Assembly: GCA_014904985.1 (NCBI GenBank)
Contig: MU129118.1
Span: forward strand, 37,507-101,506
Source of the DNA: Hydnum rufescens UP504
Lineage: Eukaryota; Basidiomycota; Agaricomycetes; Cantharellales; Hydnaceae
DNA: 64,000 nucleotides
Direction of reading: 5' to 3'
Positions 1-64,000 of this stretch are shown here, in pieces; position 1 is the first letter of the stretch; each line of letters begins with the position of its first letter. Position numbers and translations under genes: made by a program. Below the pieces are notes generated by a model. That model had not been told where the DNA came from, ran no database searches, and saw nothing but the letters and a program-made list of their open reading frames with translations.

Positions 1-410
1 CCTGTGCGATGTGACTATGTGTAGCATGCCTTTGGCATCGATCAACCAGACAATGATTCCCCGTGTTCCTGAAACTTCACATCTTCTCTCTTTCGAATGT
101 TCATGTTGTGTTCCTCTTCCCCAAGTCCTCAAGCTCTACGTATATTCTTCCTGCCCTCGCGTTCAATTTCCATGACATCCTCTTCGACCTTGTATGTATG
201 CGTTTTTAGCCTTCCTTTGCAATATTTTCTCTTCAACAGTCATGTTGAACTGACAGACGCTGCCAACAATGATTTCCCCGCCACTGCGACGTCGTGGTCG
301 CCAAGCCGTTGCACCGCTGTTCAATGTTGGCCAGAGCGATAGGGACTAGAAAAAAACTTGCGCACCAAAGGCTAATGGCGAAGGGGAGCAGCTGTTGTTA
401 CAAGTTACTA
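1..410. other. No recognisable gene
   Basis: Only short overlapping frames without family resemblance are seen here. It probably includes the 3' flank of the MDM35-like gene that ends at 411 on the minus strand. Confidence 0.4.
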
Positions 411-887
411 TTATGGTATACAACGCAACATGGAATTGCTTCGCCGACTCCACTTGAACGCAGCATACATGACAAACAGCATGGAGAGAGTACAATTCGC
501 AAGACGTGGACGATCACGACTTGCTCTCCTGTTCTTCCCGGGAGGGGGCGGCGGGTCCTTTAAAGGATTGTCTTCCCGGGCCTCTTTCAAGAGCTGATCC
601 AGATTCTTGTTTGTCACCGCTTTCTAAGGCAAGCGACATGAGCAACGGCGTACAGTAAGTCGGATGGAGAGACCTACTTGAACACACTCCCGATAAGTCT
701 TCCATACCTGACCACACTTCCGGTCATATTCCTCCGCCTTGTCTTTATTGCGCTGCTGCACGGCAGCCGCGCTCAACGGGGCACCAGAAGGGGTGATAGG
801 CTCTAGATAGCCTTCAAACCACGAGTTGAAGCATGCATCGTATTTAAGCTTAAGAGGTGTGCATTCCGAAGACAGCGAGCTGGCCAT
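411..887 (-). CDS. MDM35: Mdm35/TRIAP1-like twin CX9C protein
   Basis: Small mitochondrial intermembrane-space protein. In the family it binds Ups/PRELI proteins, which move phosphatidic acid or phosphatidylserine between the two mitochondrial membranes. Exon 1 (887-678) starts MASSLSSEC and shows two CX9C motifs: C-TPLKLKYDA-C and C-GQVWKTYRE-C, the helical hairpin oxidised by Mia40. An intron (677-624, GTAGGT..TTAG) joins ECVQ to KAVTNKNLDQLLKEARE, matching the conserved C-terminal helix of the family. The start at 887 is chosen because longer frames upstream lack family similarity. The predicted tail after the proline run (PPPPPGK) is longer than usual and could hide another intron, so the stop at 411 is less certain than the core. 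It is divergent from the POF1-like gene, with a shared 415-base gap. Confidence 0.87.
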
Positions 888-1302
888 ACTCCCGCAGTTT
901 TGGATCGCCGCGACTACTGAGACGCGCGTAAACGGAGAAGACTTTCCCCCCACGAGCCGGGATATTCCGCAAATCGCCCATTGACAGTTTATTTTCCCGT
1001 CCTTGTTGGCGCTTTCTATGGGACGGCCGCATAGATAAGCACTGTCATCGAGAGGTCAGGCGCGGGGCGACAGGAGCACTTCTGTTCTGGCGGGAGATGA
1101 GTTTGAAGAGTTTCGTCAATTGGAGAATTTCTGGGCGTTGGATGTTGACGCGCTACGTTTTCCACTCTGGGATTCCGAGGGCGGGATCGATGTGGAGATG
1201 GACATGGGGGGCGGTTGCGCCGCGTCAGGGTCGATACGGTTAGCATTGCTGGTTGTTCAAGTCAATCTTTTTCTTATGTAAGACTGTCCAGGGCCAGCCC
1301 GA
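888..1302. promoter_or_regulatory. Divergent intergenic region, MDM35 / POF1-like
   Basis: This gap separates two oppositely oriented start codons, so both promoters must lie here. No clear TATA box or named motif is visible. Assignment rests on gene orientation only. Confidence 0.4.
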
Positions 1303-2361
1303 ATGTCCAGCTTCTTGAGTGACAACCAGGTGAGCTTCACTAGCGTTTTTATGGCTTTCGCCGCACTGCTTTAATCACCATTTAGGGCAGCGATGGGGGA
1401 TCCAAACTCCAGGTATTCGAGAACGCCATTACGCGACTGAAAGCAAAAGATTCTACTGTTGAGATCGTTTACCCTTCTCACAATTGGCCGTCTTCCCTGG
1501 TGTCCCTTGACTATGCCGGGACATCCTCTGTGGCTGTTTTAGACTCCTCATTCAACCCTCCCACCAGTGCACATCTTGCGCTGGCTTTGGCTGCTGTTTC
1601 TGAGAGCGTCCCACCTTCATTGGCCCCCAATGCTATTCTTCTACTCCTGTCGGTTCGCAACGCCGACAAACAACTCAAACCTGGCGATGCATCCCACGTG
1701 CAGCGTCTTCAGATGATGACACTCCTTGCTCAGGAAATCGAACGTGTACTCTCCGCTCAGAGGAACGACAGCGGCCAGATAACAACGTTGTCGCGGGAAC
1801 ATGCTCCCCAGCCAAGCGTGGCCGTTGCGGCTATTGACGAACCGACATTTGTGGGAAAATCCTCACTCTTGATGGATTACTTCTCCAGGAGCCTCGTCGA
1901 GGCCGCTTCGCTCCCACCAGCGGCAGTTTCCTCGATTGACTTTCATTCTCGGATGGGACACCATCATCCGGTTCTTCGATCCCAAGTACTACGGCTCCCC
2001 TTCCGCAATGTCCGTGGCTCTCCACACATTCTTCGAAAAGGAACGATCTACGATATTGTGTGCGCGAAGACCTGACGCTGCCGCTGCGAACACAGGCGCG
2101 GAGGCGCGGGAAGAAGATGTGGAACAGTCCTTTTTTGCGTCGGACCTCGTTCGACCTTATGTCGAATCAAATCCTGGTGCGGTACGGATGATCGATATTG
2201 GCGTGGCAGAAGTGACAGTGAGCTCGACGCGTGTTCGGAAGGGTGTTGCTGCTGGGAACAGCTATGAAAGTGGAGGTTGGGAAGGAATGACAATTGCAAG
2301 CGTGGCCGAGTTCATCACGACACAACAACTTTACACTGCCTCTGACGTGAAAGTGGCTTAG
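1303..2361 (+). CDS. POF1: Pof1-like nicotinamide-nucleotide adenylyltransferase family protein, frame break
   Basis: Member of the nucleotidylyltransferase fold family that includes yeast Pof1 and NMN adenylyltransferases. Exon 1 is nine codons (1303-1329); an intron (1330-1385) follows. Exon 2 shows the nucleotide-binding signature SFNPPTSAHLALAL, then DEPTFVGKSS, the LGWDTIIRFFDPKYY segment, and the C-terminal SSTRVRKG motif of this fold. Between DEPTFVGKSS and LGWDT the reading frame moves by +1 near 1926-1936, so two overlapping frames are needed. A 31-base GT..AG intron at 1896-1926 would also repair the frame but would be unusually short. I read this as one gene with either an extra base or a tiny intron. 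The exact substrate is not shown by the sequence; NMN adenylyltransferase activity is inferred from the family. Confidence 0.8.
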
Positions 2362-2631
2362 CCCCCGGCCTATATCCGTACTCGAGGACATTTTTATGTA
2401 AACGTATTGTACCGACACAACTGCAGATATGTTTGCCTCCTCGAGAAACCGAATGCCAACACTGCACCAGTTTGTGGCATTGGCGACACATGTACAGTGG
2501 ACTAATCGAGTCATTGTGGCTGAGATATCGGAGAGCCAAGGCGCCGGGACAAATGTCACCGGTGCTTGCCGCGCCGCCCTCCTGTAACAATAAACTTTGG
2601 ACGGCTGTCGTGGACCCATCGGAAATCCACC

Positions 2632-3715
2632 ATGGTGTGGTGCACACGGTGGGCATGCATCGTTGTTCGGGGCACAGGATGAGTTGCTGACAAGCATTGG
2701 ATGCAGGGCCATAGTCATACCACTCATTTCCATCGGTGCTGCCTTCAATCTCTATATTCTGTTCTCTATCCTTCATCTCTGGATCGGCCTCCAACGAGAT
2801 GCTGAGAGTGAATGGGAGGGTGGCGGTCACAACTTGATAAGGACATTTGTGCGTACTTGGACACTTTCCCGCGCCTTACAACTTGCTCAAAGCGCCTGCA
2901 GGCTGCCACCCTTATAACATATATCCTCCTGTCCTCTACGGCCTCCGCCATAGGCCTCTTCGGAGTGTACAAGGTGCAATAGCCGTCTCTTCTTCCTTAT
3001 CCCCCTCGATCTGACTCGATTCTGACAGCGGATACCATCATATATCCGGATCTTCCTCCAATTCGCATTTGCGGACTTCGCTCTCTACGTCGTCACCCTT
3101 ATCGGTGTCGCTTTTGCGTGCTATCACCCAACAAATTGGCGAGACACAGCGTGCGAGCTGTTATCCACGCAACCCGACGTCTTACGGACCCTCGCGCATG
3201 CCGGCCTCGATCTAGAGAATTGCGAACACTGGATCGAAAAGGTCGTCCTATGGGTTCTGATCTCACTAAGTGCTGGCCTCATCTTCAAGGTACGACTTGC
3301 ATTCCCTCCCTCTACAGTACTTGTCCGCATCGTACCTCAACAAGCCTCTCAATTTTCGCAGCTACAATTCCTGGTCGTCATCGCAGTCCACTACAGCTCT
3401 CTTTCACGAGCGGCAGGCCACTACACCCCCCTGCATTCTCCAATCCGCACGCCGACTCATCGGCCATCGCTCTCCACTTCTACCGCCCTCCGGCAAGGGC
3501 ACGGCCAGACCTCACCCCGTGACAGCAAGAGAGGGTCACAAGCATTTTCAGATCTGCCTCCATACAGTGACCGGGACTCTTCTCCAACAAGGGTATATTC
3601 ACCCGGAAGGTCCCCCGTAAGGAGCGCCAACGGTGATATAGATGGGAGGGATGCGTTGATCTCGATGTACGAGATGGACGAGCACAGGGGCGCCGATGCC
3701 AAGCGGAGGGTCTAA
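2632..3715 (+). CDS. Four-helix membrane protein, basidiomycete hypothetical
   Basis: Five exons (2632-2648, 2707-2848, 2902-2973, 3029-3289, 3362-3715) splice to exactly 282 codons including the stop, all with GT..AG introns of 53-72 bases. The 281-residue product begins MVWCTRAIVIPL. It has four hydrophobic stretches: AIVIPLISIGAAFNLYILF near the start, AATLITYILLSS, then FLQFAFADFALYVVTLIGV, and a long one containing VLWVLISLSAGLIF plus LQFLVVIAVHY. The C-terminal ~100 residues are Ser/Pro-rich and polar, probably a cytosolic tail. I do not recognise a characterised family. The architecture (four helices, disordered tail) is common among unnamed basidiomycete membrane proteins. The start is chosen because this ATG plus the 2649-2706 intron gives a complete in-frame model; the tiny first exon makes the N-terminus the weakest part. 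Confidence 0.65.
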
Positions 3716-5159
3716 ATACGCCTCGTTGACTCGGGTCCCCATTCTCTACTGGCAGGATAAAGCTGTAATACATTGCTCACGCCAGGCAGCGTCTGCTTGA
3801 CAATGATCTCCCCCCTTTCCCTGTACTCTTCTATATTGTCTCCATATCTAGCCCGCCAGTTTTAACGATTGTCTCAACATGCATTGTACATTTTTTCCCT
3901 CTCCTTGAGAAGAAATCGTGCCACCGTTCTTCTCCCGAATTACATTGGCTGGGTACTGTCGCACATTAATATTATCAGGAAACGGACGGATCCAATTTCC
4001 ATGCCAATTCCATTACATAATCGCTTCTCAATGAGGGCCGAAATTGAAGGCGGCTGTCTGTTAGACTACTGCACATACAGTAAGAGCCAGGCAGTGGCTT
4101 GAGAGAACGCCGCGTGGGAACCGCTGCCCAAATTCCGGTTCCAAAACCCTTGCACCCGCCGCAACATTAGTGATGGGGTTACTGTAAGCCAGCAATTCCA
4201 AGGTCCGTCGAAAGGGATCCGGTCTGGACGAGCGTCGTCGCGTCGGGGGGCTCTTAGCTCTAGCTCTAGGTAACGCTTTCAGAGCTTCTTCTGAAACAAC
4301 CCCCTCCACAACAGTGACCGCCACCAGTTATGTAGTTATGGAGTGGGGGAGAGTGGTGGGGGCATCTCTCTCCCCATACAACTGACAAACATTTCGACAT
4401 TTCGAAAGAAGTATCGGGGGGGGGGGAGGGGGGGAACTCCTCCAAAAGGCCCTATAATCCATCGTGTTTTGCTTTTATAGGGAGGGGGAGGAAAGCACGC
4501 ATGTAATTTTCCTTTTCTGGAGGTGCGGTGGCAGCTGCTCTGGGTCTCTGGCCCGCGCTCATCCAGTTTACTTTACTTGTAGAAAGCCCCTCGAGTTGTT
4601 TTTACAGTTACACCTCCCCCGCCCTTTCCTTGTCTATCGAGTTGGTGCGGTAAGTAAAACTGAGAGAATTTTCCAGACTTGGAATCCCCCTACCCCCACC
4701 CTACTGTTGCATTCCGATGACCTTCACGTCAAATTTTTCCCCCCTCCAAAAGACGTACAATAGGCACTCTTCCTTCCCTCAACCAACCCCGGACCCAACC
4801 TGGAGCCTTAACCAATCATCCATTCGCAGCGAAAACACGCATCCCTGATTTTTTTGGATTCCCCACTCCTCTCACCCTCAGATCACCCAAACAGGAAACA
4901 AACAAAACAAACAAACAAACAAAAACTCGCCCCTTCGCGAACATACGTCAAGACAAAAAAAAAACCACCGTACCAGCACTTTAAGTATTCCTCCTTCCCA
5001 AATGCGACCAGCCCCCAAGCCATTACCGTAATTGACCACCTCATTCAATGATCACAAAAACAACCTAGCTTGTGTGAATGGCAGCCGATCATGTCTTTCG
5101 CACCCCCTTGGACCAGGATTGGTATCTTTCACTCTATATATGGTCTGTATCTTTGAATA
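3716..5159. other. Intergenic, low-complexity stretches
   Basis: No gene is recognised. The stretch holds a poly-G run (about 4417-4436), long C/T-rich tracts (4590-4760), and an AAAC repeat (about 4900-4925). The pyrimidine-rich part may be promoter for a small downstream ORF, but nothing proves this. Confidence 0.4.
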
Positions 5160-5471
5160 ATGTGGGAAGCCCCCTCAGGTCATAAGCCTGTGGCTACTTC
5201 GCCCTGCTCCTTTCAGCCCCGCCGTTGCTACTGTCATTTAAGATATTGCTGCTGGCGCTGCCATGATTGCTACTATGGTTTATTGCTCACCAAGGCAGCA
5301 AGGGACAGACACGGACAACAGGAAAACGAAAGGCTACAATATATTGCCAGGGCACGACAAGTGAATTTGAAAATCCAGATATCTGGGCTATCGGCAGGAA
5401 AAAAAAAGAGTATGGAAGAAATTAAACGTCTTGTGGAACAAAACCAGGCAATGTTCAACAACGATGAATGA
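5160..5471 (+). CDS. Possible small protein, C-terminal part helical
   Basis: A 103-codon frame whose second half (from about residue 48: AARDRHGQQENERLQ onward) is charged and looks like an amphipathic helix ending MFNNDE. The first half is Cys-rich and unconvincing, so the true N-terminus may come from another frame through an intron. I recognise no family. It lies between a low-complexity tract and the GPI-protein gene. Confidence 0.28.
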   Translation: MWEAPSGHKPVATSPCSFQPRRCYCHLRYCCWRCHDCYYGLLLTKAARDRHGQQENERLQYIARARQVNLKIQISGLSAGKKKSMEEIKRLVEQNQAMFNNDE

Positions 5472-5675
5472 TGTGTTGGGGTGAAAGGTATGGACACGAT
5501 AAGGGAGATGGATAATAAAGGCATCCTTAAATAGCTCAAGTCGAAGAGGCAATTCGGATAGGACAGCGAAGGCCGTGGAACTAGTGCTTCCTTTATCGAT
5601 TGTGTTCATGACTCATTCGGTTGCGGAATCGCACTTCTAGTTTGACCGTCCACCGCAGAACCAATCGCTATTTGG

Positions 5676-6563
5676 TTACGCCAGGACCCCAATACCAAGT
5701 CCAAGTAAGCCGAGCACGCCGGCAATACTCCATTGTGCGTGCACACTGGTAGCAGAAGACCTGGAGGACGTCGAGCTTGAGGGAGGCGCAGTCGAGGTTG
5801 AGCCGCCCGAGACAGGCTTGCCAGTGCTAAATGAAGTAGAGGGTGAAAAAGAGAAGGGAAAGCCAGGAAATGATTATCAAAATCGTACCTGGCACCGTGC
5901 TCGGTGGAAGAGCCAGAGCTCGAGGCGACCGAGGACGACGAAGGGATTACACCAGTGGCAGAAACGGTGCTGGCTGTCGGGGTGACAGCTGTGCACGAGG
6001 AGTTGGTCGAGTTGGCGACAGAAACAGGAGCTAGACGCGTATCGAATTAACATAGATAGCCATATGATTCGAAATTTAAGTGGGGAACTTGCCAGAGTAC
6101 TGCAGGTTGCCCACTGAATCACGAATTTCGAAAGTGATGTAGGAGGCTAGGACAAACACCTGGTTACGAGCCAGATCAGAGAAAGATATGAAGATGATCA
6201 CCTGCAGGAAGGTTGCAAAGCCATGCGTACGGCGAGCTCGAGGTGGTGACGATGTCCTCGATAGGTGCTGCGCCTACTTGCCCTCCAGGAATTACGTAGA
6301 AAAAAGAAGCGGGAAATGTCAGGACGGGGAACCGTGATCTCACAGGTGGAAAAGACTTATCGAAATCAGGAAGGGTGGATGAGTACCCGAGAAAGTCAGC
6401 GAGGAGACCTGGCACTGCGTAACGCCAACGCTGCCTTGCGGTTAGTTGGAATGATCAGAGGGAGACGAGGTGTACTTACGGGGTGTTGATGGACGGGTCA
6501 ACGGTCTGAGCAGTCGACCGAGAGCGCAAAAGCGACAACGGCGGAGAGACCAGCGAATTTCAT
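5676..6563 (-). CDS. GPI-anchored Ser/Thr-rich secreted protein (Kre9/Knh1-like N-terminal domain)
   Basis: Six exons (6563-6480, 6430-6361, 6295-6202, 6146-6093, 6030-5889, 5826-5676) total 595 coding bases, one more than a multiple of three. Signal peptide MKFAGLSAVVAFAL, then AQTVDPSINTP, a Knh1-like Ig-fold domain (TQCQVSSLTFSG, VIPGGQVGAA, SYITFEIRDSVGN), a Ser/Thr-rich spacer, and a hydrophobic C-terminus (WSIAGVLGLLGLGIGVLA) typical of GPI attachment. It is probably a cell-wall or plasma-membrane protein. An extra base near 6513 shifts the frame just after the signal peptide. Intron 2 (6360-6296) has ATAAGT..CTAC ends, and intron 4 (6092-6031) has a GCAAGT donor. These joins were picked because they restore family-like sequence; they are inference without transcript data. 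Confidence 0.78.
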
Positions 6564-7450
6564 GGCAATGAGTGGATGTTGACAGCTCGAGGAGAGGAGA
6601 ATCAAAATTGAACACTTCTATATCGGTATTACGTAATACATCACCGAATTCCCCCATTATTTATGGACAGGGACAGAACGACTCGTCTCAGGTGAACTCA
6701 ATGGACGCTGTGGCTCCCTCCCCTCATGAGCCGCACTTCACGACGTGCCCGAACGCCATCCAATCGTGAGGTGGACGTCGTCTTATTATAGCTCAGGGCC
6801 TGGCATCAGGGGGGATATTACGTCTCAAGACGCCTCGAACCACACCATCCCAATCACCTGCAATCGATATGCCCACAAATAGCATCCCTTTCTACACGTT
6901 CCAAAAACAGCACCAGACATTTGACCACATTTCCACACTGAAATCCCAGAGAGCTGGGTACGCCCGCACCTATGTGCAACAGCTGACAGGCTCATCGGAA
7001 AAAAATATTCAAGCGAACAATTCGAACGTGAATCCTTATAAGCGTCCTCATTATCTGGGTGACGCAGGGTAGACTGCTGCAGCTGGCGACTGATGGGGAG
7101 ATCGCCGCTTACTGTAATGAAGATTCCACAATTATCCTTACCACGTTCGCCCATAACATCGTGTCCAGAGTTCAGCTTCTTGCCTCAGTGGCGCTACGTC
7201 GAAGCCTCAAGGCTCGACTGAAGTAAACGAGCGATCTAATCCTTTCGGAAACCGAGCATTGTTCTTATTACGTTACCTATTCTCAACACACCCTATTGCA
7301 GGTTCACGAGGCTAAATATCTCGCCTGAGATTGGGATCATGAAGATGGCTGTTATTCACAATGAGGCCCGAGAGAAAACAAGCGCGTAGCGCTCAAAACG
7401 CCACCTCCCGGCAATCTGCGTCTCTCTTTTCGCACGGTCCGATCCTAACC
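6564..7450. promoter_or_regulatory. Divergent intergenic region, GPI protein / CDC123
   Basis: About 890 bases between two divergent starts. Promoters of both genes are expected here. No specific motif was identified. Confidence 0.35.
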
Positions 7451-8877
7451 ATGGACCAGGATGCCACCTCTCAGAAGCTTCAAGAAACGATTCTTCCTGT
7501 TTTCCCACAATTGACGCCTGCAGACGTGCTTGCCTGCCAGTGTTCGTCTTGGTATCCCACCTTCGACAAGATCACGATAAAGAGTAAAATCATAAAGCCA
7601 CTCCCCGCTGAGTTCTTGGAATATCTCGAGGCGGACACGGTGTCTATCCCAGAGGGGTCAGAGGATGCGTGCGCACCGCACATTCTATTTGGAGTACTTT
7701 CTCCCCAAGCTCTTAGATCTCAACCAGGGTCCCCGTCACGGAGCTGTCCGACGAAGACAGCGATAGCGAAAAGGGCGACGAAGATGATGATGATCCACAT
7801 TCCTCGTCCTTACGAAAATATGCATTTCCTGCTCTCGACGCCCAGATCCGAGAAGCAATATCCACGTTCGGGGCAGTCTTTCCCAAATTAAACTGGACTT
7901 CGCCTCAGGTACGGCGACCCTAGAGATTTTATTTCACGAGAACAGGCCGTGACCATTCTGTATGATGACTTTCAAGGATGCTAGTTGGATCCTTGCCCCG
8001 TCCTCTCCGTTGAAATGCACATCGCCTGCAGATGTTTATCTCTTCCTAAAGTCGTCCGACTTTGTAGTGCACGATCTCAGTCCTGACATGGTATTCGAGG
8101 GCTGTTCACTCGAGGATGATCGACCGCACGATGCGAAGCCTATCGGTAAGCCGAAATACCAAGTAGAACTTGTGCTGAAGAAATGGTTCGCCATTGACAA
8201 GAGTCGGGAACTGAGGTGCTTTGTGCGGGATGATACGTTAATCGGTGCTTGTCCATCGCATTCGCTTTGAAAGCGCATAGGAACTCATTCGTTCGCCCGA
8301 TTCCAGGTATCACACAACGAGACCCAAACTACTACGAGTTCTTAAATGAACCCAAGACGCACGAATCAATTCCCAAGGCCGTCTTGGACTTTTGGGAGCA
8401 CAAGATTAGGAATACATGGCTTGGTGGCCAGAGTTGTATGTATGACTCTCCCAAATTCAGTACCACTTCACGGGGGATCCCAAATCTCCGGTCTTCCTTA
8501 GATGCATTTGATATTCTTCTCACGCGCGATCTTCAACGAGCAAACCTCATCGATTTCAACCCCTACGCACCCCGCACCGATCCCTTACTCTTCACGTACC
8601 AAGAACTACGCGACATCTACGCCTCAGCTTCAGCAATCCAATCCCCCAATGCAGCAGCACCCCACCCATCCCACGATGCGCTCCTCCAGAGTTCCGAGTC
8701 ATAACATCCCGCACGCATCCAAGAGCCACACGCAACGCGCCCCAACATTCACACAACATGGTCCCGCGGGAGGCTCTCGAACTGAGCGCCGGCCAGAATA
8801 TCCTCGATTTTCAGGGCGCCTGGGCCGAAGAACTTGCGCGCGCGATGGCCGACGATGAAACTACGCGAGCCGCCTAG
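7451..8877 (+). CDS. CDC123: CDC123 (D123) family, eIF2 assembly factor
   Basis: Cytosolic ATP-grasp-like protein that, in the family, promotes assembly of translation factor eIF2. Five exons: 7451-7668, 7728-7908, 7977-8244, 8307-8435, 8502-8877. Visible signatures are CQCSSWYPTFDKI, IIKPLPAEFLEYLEAD, an acidic linker (SDEDSDSEKGDEDDDD), FGAVFPKLNWTSPQDASWI, VYLFLKSSDFVVHDL, ELRCFVRDD, GITQRDPNYYEFL, TRDLQRANLIDFNPYAPRTD, EFRVITSR and the conserved end HNMVPREALELS. The full set of D123 motifs is present in order, about 390 residues, the usual length. Between the FTYQEL segment and PPEFRVI the frame moves by -1 (around 8670-8685); no intron can explain it because the stretch contains no GT. 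It is convergent with the RasGEF gene. Confidence 0.93.
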
Positions 8878-9588
8878 TCTATCTACCTTGAGGTGTAGGA
8901 TAGTTGGCTCTGTGTGAACCGTCATCGTCGCTACGCCGCCCGTAGTCCTCTCGTCCACTGCCCCGGGAACTCGAAAAAGTGTCAAGGGGGGAGGGATTCT
9001 TCTTCTTCTGGGCTGAGGCAGGGCCGGGGTAAGAAATGGTGCTGTCAAGACATACATTCATTCCAGCTGCTGCTTTCTTCTCGACAGTCCGATGAAATAC
9101 ATTTGCGCTACTCTTTTGTGGATACTTGCCAGAGAATCGAGTTCCGCGTCCTGCCCCAACAGAACTCATCTGTCCAAATATTTCCCCACATTACAGCGGT
9201 ATACCGTCACGCAAATGCGTACCCGCATTAGGTGAATACAGATAGATGCAGGTGCTGGGAAACCAGAGGCGAAAGGTCCCCACACGGTACCCAGATGATC
9301 AAACAGCGGAATGCAAAGGGTCGGGTGCTGCATTGGTTTTTCAAAGAAAAGATCTGGTATTGGGGGATCATGAACAAACAAACTAAGAACCAAACAACAA
9401 ACATGGAACATTCCGCATGCAACTTGTATGAAACAGACCGTAGAAAGCGAGCAACGAACGGTGATGAGACGATTTTAAGGGTGTCACAACAACAACAACA
9501 TCAACAACAAACAAATTTAACATCATATAGCTAGCTGCGGGCAGGTGAATGTGGCGACGAGAGGCGGGAATATTGGGGCAATGCACGA
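8878..9588. other. Convergent 3' flanks, no gene
   Basis: About 700 bases between the stop codons of CDC123 (+) and the RasGEF (-). A short CAA repeat lies near 9487-9512. Probably 3' UTRs; no coding sequence recognised. Confidence 0.4.
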
Positions 9589-12500
9589 TTACATGGAGGC
9601 GAGCTGCCGAAGCCGAGTGGCTTCAAGGGTCCGGATGCGGAGACACTTTTGACGGAGAGATAGGTCGACACGATCATAGTCGAAGTGGTAATTGCTGGCA
9701 AGATGTTGCCCCGCAACGACCGACTTAACAAGGCTGAAATTACCGCAGGTCAGCGAGAATGATCGTAAGGTCGTCAGGGAAGGTAAATAACTCACCCGGC
9801 AATCAGCCGTTGTTTCTGGACGTTGATCAGTGGTCGGAGCTCGACCCCTTCTGGGAGGGGTGGGAGACTAGAAAATACTTGGGGATGGTGGAGGCAAGCA
9901 GGAGTGCAGCGGGTATACGGAGATGTGGGATCCACGTGATTGGGCAACAAGGCATACTCGAAGAGCTCGTTAAGATACACGTCTATAAATGCAGGTAAGT
10001 TGGGTATGCTAAAAGACAAGACTCTAGAGATGACGGACTTAATAGGGGAATACAGGAAGGTTTCGTGTCTCTAGGTTTGTGATCACCGCTGGACGTTGTT
10101 GAGGCGTGACTTGGGACTGAAAATCGGGTATCTGCCATGGCGGTCATGGACTCGCGGATAAAGCGATAATTTTGGGATTGGGACGTGAAGGGGATCAGGT
10201 CATTTAAGACCCGCGATTCCCATTTGCCCACACGATGCCAGTTCTTCCGCATTCCAGCTTGGACGGTGTCGCTTTGTATAGCCTGGATTATAGAAACCAG
10301 AGAAAAATAATTTCCTATCGAGTAGAGTTTCTATGGTGGAAGTCTGCCTTAGATCCCAGAATTAACAAGGGAAGTAAAAACCTACCCATGCCACCCGTAT
10401 GAGTTTGTTGATTATGATATGACGCTCGTTCACGTTGGTAAGGATAATCTCCGTTGCAATAAAGGCCGACATGAGAGCAAAACGAGACCGTGCGGCTGTC
10501 ACGTCACTGATCGTCTGTAGGTTCTGATCAGGATGATCTCTGGCTGCGACTCTGAGACGCTGCCTATCCTTGAGGAAGAGTTCCCAATCAAGAATCGAGA
10601 GTTCATTCACCGGACGGGCCCATTCAAGCGAAACAAGTTGGTCGAATTTGATCGACAAGAAGAGATCTTGATCAATGACAGTGAAATGATGCGCAAGAGC
10701 GGTCGACCGATAGAGGAGGATGAACGAGTGATAATTGATTGGAGGACGAGGGGAATGAATGCCTGTTGTCAGGGGCGAGTGCGCTAGTTGCGAAGGTGGT
10801 GGCACCACCAGAGTTTCTATAGGGACTGGGGTGATTGAAATCCCAGTGTTGATTGGGGAAGTCTCGTTTGCCTCAGTCAAGGGTGTCGATGGGTCTTCAG
10901 AAACAGCCTCGCTCTCGTCCTGGGCCGCAGGTGGATCCACATCAGGAGTGTCCGCCGCAAATGAAGGAGGTCGCGTAATAGTAACATCCTCTACTTCGGC
11001 CTCGGCAACATCTGGATCACTGTCTCCGCCTTCCTCTAGTGCATCCTCTTCGGCTCTCGCGGCGGCGGCGGCGGCTTCGTCTTCTTCGGAGAAGTCAACA
11101 CCCCGCTCTTGAGCAGCCAGCCTTTCCTGAACTTTCTTCAGCCAGGTGTCCACCTTTTTAGATTTCGCCTCTTGGACGCTGGCATTGACTTGACCTTCCA
11201 GTCTTCGCAGTGCGGCTTCGGCATCTCCAGGCTCATCGTCGCTATCATCACGCGTGTACCTGAGCTGCCAGGGCTGCACGTCTTGGAGGGGGATCGCAGC
11301 GCGGTCATCCCCGTCATGCGAATCATGCGAATGCGAAGACAATCTTTCGGACTCGGATTTGGAGGATTGTAATCCCGTTGAAGACATGGACTCCAGAGAT
11401 TGTCGAACAAACTGAAAATCTCGACGCTGAGGCATTCTCCTAACCAACCGCCTTTGCCGATCATTTTTAGCGGAGTCGTCCGAATCCGACAGGTCGTAAT
11501 CGTCTAAGGACCCGACATCAAAGGGTCCAGGGGGGGGACGCGTGGCTTCGGCGAAGGATCTCCTTGGTAAGAGATTTCCAAGGCTTGACAGTGATGACCT
11601 CCAAGTAGAAGCAGAGAACCTAGAATGACGACTAGACTTGACTTGTGGGCTATACCGGACGTATAACGGTGCAGGGGCCATTTCACGACGATCGGGGGTT
11701 AGGCTTTCTCCAACATGATCTTCGGAGATGTGCTCCGACGGAACGGATTCATTCAGTGAGACGGCATCATTGGCGTGCGAGGGGGGTTCTGATACCTCCC
11801 CTTCACCTACTGTAACATGCGCCTCATCTCCATAGTCCAAATTGGAGGCCTGCAAAATCTAGTTAGTTTTTGGGGGAAGAGCAAAGTATTGGTGGAATAC
11901 CTGAACGACGGGATGCAGCACAGGTTCATTAGTCCCATGGGTGACATCCGAATTAGATGTGGCCCCGTCATCAACTAGCGGCATATCCATCATCTTAAAG
12001 AACTGCTGCAAACCTCCTCGAACATGGTACCGACCATCTGCCTCGTTCAATTCGAGATCAAACTCTTGGTCATCGCTTGGTTGCGGAGGCAGGGAGAGGG
12101 ATGTTCTAGGGTTCAATACCCTTTTCCACCTCCCAAACTTTCCGATAGTGTTTACAAATGCACGAGTTACTTTACTGTGATGCATTGGTAAGGGCGGGGA
12201 GCCAGGGCTCGAGGGAGATGTCGCAGAGGATCCCGCTGCAGAAGCGCTTACGACAGCAGGAATGGAAAGATGAAGGGGTTGTAGGAGAGCGGCTTGTACC
12301 GTAGTCAACACGTCGCCTTGAGAAAGCATCGCGTGTGGTTCTGGCTGCTTGGCAGTAGAGCCAGCACGCGAGCGGGGTAAGGCTGGTGGATAGGACGAAA
12401 TCCCAGTCGAAAGGGGACTGCGACTATTATCAGACGTTTGGTCTCCGCTATTGAGGGTCTCGGCAGTAAATTCAGCGTTTCCATTGGCCGATGGGATAGG

Positions 12501-14731
12501 GATGGAGAAATCCAGATCTACATCGGGATCTTCGGTCGCAACCTCCATAATCGAAGGGTCTGGAAATAAGGAGACCAGAAGGGGCGAACACTCCATCGGG
12601 GAAGGGGTGGAAAATATAGTTGAAGGACGAGGAGTTGCACCGTCCAAAGATATCTTGCGTTGACTAGAAGACAACCGTGCCTTCCCATCCACCACATGAT
12701 TGACTTTACACTCCCGCACCAAACCTTTCAGAGTTTTTACAATATTCTAATTGTCATCATTCCATCAGTATGCTTTAGACAGGAGGCAAAAAAAGAGTCT
12801 GACCGCTGCGTCCGGGCGGTTATCCAGCCACGGGCTGCGATGCAACACATTCAGCCACGTTGTCAAAACCAGTCCGAGCTTCGGAGCCGGGAGGAAATCG
12901 ACTCGGAAGAAGGTCAGCAACCAGTATCGCAAGGCAATAAACGTTCGCACGCGGACGACTCGCTTGATTATCTCTGCTCGTACCGCTGGGGTATCTTCCT
13001 CGTCCTCAGGGGGCTCCGATCCCGGTACAGCCGAAGGAGTTAAGGACCAGTGAAAACGAGAAATGAAAAGATGAAGGAGTTCCAAGGAGGATATGTACGT
13101 CCGGTAGGTGAGGAAAAAATCCAATAATTCGTCGTAGTTAAGTTCGGAAGTGAGCTGAGCCACCCAACGCTCAATACTTGCAGCCAACAATACTTGGTTG
13201 CCTACCGACGTCGAGACAGATGCGTCGGAACGCAAATTTTCAAATGAAGGAGTGACAGATACTGCCACGGTGGATGAAGTAGAAGACATGGTCGAGCTCG
13301 CGGCTGTGTAGACTGCAAGGTTAGGCCGCGAATAATGCCCAGTATTGGGGACACGAGCGTCGCTCTGATCAGATGCTGCTCGCGTCCGCCTGAAATTCGG
13401 CTGTCCAGGTAGATCCAGAGGTTCAGGAGGTGCTGCAACTCCCCAAAGGACAAAACGGGGATCGTTGTTTGGGGCCGTAGTACTGTGGCTATTCCTAAAT
13501 TCGGCGTCTAAGAAAGTCGAAGAAGGAATATCGATCTTGGCTTGGAATATATCGAAGATCTCTACTAATTTTGCGAACATGGGAAGGGAGAGGGGTGGGT
13601 GATTCCGTGTCATGGGAGTCGGGGTAGAGGTGCGAAGCCCCGAGCAGTCGAATTAGAATCGAAGGATCGTGCATTATGCAAGGCAGGGATGAGGGAGGTT
13701 CGCGACGGCGGCAACTTTGACACGGTTGAAGGCAAATTAGAGGCATCGGTACCGTTAACAAATGAAGATTCCTCATGATGCGGCGAGACGGGTTCAGGAG
13801 CAACGACAGGGGCACTAAAAGTAATAAATGGACCGAATGGCCTTGATAATAGATGAGCTACGGCCCGACGAAGAGCCGCTGGTATGAACAGAAGGGGTGG
13901 TATCGGGTGTATCTGCCGTGCGTATTGCAGATGCTCGGGGAGAAGTGAAGTCCAACGAAATAGAAGATACTGTCGAGCGCGTGGAATCTCTCTGACCTAT
14001 AAATGACAGATTAGAGGGGAACATTGACGGCCTTGGCGGGTCCCAGAAAGCTCGGGGATGGACCGAGAGGGCGATGGGCCACTAAAAACATGCCGCAAAG
14101 AAGGGGGGGACGTAGAAGATTTTGACTTGGAGGTGGAAAAGCCATGGCTATGACGGGACTGCTTCGGGAGGGTGGACCGACTGAATAGTAAGCTGGCCCG
14201 AGAAGGTTTGGACCTAGTCTCCTTTGCGTCGTCCTCTGGGGGGGGCGGAAGATGTAGCTGATCGTCTGATGGGATTTGTTCTTCATGATGGCTTGGGGAA
14301 GGTATTAAAGACCATAGAACCCATGTCTATGCACGTTCATCTACCCACCTGACCCGAAAAACGCGCCGACCAAATTGATTTACTACGGCAGTGATCGCGT
14401 ATGGACTCCGTTTCCCGTCCTGTCCTACTCCCCATAACTGGTCGTATCGTCTTTTGAGCTCACGAGCCGCGTTTGCGGACGTGGTTTCCACGAAAGTACC
14501 GTTGGCTATGAGAAAACAGTGCTTGAGAAAAAGAGGGGTACATCCAAGTAAACACTGTACAATTCACTGACCAGCAATGCACAGTTCAGCGGTGGCCAGC
14601 TCAGAGTTTGAATCTGGGGTTACGTCTAGCCCGTTGACAGAGTCAGCCAGGGTGAAGGAGAGCTTCAAAGAATTATCCACTGGTGTGGGTAGCGGGAGTC
14701 TTAGCCTGGACCCATCCACATGGGCTTCCAT
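9589..14731 (-). CDS. Ras guanine-nucleotide exchange factor (Cdc25/Lte1-type)
   Basis: Large multi-exon gene on the minus strand. The N-terminal exons (from MEAHVDGSRLRLPLP at 14731, through GTFVETTSANAARELKRRYD) precede a long Ser/Pro-rich region (about 14,280-13,220). A RasGEF N-terminal (REM) domain follows (13,210-12,804: ASIERWVAQLTSELNYDELL, FFLTYRTYISSLELLHLF). After another disordered region (12,746-10,800) comes the catalytic RasGEF domain (10,740-9,589: YRSTALAHHFTVIDQDLFL, WARPVNELSILDWE, FIATEIILTNVNERHIII, AIQSDTVQAGMRKNWHRV, CIP). It ends RLRQLASM. The family activates Ras-type GTPases by nucleotide exchange at membranes. Frame breaks occur near 13,840 (+1) and 13,640 (-1), and the junction near 14,020 is unresolved; all lie in the disordered part. 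The two folded domains are continuous apart from normal introns. Confidence 0.9.
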
Positions 14732-16680
14732 GGAATCAAGAGGAGATCAGGGAGGATAGGCGTAAGGGTATCACAGGGAAGGAGAGGACCGTCGTCTGGA
14801 CGGGGGGCTGATGGTGGGAGCGCGAATGAAGGAGCTTCAGCAGGTTGAGAGCGGCAATTTCCACGGCTAGATGCTTTCTATTGTATTGCTGACCAATCTT
14901 GGTGAAATGCACATGCCCGTAAGCCCACCGGTTCGGAAAAATTCAGGGATGAAATTTGGCAGCTAGCTAACTCTGACAGGTGATCCTCTACACCCCTGCC
15001 AATGTCACAGCCTCGTGCATCCAGAGAGTATATGTAGCCTATAGTAGATGCGGATTTTTGCGGGGCGAGAAGCTCTGGAAAAACGGTGCATACAACCAAA
15101 GGTTTGATCTTGGTGGTAACACCAATTTGCTGTCCCACCGATACACCTCCTGAGAAAGTGAAGCCGCCCCAGGAGCCGAGGTGCCTCTATTAGTTATTAG
15201 AGAGAAAGCCGGAGCGTTCAAGAAGGAAGAAGTATTTAGTATAAGCACTGGCACTGCAAGAAAAGCACAGCCGGTATCTGGATGAACCCCTATGCAAGAT
15301 ACCCTTGGAAACCACTCCATTCGACGGGAACCAGGTCCACCAAAGGTTCAATGTATAGCAAGGGTAGGCAATGAACGCGGCGAACAAGCACCGATACAAT
15401 GGTAGCGATAAAGGCGCCGAGGTGCCCCACCCACACACTCATCACGCATGGATACACGACGCCCCTCGCATCCGCACAAAAGTTCTATCTGTGCCGGTAA
15501 TGGGCGTGGGACATTACTGTAAAATTGACAGGCAACACCGAAAAGCACGAGGCCAGAAGGCTAAAAAGTGTATCTCTGCTCCTTGGAATTTGGACTAATA
15601 GCCTGGGGCCTAGCCTAGGCATAGTGCATGAGTAGCTTCAGAATCAGAAGTCTATCTATCTCCGCAGTTCTAGCCCTCCTCATTGGGTCTCGCCGTCTCG
15701 GCGCTCAACACCGTTGCGCTTAGCCAAAAAGGGCCTTTTGCGTTGTCCTCGGTCATAGGCTGTGCACAACGTAAGGTAAGTAGCGTAAGCGCCACCTTTA
15801 ACCGAACCATCCACCGAGTACAGAGGTTAGGTTCGTCAGGCCGGCAATCCAAAGACTGCCGGAATATGGAACATGGGAACTGGACAGAATTAGAAAAGCA
15901 ATAGTCATTTCATTCAAGAATAGAACCCCTTCCTGATGTTCTGTTGATCCCGTATGCCCCATCCATGAATCAACCCCATAACATCTGAGGAGGGCACTGG
16001 AATGATGAAATGGGGTCATCTTAAAATCACCCCGTTGACGAGAAAACACCCTGATATCCATCGCTGGGAAGTACTCTTTATCAGTCGAGAACCAGCGAGC
16101 GAGCGTCTAGCGACGAAAGAATTCTGGGTAAGTGATGGGCATGAGGTCTCGTCGGCGGAGGAACGCCGCACGCGTCACGCCATGTCTCCATCCTAACAAA
16201 ATTCTCAAGCCGTTCGAGTATCTCGAGGAGTTAAAACGGTGAAGTCGTGTCAGCCTAGCTTCTAGAATTACTCACCGGAAACGAAGCGAGAGCAGATCCG
16301 CCCTATCCATGTATATTTCAAGAATATGGCTGATTCGACGGATTCGTCGAATTGGAGATTATCCTGAATGCATGACATGGCCAGATGTCTAGTTTAGATG
16401 TTCTGGAGGGAAATGATGTCTCTTGACTATCGAAAACAGTCGACGTAGATCTTTGGCGCCGAGGACACCCTTCAGTATTAGAGGGTGTGGACAAAAATCA
16501 GGAACAGGGGGATTGGAGGGGAATGAACACAACTGACTTTACGACCATCGGGATAGTCTTCCTTGCTTTGGTCGCACTCACCAGGTTCGAGCGCTTAGCT
16601 GGCGGCGGCTCTTACCAGATCCAGCATTCTGCCGACACATTACGTAAGAAGGAAGGTCCTCCGAAAAAAAAAACGCAACA
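14732..16680. other. Long intergenic stretch, no gene supported
   Basis: Several open frames up to 90 codons exist on both strands (for example 15,138-14,878 minus), but none shows family similarity or a convincing splice model. The region lies upstream of both the RasGEF (-) and MDH (+), so promoters of both are expected. Confidence 0.35.
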
Positions 16681-17959
16681 ATGATTGCTCGCCCTACTGC
16701 GTCACTCTCGCGCTCTCTACTGCCTGTGCTTCGTTCGTTCTCGACGAGCAGGACACGGCAAACTAAGGTCGCTGTCCTTGGCGCCGGAGGTTGGCCGAGT
16801 TGCGTCTGATTCGTACCTGTCTGTGGCTCATGACGTTCGTCGTCTCTTTCTAGGTGGAATCGGCCAACCATTGTCTCTCCTTCTCAAGGCGGACCCTCTC
16901 GTTTCGTCCCTTAGCTTGTACGATATTCGCGGGGCTCCCGGCGTTGCTGCCGATGTGAGCCATGTCGACACCGCCGGAGAAGTCAACGGGTACACACCGG
17001 AGAAGCTTGGCGATGCACTCCAGGGAACCAAGATCGTCGTCATTCCTGCTGGTGTCCCACGGAAGCCAGGCATGACGCGGGACGATTTATTCAACACTAA
17101 TGCTCTATCGTTCGGGACCTCGCTCAAGCCGTCGGCGAGCACGCCCCTGAGGCACATATTCTCATCATCTCCAGTCCGTCGTCTGCTTTGCATTATACTT
17201 GATCCCTTCGTCAATTTTTATATCCATAGATCCCGTGAACTCCACCGTCCCGATCGTTGCCGAAGTCCTGAAGAAGGCAGGCAAGTTCAACCCTGCAAAG
17301 CTGTACGGTATCACCACTCTTGATGTCGTTCGCGCATCACGCTTCTTGTCTACTCTCAAGTCGACCAACCCTGCTGATACCACCGTCACGGTCGTTGGTG
17401 GCCACTCGGGCATAACTATTGTGCCCCTCCTCTCCCAATCCGCCATTGGAAAGGGTGTCGTTCAGGGAAGTCCCGAGTGGGCCGAACTCGTCAATCGCAT
17501 CCAATTCGGTGGAGACGAAGTCGTGAAAGCCAAGGATGGCGCTGGCAGTGCGACCTTGAGCATGGCTTATGGTAGGCTTCATAAATGATAGAATTCGATC
17601 CAGCATCATTGAATGCCACTCCTCAGCTGCTGCAAAATTCACTCACGCTCTTTTGCGTGCCATTGGTGGCGAGAAGGGTGTGATCACACCTTCTTTCGTC
17701 AAGTCTCCTCTTTACGAGAGCGAGGGTGTCACGTACTTCTCTAGCAATGTGGAATTGGGTGTAAGCTGGTGCACTAGCCCCTATTTGCAACCTACGATTC
17801 TGATTTTTATTTTTATTTCTTCCCTACTTGCAGCCGGAAGGACTCACCAAGATCCACCCATTGGGCCAGCTTTCTGTTGAGGAGGAGAAACTTCTCCAGG
17901 CTGCTCTACCCGAATTGAAGAAAAATATCGAGAAGGGTGTCAACTTCCTGGGCGCTTAG
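16681..17959 (+). CDS. MDH1: Mitochondrial malate dehydrogenase, one-base frame break
   Basis: Catalyses NAD-dependent interconversion of malate and oxaloacetate in the TCA cycle. Five exons: 16681-16789, 16854-17173, 17230-17571, 17627-17760, 17834-17959. The N-terminus ([20 protein letters not shown]) is Arg/Ser-rich like a matrix-targeting presequence. It is followed by the NAD-binding [18 protein letters not shown], substrate-loop residues [36 protein letters not shown] and the active-site histidine segment [13 protein letters not shown]. It ends [13 protein letters not shown]. The exons add up to 1031 bases, one short of 344 codons. The missing base is at about 17103-17104, right after FNTNA, where the universally conserved SIVRDLA continues in another frame. 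Because the protein is otherwise perfect, an assembly error is likelier than a pseudogene. Confidence 0.96.
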
Positions 17960-18410
17960 AACTAGATTTGACTTTCGCCTAGCTAGTTTTGAGAGCTATA
18001 TTATCAGATCGGATCATTGCTGGGGCATCCGCCACCGAGTCGTCGTCGTCGGAGTGCCTGAACTTTTTCCGAGAAACAGCCGGCAAGTCATCCAGGATGA
18101 GGGAAGGAAACGGCGTTTGCCGAAGCCTCGTGCCCGCGTTTGTTTCTGGTTTAGTTGTGCCAAGAACCTCTCCCTCCTCCTGGCATAATTGTTTGGCATA
18201 CCGAGCTTTCACCTGTGGTGCAACCTCCCACGCACATGCCGGTTGTGACGTGCGTCGAGCCAATACGAATCCGGGAGATACCGGTTGCTTGAAGTCAATA
18301 GTACACAATAGCGCTTCATTTGCAGTGTCGCACTTTAGCTACTTCGGCGGGGATATTTCGTGGTGTGTTTTCGAGACGAAGAATTCTCTTTTCAGGTGTC
18401 CATTTTTTCC
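17960..18410. other. Intergenic, nothing recognised
   Basis: Downstream of MDH. Open frames are short and overlap on both strands. Nothing could be assigned. Confidence 0.35.
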
Positions 18411-19803
18411 ATCACCGTGGCTTCTGATGACTCAATCCTCTGTTGGCACTGAGTATGTGCCCCTGGCGCGTCTTCTACATCTGCTGTTTCCGCTTGCTGC
18501 TGATGTGCCTTGCTGTCGGACGCCCTGGTGGTGTCAGGGCACTCTTGGACGCACCACTTCCAAGGTGGATTCCTTCCACGCCCCGCAGGACTTGCTATAA
18601 ACGGAGACTGGCTCGATGTCAGACAGGTTAATGCTGGTGCTCTAAGTGATCCCCCGATGCGTTCTCAACTAGGAGCTTATGTAGCACAAGGCTGAGACAA
18701 TTTTTCTCCAGCTGGAGGCTGTGAACTGCAAAGCTTCTGGTGGTTGTGTCTTTGTTGCCTGGTGGCCCGCTGTGACTGTTCCAGCCGATATGTCATCTGC
18801 ACTTCCTGTTGGCGCAAATGCCCCGGCATCGATTCCGCTGCGTCCATCCCATTTCCTCCTCTCTGCTTCTGGTGCCTCTGCCAATGGGCAGTCGATGTCC
18901 TCTCCCCAGTCCAAATTACTCTTGCCCCCTTTCGCGGCATAGCTTATGCCACGGAGACAATGCCTGAGCCGTATTGTGCGATGTTGGAGAAGAGGATGTA
19001 CCTGCCTTCTCCTGCTCTCGCTCGTAAGAATGTGCATGACGTCCGTATGAGCCTGAAGTGTGACGAAATGGCAGGGATCAGCGATAACAAGGACACTGAG
19101 GCAGGGTTAATGCATCGCCCTGTGATGGACCCCTACCTTGCTATTGAGTTCACTGTTTCCAAGACTGAGTTCATCGAAGGCCCATCAGTTGCTCATCCTA
19201 GTGATGAAACAGTCACCTGTCTTTGGTGGAGCAGTTGCGACTACGTTTGGTTCTTGGTTCTTGAAGCTACAGGAGCACATGAACTGGTACAATGCAAGGT
19301 TCTGGGCTGCTCTTGTTCACTTTGATCCCAAGTGGTGCCTCTGCTGGTTTGTCGACCCAGTTCTCACTCGTCTTGACATATCCATGTTTGAGGACATGCA
19401 CAAGCCCAAGGCTTTTGTCAATGAGCAGTATAGTCTAGAGGGAGAGTGGAGGTGTGATGGGGCAGTGGCTCTGGCTTTGCGTGATGTCTCGCGCGGAAGG
19501 TCGTCGCACAGTCAGATCTTGTATCGCCGCAGAGACGACCGTAGTCATTGCCCCCATACCCTGGTCCCCGAAATTATACTCGCCAGTCTTGCTATCCGAA
19601 CAGCAAGCTGCCCTTTCCAGGCAGCATCTATCTGCATCGTCTGCGGAGCCCCGGGTCACAAAGCCACATCCTGCAAAGCCACATCAACAAATCTCAGAAA
19701 GCAAGCTGTCACCGTGTCTGATCGTTCCGCTATAGGACCACTTCTTACAGTGACCCCCAGGTTCTTCAGCTCTAGAGTGTACTCCCATAATGATGATGTC
19801 TAA
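18411..19803 (+). pseudogene. Decayed zinc-knuckle ORF, transposon-associated type
   Basis: Coding-like sequence alternates between two frames from about 18,440 to 19,803 and cannot be read as one gene. The last frame (19,138-19,803) ends with a CX2CX4HX4C zinc knuckle, C-IVC-GAPG-H-KATS-C, followed by a short basic tail. Upstream pieces include LSDALVVSGHSWTHHFQGG and TEYVPLARLLHLLFPLAA. Zinc-knuckle proteins of this kind are often parts of retroelement gag genes or of repeated, unnamed basidiomycete gene families. I do not recognise the rest. It sits alone between MDH and the TPP1-like gene. Confidence 0.5.
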
Positions 19804-20011
19804 ATGGTTATTCTGATTTTTTCATGCGTAGGAGACCAGAATCACAGTCGCCATGAATTGATGCTGCATTATTGTAGTCTGGCAACTGGCAATTAATATT
19901 TGTGTCATGCCCATCAATGTGAAAGCCGCTTGATCTGTCCAACGAGTGAATGTATACTACTGAGGGGACATTATAATAATCGCAAACTCGATACATAGAA
20001 TAAATAGTATT

Positions 20012-23000
20012 TCATGATATGTGATGCGTGTCCCGGATATCACGGACCCGCTTGACTATCTTCCAACAATCCACCCAACCCACGAGCCTCGACGGATGTG
20101 CCGCGCGGGGCGGATGCGATGTGACAACCTCTTCAGGTGTTATCGGCCATGCAGCCGGCCGCACATCCGGAGTGGTATCCATCATTGCTACACCTTCAAC
20201 ACTCGGGACTTCTCTCCCCTTCCCCTTCCGGTCCACCACGGCCGCGCGCTGATGCCCCTTAGAGCGGGATGGGTCCAGACCAGGGGGCGTACCATTAACC
20301 TGGCCGCCTCTGGACGGTTTTGATGCACTGGGCTTGCGTGCATGTTGGACAGAGGGTCTCGAGGGGCCTGAAACTGGGGGCGAGGAAGAAAATCCTGCGT
20401 CCGAAGGCCTGGATAAGTTCGCACTTGTGCGAGCGTTTTTTTGTTTCGAGGTCGTGGATAACTGTAGGAAGTCCATGATTGGAACAGAGTCCAGCCGCGG
20501 TGAGACGTTTGAAGTGCGTGGCGCTGGTGGAGGGAACCTGGCTTTCGCCTGCGCGACAGCGAGTACAGACGGGCCGTTTGTGGAGTTCGTGCTTTCGAGA
20601 TTCGTGGAACCTAAAGATGTCTTCAATTGCTTGCGGGCTCTCTCATTCTCGGCACTCCCAGGGAATGTTTCGCGCCGCCGTTTCCCAAGTGTTCTGGACT
20701 GCTTGTCCTCGGCGGCGGCGGCAGAATCTTCTCGGGGAAGGGCGATAGTGTCGCCACGCTTCTCTGAATGTGCATTTGCTGGCTCTACCAAGACATCAGA
20801 TTCGGTTCTACCATCCCTCTTAGGTCCAGGACGCGTCGAAGTCGAACCAACGTCCCTCGAACGGATGGTTATGGCCTCGGGCATAGTAATCTGAACTTCC
20901 GGCGTGGACTGAGGCCTGGTCTCATGTTCCTCACGCCCCTCATGGACATGGGTGCTCACGGGAGACGAGACGAATAGACGCGAGCTGGGGGCCTTGCTGT
21001 CGGGTTTACGAGGGGATATCGCGGCAGCCCGAGAGATAGGATTGGGCGCTCGATTTTTGTAGGATGATACGTTTTGTTTGGCAGCTGCGAATAAAGATGG
21101 TCGTCCAGAACCAGTGATACGCGAGACCACGGAAGCCTTCGGAAGCGGGCCAATGGCCCAAAGACGTCGGTCGCTGGAGACGGGGATCGAAATTCGAGGG
21201 GATGGATTTTTTTTGCATCTGCCCCTCTTCCAGCAGAGGGATTCCTAGATACTGACGTGCCTAGCTTTTGAGGGCGCCTAAAGCGGCGAGTAGGGGATGT
21301 GCCAAGTTTCACAGAATCGCCTCGGGTTGAATCTGCTGAGATCTTTGCAGAAACCTCAGACGATGCATCCTTGGTCGTGCTACGAATGGAAGGGTGGCGA
21401 ATAATGGGTGCCGGAGGACCGACCGACTGCATGGTCCTAGGACTTTTCGAATGCGAGCCATTAGATTGCATGCGAGCGGGTAGCCTCCCATTCATGGGGG
21501 TTTCAGCTTTGATCTGGATGGTTCCAAGATCGCGAACAGGGGCAGACATGGTACCGAATTCTATCTGCCGGCTCATCAATGGAGCTCCATTCTTGATAGT
21601 TTCAGCGCCGTCAGTTCCATTGTTTCGTCGCTCGTCATCATCGAGGAATTCCGCATGCCCTGGGCCCGACGAATCTGGGATCCGGTTCAAGATCTCGGGA
21701 GAGTTGGGGATATCTACTTTAAGGTTGGCTGGGGACTTGACACTAGGTAGGCCCACAGGTGAAGTGTCCAGTGGAGGTTTACGAAGTGGTGCAGAAGACA
21801 CTAGATCATGTGCTTTCGCCTCTTCGAGCGCCATTATCGAGCGACCGTTTATTTCTGGAGTCTCTAGGAGCTGCGATTGAGCCTGCGATTGGGACACTGA
21901 CTGCGAATGGATGCCGTATGATAACGATTGAGATAATGACTCCGAAGAGGGGTCAGAATTAGGGACGAGGATGACAGGTTCGCGCTCTATTGAAACGGCA
22001 ACAGTAGAGCGCGGAAGAGATGTCCAGACATTTTTGGTGGAGGTCGGTGGTTTTGTGGGTGAAAGGAAGCATTCCTTTCTTTGACTGTACGTGGCTGAGC
22101 AAATGGTGGAAGAATTGAAGATAGGCGAAAATCTGGTGGACTGTTTTCGATCCCAAGATTGCCCTCATTTTCGGGTAATTCCACATCGACGTCTAACGAT
22201 TGGGAGCGCAGTGTCACCTTTTCATCTTGGTCTTCCACGGCAGCATCGTCTTCAGTACCATCTTCGTTGTCATCGGAGTCTTCGAGTCTTGCAATAGGCG
22301 GGGAAGAACGTGTGGGATCATCGAATCTCACAGGAGAAGCACCCATGAACACGTCATCATCCCCACTGACATGTGTAGCTTCCCCGAGGATATTCGAGTC
22401 TAATACCTCCATCTCGACCCAACTGCTTCAGGATCTATCTGAGTGGGGACCCACTCTGCCAAGAACTCCTCGTCGTCATCGACTTCACAAGCACCTCCGG
22501 GATCAATATCCTGAGGATCCCAAGCCTGGGACGCAATAGTAATGTCTGGGAGTTTGGGAGGAACCTCCCGAGGAGGAGACGTCATTGACAAAATAGAAGA
22601 CGACTCGCCGGAGAGAAGTGCACGATCCTCACGCATGCCATTCCGTTCAAGTGTTTTGGAGTCAGTGATTAATGCTACATGCTTCGAAACACCCACTGCA
22701 CTTGGACTGGATATAGTAGCACGAGGAATTGAGGATGGTGGTCCAGCTAGGGTGGTGCTATCTAGAAGATTTGGTCTTACGCGTCTTGGAGTATGGTGGT
22801 CGCTAGTACGCGGCTCGGATGGGGGCGGATGGACGGCTTGGGAGGCCTGCAGGAGACCCGCGTTCTTGGGGGTGCTCGGGCCAACTTCTTGCGATAGGAC
22901 AGGGGATGATAAGAACCAATCTTCTGTGTCACGGAGACGTGGAACAATGGATCCTTCATGCGTATACGGACTATGTGGCGGACTGAGGACCGAGAATGGT

Positions 23001-24053
23001 GCCGGGGCCGAATCCACCTGGTTGACAACGGGGACAACACTGGGAGTCGAATCTATACAATGCATCCTAAACATAAAAATAGAAAGTGGCCGAGGGGAAT
23101 CCAGAACATACTGTTGGCAATCGAGAGGAGAACGTCTTTTGGGAATGGAGAGAGGGGTATCTGATTGTTGATATATAAGAGATGAATATGATCCACACAG
23201 GAGGATTGAGTATACTCACCTTACCCCACAACTGGCTCTCCAGCTTTGCAACAGCTTGGGCTCCGATCTCTGATTTCTTTGATTTCTGTCTACCCGACTC
23301 TGACGACTGGCCAACCGTCTTCGTTTTTGGTTGAGCTCCGGGAATCCCGATACTGTGGGAATTATTACGGGGTACTGAAGTTTTATTCATATATTTTGGA
23401 GGAAGAGGGAACCTCAAAAGTTTCTCTTGGATGTCGTCCCTGTCAGGGGCATTAATCACAAAGAGTCATCTCTAGAAAAATATATGCGCACCTACGTCCC
23501 GTATTCCATTCGCGATGCCATGTTGCGAATTCGTCATAACCGGCGATATCTCTGGGGTTGCCGAAACATGCCTCCCCCTCTGATCCTTCCCATCGAAAGT
23601 CCTCTACCCGTAGATTGAGATGTTCCTCGTCATTAAAAGTCGGCACTCGCGCGAAATTAGGTCGAAAGGACAGCAATGTGATAACTCCCCAGCGGGTATC
23701 TTTGGACAACCTTCGCTTCCATTTTCTAACGGTGACCATTCCAATATAAATTATGTGACGCGGCGCATAAGTGATAATGAAACATACTCTTCAAACAAGC
23801 GAGCCGACTGCGGAGAGAATTGAACTGAAATTATAACATCACTGTCAGAAACTTCTGCCCAGACCAGTTCATCCGTATCTCGCGAATTCAACCACTATTC
23901 ATAAACATTAGAGATAGTGGTGCCATTTCATGAGGTGATACATGCTTTAGTGATCTGGCAGTATTTTCCTTCAAGATCTCTTTCGAAAGCTGTCTGGCGC
24001 TGGCCATATTCCAGCAGGGCACGTCGTAGCCACGGCCGAACGAGATCGCTCAT
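20012..24053 (-). CDS. Possible TPP1/Tpz1-like telomere protein with long disordered tail
   Basis: The N-terminus (start 24053: MSDLVRPWLRRALLEYG) resembles the RPW opening of shelterin TPP1/Tpz1. Exon 2 (23,878-23,788) gives TDELVWAEVSDSDVIISVQF and exon 3 (from 23,725) KWKRRLSKDTRWGVITLLSF and LNLRVEDFRWEGSEG, a beta-rich pattern consistent with the TPP1/Est3 OB fold that binds telomerase and POT1. About 1000 residues of Ser/Pro/Asp-rich disordered sequence follow, then a conserved-looking C-terminus (WPITPEEVVTSH, LVGWVDCWKIVKRV). Frame breaks of -1 occur near 22,415, 22,070 and 21,155, all in the disordered part. The single-gene model is inferred from continuous composition, and a two-gene split is possible. 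The TPP1 assignment is pattern recognition and needs a profile or structure search. The gene is divergent from RAD4. Confidence 0.5.
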
Positions 24054-24369
24054 GAGCGGGTCCTCTGGGGCAGGAGAATTAGATCAATATCGTGAGGCAG
24101 CACGTGTCGTTGAGAACGTTAGAGAGTCGTTAATCCTTTCAGACACCTAGAGGTGCATAAACGCGACGCCGTCTCACGGTGCGGGGCTTGCCGCTCACCT
24201 CCATCTCAGTCAGAAAGCATCTGTCTCGGCGCCTTCCCTATTTACATTGGCTAGCTGAAGACCTTAGGGTTCGTCACTATTTTTAATTAGCTGGCCGTCG
24301 GTAAGTACATATCTCTTGAGTACGACCCATCCCACTGACTCAGGTCAGAGCTCGACTCCAGAACCTAAA
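24054..24369. promoter_or_regulatory. Divergent promoter region, TPP1-like / RAD4
   Basis: A 316-base gap between divergent start codons. A GTAAGT at 24,301 with a CAG at 24,343-24,345 could be a 5' UTR intron of RAD4. No other motif is named. Confidence 0.4.
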
Positions 24370-27300
24370 ATGAGTGCATTGGACAGCGATGATGAGGAGA
24401 TGGACTGGGAAGAAATAGTCCCACCTCTGAAACCAGAGGCCTCGAATCCAGAAACCTCGTCCTCCTCGGGTCCTTTCCAAATCACTATACGTGCACCCAA
24501 TCAGAAGCAATCCGAGTCAGACGCTCGTAAAGAGAGATCGCGGGCGGAGGCACTGCAGCGTTTCGTGAGGCTTCAGACGCATAGACTGCACACCATTGCA
24601 CACCTTTGCAACGGTTCCATTCGCAATAAATGGATAAACGATCCTCTGCTTCACGTGTGTTTGCAATGCCCCACGTTCATTCTTGTGTATTGACTGAAGT
24701 ACGTCCTGCAGGCCCGACTTATGTCCCTTACTCCGTTGCCCTTACAGACGTCCTTCTCAATGATCACAAAGCGCAACCAACCTAACAAACAACTACGTGG
24801 ACGCCAGTTCGAAGCTGCTGTGGTCCGTCTCGCGGAATGGTGGCGCAATAATTTCGATGTTAATCATGAGACTGGTACTAGGCACCAGTCTTATGAGGAA
24901 GCTCGCGTCGAATCTTCCAAAACAGCTAAAGGGAAGACTCGCGCGACGACCCCTCGAAGTGACTCAGACAACGAGGATGCAGGTGATGCGGACCGCATAC
25001 GAAGTTCTAAAAGCTTGATGAAGCATGCCCTTATGATGCGTGGCTCGCGTGATACGAGTGCACAGCTTTTTACTGCCCTGTGTCGGTCGCTGGACATCCC
25101 AGCACGCCTTGTCTTTAGCCTCCAACCTGTTCTCTGGCGCCGTGATAAAACCGTACGAAGCGAAGAAGCTGAATCCAATATTGCGGAACGGAGAACGAGA
25201 CAGAAAGCTCGGAAAAAGCAAAAAGAAGACGAGATTGTTGCTGCTGAAGCTGCTTCGGTGGCCTCGGCTGCCAGGAACTCTGGATCGTCTTCCAGAGCAT
25301 CTGCCGCTGCCACCCCATCAATTGAACCCGATAGGGAGGATAGTGACATGGAGCATGCAGTGGTCATCCCTTCCGCTGCCTTAGTGTCTAGTAAAGGGAA
25401 AGGTCGTGCTATAGACTCATTCCCTGGAACAGGGCAGACGCTTGGAGGCACTGCCGATACCGCATCAATGACTCCACTGAAATCAAAGCCTGCCATTCAC
25501 CTCCGTCGGACGAGGCCCCAAGGACGCCGACTAGGTGATTCAAGCACCAAAACAAGACGAGAACGTATGTTTCACACGTGATGTCTAGCATATTTTTACT
25601 GACCTCGCTGTACCACAGTATTTCTGAGATCTTCATCCCCCCCGATATTCTGGACAGAAGTATTCTCTCGGCCAGATGGCCGTTGGCTGGCTGTCGATCC
25701 AATTCGAGCTCTCGTTGACAAGAAACGGAAATTCGAGCCATCCTCTACTGATAAATACAATCACATGCTTTACGTAGTCGCATATGAGGAGGGTTCGTGG
25801 CTGATTCTTTCATGGGCATATATTCCACACAACTGATGTTACGGCCCCACTCACAAAGATGGCTACATTCGAGATGTAACCCCAAGGTACGCGAAAAACT
25901 TTGCAACCAAAATTGTGAAGGAGCGCCGCACAGGTATCGGGAAGAGAGATTGGTGGAATGATGCAATTTCGTTTCTCACCCGACCCTACAGACTGGTAGG
26001 CAACAAGCCCTGATTCAATGGGACCTTGGTCGACCTGATGGCTAACGTGCTGCAGCATAGAGATGATGCAGAAGATGCCGAGTTCGATGATTTGCAAGCT
26101 CTAGAGGGAATGCCAGGCTCGATCGGTGGCTTCAAAGACCACCCCCTGTGAGTAAATCAGATATCATTCGTGCAGACACCTTACATTCTGTTTGCTATGA
26201 CAACTTAGTTACGCGCTGGAACGTCATCTTCGCCGAGACGAAGTGATCTATCCAAAAACCCAGATCGGCAGCTTCAGGGGCGAACCAGTCTATTCCCGAT
26301 CCGAAGTAATTCCCTTGAAAACGTCCGAAAATTGGATGCGAATTGGTCGTCGCGTCAAGGAGGGAAATCAGCCTCTCAAGATGGTGAAAGTCCGAGCTGC
26401 GACTCTCCAGAAGAAACGGGCCATCGAAATGGCGATCGCCGATGCCGGAGAAGGAGCCAATGCAGACAGTGTACAACAAGGATTGTATGCCGAATGGCAG
26501 ACGTCTCTGTATGTTGCGGACCCTATCATTGATGTGAGCAGGCCAGTTTCTTGTTTGAACATTCTCACCGATTCATCATTCTATTTTTCTATTTGTAGGG
26601 CAAAGTTCCGAAGAATGATTTCGGAAATATTGATTTATATGTTCCGTCTATGCTACCTGAGGGTGGTGTGCACATTCCATGTGTGTATTTATCATGATCT
26701 TATGAGTATCCAAGCCATCGACGTCCTTCATAGACAAAGGCACTGCTAAAATTGCTCGTCAGCTCGCGATTGATTATGCAGAGGCCGTGGTACGTAATGA
26801 TATGTATACAAGCCTGTTAAAGACTGACCTCTTGAACCACTCCAATAGACTGGTTTCGAATTCAAGCAGCGTCGAGCGTTCCCGATACTCACTGGGATCG
26901 TCATTCCAGCGGAGCACGAGACCAAGCTATTGGAGGCAAGTAGCCTGCTGGCTTCATTAATCGTGCATGCCGACTTGATCTGTCGCTGGTAGGTATATTG
27001 GGCATCTGCCCAAGCAGCGGAGGAAATAGAACAGCAGAAAAAACAGGAGCGCGTAATCAGGCATTGGACACGGCTTATCCAGGGGTTGCGTATTCGGCAG
27101 CGGTTAAATGAGCAATATACTCAGAATGGTGGCCAACTCCCTGTTGAAGATGTCCGCCACCCTGTTCAACTCATATTTAGATCATATTCCTTACATTTGA
27201 TCTCTTAGGTTCCGGTCCACCCCGTTGAAGAGGAAGCCGGGGGATTCCTCCACGAATTGGACAAGAACATCATGCCATACACCCTTCCGAAGAATCTGCA

Positions 27301-27832
27301 TATCACCCTCAATCCTGTCATCGGATCACCACGATCCATCATACCTCCGGACGATGAGTTTTTGCCCTACACTTACCCTTCGACGTCTCAAAACGTCCTA
27401 GACCAGGACGATGATTCTGATTCTGAGATGGAGGAAGCTTCGCTGAGTGCAGCAGCAAAAATTACAAGACCACTCAAGTCTATGACCCAGTTTGCTGAGG
27501 CCAACAAGTTGCCCACTCCCGAGGGCCATCAAGGGTCTGACGACACGTCCTCAGGGTTCGTGGAGGCCCCTACCCTATCCCATCGCTCTCGTCATAGTAC
27601 CGGTTCGACTCCAAGAAAATCGGTTGCGCACACCAGGGGTGCGAAGAAGCGTCGCCGCGATAAGTCCGCGACCGAATCCGAATTCGACGATGATGATACC
27701 TCTGAGGATGCCCCGGCCCCACCCTCCGGTCCTCGAACTCGTGGAAGGCGAGTGGTTGTGACGCCGAGTCTGTCGGTCCCAAAGACTGATAGGGTACTGC
27801 GTTCGAGGGCCTCGAAAGGCCAAGGAACGTGA
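24370..27832 (+). CDS. RAD4: Rad4/XPC DNA damage recognition protein
   Basis: Nuclear protein that opens damaged DNA at the start of nucleotide excision repair, with Rad23 as partner. Eleven exons (24370-24654, 24712-25564, 25619-25792, 25859-25995, 26056-26147, 26209-26533, 26599-26680, 26734-26789, 26849-26935, 26993-27151, 27209-27832) sum to exactly 958 codons. Domains in order: acidic N-terminus (MSALDSDDEEMDWEE), transglutaminase-like core (AQLFTALCRSLDIPARLVF, then FWTEVFSRPDGRWLAVDP), BHD1 (DHPLYALERHLRRDE), BHD2, and BHD3 (YAEAVTGFEFKQRRAFPILT, GIVIPAE). The C-terminus is acidic/basic and disordered with RAKRR-type clusters. Intron 9 (26936-26992) uses a GC donor (GCAAGT); all others are GT..AG. 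The first ATG in this frame after the last upstream splice acceptor was taken as start. No frame break is seen, in contrast to its neighbours. Confidence 0.96.
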
Positions 27833-28053
27833 GGGGAGAGTTGAGAGCAGAAAGGGAATCTGGTCACTACATTACGGTTTATAGCTTAATTCAGGCAATC
27901 AAGCACCCGAAATATCATAGATAGAGAATCTCGGGTTTCCCAGCTTGAACGGAATATTCACCATAAATTGAAAGCCTTCGCTGTATTTCAGTCTCGTGAC
28001 CACGCATTTGGCAGGCGTTGAATGGTATGGGGTTTGCCGATTTTCTCTAACCT

Positions 28054-29886
<1,833 letters not shown>

Positions 29887-30022
29887 AGGTCCTTGCTCAG
29901 ATGATGGGGTAATCCATTTCAATTATATTTTCGCGTACGAATGTACTATGGAAACATCGACGGGAGACCCTATGGTCCCCTCTACCACGTCTGCACTCTC
30001 AACTTTGACGATGCCGTCCCTA

Positions 30023-33000
30023 CTATTGGACGGAGCCATAGCCAGTCTTGCAGTTCTGCTTCGCAATAGGCACACTCCCACTTCGCATGTAGCACTACAT
30101 GGTCATCGTTATTCAATGCTATAACTTGGTGCATCGGGAGCAACTTACAATTTTCGCAGTAATGCATTCCGTCGTGTTGCATGGGGGAGACAACTCGCTG
30201 TGTTTCCCTTGGAAGGTCGTAAATGTCTGCACCAGGGAAAGTGTGTTAGTCCCAGACTGAATATAGACGTACGGTATCCTGATGTACCTGAATGAGGGAT
30301 GGATTCAGTTCCATTTGCTCCGTCACCTTGTGCCACCTTGAAAAATCAGGCGAGGAGAGGGGGTTTTCAGTATTTAGATCAAGATAGCTGGCAGGCATCA
30401 ATGTGTCATGCGCTTACCAAGTGGCATTCAATGGCGCATTGGTAGGCCATGATATGTTCTTGCCATAGGCCTCTCGACTTGAGTATTCGTACTGGAACGT
30501 GGGGCCACTTTGTGATTGGCCATCCAGTGAGTGGAATGTCGAGACGTCCGAATACCATCTGAAAATAGAGGAGAAAGTTTCATGATTCTCAGGATGCGTC
30601 TTCGGAATTAGGCGGAGGGAGTAAAAGGAATGCGTACGTATGGGCGTCTAGAATGTCAAAGGTCTATGAGAACATGTGATTCGATTCGTGAGGACATGCA
30701 TTCAAGATCGCTGCTAGAAGCCATGCACGAACCTCAGCATCGACCTCATAGACTCGGAAACCAGTGTTCATATTGGCCGCTGGGGTCATGCTGGGTCCGA
30801 TCTGGGCGGGTGAATAGGGACGGGGCGGTGGATGCGAACGATTGTGAAGACGTCTCATGCCTCGAAAAAGTCATGGTTCTTACCCAGCCAACAGTCAAAG
30901 CATTGGCGGCGCTGATACTTGTGGCATTGTTGGCGTAGTAGATCATGAACTGATCCTCGTGGGTGTGACCAAAGAATACGGCTGCGACCACGTGAGGCGA
31001 ATATCGATCGATACTAGGAAAAAGCGCGTCAGTACGTACGGCAGTGACAAACTGAAGGTGAACCCAGATTCACATTTGGTAGACTGTGAAGGGGAGTGAA
31101 GAGAAGAAATTCAGACCCATCACACCTCGTGACCGAAGAGTACATTGATTGGTACTTACAGAGATTCGTTGGATTAGGCAAGGGGTTGGTTCCATCCCAG
31201 CCAGAAAGCACATGTCCAATGATCCATGCTATAAAAACAAAATGAACCAGGACGATTTGACGTAGTCAAGTGGAGAATGAATGAATGCGCACCTCGTTCC
31301 CCAGCATCTTCCGCGGCTTGCAATTCGTCCGTAAGGAAACGCAGCCCGCCACCAAGATCGTTGTCGGGCATATTCATGTAAGCAAAATAGTTCGGTGTGT
31401 ACCTGGTAAAAGAGGACTTCTCAGAGGGGACAGTGAATGCCAGTAAGACAAAGGAATACAAACCCTAAAAAGATCCTTGGTCAGTCAAACCCCCCCGATG
31501 TGTATCTGTATTTATGTCAAGAAAAACCCAACTCACAAAGATCGGTGTTGAGGGAAATAATCCTGAGACCACCCTTGCGGCGCACACTATACGCCCCATA
31601 GTGTTTGCGAGCGTTGTTCCCCACGAGGTGGTTAATCCAGCCTTCGTACTCCCACAGTTTGCTCACGTAGCCGTAGTTCCAGTCAAACTGATCAGCAAGT
31701 GCTTGCGAGGGTGTATTCACGAACCCGTTCGCCTTGGGGCCGGCCTGTGCAATCGGCGCAGTGTCGTGGTTCCCAAGAGCAGCGTATATAGGACCTGAAT
31801 TCAATAGCCGTTTGAATAAATTGAATATTATGGTCTGAAAAATGCCGCATTATAAGTGTACTCAAGTGGGGGTACTCAAGTGACTCACCTCAGTGTATGT
31901 TATATATGAGCGACTCAATTCCATAGGCTGGTCATGGCTCACTAGATCACCAGTGTAGATACTGAATTCAAACCCGGTCTCTTTAGTTCCAGTGAGGACA
32001 GGGATAGCCTCGAGCTCGGCGATACCAAGATCAAAAGGAAGATCGCTGTGAGACGGGAATGAGGATTCAGAACATCATGCCGAATAGAACATAGTGCACA
32101 CCATTGGAAGGCGCCGTAAAGTGGGGCCGGTTGCATCACGCTGTTAGGACTTTGCGGGCTAAAGATACCGTCGCGGCAGCATAATGAACCAGCACCGTGG
32201 CAATTGGACTCCGAACCGACCTCATATCCTAAATACGTCATCAGTGTCCCTCACAGCAGCAGTTCGCATTCATTCAATGCACTTACGAGGGTCAATGTGC
32301 ATGTCAGATAAATGGAGAACTTTCACCCTGGGACCTCCGACACGAGGAACAGGTGCTGCGGCATTACGAGGTTTCGGAGACTTAAACCAAGTGGTCAGGT
32401 TGATAGGGGAAGGAGGGGGTGTAGGGCACGCGCCCCTGACGAAGTTCGCACAGATCATCTAAATGGAGAGAAGATTACACAAGTCCTGGAAGAGCGCGGT
32501 GATTATTCAATACCTCTCCGTCATACCCGCTGACGTTCGCATTCGCCAGAACTTGAGTGATAGAACCGCCATACGTGACTCCGGCATAATTACTATGACA
32601 AGAAGACTTAGAGTAGGGACGATTAGCTGAGCATCTAGGTTGATAGGGGGTGCACAATGTGTACCGAAGGGGTATATTTTTGACAGAGCGCAACCAATAC
32701 CACAGGCACAAGCTCAGGACGTGTTAGAGCGACAGCCTGACCAACTGCATGAACGCGTAGGTCGCGCGTCAGAGACACGTCACATAGGGGTTAGACACGC
32801 TGGACGACAACCTTCAAGGGCGGCCTTGCATTTGCCGCAGCTTCCACCAAAAGTCACATTGGGAGAGTCGATGATGGCCGAGATCTGATTGACAAAGATA
32901 TTCTGCAACTTGGCGGCATTTGGAACTGGCGGCAAAATCGTTGGATCCTCCGTGAGGTTTTTAGGGAATGTCTTCGGGTCAGTGAGTTTTAAAGGATAGA

Positions 33001-33296
33001 ATTCTCCCCTAAGAGAAACATGAGCAAGGATGGCTATGGGAGCTGGAGAAAAAGACCCACGTGAGAATATTCTTGACTTTGGGCTGAGGTTCTTCGTTCG
33101 TTGCAGTGGGGCTATTGTAATAGCCCTCCCTCCACACCGCTCTTAGTGGGCCGGTGGTGTAATTGGAAGGACCCCAGGTAAGGACGCTGGTATTTGAATA
33201 TTGCGATGCGTCGCGGGGCGCAGAGACGCTACCCAACACGGCCTGGGAAGCGAGTGATGCAGCAGCAAGAAAAAATATGACAGATAGACGGCTCAT
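30023..33296 (-). CDS. Acid sphingomyelinase-like phosphodiesterase, secreted
   Basis: Secreted or vacuolar metallophosphoesterase of the acid sphingomyelinase family; in the family it cleaves phosphocholine from sphingomyelin or related phosphodiesters with two zinc ions. Start at 33296: signal peptide MSRLSVIFFLAAASLASQAV. Then a saposin-type segment (CGKCKAAL, VGQAVALTRPELV, MICANFVRGAC), and the catalytic domain with metal ligands in order: LHLSDMHIDPR, TGDLVSHDQP, ALGNHDTAP, IIGHVLSGWDG and FFGHTHEDQF. The C-terminal part has GPSMTPAANMNTGFRVYEVD, REAYGKNISWPTNAPLNATW and a Cys pair near the end (CNTTECITAKI). It ends at 30023 (GYGSVQ). All blocks join through short GT..AG introns without frame breaks. 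Several NxS/T sites fit a glycoprotein. It is convergent with TRM61, with 136 bases between stops. Confidence 0.93.
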
Positions 33297-35046
33297 CCTC
33301 ACGGAGGAGAGAATGAGCAGAGAAACGAAGGTCGGGAGGGAAATATGTTGATATATTTAGGCATGCTGGCTGACATAATCAGCACGTTCGAGGCAGTGCG
33401 CATTTAAGATGCCTTTTTCTGTTCTACCTCTCGGTAGCCTGCAATATATACTCATGGCGTGGAAGTGGGGTATTGGGATCAACAATAGTTATCTCCTATA
33501 TTATGGGAGGCTAACGTGAGAGTTGGTCTGATTTTCCGGACGCATCCAGCATCGCGCTGACTATTCGACACCCCTATCCCCCAGATCAGGGAGGGCTAGG
33601 GAACGCGAATAACCATATCTTACTTGGTTCGTTATATGCCCGAAAAAATGATCGTCTGTAATTCTGGCTGATTACGGCAAGACAAAGACAGAGCTACCTG
33701 GACAGAGGGGATGAAGGGGGAGGCCCTGTGGCGAATATTGGCGACACTCGAAGAATGGAGGGATCTGTCGCGCGGCGGTGAAAGTAATTTGTCTGAAAGC
33801 GTGGAATGACTGAGAATAGCGAAGCACAGCAGGGTGAGATATCCATCAGCCAGTAATGTCAGAAGTGGACACCCAAGCGAGTGCTCATAATATCGAAGCT
33901 AGCCGACAATGTGCAAGCTCCATGCTCTTCGTTCTTCTACTGAGGAATCATTAAGAAACGAGGTATAAATTTCTCGTCGTTGGGTCGACACCGTAGCCAG
34001 TCATGCGAGTCATGGAGTTTCTAGCGCAGAAACTCGATTGTTGGACTCAGCAAGGTAAAGTGATCGCCGCGCCATATTCCTTAGCTACGTATCGTCGTCG
34101 TCATTACCATGAGTCATTTCCTCCATGGAGAGCACTTGGAGATGGCGTATAACTAAGGACCACCATTCCTGAATTTGGCCCCGTTGCTATGGTACAAGAA
34201 GTACTTGCAAATAAAGAGAATTAGGCAGCAAATTCAACATGCATGCCGGGGTTTAGCACTTCCCAGAAAGCCATCCACGAGGGCCGCATCGGCAGGGAAT
34301 GCAGGTTCATCAAGCTAGCGCGTGTGTATCTATTACTCACCATTCAATTCCTTTTCTCTATTATATTACCATCGTTGTGTGAGAGATTGCGAAGCAATTG
34401 CTTCGCCGTGTTAGGGATGACTGCACAGGCGGGATTATCTGCCACTCTCTCAACTAAGCCAGTGAACAAGCGACAAAACAAGGGGTGAGTAGTAGGTTGG
34501 GAAAGGTACCTGTCCCCCCAGCCAGCGCAAATGTCCCAGCCCGACGGGACGACGTGAGGGACTGGCGAAGGTAGATCGGCATTTGCCGACTCGGCATTCG
34601 CTACTCTCTGCGTCATGATGATGATGATGATGATGATGATGAAATCAATTTTAAGCCCGTATCTGTGCCATGAAGGCGTATGCCAGGCCGCCAATGTATC
34701 CACTACATCAACTTATCACCGAGGACCCCGTAACGTTAAACTCCGGCCCCCGCTTGTCTCAGTCCTTGCCCCGCGAATTACCGGCACCCCTTCCAAGAGG
34801 ACCCCTCACCCAATCTCCCCTGCTAGCAGCCCAGATTGATTAAGTAAGGCCACGGACCAATTTGCCCAGCCGGTTTTGCTGTTGAAGCAGCCCCAGAAGG
34901 GCACGAGGCTATTACGATGCCCATCGTTAGTAATCACCGGTCCCCAGACAACGGCAATTACCTAAGACACCCCCGGGAAGGAATCCGGGTCTCGAAAGTG
35001 TGCAGTGGGGGTGTTGTCGGAACCGGTAGTGGAGAAAGAAAGGGTG
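33297..35046. other. Intergenic, nothing recognised apart from a microsatellite
   Basis: About 1.7 kb upstream of the phosphodiesterase gene with no recognisable gene on either strand. A pure ATG trinucleotide repeat lies inside it. Confidence 0.4.
34615..34641. repeat. (ATG)9 microsatellite
   Basis: Nine perfect tandem copies of ATG. No coding context is recognised. Confidence 0.95.
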
Positions 35047-35130
35047 GGTCTGGCCGGATTCGAACCGGCGGCTTACAAAACTTAGCAAGCATCCTTGTCG
35101 TGGGTACCACTACTGTTTGTTACGGGGTTC
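35047..35130 (-). tRNA. Degenerate tRNA-Ser(GCT)-like relic
   Basis: On the minus strand there is a perfect T-arm (GCCGG TTCGAAT CCGGC) containing a canonical polymerase III B box (GGTTCGAATCC, 35,056-35,066). Upstream of it lies an anticodon-loop-like TTGCTAA, which would read GCT (Ser). The anticodon stem does not pair properly, and no 5' acceptor strand matching the 3' CAGACCC is visible. I therefore call it a tRNA pseudogene or the head of a tRNA-derived SINE, not a working tRNA. Confidence 0.4.
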
Positions 35131-35179
35131 GCCGGACAACCCTAGTCCTCGGACAAATGCCCATAACTCACTCAATTTT

Positions 35180-35820
35180 TCTCATTTGTGTGTCAAGTAA
35201 GCTTTCCCAGGTACTGTCAGTGTGCTGCTAGGGTCTTGGGCAAAAATAATCATGAAAAACCATCAGGTGGTTGCCAAGGACTCAAAATAGTGTTTCTATA
35301 TTCTGAATTTAGTGTTTTTTGAACAATACAAAATGCTCTCACAGCTCATAAAGCCAGCAGGTAGCAAAACTACTACTTTGAGGCCTTTGGCTACCATACT
35401 GGCTATCTTTCATGTGAGTTTCAGTGGCTCATGATGAGAATTGAAGCTGCTAGCTCGGGTACAATGAGGGGGCATTGATCTAATTTAGCCAATCAAAGGC
35501 AAAGCTTGCAAAGAAAGCAGAGCCCTTGAAGCAGTTGCCCAAAAGGAAAAGGAAGATCAGCACTGGGAATGCCATTGATGTCATTGAACAAAGAAAATGG
35601 GCAGGGTGCACCCAATCCTTCAACCCAACCTCCCAAATGTCTCTGCACACTCTCACCTATTCCCATCAATGGAAATCCCGCCAGTTGGTCCCCACAACAC
35701 TGTCCTCACCCCCAACCAATAGTATGAGTGAATGCCCGGAGACTGTGAGATTCTCCAACAGGTGTCCGAGTACCAGGGTTCGGTACTGGCCGACACCAAA
35801 ATGAGACCATAACGCGGATC
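35180..35820. mobile_element. CpG-poor transposon fragment
   Basis: Base composition changes abruptly to CpG-poor, CA/TG-rich sequence like the large repeat island downstream, then returns to normal near 35,820. A Lys/Arg-rich coding-like stretch begins near 35,526 (LPKRKRKISTGNAIDV). The parent element is not identified. Confidence 0.4.
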
Positions 35821-35972
35821 CCTCACTGCACCTTACTGCATGCATAGATTTCCTTATAATTTTTATCCAATGTATATATGATTATAGTACATATTATTAC
35901 CAAGTTTGGGACCTAGCCGGCCAGTGTGTCATGAGTAGTGGTCAATTTTGTTACTTCTGTCCGAGATCCCGG

Positions 35973-37740
35973 TTACAAACAGTATGCCACGCAGGCCCTC
36001 TGCGTCATCATGCCTTTGAATTGATCAGTTACCTCACCAGGACAAGTATGTAATAAACCTACCACTTTCTGATTGGTTCGGACATTCGGTTTTGCATGAC
36101 TGTTTTCTAGTCTCGCCCTAATTTCCGCACACCTACGATGATTTGCAAGCAAGCCCGCATGCGCCCACGGCACCCTGTTCTCTAATTCGGAAATGAATTT
36201 TGCATGACTGAACTTAGGACAGCTACTCGCACAGAAGTTCCAATTGACCACCTGCGCTAGCAGCAGATCTCCAAGGTTTTGCGCGTCCTGTAACAAGGGA
36301 TTGGATTCAGAGGTGTGTATAAAGTAGATGCGCTATTAGGAATTAAGACTACCATAGCAATACTTTTCAAGTTATGTTTAGACCTCACATAAAGGTTTCA
36401 GGGTATTCAACGAGTATGCTTTAACTAGAGGGTGCAAGGCCACTGTTTATATCTTTGTTTCCTGATGAAATTTTTTTGATGCAAAGGTGGGCTTGTGATG
36501 GTTCACGGAATGCGTACATTGGAAAGTGGTGCGTGATCGGCTCGCCAGGTGGCGGTGTCAAAGCAACTGCACTCAGTTGTCAGATGATAGTCGTCCCATC
36601 AAAACACTTACAAATACGCAGGTCTGCTCCCTTCCGAGATTCTTATTTATTTTCGACACCATCAGAATCAGGAACCGGGTTTGTTGGGTTTGATCAAGGC
36701 CCGAGTTCGAACTACCGTGCTGCTTCGATCAACTGTACAGTCACGCGTCACAGGGGTTGTTGAGAAATCTGGGGGCTGCGAGTGGTGTATGTAATGCAAC
36801 AGGTTCACAGTCCTCCAGATGAGGCCAAATACTGGGAAATTGTACTAGAACAATGGAAGTGACTGCAAGAGTATCTGAGCTCTTCAGGGGCGTGATCCAC
36901 GTGCACAAACTGGAAGAAGGCGGGGTTAAAATTAATAAATTCAGCGAGGTTGATATTATGCACTGGAAAAATGCTCCCAACGAGGCCAGCTGGAGTTCTT
37001 GAGTATGACACAGGAGTAGCTGTATTATCAATTCGGAATTGTGAGGGTCTAGGAGTACGAAAGACGGAAGAGTGGGGCAAAATTGAGAGCCGAGGGTGAC
37101 AAAATAAAATGAAAATAGTTTCCCTCGGTGGCCATTATTGATCACGCTAAGACTGGGGTGCAGTCCGACGCTAGAGAGCTGGCCTCGGTGGGCTGAACCG
37201 TCCTCCATGAACTGAACTGGCACAAGTCACAGAGCTAGAGAGCAATATTAATGACCGGGTCACAACATATAGACGTACAGTTGCGTCACAAGTCACGGGC
37301 CCTGTGCCTGGTCGTGGTTGCCAGGCGAACCGAATTTTCGGATGTTGCCCAAAGTCAAAATCCGACGTAAAGTCTTCTTCGTACGTTGTGATAATGATCG
37401 ATCAGTCAGTGACCTAACTATGGCAAGCTGCAGGCACATTGCTTTCCGGGATAAGACTTCCCCATCACCAATACAGTAGGTTGGGCTGGATAACTGCACA
37501 AGAGACAGAGCTTAGGGTGAACTCGAGTTGCTCTGGACAGATGCCAGCCTGGTGAGAGCCTGCCTAGATCCTCGGTGTCCGAGAGCACCCCTGATATCAA
37601 TGATGGGAATGATAATCATATTACTATATGAGATTCGGGACCATGCTAGATACTGGGGTATTCCGATTGAATTGAAAACGCGACCTTTCTCGACCCCGAA
37701 ACTCTCCCGGAGTCTATCCCACAATTCTAAGCGACACCGC
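35973..37740 (-). other. Coding-like fragments, unidentified
   Basis: Minus-strand pieces look like exons: 37,724-37,512 (WDRLRESFGVEKGRVFNSIG), 37,080-36,805, and 36,296-35,973 (NLGDLLLAQVVNWNFCASS, LENRVPWAHAGLLANHRRC). CpG content is normal. I could not join them into one convincing gene or name a family. They may be exons of an unrecognised gene or a decayed one. Confidence 0.25.
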
Positions 37741-37833
37741 TGACTAGTACATCATCGGACGCAAACAGATTCCTGAAATGCATATGAAACGAATGAATCC
37801 GCTTTTCGACTTTCCCCACCCTTCCCTCTCTAT

Positions 37834-39619
37834 ATGCATATTCCTTCTGGGTCTTATGCGGGCGCTTTGCTCGGAGGTATTCTTGGAAATATGTGAGTTA
37901 TCCAGGCTTCTATTTCCTCCTCTTCGTTTCCTCGCTTGCAATTTCTTGACAAGACGTGATGGCAGCATTTTTGGAGCTACTACAGCCCAGACCCTTCTTT
38001 ACTTTTCTCGCTTTTCAAATGATTCTCGAAGAACTAGAACTTTAGCAAGTATTCAATCTCATGTCGACTTGAGTACGACGCTAATTTCCACCGCGTGCTG
38101 TTTAATAGGTCACCGTCGTATGGTGGGTTCAAATGCCATAGTACGGCACTTCTACGCACTCATCACCCTTCTCGTGCACAGGATACTTGAAGCACTATCG
38201 ATGTAAGTTGGGACGGTCTTGCTATCATTGTTACATCTCATTCTTTTGTACAGGCTCACCTTGCTCACACTAGAGGTCACCCAGCTTGTGGTGGCTTCCT
38301 ACGACCCGCAGAAAGCGGATACACCATGGTCTGTTCTTTTTATCAACAATGAACGTTGTTAGGACGTTGACTTATGGGGGGTAGGTTGAAATCATTGTGG
38401 TTAGCGTTGGGGGTGAGAATCATATTTCTTCATCGCCCAATCCACTGAAGCCTAATGGTCGCTACAGTGTGTTTTGACTGGTTTGGTTCAGGGATTTTAT
38501 ATGTGGAGACTCTATCGATGTCAGTTTCTCTTTATTGTACATCGTCATCACTCTTCACATTATTCCCCAGTATCCCGGAACCCGTATGCGCTGTTCGTCA
38601 TGGTAAAGTATAGCACTATCTGACCAAAACATCACGCTAACTGGGGGATCAGGCACTGTTGTTTATAGTGAAGTCTGGTGCGTGATGATCCATATATTTA
38701 TCCACACGATATCGACGTCTGACGCCCCCCACGCATCCTTTTTTTTTCTAATTAGTGATCTCCGTTGGTAAGTCGACTTTCAATCTCCATTGTATGGGTA
38801 CCCATTCAAGAGCAACGTTCATTCCCAGTTATGTGCATTTGGTACGTCCCTACTAGTATTACTGCAACTGTAACCCATTTTTCATCCCGTGCATATATGT
38901 AGGCTTGGTAGGGGAAGGGAAGAGCTCTTCCTGAAGAACGTATGGGTCATAGCTCTTTACCTGGCGGCCGATGCGTCATTGGATTTAGGGATCGCGGGGG
39001 GCACAACCGCGTTTCTTTATCGAAACCGCACCGGATTTAAAAGGTCAGTGCCTTCGGTATTCTCAGGGAAGTTATTCTAATAGTCGTTGTTTGGAAGCAC
39101 TGACGCGGCTATGAAACGTATTGCGAAATATTCCATAAGCGCCGGCCTTGTTACTAGGTATGTCTAAATCCTCTAGAACGTTGATCTTTTGACAATTGGC
39201 CACCCACATAGCATTGCGTCCTTGATCACCTTTGTTATGGTATAGCTTTCCCGATCACGATCACTAACGAGAATACTTACGGTATGCTTACAGTTCGTCA
39301 CAGTCGGAACCACGATTGCTGTGGTGACAATCCAAATAATGGGGGTCCGTTTGCACTCGATGGCCTTGCTCGGAAGGTACGCGTTCTTTTTTCGATTACT
39401 CTCCCCCATTAACGCGCCCTCTGCAGCCTTCACATGCGCTCTAGTTTCACCGAGCGCGGCCGTGGCACTATCGACAGTATTCACGTGGCGCTCTCTGTCA
39501 TTCGCCGAGTCGATGGTCCGGTTCTGCGGAGAAGAAGCATGTCGACGCCTCCCCCGGAGTCGATTCTGGATATGATGCGCACGGCCGATGATCGCGAGGT
39601 ACGCCCACCGCACAATTAG
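37834..39619 (+). CDS. DUF6534-type seven-helix membrane protein
   Basis: Multi-exon gene of a family greatly expanded in Agaricomycetes, function unknown. The start MHIPSGSYAGALLGGILGN is followed after an intron by IFGATTAQTLLYFSRFSND, the family's TM1-loop pattern. Then come LTGLVQGFYMWRLYR, VWVIALYLAADASLDLGIA, FLYRNRTGFKRTDAAMKRIA, KYSISAGLVTS and IASLITFVMF, each matching the expected order of helices. The C-terminal exon (39,434-39,619) is cytosolic and polar (ESILDMMRTADDREV). Many small exons lie between 38,200 and 38,890 and were not all placed, so this is an outer boundary, not an exact model. Confidence 0.75.
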
Positions 39620-41329
39620 TACAAAAGGTCTTTTAGGCCAATGCTTACATGTCTAATGTTAGATGTTGCCAGTTAGCAGTGATGTGAAGCTTTCATGACA
39701 CGTCTCATTTCAGAAAATGGGGTTGGCAACAGTCGGCGGTGCGGATTACCTCAGAAGTGGAATATAAAGACCTCGCAAGCTCGGTCAATGACTAAGACTG
39801 TGGCGGAGTGGGAGACAACGATAAATCCCGGGCGGGCGTTACGTACGTCGGGGCTAATGGAGTGGTTCTTGACCAAGTTGGATCTGTCCAGAGAATCTGG
39901 AAATCGTATTTGCAGTCTTACAGTTCGTGCATTTCTCCATTAGTTTGAGCTTTATTTTTTAATTTTTTTTTGGTGGATGTATCTTGCAATTGTCACTTTA
40001 CCGTAGAATTTCATTCTCATCTGTTATTATATATATAGATAGTCCCCTATAACTTCTCAATATTTTTGTAAAGTTGGTACCTCAGGCCTATTATGGCAAT
40101 TTCCTTGGTTCACAATTTCCTAAGTGATACTGAATGTGTTTTTTTTTGTGTTTATGACCCTAGGTCATCCACATGCGGGTCCAATTGCGGATTACCAATT
40201 TGAACCCTAGACAGAATGACGGATATCACTCATTTCGGCTCGCCCAGTAGTCAGGATGATAAGGCGCAACAAAGAACCAATGTTTTCCCGATCACTTGAT
40301 GTGTCCATGGTGGTTAGCAACCGGCGTGGTGATTTCTCGGGAGAGAGGCATGTAAATTGGTGTAAGATGACAGCACACTCGATCTTTATAATCGTACCGA
40401 GCGAAGATATCGGCCACTCTTTCCGACGGTCGTACGTACGTACCTGTGTAGTTGGATTTGACTACTGTTCCCGAGGGTGTTTCGGTAGCAATTCCTCCAA
40501 TTTCCTCCCTTGAATAGATTACAGCCGTTTGCAAAATTGTGGTCCGCGACTTGAACTTTGGATCCACACCGCCTCCTCTCGCAAAAATCAAGCCAAAAAT
40601 TGGGAGCATGATAACTCCTCAACAACACAACATAGTGAGTGGTCTGTTGCAATGTTCTCGCCTCGTCAATATCTAGGGCCCAATGTGGTTAGTGTTGGCA
40701 GAGCGCCCGCGCGATCAAACCCGAATTAGCTTCCGGCACGAGGCCAAACCGGGGTTTGCCTGCCTCTTTTCCCCAGTCCAGTCCACCCTCGCGTGCACCT
40801 GAGGCAATCAACTTTGGGTACCTAGTTAGGTAGGATATTCCCTATATGTACATCCTAAGTAGGTCCAATCTATCTGAGTTTACCTGAGTTGCTCTCAGTG
40901 TTGTGCTTGAGAAATCAGGCCCACTAGGACATATTTTTTGGCAGGGTCCCACTCAAAAATATTGGGGGTTCAGGGAGTAGTAGCCCCTGAGAAGCTCTAG
41001 GGTATTGAGGCCTGGGTAAGCCCAGAAATGGCCCAGGGAAGCCCCAGCCTGGCTTGGGTAAGCCCAAGTTAGGGCTGGGTAAGCTATCAAATCTTCTGGT
41101 CTTACTTTGACCTTCACTGTTAATTTGGTAGAGTCTGAATTAGGCTTGGGGTGGTGAAGCAGTCCCAGTGGGGGTTCTGGACTGGGCTTTGGTCCATTGT
41201 TGCCTTCAACAAGGTTGTGCATCAGTTCGGAGGTAGGGTCTGGGAACATTCTAGGATGGGTCTTTAGACGTGGGTCCATGGATCCGGGGTTTGCCATGAT
41301 GTTAGAAATAAGAGTAAAGTTCTGTGGTA
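39620..41329. other. Transition into CpG-depleted island, no gene supported
   Basis: CpG content is normal until about 40,800 and then falls sharply. A minus-strand frame at 41,297-40,953 (MANPGSMDPRLKTHP) is Pro/Lys-rich and may be a gag relic, but has no clear family. An open frame at 40,609-40,292 minus is likewise unassigned. Confidence 0.35.
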
Positions 41330-41345
41330 AGGTCCAACCCGGTCA

Positions 41346-41420
41346 GCCACAAATGTACATCTAGTTAGATACAATGAGCCTTGCGTTTAAATAGTCTAAC
41401 TAGATGTTTTTAGGCGGGGG
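41346..41420 (+). repeat. Left terminal inverted repeat of array 1
   Basis: The sequence GGTCAGCCAC.., then TCTAGTTAGATA, ATGAGCCTTGCGTTTA and CTAACTAGA is repeated in inverse orientation at 45,690-45,775. The TCTAGTTAGA / TCTAACTAGA pair is itself a small stem, so the end can fold on its own. Confidence 0.7.
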
Positions 41421-43298
41421 CCCCTGGGGCCTCCGGGGGTGATTTCAGACCCTCGGACAAGGGCCCCAGGGGCCCCTGGCTCTGAACTTGGAAAATGATC
41501 AGGGAAAAGTCATGGTCTTTTATGGTCTCACTTAGAGAATCTCAGACTTGCAGGACAGCAGGCCATACAGGCATATCAGGGATTCCATTTATAATTATTT
41601 ATTTATTATCACTATATTATACATATACCACCCAGGGTTTCATTCTGTGGTCCCATCATTAACTTGTATTCAAGAATTCAAACACCGGGTTGGGCAGGTG
41701 TGGTACTGTCCATACAAATCAAAAAGAAAAAAAGCACTACTTAGCACCACACACCCACCCTAGTGGGTGTGTGGTACCGTCCATAGAAATTAATTTTTTT
41801 TAAAAGAAACACTATATAGTAGCACCACACACCCACTAAGGCGGGTGTGTGGTACCTTCCCTTGCTTCATCGGGAGTTCGGCCAGTTTTTGATAACCTAG
41901 AATAAATTTAAAAAAAAATAGGTCCTTGGGAGGGGGGGTTCACCCGGCTCATTGTTAGCCATTTGGACAGGCGTGGCTGGGCGATTCACTGTTGTGTGGG
42001 GTCACGGCTGTCTGTTGTCGTTGTTTCGGGAGCTTCAAATTCAATCCTAGAATGGAATGATAACATACATTAGTAAAAAAATTCAAAGTGATGCCAAAGG
42101 GGCAGCTTGCGCTGCTCCTTTTGCATCACTGTAGATGTAGAAAGTTTAAAAAAAAATACCTTGCAGTACCACACACCCGCATTGGCGGGTGTGTGGTACT
42201 CGTTTTTGCCCGGGGTCACGTACCTTTGACTGCCGGTTTTCTGTACAGTTCTCAGCTGGGTTGGGGGGTTTTCAGGCACGTACTCATTGGGGGGAAGGAA
42301 GATCTAGAATACAAAATTTAGATCAGTAAAAGTTAAAGCAACGCAAAAAGAGCAGCCTTCGCTGCTCTTTTTGTGCCATTGGGGGTGCATTACATTGCAT
42401 ACCTTGTATAGAACCACACACCTGCTACTGTGGGTGTGTGGTTCATCTATTCGTTTGGCGTGTTGTCGTTCATGGGGATGGTGTCGTTCTGGGGGGGCTT
42501 GCTTCACGGGTCTTCACTTGTGGCAATACCTAGAATAAAAAATCATGAGTTTAAAAATTAACAGCGACACAAAAAGAGCAGCTTTCACTGCTCTTTTTGT
42601 GTCGTTGGGGGTACATTACATACTGAGTATAGAACCACACACCCGCAGTAGTGGGTGTGTGGTTCTCTTTGTGTGGCCTGTCGTCGTTTGCGGGGGTATT
42701 GTCGTTCTGGGGGGGCTTGCTTCGCGGGTCTTCATTTGTGGCAATACCTAGAATAAAATCATTAGTTTAAAAATCAACAGCGACGCAAAAAGAGCAGCTT
42801 TCGCTGCTCTTTTTGCGTCGTCGGGGGTACATACATACCGAGTATAGAACCACACACCCGCAGTAGCGGGTGTGTGGTTCTCTTCGTGTGGTCCGTCGTC
42901 ATTTGTGGGGTGTTGTTGTTCCGGGGGGGCTTGCTCGCGGGTCTTCATTTCTGGCGATAGCTAGAATTAATATTAGTTAAAAAAATTAAAAGTGATGCAA
43001 AAAGAGCGGCTTTCGCTGCTCTTTTTGCGCCGTTGGGGGTGCATTACATGCCTCGTATAGAACCACACACCCGCAGTAGCGGGTGTGTGGTTCAGTTCTT
43101 CATGTGGGGCATCGCCGTTCGCGGGTCTCCTTTGGGGGCGTGTTATCGTTGTAGGGGGGCTTGCTTTATGGGTCCTCATTTCTGGCAATACCTAGAATGA
43201 AAGATTATTAGTTAAAAAATTTAAAGCGACGCAAAAAGAGCAGCTTTCACTGCTCTTTTTGTGCTGTTGGGTACATGAGAATTACATACCTTGGATAG

Positions 43299-43330
43299 AA
43301 CCAGACACCCACCAGGTCGGGTGTCTGGTT
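43299..43330. repeat. Exon hairpin with compensatory change
   Basis: The array-1 exon hairpin normally reads ACCACACACCC..GGGTGTGTGGT. Here the left arm reads ACCAGACACCC and the right arm GGGTGTCTGGT, so both sides of one base pair changed together. Confidence 0.9.
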
Positions 43331-43717
43331 CGCATCGGTTTCTCGTTCGGTTTTGGTGGTGTGTTTGTCGGGTCTTCGTTTGGCATGGCTTCAATTGGCT
43401 CGTGCGGACGTTGGTTCATATCGTGACCTAGAATATTAAAACATACATTAGTGAGAAACTCGAAGCAGCACAAAAAGAGCAGCTTTCACTGCTCTTTTTG
43501 CGCTACTGTATTTATTGGGAAAAGCAACTTACCTTAAATATTACCACACACCCGCCGCAGCGGGTGTGTGGTTTCAGGGGCCACTCATTGGGTGGTCTGT
43601 GGTTTATTTTTGTTTGGTTCTTGCTGTCTGGGCCCTTGTAATGTCGTGGGTTCTTGTCTTGGGCCTTGGACCATGATCTGAAATAATAAAAGTATGTTAG
43701 TATATAGATTCAAAGCA

Positions 43718-43752
43718 GCGCAAAAAGAGTAGCTTCGCTACTCTTTTTGCGC
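43718..43752. repeat. Intron hairpin with compensatory change
   Basis: The usual AGAGCAGC..GCTGCTCT stem is AGAGTAGC..GCTACTCT in this unit. Pairing is kept although both arms differ from the other copies. Confidence 0.9.
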
Positions 43753-43873
43753 CGTTGTACTTACTAGAACGGAAACTCACCTTGTGACCACACACCCGCA
43801 GCAGCGGGTGTGTGGTTGTGGGTTGTGTCGTCATGTTGTTGCCTTGTGCTGGGTGTGAGGCGTAGTTGCGAAA

Positions 43874-44343
43874 TTCAATGCCAGCAATTGCCAATACTCA
43901 AGAAGCGCCCAAGTGCTGGCACTACAGGCACAGTACACATCAATAGCAAGCATGTAGATATATAATAAATACTATATAATAAATATTTGTCCAAAAAAAA
44001 AAGGGAAAATGACAATGATAATGGGTCAGAGCCCAATAAGGCACGATATGGCTAATTGCAAGTGGATTAGGCCACATCTATGCATCAGAATTGCCCCAAA
44101 TTTAAATATATTTAAATTTGGGGCAATTCTGATGCATAGATGTGGCCCAATCCACTTGCAATTAGCCATATCATGCCTTATTGGGCTCTGACCCATTATC
44201 ATTGTCATTTTCCCTTTTTTTTTTGGACAAATATTTATTATATAGTATTTATTATATATCTACATGCTTGCTATTGATGTGTACTGTGCCTGTAGCGCCA
44301 GCACTTGGGCGCTTCTTAAGTATCGGCAATTGCCGGTGTTGAG
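43874..44343. repeat. Central palindrome of array 1
   Basis: Inverted repeat with arms of about 234 bases mirrored around 44,108/44,109, near-perfect in the inner ~200 bases. The centre is AT-rich (AAATTTAAATATATTTAAATTT split around the axis), and each arm carries TATA-like runs (TATATAATAAATAC) upstream of the first exon-like stretch on its side. Placement suggests a bidirectional promoter; this is inference. Confidence 0.9.
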
Positions 44344-44609
44344 TCTGCATCGCTCTTCCATCTCCGCAACCACAACAAACCACCTGGAAAGGCAACCACG
44401 CGACCACACACCCGCTGCTGCAGGTGTGTGGTCACAAGGTGAGTTTTTTTATTAGTAGATACAATGGCACAAAAAGAGCAGCGAAAGCTGCTCTTTTTGC
44501 GCTGCTTTCGAATTTCTTACTAACATGCTTTTAATTATTCTAGCTGGGCCCTCGTCCAATGCACGATGATAGCCCACGGAACAACCAGAGCCCAAACACC
44601 AATGCGACA

Positions 44610-44790
44610 CAGCAACGCGACACGCCAACACAACACGAGACGCCAGCGCAACATGCCAACGTGACACAGCAATGCAATGTGCCAACGCAACACACGTGCC
44701 AATGCAACACGATGCGCCAACGCAACACGGCACGCCAACACAACACAGCACACCAACGCAACACGACACGCCAACACGCCAAGGACGGGG
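44610..44790 (+). repeat. CAACACGACACGCCAA-type minisatellite inside an exon unit
   Basis: Imperfect ~15-base repeats based on AACGCAACAC/CACGCCAAC fill one exon-like stretch of the right half of array 1. The stretch stays open as a Gln/Asn/Thr-rich frame (44,559-44,933). Confidence 0.7.
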
Positions 44791-45689
44791 CATGCGACGC
44801 CACGCCAAATGAGGACACAACCATGTCAAATGAGGATGCAGCCGCAACGCCAACCGAGGACGCAACCACGCCCAATCCGGGTCCCAGAAATCACACACCT
44901 GCCACGGCAGGTGTGTGGTCCCATATAAGTTGAGTCCCCACACCCTAGTAGCTACAACCACGCAAAGAGAGCAGTGAAAGCTGCTCTTTTTGCGTGGTTT
45001 TTAATTTCTAACTAACTTAAAAGTTCGTCCCGTAGGTCTCAACATCCCTGGCAAACGAATACCAAGGCAAAACCCCCGCCCCCCTTTTCGATGCCTGAAC
45101 GACAGGCACCTGCACGAACCCCCGTACAAACCCCCGTACGTATGAGTGAGAGTACACGGCCCCAGTACCCCACACTGCTGTGGCGGGTGTGGGGTACTAC
45201 AAGGTATTTTTTATTTCTTATTTTTATTCCTTATTCTTGTGGCGCAAAAAGAGCAGCATAAGCTGCTCTTTTTGCGCTGCATTCATGTTCAACTAATTCA
45301 TTAATTAGTTCTCTAGATATTGGACCAGAGCCCACATGAACCCCCAACCACAGACCCGCAGAACGACACGCCGCGAATGAAAACTGTGAACGAAACCGCG
45401 AAGGCCCGCACAAATGAAAACCGTGAGCAACACCCCTTGAGGGATCACCCAAATGGAACCCAGGCTCCGACTGGTGTGAATTCCAGGTATGTATTTTATC
45501 TTTAGCTACACTTGCACAAGAAGAGCAGCCTCTGGCTGCTCTTCTTGGGAGGGTGAGCCCCACTGGGCGAGCCTATGGATGTATATACTAATATAATACT
45601 AATAATAATAATAATAAATATATAAATTAATAATCCATAATCTGGCAGGGGCCCCTGGGCTGCTTGGGGGCCCCTGGGGGCCCCCTGGT

Positions 45690-45775
45690 AAAAAGATCTA
45701 GTTAGATATAATAAACGCAAGGCTCATTATATCTAATATGATGCGGAAAAGTGGCTGACCAGCCTGGTAAGGTCA
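45690..45775 (-). repeat. Right terminal inverted repeat of array 1
   Basis: Reverse-complement partner of 41,346-41,420, sharing the ATGAGCCTTGCGTTTA core and the flanking TCTAGTTAGATA stem. A further hairpin (ACAGTGTACTG..CAGTACACTGT) follows just outside near 45,791-45,816. Confidence 0.7.
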
Positions 45776-45790
45776 TGTAGTGCGAGGATC

Positions 45791-46383
45791 ACAGTGTACT
45801 GTTCCAGTACACTGTGGACAGCAGCCAAGTGGGTGGAAAAAAGATACATTTCCAGATCTTCCCACGGCTAGCTATTCAAGTCTACTTATGTAAACAGATA
45901 CAAATCTAACTAAAGCCAGGGCAGCACCAAAATCCTGTGGAGAAGCTTTCCACTGGAGTGTTTGAGAAGAAAGAGAAAAGGGAAAGTAAAGGAAGGGGAA
46001 TACATTGGTACATTGTAAGGTAGGCGACATACATAAGTCATCACTTCCAGAAGCAAACCATTTCAAAATAAGTGCACATCTCCCAGAGTTGCCACAACCA
46101 CTTTTGTGTTATTTGGCCACCTAGGACATGTAGATAGGATGTATTTCTACAACTTCTTGGTCTCAGAATGTCCATATATAGCAGGAATCAGAAGTTATAA
46201 TGCAAATGGTTTGTAATGTTGGAGATCAACTTCTTTATGCTTCCCAATTGTGACAATGCAGTTGAGCTAATTTAGGTTTGGATAATTTTGCACTCTGGAG
46301 TGGGCCGAATGTATTGATTATATAATATGCTTTCCTAATTTGGAAAGCCCGGCTCACATTGCCCTAGCCCCCCCTGCCTGTCT
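45791..46383. other. CpG-poor spacer
   Basis: No gene seen. A segment at about 46,018-46,050 (GGTAGGCGACATACATAAGT) recurs in inverse orientation at about 53,960-53,995, just beyond array 2, so both arrays are flanked by related sequence. Confidence 0.45.
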
Positions 46384-48890
46384 ATGGCTCTCAGGAAGAA
46401 GTGTAAGCATGCTCAGAACTTGGGAGCATACTCCCAAAGGAGGGTAAGGGACATATTCATGATCTCAGACACTTTTTCAAACCTCACTGCCGTTGAGTTT
46501 CAGAATCTGAATTTGGCCCAACCACCCACCCCTCCACTCCCCTACCTCCCCCCCACTCTATCACATAGGCCAGTTCTGGTCCACTCCAGCAATTCAGAGT
46601 TTTCCTCAGATTTTGGACTTGATTATGACTCTGATGACATTTCTTCAGATGCTTGGATGATGTTGACTTGGTTCATATGGCCCCGACCACAGAAGATATG
46701 TTCAAAACACATCTGTTTGATGCCCAGAAGACTCTAGAGAAGCTTTCAAATGTCCACAGTCGCATATCTGGCCACAGGGTGAAGTACTCAGGTGCCACTT
46801 TGAACAGCAAGCATGCAATATGGACACAATATCTAGACCAGAGGAAGAAGAAGAACCTTGATCACCAAATTGAGGAGATGAAGAGGAAGACTGCTTATGA
46901 CCACAAGAAACATGTGATAAACCATTATTTCTCCCCAAAATGTGATATTACCTCCTCTGCCCCCACCCCTGCCATTGATACTGATCTCCTTGATGTTGGA
47001 TTTGACGATCCAGGGTTCTCCGAGATGCCATGAGTACAAACCCAGCCCCCTGATGTCAATAATTCAATTCCATCCTTACCAATATCTTCTCCTCGACTCC
47101 CCACTCTCAGCCCCATGACAGGGGATGGGACAGATTCCGAGGAGGGGCTCAATGGTCCCGATAGGACCACACACTCCATTCATCCATTCATTTCCACACC
47201 TAAAAGAGAGGATGCAGCTGTGGCTGCTGCCCAACTTGAGAAGGTTGTGCGGCCTCCCCAAAATAAAGGTGCAGGCCACAAGGATCCAGGGCTGGATTTG
47301 CCATCCCGGATGTGATATGAGCAGATGCTCATGGTCTTACATGCATATGGAACTAAGGCAATGGCCTTCATTGACAAGAAAGGCTGGATTGAGGCATCAC
47401 AATGGGTTTCGGCTGCATGGAATAGAGGTGACTCTTATGCATCACGCCTTCAGAAGTGGTGTCACACATACATGTCGGACCTCACAACACTGCCAAGGAA
47501 TATATATGGGACATGGAAGTTGTCAATACTCCTTACAGATGAGGATCTCAGAGATGAAATCCAGACTCACCTTCATGGTATTGGGCCTTACATTGCCGCC
47601 ATGGATATTGTGCAATTCTTGAGCACTCCAGAGATGAAGACATGACTATCAAACAAGCTGATCTCACTTCGCACCACACAGTGCTGGCTTTGCATTATGG
47701 GCTACCATTGGCAGAAGGAATGGAAAGGCCAGTACTCTGATGGCCACAAGCATGAGGATGTCACACGATATTGCCAGAGCATGTTTTTGCCAGCTATGGC
47801 AGAGTATGCAAAGTCAATGCGGAAGTGGGATGATGAGGATAATGAGGAAGTTCCCATGTTGCCCCCTGAAAAATGGACCATTGTCTGGTTCCACAATGAA
47901 TCAATCTTCTATGCTCACAATCGCTGCAAAGTTTGCTGGGTTCACAATTACGAGTCTGCCAAGCCATATGCCAAGGGAGATGGCGCCTCTCTGATGGTTG
48001 CTGACTTTGTATCTGCCAACTATGGCTGGCAGTGAGGAGACGACTCTGATGCTCATGTTACACTTAAGCCTGGCAAGAACTGTGATGGATATTTCTCTAA
48101 TGAAGAATTACTGCAGCAAGCCACTTGGGCAATGGATGTCTTGTGCCAAAAGTACCCAAATGAGAGGCATGTTTTCATCTTTGACAACGCTTGTACACAT
48201 GCTAAGCGCACTGAGGATGCACTCTCTGCTCTCCATATGCCTCATAACCCCAAGCATTGGGGTATTACTGTCCCCACTTGTGATCCAACTGGAAAAACCC
48301 TCCATCTCCCTAATGGCAAGCCATGCACCAAGATCAAATGCATGGCTGACACAACTGTCAATGGCTGACAACAAACTCTTTACTTCCCAGATGATCACCC
48401 AATGCACCCTGGAAAATTCAAGGGAATGGTGCAGATTTTGAAAGAGCATGGACATGTGAATGTTAATTCCCTTCATGTGCAGTGTCTGAACTTCAGCTGC
48501 CAGTCTATTGCCAACAACAGCTGCTGTTGTTGGAACATTCTTTTTTGTTCAGATGACTTCATCAATATTCCATGCCTGCTAATGACACATTGCCAAGCCA
48601 GAGGCTTTGATGTGCTGTTCCTACCAAAGTTTCATTGCAAGTTGAAATTCATTGAACAGGTGTGGGGCTATGCCAAGTGGGAATATTGAGAAGCACCACT
48701 GTCTTTGAGGATTGAGGATGTTGAAAAGAACTCAAAGGCTGCACACGATATGGTCTCCATACTTTCAATGTGGTGGTAGGTGACTCTGGGTCTTGAATCC
48801 CCACCACAGATCCATCTGATTCCAGCCCATACTGTAGTATTGATGGCATCATATATGGTATGGTACCATGAAAAAGGATGCAAGAATGAC
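46384..48890 (+). pseudogene. DDE transposase, decayed by TGA stops
   Basis: From 46,653 onward one reading frame persists for 2 kb. It shows a helix-rich N-terminus, WTIVWFHNESIFYAHNRC, KPYAKGDGASLMVADFVSA, HVFIFDNACTHAKR, YFPDDHP, FKGMVQILKEHG, and FLPKFHCKLKFIEQVWGYAK. The DN.CTH and FIEQVW blocks are the second Asp and the Glu regions of a DDE_3-like (Tc1/mariner-IS630 type) catalytic core as seen in many basidiomycete elements. The frame is cut by TGA at about 47,031, 47,314, 47,643, 48,033, 48,366 and 48,687, with no frameshift between. The first ~270 bases use a different frame, possibly across an intron. Exact element ends were not found. Confidence 0.8.
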
Positions 48891-49489
48891 AGTAATCACC
48901 ATGTCTGATTTCTCAGTCTAATTTGCTTAATTTTCTCTAACATGGGTCTACCAAAATTAAGAAAAGTGACCAGGAGAATTAGTATATATTAGGTAGGGTA
49001 CTATCGGGGCTACCAGGCTGCCCAGGGTTACCACATTGGTCATTGCCCATTGAAATAAATAATTTGCTTCTGTTACATCCAAAAAACTCACTGCAATCCA
49101 TTGGTGCCTGCCCCCTCCAGCAGTGGGCTCATGATCCAGGGTGGTGGACAGCCCAAATGATGGCCAGACACTGGAAATCAGCTTGCTGGGGCTGCCCATT
49201 CACTCTCAGCAGTCATTGCCTATTCAAAACTGGTGGGGTTTCCTTATTTGGAAATCACGTGTTAGCTCACACTCCACTTTCATTGGGCACTCCAGCCCAC
49301 TACAGGGCTTTTTTTGGCTGCCAATTACTGGCAGGGCATACTATGTGTTTCCCTCTACATCATAGTACAGCTCCTTGATTAAAAAAGAACATGATTTAAA
49401 ATTAATTACAAAAAATACAAAAAATCATGCATGTCTGGTGCCTACAGGCACTGGGCACACAATCTAATGGATTAGGGGGAGGGAGAAGT
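48891..49489. other. CpG-poor spacer, no gene
   Basis: Short frames only. The sequence has the same CpG-depleted composition as its surroundings and probably includes the 3' end of the transposase element. Confidence 0.4.
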
Positions 49490-50605
49490 CCTAGGAGCCC
49501 ATGCACACAACACATTGTGTGCATGGGCTCATTCACTCGCCCCTCAATCTTGATTTTGTGCTGGTACTTGACTAGTACTGGCTGTCCGGGTTTTGGCCAT
49601 TTGTGAGGGTTGAGATCCGAGATGGCAGCATCGTTGTCATTACTTTTTTGAGGCACAGGAGGGGGGCTGGGCAGGGAAACAGCCTGTAATGAATTGTATC
49701 AGTCAGTAGAACATTCAAGTAGTGTGAAAGAGCAGCTCCAAGCTGCCCTTTCACACAATAAACACTAGATTAATATACTTACCTGATCACCACACCCCAT
49801 ATTGCTGGGGTGTGCTGGCACAGGTCTCGGGTGGGGTCGTAGGACCCAGGGTCATTGACAAGTGATGAAACCATCACTGTGATCATCGCTGAGTGAGCTG
49901 GGGGGTGTACAGCCGCAGGTGCAGCCAATGACAAAGTCCCTATTGTAAGATGGATTGAGTTATCAGTAAAAAAATAAAGATGTGCAAAATGGGCAGCCTA
50001 TAGCTGCCCATTTCACAAAGGTATGTGCCGACTTATCTTACAACCACACCCAAGCAATGCTGGGGTGTGGTGTACTACACTGTGCTCTGTTTGGTCTCAC
50101 TCTTTGATATTTCTGGTTACATGGGGCTATAAGACCTGTTCTCCACATTGTAATGTTGGTTGAAGTGTGAGGAAGTGGGGTCGTGAGACCTGTGATCTGG
50201 ATCATTGTCAGTGTCAGGTGAGGTGTGGGAAGACATAAGGTGGGGGGGGGAAGAATGATAGATCCTATAGATCATGTCATTAGTAAGAATTAAAGTGACA
50301 CAAGAGAGGCAGCTTAATGCTGCCCCTCTTGTAAAGGACTAGCAAAAGATAAATGTACCTATTACCACACCCCAGCATTGCAATGCTGGGGTGTGGTGTA
50401 CTCCTTAGTCAGTTCAGGTGCTGGATTCTTTGCTGGGGTGCAGGATCACAAAGTTCTGCAATTATTGACAATGATGACGATTATGTCATTCTTGGCATCG
50501 TTGGCATCGTTCGAGGGCGTGGGCGACAGCAATAGTATCTACAAGTGAAAACTAATATAGCATTAGTAAAAAAATCAAATCAGTGCCAAGGAGGGGCTTA
50601 AAGCC

Positions 50606-52180
50606 ACTCCTTTCGCACAAAGACATATGTATGATAGCACTTACCTTGTCACCACACCCCAGTGCTTCTGGGGTGTGGTGTATCCTCATTCAGCTTGGAG
50701 GTTCACATACTGTTCATCAGGGGAAGCTGAGCACAGCCAGCATCAGGCAAGGCCAACACTCAACACTGGCACATGCCAGGTTCCAAAAGTGCTCAATGAA
50801 ACACACCATGAGGGACTGTGGGAGTGTATATATGAGTGAAAATGTACACTATATAATGTTTTAAAGTGGCTGGACCAATAAAATTTAATAATAAGAGAAG
50901 AATGAGCAAGTTCTAAATAAGGGGATATCTTTATGGCATTGCCCAGGGAATTGACAGGCTTGCACACATAGGACTCATCCCAAAATTAAATATTTTGGTT
51001 AAATAGATGTATACTACATGGGTGATGCTTACAAGGGATGTCCAACCACATTGATATTTCCTAAGCCTGCATTTCCTATTTAGGGCATAGACATTGAATC
51101 ACAGTGTGACTTGGTTCTTGGAGCAATTCCTAACTTAAATAACACCACACATTGTCTTTAACAAATTTTGCACCTCCACAAGTTCTCAGGTAGGTCCCAA
51201 GATGCCCAAGAGTGTAATTTCCTTATTTGGGTATGTGTATGTCCTCATTTTTTCAGTCATATCACACTATTGGAGTCTAATAATTTGGGGTTGGGACTTG
51301 ATGCAGTATGCCCACAGAAGTATATTTTTTTCATAATTTTTAATGCAAATGATGTGTCATGGGTTTGGCATATCTGGAGTAGCTCTGATTCCAGGAATCA
51401 GAGCTACTCCAGATATGCCAAACCCATGACACATCATTTGCATTAAAAATTATGAAAAAAATATACTTCTGTGGGCATACTGCATCAAGTCCCAACCCCA
51501 AATTATTAGACTCCAATAGTGTGATATGACTGAAAAAATGAGGACATACACATACCCAAATAAGGAAATTACACTCTTGGGCATCTTGGGACCTACCTGA
51601 GAACTTGTGGAGGTGCAAAATTTGTTAAAGACAATGTGTGGTGTTATTTAAGTTAGGAATTGCTCCAAGAACCAAGTCACACTGTGATTCAATGTCTATG
51701 CCCTAAATAGGAAATGCAGGCTTAGGAAATATCAATGTGGTTGGACATCCCTTGTAAGCATCACCCATGTAGTATACATCTATTTAACCAAAATATTTAA
51801 TTTTGGGATGAGTCCTATGTGTGCAAGCCTGTCAATTCCCTGGGCAATGCCATAAAGATATCCCCTTATTTAGAACTTGCTCATTCTTCTCTTATTATTA
51901 AATTTTATTGGTCCAGCCACTTTAAAACATTATATAGTGTACATTTTCACTCATATATACACTCCCACAGTCCCTCATGGTGTGTTTCATTGAGCACTTT
52001 TGGAACCTGGCATGTGCCAGTGTTGAGTGTTGGCCTTGCCTGATGCTGGCTGTGCTCAGCTTCCCCTGATGAACAGTATGTGAACCTCCAAGCTGAATGA
52101 GGATACACCACACCCCAGAAGCACTGGGGTGTGGTGACAAGGTAAGTGCTATCATACATATGTCTTTGTGCGAAAGGAGT
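50606..52180. repeat. Perfect or near-perfect 1.57 kb palindrome at the centre of array 2
   Basis: Arms of 787 bases mirror around base 51,393. Open frames on the two arms translate almost identically (for example 50,627-50,839 plus and 51,947-52,159 minus). Both arms contain a TATA-like CACTATATAATG and the first exon-like stretch with its hairpin and donor ACAAG|GTAAGT. Confidence 0.95.
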
Positions 52181-52181
52181 G

Positions 52182-52811
52182 TGTCAGGGCCACACTGCAA
52201 TGAGAGCACCAAACAAATATAAACACAGATAATTCTGACTAAGTCTGGTGTAAGTCCAGCTAAGTCCAGGAGAATCCGGGCAAGAATGAGATAATGAGGA
52301 TAGGAGGGGATGGAGAGGCAGTCCAGCAGCCCGGAAGGGACTAGGTGGAAATGAGCACAGCGGTCCTTAAGCTCAAGGAGTCAACCGGAAAGTACTCAGA
52401 CTGTAGTCCGGAGTAGAAGCAGAAATCCTGAGATTAACATTAAGGGAATAGGTACAGTGGGGCTAACCTGTAGTCTGGAGTAGAAGCGGAAATCCTGAGA
52501 GACCAAAGCTGAGTCTCTGGATGTCACCCCGGACTACTTATACATAGTTCCTATACTACAGGGGATTGATTGCTTAATGAGAGGTGGTTACAGGGGGGCA
52601 GGCACAAGAGGGGGAGCAGGCAGGGGACAGGAAAGTGGGGGGAACAGGGACAGGGCCAGGGGTAAGTGTGTGGGAACCGGAAGTAAAGGAAATGAGAAAA
52701 TGAAGGGGAAATGAAATGGAGGTGGGGACAAATCGGAAACAGGCCAGAACAAAACCGGAAACAAACCGGAAACAAAACTGGAATGAACCAGGAAACGGAC
52801 GAACTCTGACA
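52182..52811. mobile_element. Solo LTR in array 2, with 5-bp target duplication
   Basis: A 630-base block begins TGTCAGGGCC and ends CTCTGACA, flanked on both sides by GAGTG (52,177-52,181 and 52,812-52,816). It splits an intron hairpin of array 2 whose intact mirror copy lies at 50,583-50,617. Inside is a TATA-like TTATACATAG near 52,540. TG..CA ends and a 5-bp duplication indicate a solo LTR of a retrotransposon. Confidence 0.88.
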
Positions 52812-53760
52812 GAGTGGCTTTAAGCCCCTCCTTTGGCACTGGTTTGATTTTTTTACTAATGATATATTAGTTTTCACTTGTAGATACTATCACTGTCGCC
52901 CATGCCCTCGAACAATGCCAATGATGCCAACAATGACATAATCATCATCATTGTCAATAATTGTGGAACTTTGCAATCCCTGTGCCCCAGTGAAGAATCC
53001 AGCACCTGAACTGACTAAGGAGTACACCACACCCCAGTGATGCTGGGGTGTGGTGATGAGGTAAGTTTATCTTTGGCTAGTCCTGGACAAGAGGGGCAGC
53101 ATTAAGCTGCCCCTCTTGTGTTGCTTTAATCCTTACTAATGAGATGATTTATTTTCACTATAGGCTCTATCATTCTTCCCCACCCACCCTTCCTCTTCCT
53201 GCACCTGACCGACACCGACAATGACCCTGATCACGGGTCTTACAACCCTGTCTCCTCACACCCCAACCGAAGCTGTGACATTGATTTCCAGTCTAACCAG
53301 GAAAACCAAAGACCAAGACTGAAAGGAGCACAGTGTAGTACACCACACCCCAGCATTGCTGGGGTGTGGTGATAAGGTATGTTTATTTCTTCTCAAGCTG
53401 GCCCTCTTAAGTTGCCTTAATTCTAACTCTATTTTCACCATAGGGTCTATTGCTCTCGCCCTCCCACCTCACCTCTTCCCACCCCACCTGCTATTGACAA
53501 TGATGGGGATCATGGGTCTTGTGGCCCCCCCTCCCTGCACTTGAACCAGGGTCGATCACGCCAGGCATGAATGTCAATCATGGGTCTTATGACCCCTCCC
53601 TGTCAATCATCGATGACGATGCAGATCACAATGGGTCTTATGATCCTACATGAGCAGAAAAACTGAAGATTGAGACTAAACAGTGCACTGTGCTGTACAC
53701 CACACCCCAGCATCTGCTGTGGATTGGATGGCTGAGAAGCTGCATGGGCCATGAGAAAAT

Positions 53761-54219
53761 ATCACAGGCACTGTCAGATGCCTGCAGATGCAACACGGGA
53801 GATGATACAGGAGTGGATGGCCTCAAAATCAGCCCAATAATTCCTGTACATACATGAAAAACTCAAATGTTGCCTTTGGACTTGGTTATGGCCTCCAGAC
53901 TCAAACTAAGAATCAGCACTCAACAATTTTTGCAGTGCACAGCCACATAGGCATTAGCCGGCATAGTGATGACTTATGTGTGTCACCTACCTTAGTAGTG
54001 ACATTTTAATAGGGCTGAGTGCCAGTCAGACTAATATCCCACTAACAATGCCCCCCAGTCTGGTGGAACGAAGGCCTTAACATCAGTCAGAGTGTCCCCA
54101 TTGGTCGTTTGGGTGCCTGTCCTCATTGCTGTCATAAGAGCTATGGTATCAGTCCCTACATACTTCCAAATGTATGGCCCTTCTTTGAGGCCTGCCAGTC
54201 CCTGCATGAGCCATCTCTA
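53761..54219. other. CpG-poor spacer
   Basis: No gene seen. Contains the inverse copy (about 53,960-53,995) of a segment that also lies right of array 1. Confidence 0.4.
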
Positions 54220-55900
54220 GTTCCGCTCATTCATGGGGATGGAGTCGGTCTGGCCTAGGGGGAAAGGTCCCCAGTTGAATGACAGGGGCCTCTTGCCAAG
54301 AGCCATCTGCAGTGTTTACAAAGGGTATGCTGCCCACTATTTGGGGCTGGGGTGGTAAAAGTGTCTGGGGCATTGAGTAGGAAGTCATCGGATTGGGCCC
54401 AGTCAAGTAATACTGATCTAGGGTTTGCAACAGGGAGTTTTGACGATCTTCAATCTCTTCATATGAAGATTCCTGTGGACAAGTTTGACGTTCCGGTGAG
54501 CATGGTCATCTGGACATGCTGGACCAGTGTGAGACTCCCTCATGCTGATGTGGAGTTTCTTCATCAGGTCACCAGTGTCTGTCACTCTCCAGTATTCCTG
54601 GGATATGGTTGGACCCTGTACGAGGGTCTCTTTGGCAACCCCTTGATGCTGTTCAGGAGGCGTAATTGGTGTAGACTGGGGTGGGTTCAGAATATCTGAC
54701 TGTGGATGGGGCTGGTAATGTGGGCAGGTTATCCCACCACTTGTCCAGATCCATGTCACTCCTCAAGGCATTTTCAGAGGGTTCTGTAGTAGGGTTTTCA
54801 TCTTCCCAAGTTGACAAGGACATGGGTATGTTGAACAACAAGACAATAGGTTCTGTAGCATTCCCCTCCAGTAGTGGTCTGGTATTCACAGTTTGTCATT
54901 CTGCGGCCATCATGAAGGTGCCATCTGGCCGGTAGTATACTGTGGAGTACAGATGCTTTGTAGCATTGTCCAGGACATCAAAGTTGTCCAGACATGGCAG
55001 TGGCCCTGGGAATATGTCTTCCCATTTGTAGGCTTCACAGTTATCCATCCCTGGGAATGGCGGAGCCTCTCCTTTGAAGGAGTTGCATAGGGTGAGTGGT
55101 TCCCATAGTCAGGCTTCATTAGTTGCAAAGTAGCTGTCTTGTACCAGTACCAGTTGGGATTCCAGTAGGGCTTCTGTCGTATGGATGGTACAGCTGGAGT
55201 CAATGAATGCACATAGTCTATATGCATGTAACTGCTTCCAGAGCAAGGTACTTGTGGTCTTGTTTGCAGATTTAGTCCAGATGAAACCAACAGGGGCACT
55301 CAGAAGCCATGGTATGGCAGGCATGTCTTCAGATCATTTGTACGGAGAATGAGAGCTAATGAATAACCAGTGCGCAATGACATAGTTGGAGTATGCCAAA
55401 AGTACTGTGATTACTTGTGTGATTTGGAGGTAACAGGCATGGAGAGAATTGCTACAATACCAGGGTTTAAACAGGTTTTTGAATCATGGGCAATCAGGTG
55501 CATTGATATGATAATGGATATCTCTGATATAGGTAGGGATCAGGAGGCTGGAGGCCTGCTTGTTTTCCTCTGCCTGGCCCCAGGTGTAGTCCCACAATGA
55601 TCGAAGGGCATCCAAACATTCCTTTCTGATGACAGCTTGCTTGTTTTCATCTCATGTTTCACAGATCAGTTGTAGGAAGGTTGGTACGAATGCTGCCAGT
55701 AGGCTAAGTGGTTGCACAGAGGTAATCAGTTCAAATGAGGGCTGTTGTCCCAAGATATCCAATATTCCCATATGCCCTGACCAGGTGAGGTGTGCAATCA
55801 GTGGCATAAGAACATGGTGGTAAGTCTTGTGGAAGGTGTAGCTGTATTGTGCCTCTCCCACATAATGGGCTGGGCTATGGTCTTGGAAATCTGTACAGGA
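54220..55900 (-). other. Sequence downstream of the chromodomain
   Basis: Coding-like minus-strand frames continue for 1.7 kb after the chromodomain (for example LPVLFMVIAGFKNATPFPNP, TSTLLWKQLHAYRLCAFIDS, LDQYYLTGPNPMTSYSM). They do not resemble pol. This may be an extra ORF of the element or a separate decayed gene. Confidence 0.4.
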
Positions 55901-55989
55901 CTTCATGTTGGGGTTAGGGAATGGTGTGGCATTCTTGAACCCAGCTATCACCATGAACAGGACAGGTAGGACTCCAGGGTCTGGGATAA

Positions 55990-56190
55990 TGTTAGTGGCT
56001 GTGTGATCCTTGAACTCTTTCACTACCTCTGGAGCATTATGTAGGTCATGATTGGATTGCCATGAGTTGTGTTTGGGTCCATATCCATGCCAACGAATCT
56101 GGTACTCCACAGCACATTTTTTCTTGTTGTACCGTGAATCTATAATCCTCTCTACTTCATATTCTTCTGAAGTCTTTAAGCCATCCTGGG
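55990..56190 (-). pseudogene. Chromodomain at the integrase C-terminus
   Basis: EEYEVERIIDSRYNKKKCAV, EYQIRWHGYG and the following W and DLHNAPEVVKEF match a chromodomain. In chromoviruses this targets integration to modified chromatin. It follows an integrase GPY/F-like segment (CRIGPFKVTKVLSPSTYQLR). Confidence 0.88.
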
Positions 56191-56399
56191 GATTCGTCAA
56201 CGTGGGATGGTACTTATCTTGGGACTGGTGGTATAGGGTGAGGTGCTCCAGGTTGACCACATTATGCATAGGCATCGAATCCAGTAGTCTCAACTGGTAA
56301 GTACTAGGGCTAAGGACCTTGGTAACCTTGAATGGACCAATTCTACATTGCATGAGTTTACAGCCTGTTCCTTTAATGTCCATGAGTTCCAGGGAATGT

Positions 56400-57300
56400 G
56401 GGTTTAAAAGTACCTCATCCCCTACTTTGTAAAGAACAGCCCTTCTTTTCTTGTTGTACTGGTATGCTTGCGAGTTGGCAGCCTGAATGATGGTGTCATG
56501 GGCCAAGTCCTGTCATACTCAAAGGGCACCTATATGCTGGTCTGCTAATGGGCTATTGGTGAACATTGACCCTGTTGACTCTTGCAATAGACATAGTGGC
56601 ATCCAGGGCATATACCCCAATAACAGTATGGTGGGTGACATTTGTGTGGCCAAATGGGTGGCCCTGTTATAGGCAGATGCTAGTATGTCCAACCAGTTGG
56701 CCCAATCAGTATGGTCAGCATTTATGTAACACTGTATCATGGTCTCCAGGTGCTGGTTCATTACTTCAGTCTGGCCATCAGTTTGAGGGTGGTGTGAGGT
56801 GGACATGGCTAGTCAAGTGTCAAAGTAACTTGCTAGGGAGCACCAGAAGTTACTTATGAAACATGGATCATGATTGCTCATGATTTGGGTTGGCAGTCCA
56901 AAATGTTTGTACACCTCTCTATGTAGCAGGGCAGCCACCTTGTCTGTGGTTACGTGGGTAGTAGTAGGAATAAAAATACCGTATTTCATGAATTTGTCCA
57001 CAATGACCAGTATTGCATCATGCCCCTTAGATTTAGGTAGTCCTGTAACGAAGTCCATACTGATGACCTCGAATGGCAGTTTGGGTATGTTGAGTGGCCT
57101 CAGATACCCTTTGGGCCCCAGTTGGTCATGTTTAGTCTTCTGACAAATGTCACAGGTTTCACAGTAATGTAGGACATCCCTTCACATGGTTTTCCAGTAG
57201 AATCCTTGCTGGAGTACTTCCAAGGTCTTCCCCCACCAACCATGAGCAGACTTGTGGGGGGCATCATGGGCTTCTTTGACAAGGGTAAGTTGTTCCTTCA
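56400..57300 (-). pseudogene. Integrase of the retrotransposon
   Basis: A zinc-binding HHCC-type region (AHDAPHKSAHGWWGKTLEV, YCETCDICQKTK) precedes the catalytic core: SMDFVTGLPKSKGHDAILVI, LPTQIMSNHDPCFISNFW, STSHHPQTDGQTEVMNQHLE. The D, D, E catalytic residues appear present, but TGA codons break the frame after YFDT and near 56,515. Confidence 0.9.
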
Positions 57301-57879
57301 CAGGTACACATAACCTGGAATGGCCATCTGCATCCTTGAAAAGTAGGAGTCCATTGTTGCTCTTGGTGAACTGACAGAATCATTTGAGTTTGACCTTTTG
57401 TCCTCGAGCAGTCTGGGGTTTAGCATCGTCCTCCATTCTGGTCCAGATCATCTTGAATTCCAGGTCATTAACATATCCTTCATGGAAGCGTCTGATCGTT
57501 TCTAGGGATATGGACAAGTTCAATCCTGGTGAGGGCCTGTCCAAACCTCGGGTCATGATGACTGGCTCCAGGGCTTTGGTGGTGTGGACCCCTGGTGGGA
57601 TGTTCATGGAGGAGGACTCATTCCACATGGTCATTTGGGACCATGTTAGTATGAACATGGCCTTTCCCAAACTGGGCAGTCTGTTAGAGAGGCCTAGGTT
57701 ACTGGATTGGTCAGCCTCACTCATGATCAATTTGGGGAAATCGGGGTCCTTGGGCGACACTACTTCAGGGGTCAGTGGCAATTGGGATAGAGGGTCCACA
57801 TTGGAGTGGATATGACCCAGTCAATGTACTATGATCATTCTGGGGAAGGCTGCAAACACAGTTCCCCATGCACTAAGAC

Positions 57880-58489
57880 GATGGTTGGCATTCTCATAGG
57901 TCTTCGCCCATTGTAGTGCCACATGATCAGTTATGAGGAGAATTTGTTCTCCTTCTATGAAAGGTAGGAATCAAATCAGGCTGTCCTTGGCTGCTAAGGC
58001 CTCCCATTCTGTAGTGGAGTACTGGGTTTCGGCAGGTTTGCAAGTATGGCTCCAGTAGGCAATGACTCTTTCCATGTGGACAGTAGTTTCCTCAAATGAA
58101 CTTGCCCAAGAACCTAATGTGGGGTGATCATTGTGGACCTCAGAGAGTTTGATGGTCAATTCAGGTACTGGATTCCCCTCGTCGTATGCTTTATGGAGAT
58201 GCTTGTAAGTTTTGGTGTCACATAGGTTCTGTATTAGTATGGGCTGGATCTGCTGCGAGGCTCTGGCGAGGGCCACATCAGAAGCATCAGTGTACAGTCG
58301 GTAACCCTGGCCCCGGATGGGGTGGCCCCATATGGGTGCTGATGTCAATGCTAGTTTCATCATTCTGTAGGCCTCCTCATGCTCATCCTTCCAGCTCTGG
58401 GGTGAGGCCTTCTGGAGTAGTACAAATAAAGGCGCAGCAATTCCAGACAAACAGGGTATGTATGTGGCAAAGCAGACAGCCATTCCCAG
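57880..58489 (-). pseudogene. RNase H-like domain of the retrotransposon
   Basis: Shows FLGMAVCFATYIPCLSGIAA, APIWGHPIRGQGYRLYTDAS and YSTTEWEALAAKDSLI, the usual connection and RNase H motifs in Ty3/Gypsy elements. It continues from the reverse transcriptase and carries TGA stops. Confidence 0.8.
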
Positions 58490-59260
58490 AAAGGTCTCTA
58501 GGTCCTTACGGTGGCAAGGGTAGCTAAAGTGGTAACTGCTTGTATTTTTTCCGCATTGGTGGACAGTCCTAATTGTGACACTTTTTGTCCTAGAAGCTGT
58601 ATACTGTGGTACCCTACATGACATTTGTGTGGTGCCAACATAATACCAGATTTCTTGATGGCTTCGAGGACCATACTAATGTGGTTGAGGTGTTTGTTGA
58701 AAGTCCCTGAGTAAACCACAATGTTGTTGATGTATACTAGTGTGAATATCCACAAGTAAGGGGCCAAGATTTCTTGCATTACTTGTTGGAATATAGGAGG
58801 ACCATTTCTCCATCCAAAAGGCATCCTAGTGAACTGGTGTAGTCCATGGTGCGTCCTCATGGCAGTGTATGGCTGGGAAATATCATTGAATTCCAGTTGA
58901 GTGAATCTGGCTAGGGTGTTGAAAGAAGACAGGTATTGTGCCCCTGAAAGGGCTTGGAGGATGTCGCTCTGTCATGGTATAGGGAATTGGTCAGGCATGG
59001 TGGCTGCGTTCAGTTTTCTCCAGTCAATGCAAAGCCAGTCCTTGCCATTCTTGTGCATGATTAGCACAGGGGCTCCCCAGGGACTGTTCAATGGTTTGAT
59101 CACTCCTTGTTTTAACCACAGATCTAACTGTTTGTCGATGAGGTCCCTTTTAGCTGGTGAGGCAATGTATGGAGCGGCCAAGATAGGCTTAGTACTGGGC
59201 ATTAATTCGATGTGTACCTTGGTAGGGTGTTTGCCTAGTCATACATCAAACCCAAAAGCC
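58490..59260 (-). pseudogene. Reverse transcriptase domain, inactive
   Basis: Recognised by LIDKQLDLWLKQGVIKPLNS, SPWGAPVLIMHKNGKDW, CIDWRKLN, FTRMPFGWRNGPPIFQQVM and YINNIVVYSG. The catalytic YxDD motif reads YINN, so both catalytic aspartates of that motif are lost. At least one TGA (near 58,974) interrupts the domain. Confidence 0.9.
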
Positions 59261-59510
59261 ATTTCATGTTTTTGTAGTACCCTATATAGTTGAGTGCATT
59301 GGTCAGCCGTCAACGACAGATCCACATTGATCAAGGACTCCACGTCCTGGACTTTAGTTCATCCATGTTGCTGGACTCTGCAGTTTTCGGGCCTTTCCCT
59401 GTAAACTCTGGGGCTTCCATTCCTAGGGTGTTAACTCAAACCTTGTCATGGTCATTTGGGTCTCCATGGTTTAGATCCTTTTTGCTGAGGGACCCATCTA
59501 TGAGTGTATG

Positions 59511-60059
59511 AATGAACAGGGCTTTTTGTTTGAACTGGTCCCTATCTTCTGGCTCAAATCCAGGCTGGTCAGCCATATGACTTTACCTCAAAAGGAGTAC
59601 CATTTTGACAAATTTTCATGGCCAGAGAGGGTGAAATTGGGGTTGATGTCAAATGATGATCAAAAACTGAATTTTGACCTCAGATTGATGGGTTTGACAT
59701 CAAATTTGACATCAACCATTGTCAACAGCCTGAAGATGAAGGACTTCTCAAATATTCAGTACAACCCCATGGCTGTGCATTATGCGCAACTAAGGGTGAC
59801 AGCTCAGTAGCTTCGCTCAATCAGATGAAAGAGATCACATAGTGCATTGAGTACCACATCAAAATACAGGTGGGTGGACCAGGTATAGTTCAATGGGGGG
59901 CATGCACAGTAGATTCACCATGAATATACTAGTACATAGGGAAGGAATGATGGAAGAATTTGAAAGAGTGGCAGAAAGGGGCACAGGTTGGGATGGTAAG
60001 AGGAATCAAACAAGCCTAATAATGCTTGAAACAGCAAATATTTGAGCATCCCTGGTGGT
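59511..60059. other. CpG-poor spacer, no gene supported
   Basis: One 100-codon plus frame (59,508-59,810) lies here but includes direct repeats of GATGTCAAAT and is probably chance. Nothing else is recognised. Confidence 0.4.
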
Positions 60060-61130
60060 GGTGAGGGAAGGTGAGGGGATGATGAGGAACAGTGTGGCCA
60101 GAAGTTCTCAGAATACACTGGAAGTAGGTGTGTTGAAAAGCTGTGTTTGGGCACACGAATGCCACCACACACAGCCTGAGCCAACAACACCTAGCCCCAG
60201 GGGGGCACATGAACCAAAATGGAAGATTGAGGATAGCACAGTGGAAAGTAGTTGGTTTGTCACAATAAATAGCTAATGGATTCAGACAAATGAGACAATT
60301 GATTGACCCAAGAACGTCAAATGGCCACGTTTGCCCCCCCAGGTGATGTTGAGTGGGAGATGAGGGGAAGATTAGGAACTGTGAGGCAGAAGTTCTCAGA
60401 ATACACTGGAAGTAGGTGTGTTGAAAAGCTGTTGTTGGGTGCACAGAATGCACCCACACACAGCCTGAGCAACAACACCTAGCCCCCAGGGGGGCACATG
60501 AACCAAAAATGGAAGATTGAGGATAGTGCAGTGGAAAGTGGTTGGTTCGTCGCATAAATATGCTTGATGGATTCGGATAAATGAGATAAATTGATTAACC
60601 CCAAGAACGTCAAAATTGGCCATGATTTGACCCCCCAGGTGATGTTGAGTGGGAGATGAGGGGAAGATGAGGAACTGTGAGGCCAGATGTTCTCAGAATA
60701 CACTGGAAGTAGGTGTGTTGAAAAGCTGTGATTTGGACGCACAGAATGCACCTACACACAGCCTGAGCAACAACACCCAGCCCCAGGGGGGCACATGAAC
60801 CCAAAATGGAAGATTGAGGATAGCACAGTGGAAGTGGTCAGTTCATCGCATAAATATGCTCAACTGATTCAGACGAATGAGATGAATAAATGGAGCCCAA
60901 GAGTGCTGAAATTGGCCATCATTTGATCCCCCCAGGCAATGTTGAGTGGGAGATGAGGGGAAGATGAGGAACTGTGAGGCCAGAAGTTCTCAGAAAACAC
61001 TGAAAGTAGGTGTGTTGAAAGGCTGTGATTTGGGCACACAGAATGCACCCACACACAGCCTGAGCAATAGCCCCCAGGAGGAGCATATGAACCCAAACAG
61101 GAAGATTGAGGATAGTGATGTGACATGAAT
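60060..61130. repeat. ~297 bp tandem repeat, about 3.6 copies
   Basis: The block GATGAGGAACTGTGAGGCCA followed by GTTCTCAGAATACACTGG recurs at about 60,078, 60,372, 60,669 and 60,967, a period of 293-298 bases. Each unit also has GGCACATGAAC and CAGCCTGAGCAA. Minus-strand frames in the repeat (FQHTYFQCILRTS) recur as a result and are not evidence of a gene. Confidence 0.92.
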
Positions 61131-63311
61131 CAGGTGGTGTATTCTCTTGAAGTAGGCTTGTTGGAGAGCTGAGATTTGGGCACAGATACTGTGCCCACAC
61201 TCAGCCTATCCAACAAAGCCAGGGCCCCAGTGGGACCCAGCAACATCACATTTGATGTTGGCTGTCTGTTGAAAGCTTGACTCAACACCAGCACTTGCTG
61301 AAATTAACAAAGTGACTGTTCCAATATACCTGGATACCAGCTATTTTTCTGCCACTTATATTGGTAATTCCATTGTTATATTTCTTTGTTTCTCTTCATG
61401 TCCACTTGCCTACTATCTTGGTGTGCTCTGTATACCATATGTGTACACTATTAGCCTTTACACCTCAGGTCTGTTTGCAATGTCCTTTCCAATGGGTACA
61501 GTACATGTACTTGGCCATTATGTACATTCCTGCCAGGGGGACCAGGTGTCCTCATGTCCCCATTGTCATCACTGGCCCCCCTTCTTCATATTTCTTTCTT
61601 CCTGCCCCCACCCTCCTCCTCCTGTTGATGATTTGAGGGACCTCACAGACACACAATTGAGTTTCCCCCCTGACCTAACAGGCATGGACAGTGTCCTACA
61701 TGAGATATGTATATCAGCAGATGGGGGCCCCTGGCAGTAGTGAAATCCTTTCAGACTCCACTGAGTGGTGAAGAAATGTATTTATTCATATTTTCTGAGG
61801 GACAATGGAGTGCACTTGCCCTCCACTCTGGGAGAGAATCTGAATGATTAGACCTGAATCCTCAGGGATTGGGGGTGGATTATTATGCCCACCAGAACCA
61901 GGTTGTTATTTTCATTCCACAAGAATGCTGTATCAGGCTGTAGTGTCCAGGGTTACAATGTGGATATAGGGGTAGTATCCACTGTTAGTCATGTGGCCAT
62001 GCATCCGAACCAATTTGAGCTTGTCACACAATCCCATGAACTGACTTTCAGCATGGGTGTGACACATGGGCGAGGTCACTTGATTTAAGACATTTGGGCC
62101 TGATTGCCTCTAAGCACTAGCAAATCCCAATATGTCCCTTTCAGGAATTTCCGGCACCATATGGGGTTTCCTTTTTATTCCTTAAAGCACTCCAAATCCC
62201 AACAACTATTTCATTTAACAGCTGGAATAACTGCAGGACTAAAAGGAAATCCCATATGGATCCAGAATTCCATGAAGACATATTGGGGATTTGCTAGTGC
62301 TTAGAGGCAATCAGGCCCAAATGTGCTTTAATATCAAGTGACCTCCCCATGTGTCACACCCATCTGAAAGTCAGTTCATGGGATTGTGTGTGACAAATCT
62401 CAATTTGGTTCAGGATGCATGGCCACATGACTAACAGTGGATACTACCCTATATCCACATTGTAACCCTGGACACTACAGCCTGATACAGCATTTCTTGT
62501 GGAATGAAAATAACACCTGGTTCTGGTGGGCATAATAAATCCACCCCAATCCCTGAGGATTCAGGTCTAATCATTCAGATTCTCTCCCAGAGTGGAGGGC
62601 AAGTGCACTCCATTGTCCCTCAGAAAATATGAATAAATACATTTCTTCACCACTCAGTGGAGTCTGAAAGGATTTCACTACTGCCAGGGCCCCCCATCTG
62701 CTGATATACATATCTCATGTAGGACCTGTCCATGCCTGTTAGGTCAGGGGGAAACTCAATTGTGTGTCTGTGAGGTCCCTCAAATCATCAACAGGAGGAG
62801 GAGGTGGGGGCAGGAAGAAAGAAATATGAAGAAGGGGGGGGCCAGTGATGACAATGGGGACATGAGGACACCTGGTCCCCCTGGCAGGAATGTACATAAT
62901 GGCCAAGTACATGTACTGTACCATTGGAAAGGACATTGCAAACAGACCTGAGGTGTAAAAGGCTAATAGTGTACACATATGGTATACAGAGCACACCAAG
63001 ATAGTTAGGCAAGTGGACATGAAGAGAAACAAAGAAATATAACAATGGAATTACCAATATAAGTGCAGAAAAATAGCTGGTATCCAGGTATATTGGAACA
63101 GTCACTTTGTTAATTTCAGCAAGTGCTGGTGTTGAGTCAAGCTTTCAACAGACAGCCAACATCAAATGTGATGTTGCTGGGTCCCACTGGGGCCCTGGCT
63201 TTGTTGGATAGGCTGAGTGTGGGCACAGTATCTGTGCCCAAATCTCAGCTCTCCAACAAGCCTACTTCAAGAGAATACACCACCTGATTCATGTCACATC
63301 ACTATCCTCAA
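61106..63311. repeat. 2.2 kb palindrome
   Basis: Arms of about 1.1 kb mirror around 62,208, from TTGAGGATAGTGATGTGACA at the left end to its complement at the right end. Small indels separate the arms; for example the 142-codon plus frame at 61,312-61,740 has a broken counterpart at 63,105-62,788. The inner ~150 bases pair poorly. The left end continues the last copy of the adjacent tandem repeat. Confidence 0.92.
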
Positions 63312-63540
63312 TTATATCACTCTTGAGTCCAAAGGCACGACAACGGAGAGTGGAGGCTGGCGAATGGAGGAGTGATGAGTTGGCTCGAACCGGGCGTTGC
63401 ATCCGGAGGCCGAGCTGCACGACGACCTCAGGAGATAGCTACTGCTAGAGTCGCGACCGTTCTTTAGCTTCCGTTCTTTATCGTTTTCCTAAGGATCCTC
63501 TAAGACGACTATCGTTCAAGTTACATTTATCACAGAGAAC

Positions 63541-64000
63541 ATGACCTTGCAAGGCATAACCAAAGCTGGTGCGCAGACCATCATCCCGCCACTACCACCT
63601 GGTCTAGTTCGTTGCTGGGTGTTGCGCCTCAACCCAAGCCGACAAGGACAGAGTAATGCAGGGAGTGCAGTCAGCGAGTTGGCACAGGCACAAGCCGAGC
63701 ACTGACGTCTCCAGACGGAACTGGCCACTGAGCGGACCCGCCATGAGCAGAATGAACGAGACTACCAGGCTGAGCGCGAGGCACTAAATGGTGTCATTGC
63801 GACCTTGGAAGCCTTGTTGGCAGCAATGGTGCGGCCACCGCAACAGGGATGCCACCGGGTGTCCAGGCTCTAATAGAAAGGATCATGGCGGAGACAGTGA
63901 CAGCCGCCACAGCTGCAGCCATGGCAGCAATCTCGACAAGTGCATCGCCAATGAAATCGGAGAAGAAGCACGCCCTATCAGCAGCTAACTACGTCTCTGC
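63541..64000 (+). pseudogene. Gag-like coiled-coil ORF, cut by window edge
   Basis: From MTLQGITKAGAQTIIPPLPP a frame runs into a coiled coil (RLQTELATERTRHEQNERDY, then EREALNGVIATLEALLAAM), followed in another frame by ALIERIMAETVTAATAAAM. One TGA lies at about 63,703 and the frame changes near 63,850. The design (Pro-rich start, coiled coil, Ala-rich helix) recalls the N-terminus of fungal LTR-retrotransposon gag proteins. CpG content is normal, unlike the island to its left. Capsid and zinc-knuckle parts would lie beyond the window. Confidence 0.45.

What the first reader, a model, noticed from the sequence alone, without database searches (positions are those of the whole stretch)
41330..45790. 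Array 1: divergent tandem units in which every exon ends in a hairpin and every intron contains another
Seen directly: alternating hairpins of two families, with splice-like signals (donor right after the exon hairpin, CTAAC/CTAAT branch and TAG acceptor after the intron hairpin) in fixed order. The order is on the minus strand left of 44,108 and on the plus strand right of it. Inference: the block is a pair of divergent transcripts of many small exons produced by unit duplication, inside an element with inverted ends. I know of no named fungal element with this design. Exons are 122-138 bases and not all multiples of three, so a non-coding product is possible.
Basis: partly seen in the sequence, partly recalled or inferred. 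Interest (0 to 1): 0.88.

Follow-up and report, generated by a model that had tools for sequence, protein, structure and literature searches.

The report
Jumping element of spliced RNA hairpins
This stretch of a mushroom-class fungus genome is a mobile DNA element that seems to carry two outward-facing, protein-free RNA genes built from repeated exon and intron units, each with its own hairpin, and these hairpins recur thousands of times in that genome.

Summary
Window 41335-45766 is a 4,432-bp insertion with terminal inverted repeats and an 8-bp target duplication (GTAAGGTC); 26 places elsewhere in the genome match the joined flanks without interruption (empty sites). Inside, a central inverted repeat (axis ~44108) separates two outward-reading arrays of units: exon linker, exon hairpin (E), splice donor, intron hairpin (I), branch site, acceptor. 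In 19 copies, 113 of 158 adjacent E-I pairs carry donor, branch and acceptor on the outward strand, against about 5 in shuffles. Branch and acceptor are conserved better than their surroundings; stems change in a compensatory way. Exon lengths and indels show no codon signal, and no protein homolog was found. The exact I core occurs 3,319 times in the genome, the E core 1,537 times. A second array in the window (49.7-53.4 kb) has almost no DNA similarity to the first but the same design. Best reading: a non-autonomous TIR transposon family whose cargo is a pair of divergent, spliced, non-coding RNA genes. Transcription and splicing are inferred, not seen; the transposase was not found; the function is open.

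The parts
41335..45766 (.). whole mobile element, 4,432 bp
   Evidence: TIRs plus exact TSD; 26 uninterrupted matches to the joined flanks
41327..41334 (+). left target-site duplication GTAAGGTC
45767..45774 (+). right target-site duplication GTAAGGTC
41335..41434 (+). left terminal inverted repeat (CAACCCGGTCAGCCAC...)
   Evidence: 79% match to the right end over ~95 bp; 40 matches among 40 scored places
45666..45766 (-). right terminal inverted repeat (CAGGCTGGTCAGCCAC...)
43875..44342 (.). central inverted repeat (arms 43875-44104 and 44113-44342, 96.5% alike); presumed bidirectional promoter and first exons
   Evidence: promoter role inferred
43678..43780 (-). left-arm predicted intron 1 (GTGAGT...CAG)
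43428..43532 (-). left-arm predicted intron 2 (GTAAGT...TAG)
43192..43289 (-). left-arm predicted intron 3 (GTATGT...TAG)
42961..43051 (-). left-arm predicted intron 4 (GCATGT...TAG)
42748..42838 (-). left-arm predicted intron 5 (GTATGT...TAG)
42530..42623 (-). left-arm predicted intron 6 (GTATGT...TAG; branch CTCAT)
42304..42402 (-). left-arm predicted intron 7 (GTATGC...TAG)
42047..42159 (-). left-arm predicted intron 8 (GTATTT...TAG)
44439..44543 (+). right-arm predicted intron 1 (GTGAGT...TAG)
44930..45035 (+). right-arm predicted intron 2 (donor reads TTGAGT; TAG)
45204..45316 (+). right-arm predicted intron 3 (GTATTT...TAG)
42780..42821 (-). example I (intron) hairpin, 19 pairs, GAAA loop on the minus strand
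   Evidence: fold of its intron z = -7.6
42846..42881 (-). example E (exon) hairpin, 16 pairs, ending seven bases before the donor
   Evidence: fold of its exon z = -6.2
44612..44775 (+). 18-bp minisatellite inside right-arm exon 2
50605..52181 (.). second array in the same window: near-perfect central palindrome (99.9% over 1,577 bp)
49684..50644 (-). second array, left arm: four E-donor-I-branch-acceptor units (third donor reads GATAAG)
53061..53443 (+). second array, right arm: two predicted introns, 103 nt with I hairpin and 67 nt where the hairpin is degenerate

Best explanation
A large family of non-autonomous, TIR-bounded DNA transposons whose cargo is a pair of divergent, multi-intron, non-coding RNA genes. 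Shown: it is an insertion with TIRs and 8-bp TSDs; its hairpin cores occur thousands of times; the arrays read outward from a central inverted repeat; fungal-type splice signals sit in fixed order around two hairpin families and are conserved above background; the stems covary; no coding signal. Inferred: the central inverted repeat is a bidirectional promoter; each transcript is spliced at its units; the I hairpin folds out about 40 nt so that a ~103-nt intron behaves like a ~63-nt one and splices efficiently; the mature RNA is a string of hairpins (mostly 13-16 pairs) separated by weakly structured linkers. Most likely benefit to the element (inference, weakest step): many well-spliced introns keep the RNA stable and out of nuclear decay or splicing-coupled RNAi, so the locus stays transcribed and accessible to a transposase supplied by an unidentified partner.
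For: Exact 8-bp TSDs in 7 of the 13 loci with a convergent TIR pair, of 26 loci examined (one of the seven, L018's pair, encloses the array-free sister element); 26 empty sites. 158 I hairpins in 17 loci: donor+acceptor outward 133, inward 13. 158 E-I pairs in 19 loci: donor 128 (null 44), branch+acceptor 141 (null 19), both 113 (null 5); donors GTGAGT 39, GTAAGT 24, GTATGT 20; branch CTAAC 69, CTAAT 67 of 148. Identity between copies: acceptor AG .943, branch .910, I hairpin .852, donor GT .828, donor positions 3-6 .792, other intron .720, exon linker .704. Double changes in stems 1,389 vs 262 expected if independent (E) and 2,736 vs 499 (I), about 90% Watson-Crick. I loops GNRA outward 37, inward 2, of 76 tetraloops; E loops UNCG 15 vs 1, of 117. 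Exon mod 3 15/15/16. Effective intron 63 nt, median; an array-2 intron with a degenerate hairpin is 67 nt. A second array with almost no sequence similarity repeats the design. Introns raise RNA levels cumulatively in another basidiomycete (PMC3744415, abstract).
Against: No transcript evidence. Mismatched stem pairs are not clearly biased to G.U over A.C on the transcript strand: I 114 vs 84, E 36 vs 50. Pairwise counts are not independent. 30 of 158 pairs have no donor match and 45 of 158 lack the full set. Central arms are kept alike within each element, which points to a DNA-level process at least there. A sister element with the same TIRs has no array, so the array is not needed for transposition. 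No autonomous partner found.
Confidence: 0.6

Rival explanations
1. The hairpins are DNA-level palindromes (cruciform or protein sites, kept alike by template switching or gene conversion, as in foldback elements); the splice motifs are relics of an ancestral gene.
For: Central arms: median identity .981 within an element against .885 between copies, within higher in 21 of 21 loci; array 2's palindrome is 99.9% perfect; no clear G.U over A.C bias, and at I outer pairs 4-5 A.C is at least as common as G.U (20 and 17 vs 12 and 12); same-TIR sister elements also match themselves in inverted orientation.
Against: Branch and acceptor are conserved well above neighbouring intron bases; loops are strand-oriented GNRA/UNCG, whereas inversion by template switching would give both orientations; I outer pairs 6-7 have few A.C pairs (3 and 4 vs 10.8 and 8.1 shuffled) while G.U stays common (29 and 30).
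Confidence: 0.2
2. The arrays are small-RNA sources or decoys: hairpins or spliceosome-stalled introns feed Dicer/RNAi, either as the host's silencing trigger or to saturate it.
For: Abundant hairpins; in Cryptococcus inefficiently spliced transposon RNA enters SCANR and becomes a template for siRNA (PMC5851062, passage).
Against: Signals are near consensus rather than weak; stems of about 11-20 pairs are short for Dicer (general knowledge); no Rfam family reached its gathering score. Small RNA not testable here.
Confidence: 0.12
3. Ordinary protein-coding multi-exon genes with repeated exons, captured by a transposon.
For: The spliced right arm has a 230-codon open frame.
Against: Array-1 exon linkers are T-poor (11.6% T), so stops are rare by composition; exon mod 3 is uniform; linker gaps mod 3 (0/1/2) are 324/802/443; the left arm has 25-32 stops in each frame; 180 residues of the frame have no homolog.
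Confidence: 0.04
4. The introns are introners that copied themselves into exons of one gene.
For: One hairpin core in thousands of copies.
Against: The unit that duplicates is exon+intron, and the mobile unit shown is the whole TIR element. Whether single I introns sit in host genes was not tested.
Confidence: 0.04

Closest known systems
Non-autonomous TIR DNA transposons with 8-bp TSDs (hAT; Zisupton of KDZ)
   Same: TIRs, CA..TG ends, 8-bp TSD, high copy number; KDZ transposase domains abound in this genome. PMC12730594 (passages and section 3.2.1): hAT usually 8 bp, Zisupton 8 bp, Laccaria Kyakuja 7 bp with CA..TG ends and no TIRs.
   Different: No transposase found inside or as partner; cargo is arrays of splice-signalled hairpin units.
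Foldback-type elements such as Galileo (P superfamily; PMC4168063, start of abstract in a listing only)
   Same: Inverted-repeat build with internal tandem repeats (Galileo detail recalled).
   Different: Repeats here are exon-intron units with conserved splice signals, running outward from a central inverted repeat.
Introners (PMC9860276, one passage)
   Same: Non-autonomous elements, part of them with TIRs and TSDs, tied to introns.
   Different: Introners insert as introns into genes; here introns are internal parts of a larger mobile element.
Transposon introns recognised by SCANR in Cryptococcus (PMC5851062, passage)
   Same: Intron-bearing transposon transcripts in a basidiomycete.
   Different: Those introns are poorly spliced; these carry near-consensus signals.

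Membership tests
Cut-and-paste TIR transposon | terminal inverted repeats and fixed-length TSD, with empty sites | tested here: met
hAT superfamily | 8-bp TSD | tested here: met
   7 of 13 loci with a convergent TIR pair have an exact 8-bp TSD; not unique to hAT
hAT superfamily | hAT transposase within matching TIRs | tested here: inconclusive
   90 hAT-dimer matches; two near arrays were fetched: at C217 the match lies outside the element's expected end, at C71 it lies next to the array's centre with the left end not found
KDZ (Zisupton/Kyakuja) | 8-bp TSD (Zisupton) | tested here: met
   not unique to Zisupton
KDZ (Zisupton/Kyakuja) | KDZ transposase within matching TIRs | tested here: inconclusive
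   154 KDZ matches, 150 of 584 candidates scored; the one fetched near a shared TIR (L035) seems to have inverted ends of its own; other hits compared by eye against truncated lists only
Introner | mobile unit is a single intron inserted into host genes | tested here: not met
   mobile unit shown is the 4.4-kb element; host-gene introns not searched
Protein-coding gene | open frame kept across exons and copies | tested here: not met
SCANR-type poorly spliced transposon introns | weak splice signals and siRNA output | not testable with these tools
   signals look strong; no small-RNA data
Known structured RNA family | match above Rfam gathering score | tested here: not met
   window 41200-45900; 25 matches at E up to 1, each below its family's gathering score

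The most novel reading that the evidence does not exclude
A new class of selfish element whose selected product is a spliced, beads-on-a-string non-coding RNA: transposon-borne divergent RNA genes that grow by adding exon-hairpin/intron-hairpin units, kept by selection on splicing and RNA structure across at least two families with almost no sequence similarity, and making up a noticeable share of one fungal genome.
Probability: 0.4. Interest if true: 0.9.

Novelty: new variant of a known kind. Interest (0 to 1): 0.76.

Why it matters
If transcribed and spliced as the signals say, this is a transposon whose passenger is a family of multi-intron structured RNAs rather than a protein. It would make testable whether introns protect mobile elements from RNA surveillance, how an intron-borne hairpin helps splicing, and how tandem exon-intron units are born and kept, with thousands of natural variants in one genome.

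Tried and rejected
Protein-coding reading: rejected. KDZ or hAT autonomous partner: searched by domain and by TIR and by fetching candidates; L035 has a KDZ gene and a shared TIR about 5 kb beyond what seem to be the KDZ element's own inverted ends (by eye); the C217 hAT fragment lies outside the element's expected end, and for the C71 one the element's left end was not found; no partner found. Rfam: nothing over gathering. Strand bias of stem mismatches as a test of RNA-level selection: not clear-cut (one search's version was biased by its scoring and is replaced); the outer-stem test favours RNA at I pairs 6-7, not at I pairs 4, 5 and 8, and is mixed for E (pair 3: G.U 19 vs 11.4 shuffled, A.C 17 vs 20; pair 4: A.C 24 vs 19.1, G.U 5 vs 3.6). 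Host species: not identified; the best of 188 matches of a neighbouring RasGEF gene are Agaricomycetes, none close. L036 (C2) is a copia-like stretch between two TIRs without matching TSD, not an array partner (copia by eye). Literature for such a design: eight searches listed none by title or abstract start; the library is open-access PMC only, and four of the listings were cut (20 of 542, 10 of 24, 8 of 43, 10 of 26).

Rows dropped: one search used 17 of 21 loci (L017, L020, L026, L030 left out because nested or with several centres) and hairpins within 2.6 kb of the centre; searches used those 17 plus L038 and L039. L037 and L041-L042 entered only the TIR/TSD counts; L036, L035 and L040 entered no count. 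Searches kept only pairwise matches of at least 150 bases and at most 88% identity; one search kept 72-97%.
Full report
What is there. Window 41335-45766 is a mobile element of 4,432 bp. Its ends are inverted repeats (CAACCCGGTCAGCCAC... / CAGGCTGGTCAGCCAC..., 79% alike over ~95 bp) flanked by the 8-bp duplication GTAAGGTC. The joined flanks, with one copy of the duplication, match 26 other places without interruption (82-93%, from base 7 or earlier to the last base; two more span the joint in part; 40 of 78 candidates were scored), so the boundaries and the insertion are secure. Of 26 loci examined, 13 hold a convergent TIR pair and 7 of these have an exact 8-bp duplication: window, L013, L017, L018, L025, L038, L039; six do not (L021, L022, L026, L027, L029, L037), L029 sharing seven bases when shifted by one. 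L018's pair encloses an array-free sister element.

Internal build. A central inverted repeat (arms 43875-44104 and 44113-44342; in the window a stem of 183 pairs with 2 mismatches) divides two arrays that read outward. In 17 of 21 loci the main centre keeps a spacer of 187-192 bp between the arms; window, L011, L012 and L019 have 36 bp or less. Each unit is: exon linker, E hairpin (ACCACACACCC...GGGTGTGTGGT), donor usually 3-12 nt later, I hairpin (AAAAGAGCAGC...GCTGCTCTTTT), branch CTAAC/CTAAT, acceptor TAG. The left arm has eight such introns on the minus strand and the right arm three on the plus strand. Hairpin density is far above control.

Replication in copies. Twenty homologous loci were fetched first. 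In 17 single-centre loci (window included), 133 of 158 I hairpins have donor and acceptor signals in the outward direction and 13 of 158 in the inward direction. In 19 loci (two fetched later), 158 adjacent outward E-I pairs give a donor in 128 (44 expected from shuffles), branch plus acceptor in 141 (19 expected) and both in 113 (5 expected); median intron 104 nt; branch-to-AG distance 16-20 nt in 99 of 141. In pairwise alignments of copies at most 88% alike, identity is .943 at the acceptor AG.910 at the branch.852 in the I hairpin.828 at the donor GT.792 at donor positions 3-6.720 in the rest of the intron and .704 in exon linkers (pairs not independent). This is what selection for splicing predicts; random decay would level these classes.

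RNA or DNA hairpins. Stem positions change together: 1,389 double changes against 262 expected in E and 2,736 against 499 in I, about nine in ten giving a Watson-Crick pair (pairwise, not independent). Loops are strand-oriented: GNRA 37 outward and 2 inward of 76 I tetraloops; UNCG 15 and 1 of 117 E tetraloops (loops are partly shared by descent). Against a pure RNA reading, mismatches are not clearly biased to G.U over A.C (I 114 vs 84, E 36 vs 50); decay of dead copies at CpG sites in the stem could explain this (inference). At I outer pairs 6 and 7 A.C pairs are scarcer than in shuffles while G.U stays common; at pairs 4, 5 and 8 and in E there is no such clear pattern. The central arms are far more alike within an element (median .981) than between copies (.885), in 21 of 21 loci, so a DNA-level homogenising process acts at least on the centre. 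I judge RNA-level selection on the unit hairpins likely but not proven.

Not coding. Internal exon lengths modulo three are 15/15/16 of 46; gaps in exon linkers fall 324/802/443 modulo 0/1/2; the left arm is closed in all frames and the right-arm frame of 230 codons is what T-poor exons allow; 180 residues of it have no homolog in a collection of 5.8 billion proteins at E 0.001.

How it may work. With the hairpin removed the introns are 63 nt (median), and in the second array an intron whose hairpin has degenerated is 67 nt; so the hairpin plausibly folds out and leaves an intron of short fungal size. The seven predicted exon and intron folds tested are more stable than shuffles (z -3.1 to -7.6), with largely open linkers. 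In Cryptococcus, another basidiomycete, introns raise RNA levels cumulatively (PMC3744415, abstract) and badly spliced transposon RNA is fed to RNAi (PMC5851062, passage). I therefore propose that many well-spliced introns keep the element's RNA stable and the locus unsilenced. Shown: mobility, order, conservation, covariation, lack of coding. Inferred: transcription, splicing, benefit.

Scale. The exact I core occurs at 3,319 places in the 63.2-Mb genome and the E core at 1,537; reversed controls 0. By the exact-match rate in 19 sampled loci (81 of 181 I, 68 of 219 E) this suggests some 430-780 arrays, a rough figure since the loci were chosen by similarity to the window. The two ends of a related TIR family (B) number 349 (up to 2 mismatches) and 322 (up to 1), controls 0. 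The same B ends also bound a palindromic sister element without an array (L018:5159-8030), so the array is cargo and not needed for transposition.

A second case. At 49.7-53.4 kb the window holds another array with a 1,577-bp palindrome at its centre (99.9%), E-like hairpins CACCACACCCCAGC...GCTGGGGTGTGGTG and I-like hairpins ACAAGAGGGGCAGC...GCTGCCCCTCTTGT, and the same order of donor, hairpin, branch and acceptor on both outward strands. DNA similarity to the first array is limited to two stretches of ~50 bp at E 0.001. Its E core occurs 120 times in the genome. Not all its signals are intact: one donor reads GATAAG, and its first right-arm intron is interrupted by an insertion. Its exon linkers do not look T-poor (by eye), so that trait is not part of the design. 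Its ends were not sought.

What it is filed under. It is a TIR DNA transposon (tested). Superfamily is open: 8-bp TSDs fit hAT and Zisupton among others (PMC12730594, passages), but no matching transposase was found. No paper with this design was listed in the searches made. The host is an agaricomycete without a close relative in the protein collection.

Noticed in passing
window 49684-53443: Second array, almost unrelated in sequence, with the same E-donor-I-branch-acceptor design around a 1,577-bp near-perfect palindrome; E core 120 copies in the genome.
   Followed up: partly
window ~52180-52830 (array 2, right arm, first intron): The I hairpin intact in the left arm is interrupted in the right arm by an insertion of roughly 640 bp (by eye) between donor and branch site.
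   Followed up: no
L018:5159-8030: Array-free palindromic element with the same TIRs as family B and TSD CACCAATG, lying between array hairpins at 4860 and 8215; 156 matches from 38 scored candidates in the genome.
   Followed up: partly
L025:36-6498: Array element inserted next to another array's intron hairpin, TSD TTACTGTT (nested insertion).
   Followed up: partly
L035:5763-9650: Three long ORFs without a Pfam match beside a family-B TIR; could be a captured or partner gene.
   Followed up: partly
G000 (own genome): KDZ transposase domain in at least 154 places, many with stops.
   Followed up: partly
window 60050-61115: 297-bp tandem repeat, 3.6 copies, near a lone TIR-like sequence at 59561.
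   Followed up: no
window 55655-58971 (-): LTR-retrotransposon remains (reverse transcriptase, RNase H, chromodomain), split over separate frames.
   Followed up: no
own genome, 26 places: The element sits in another dispersed repeat whose uninterrupted copies are 82-93% alike to the flanks.
   Followed up: no
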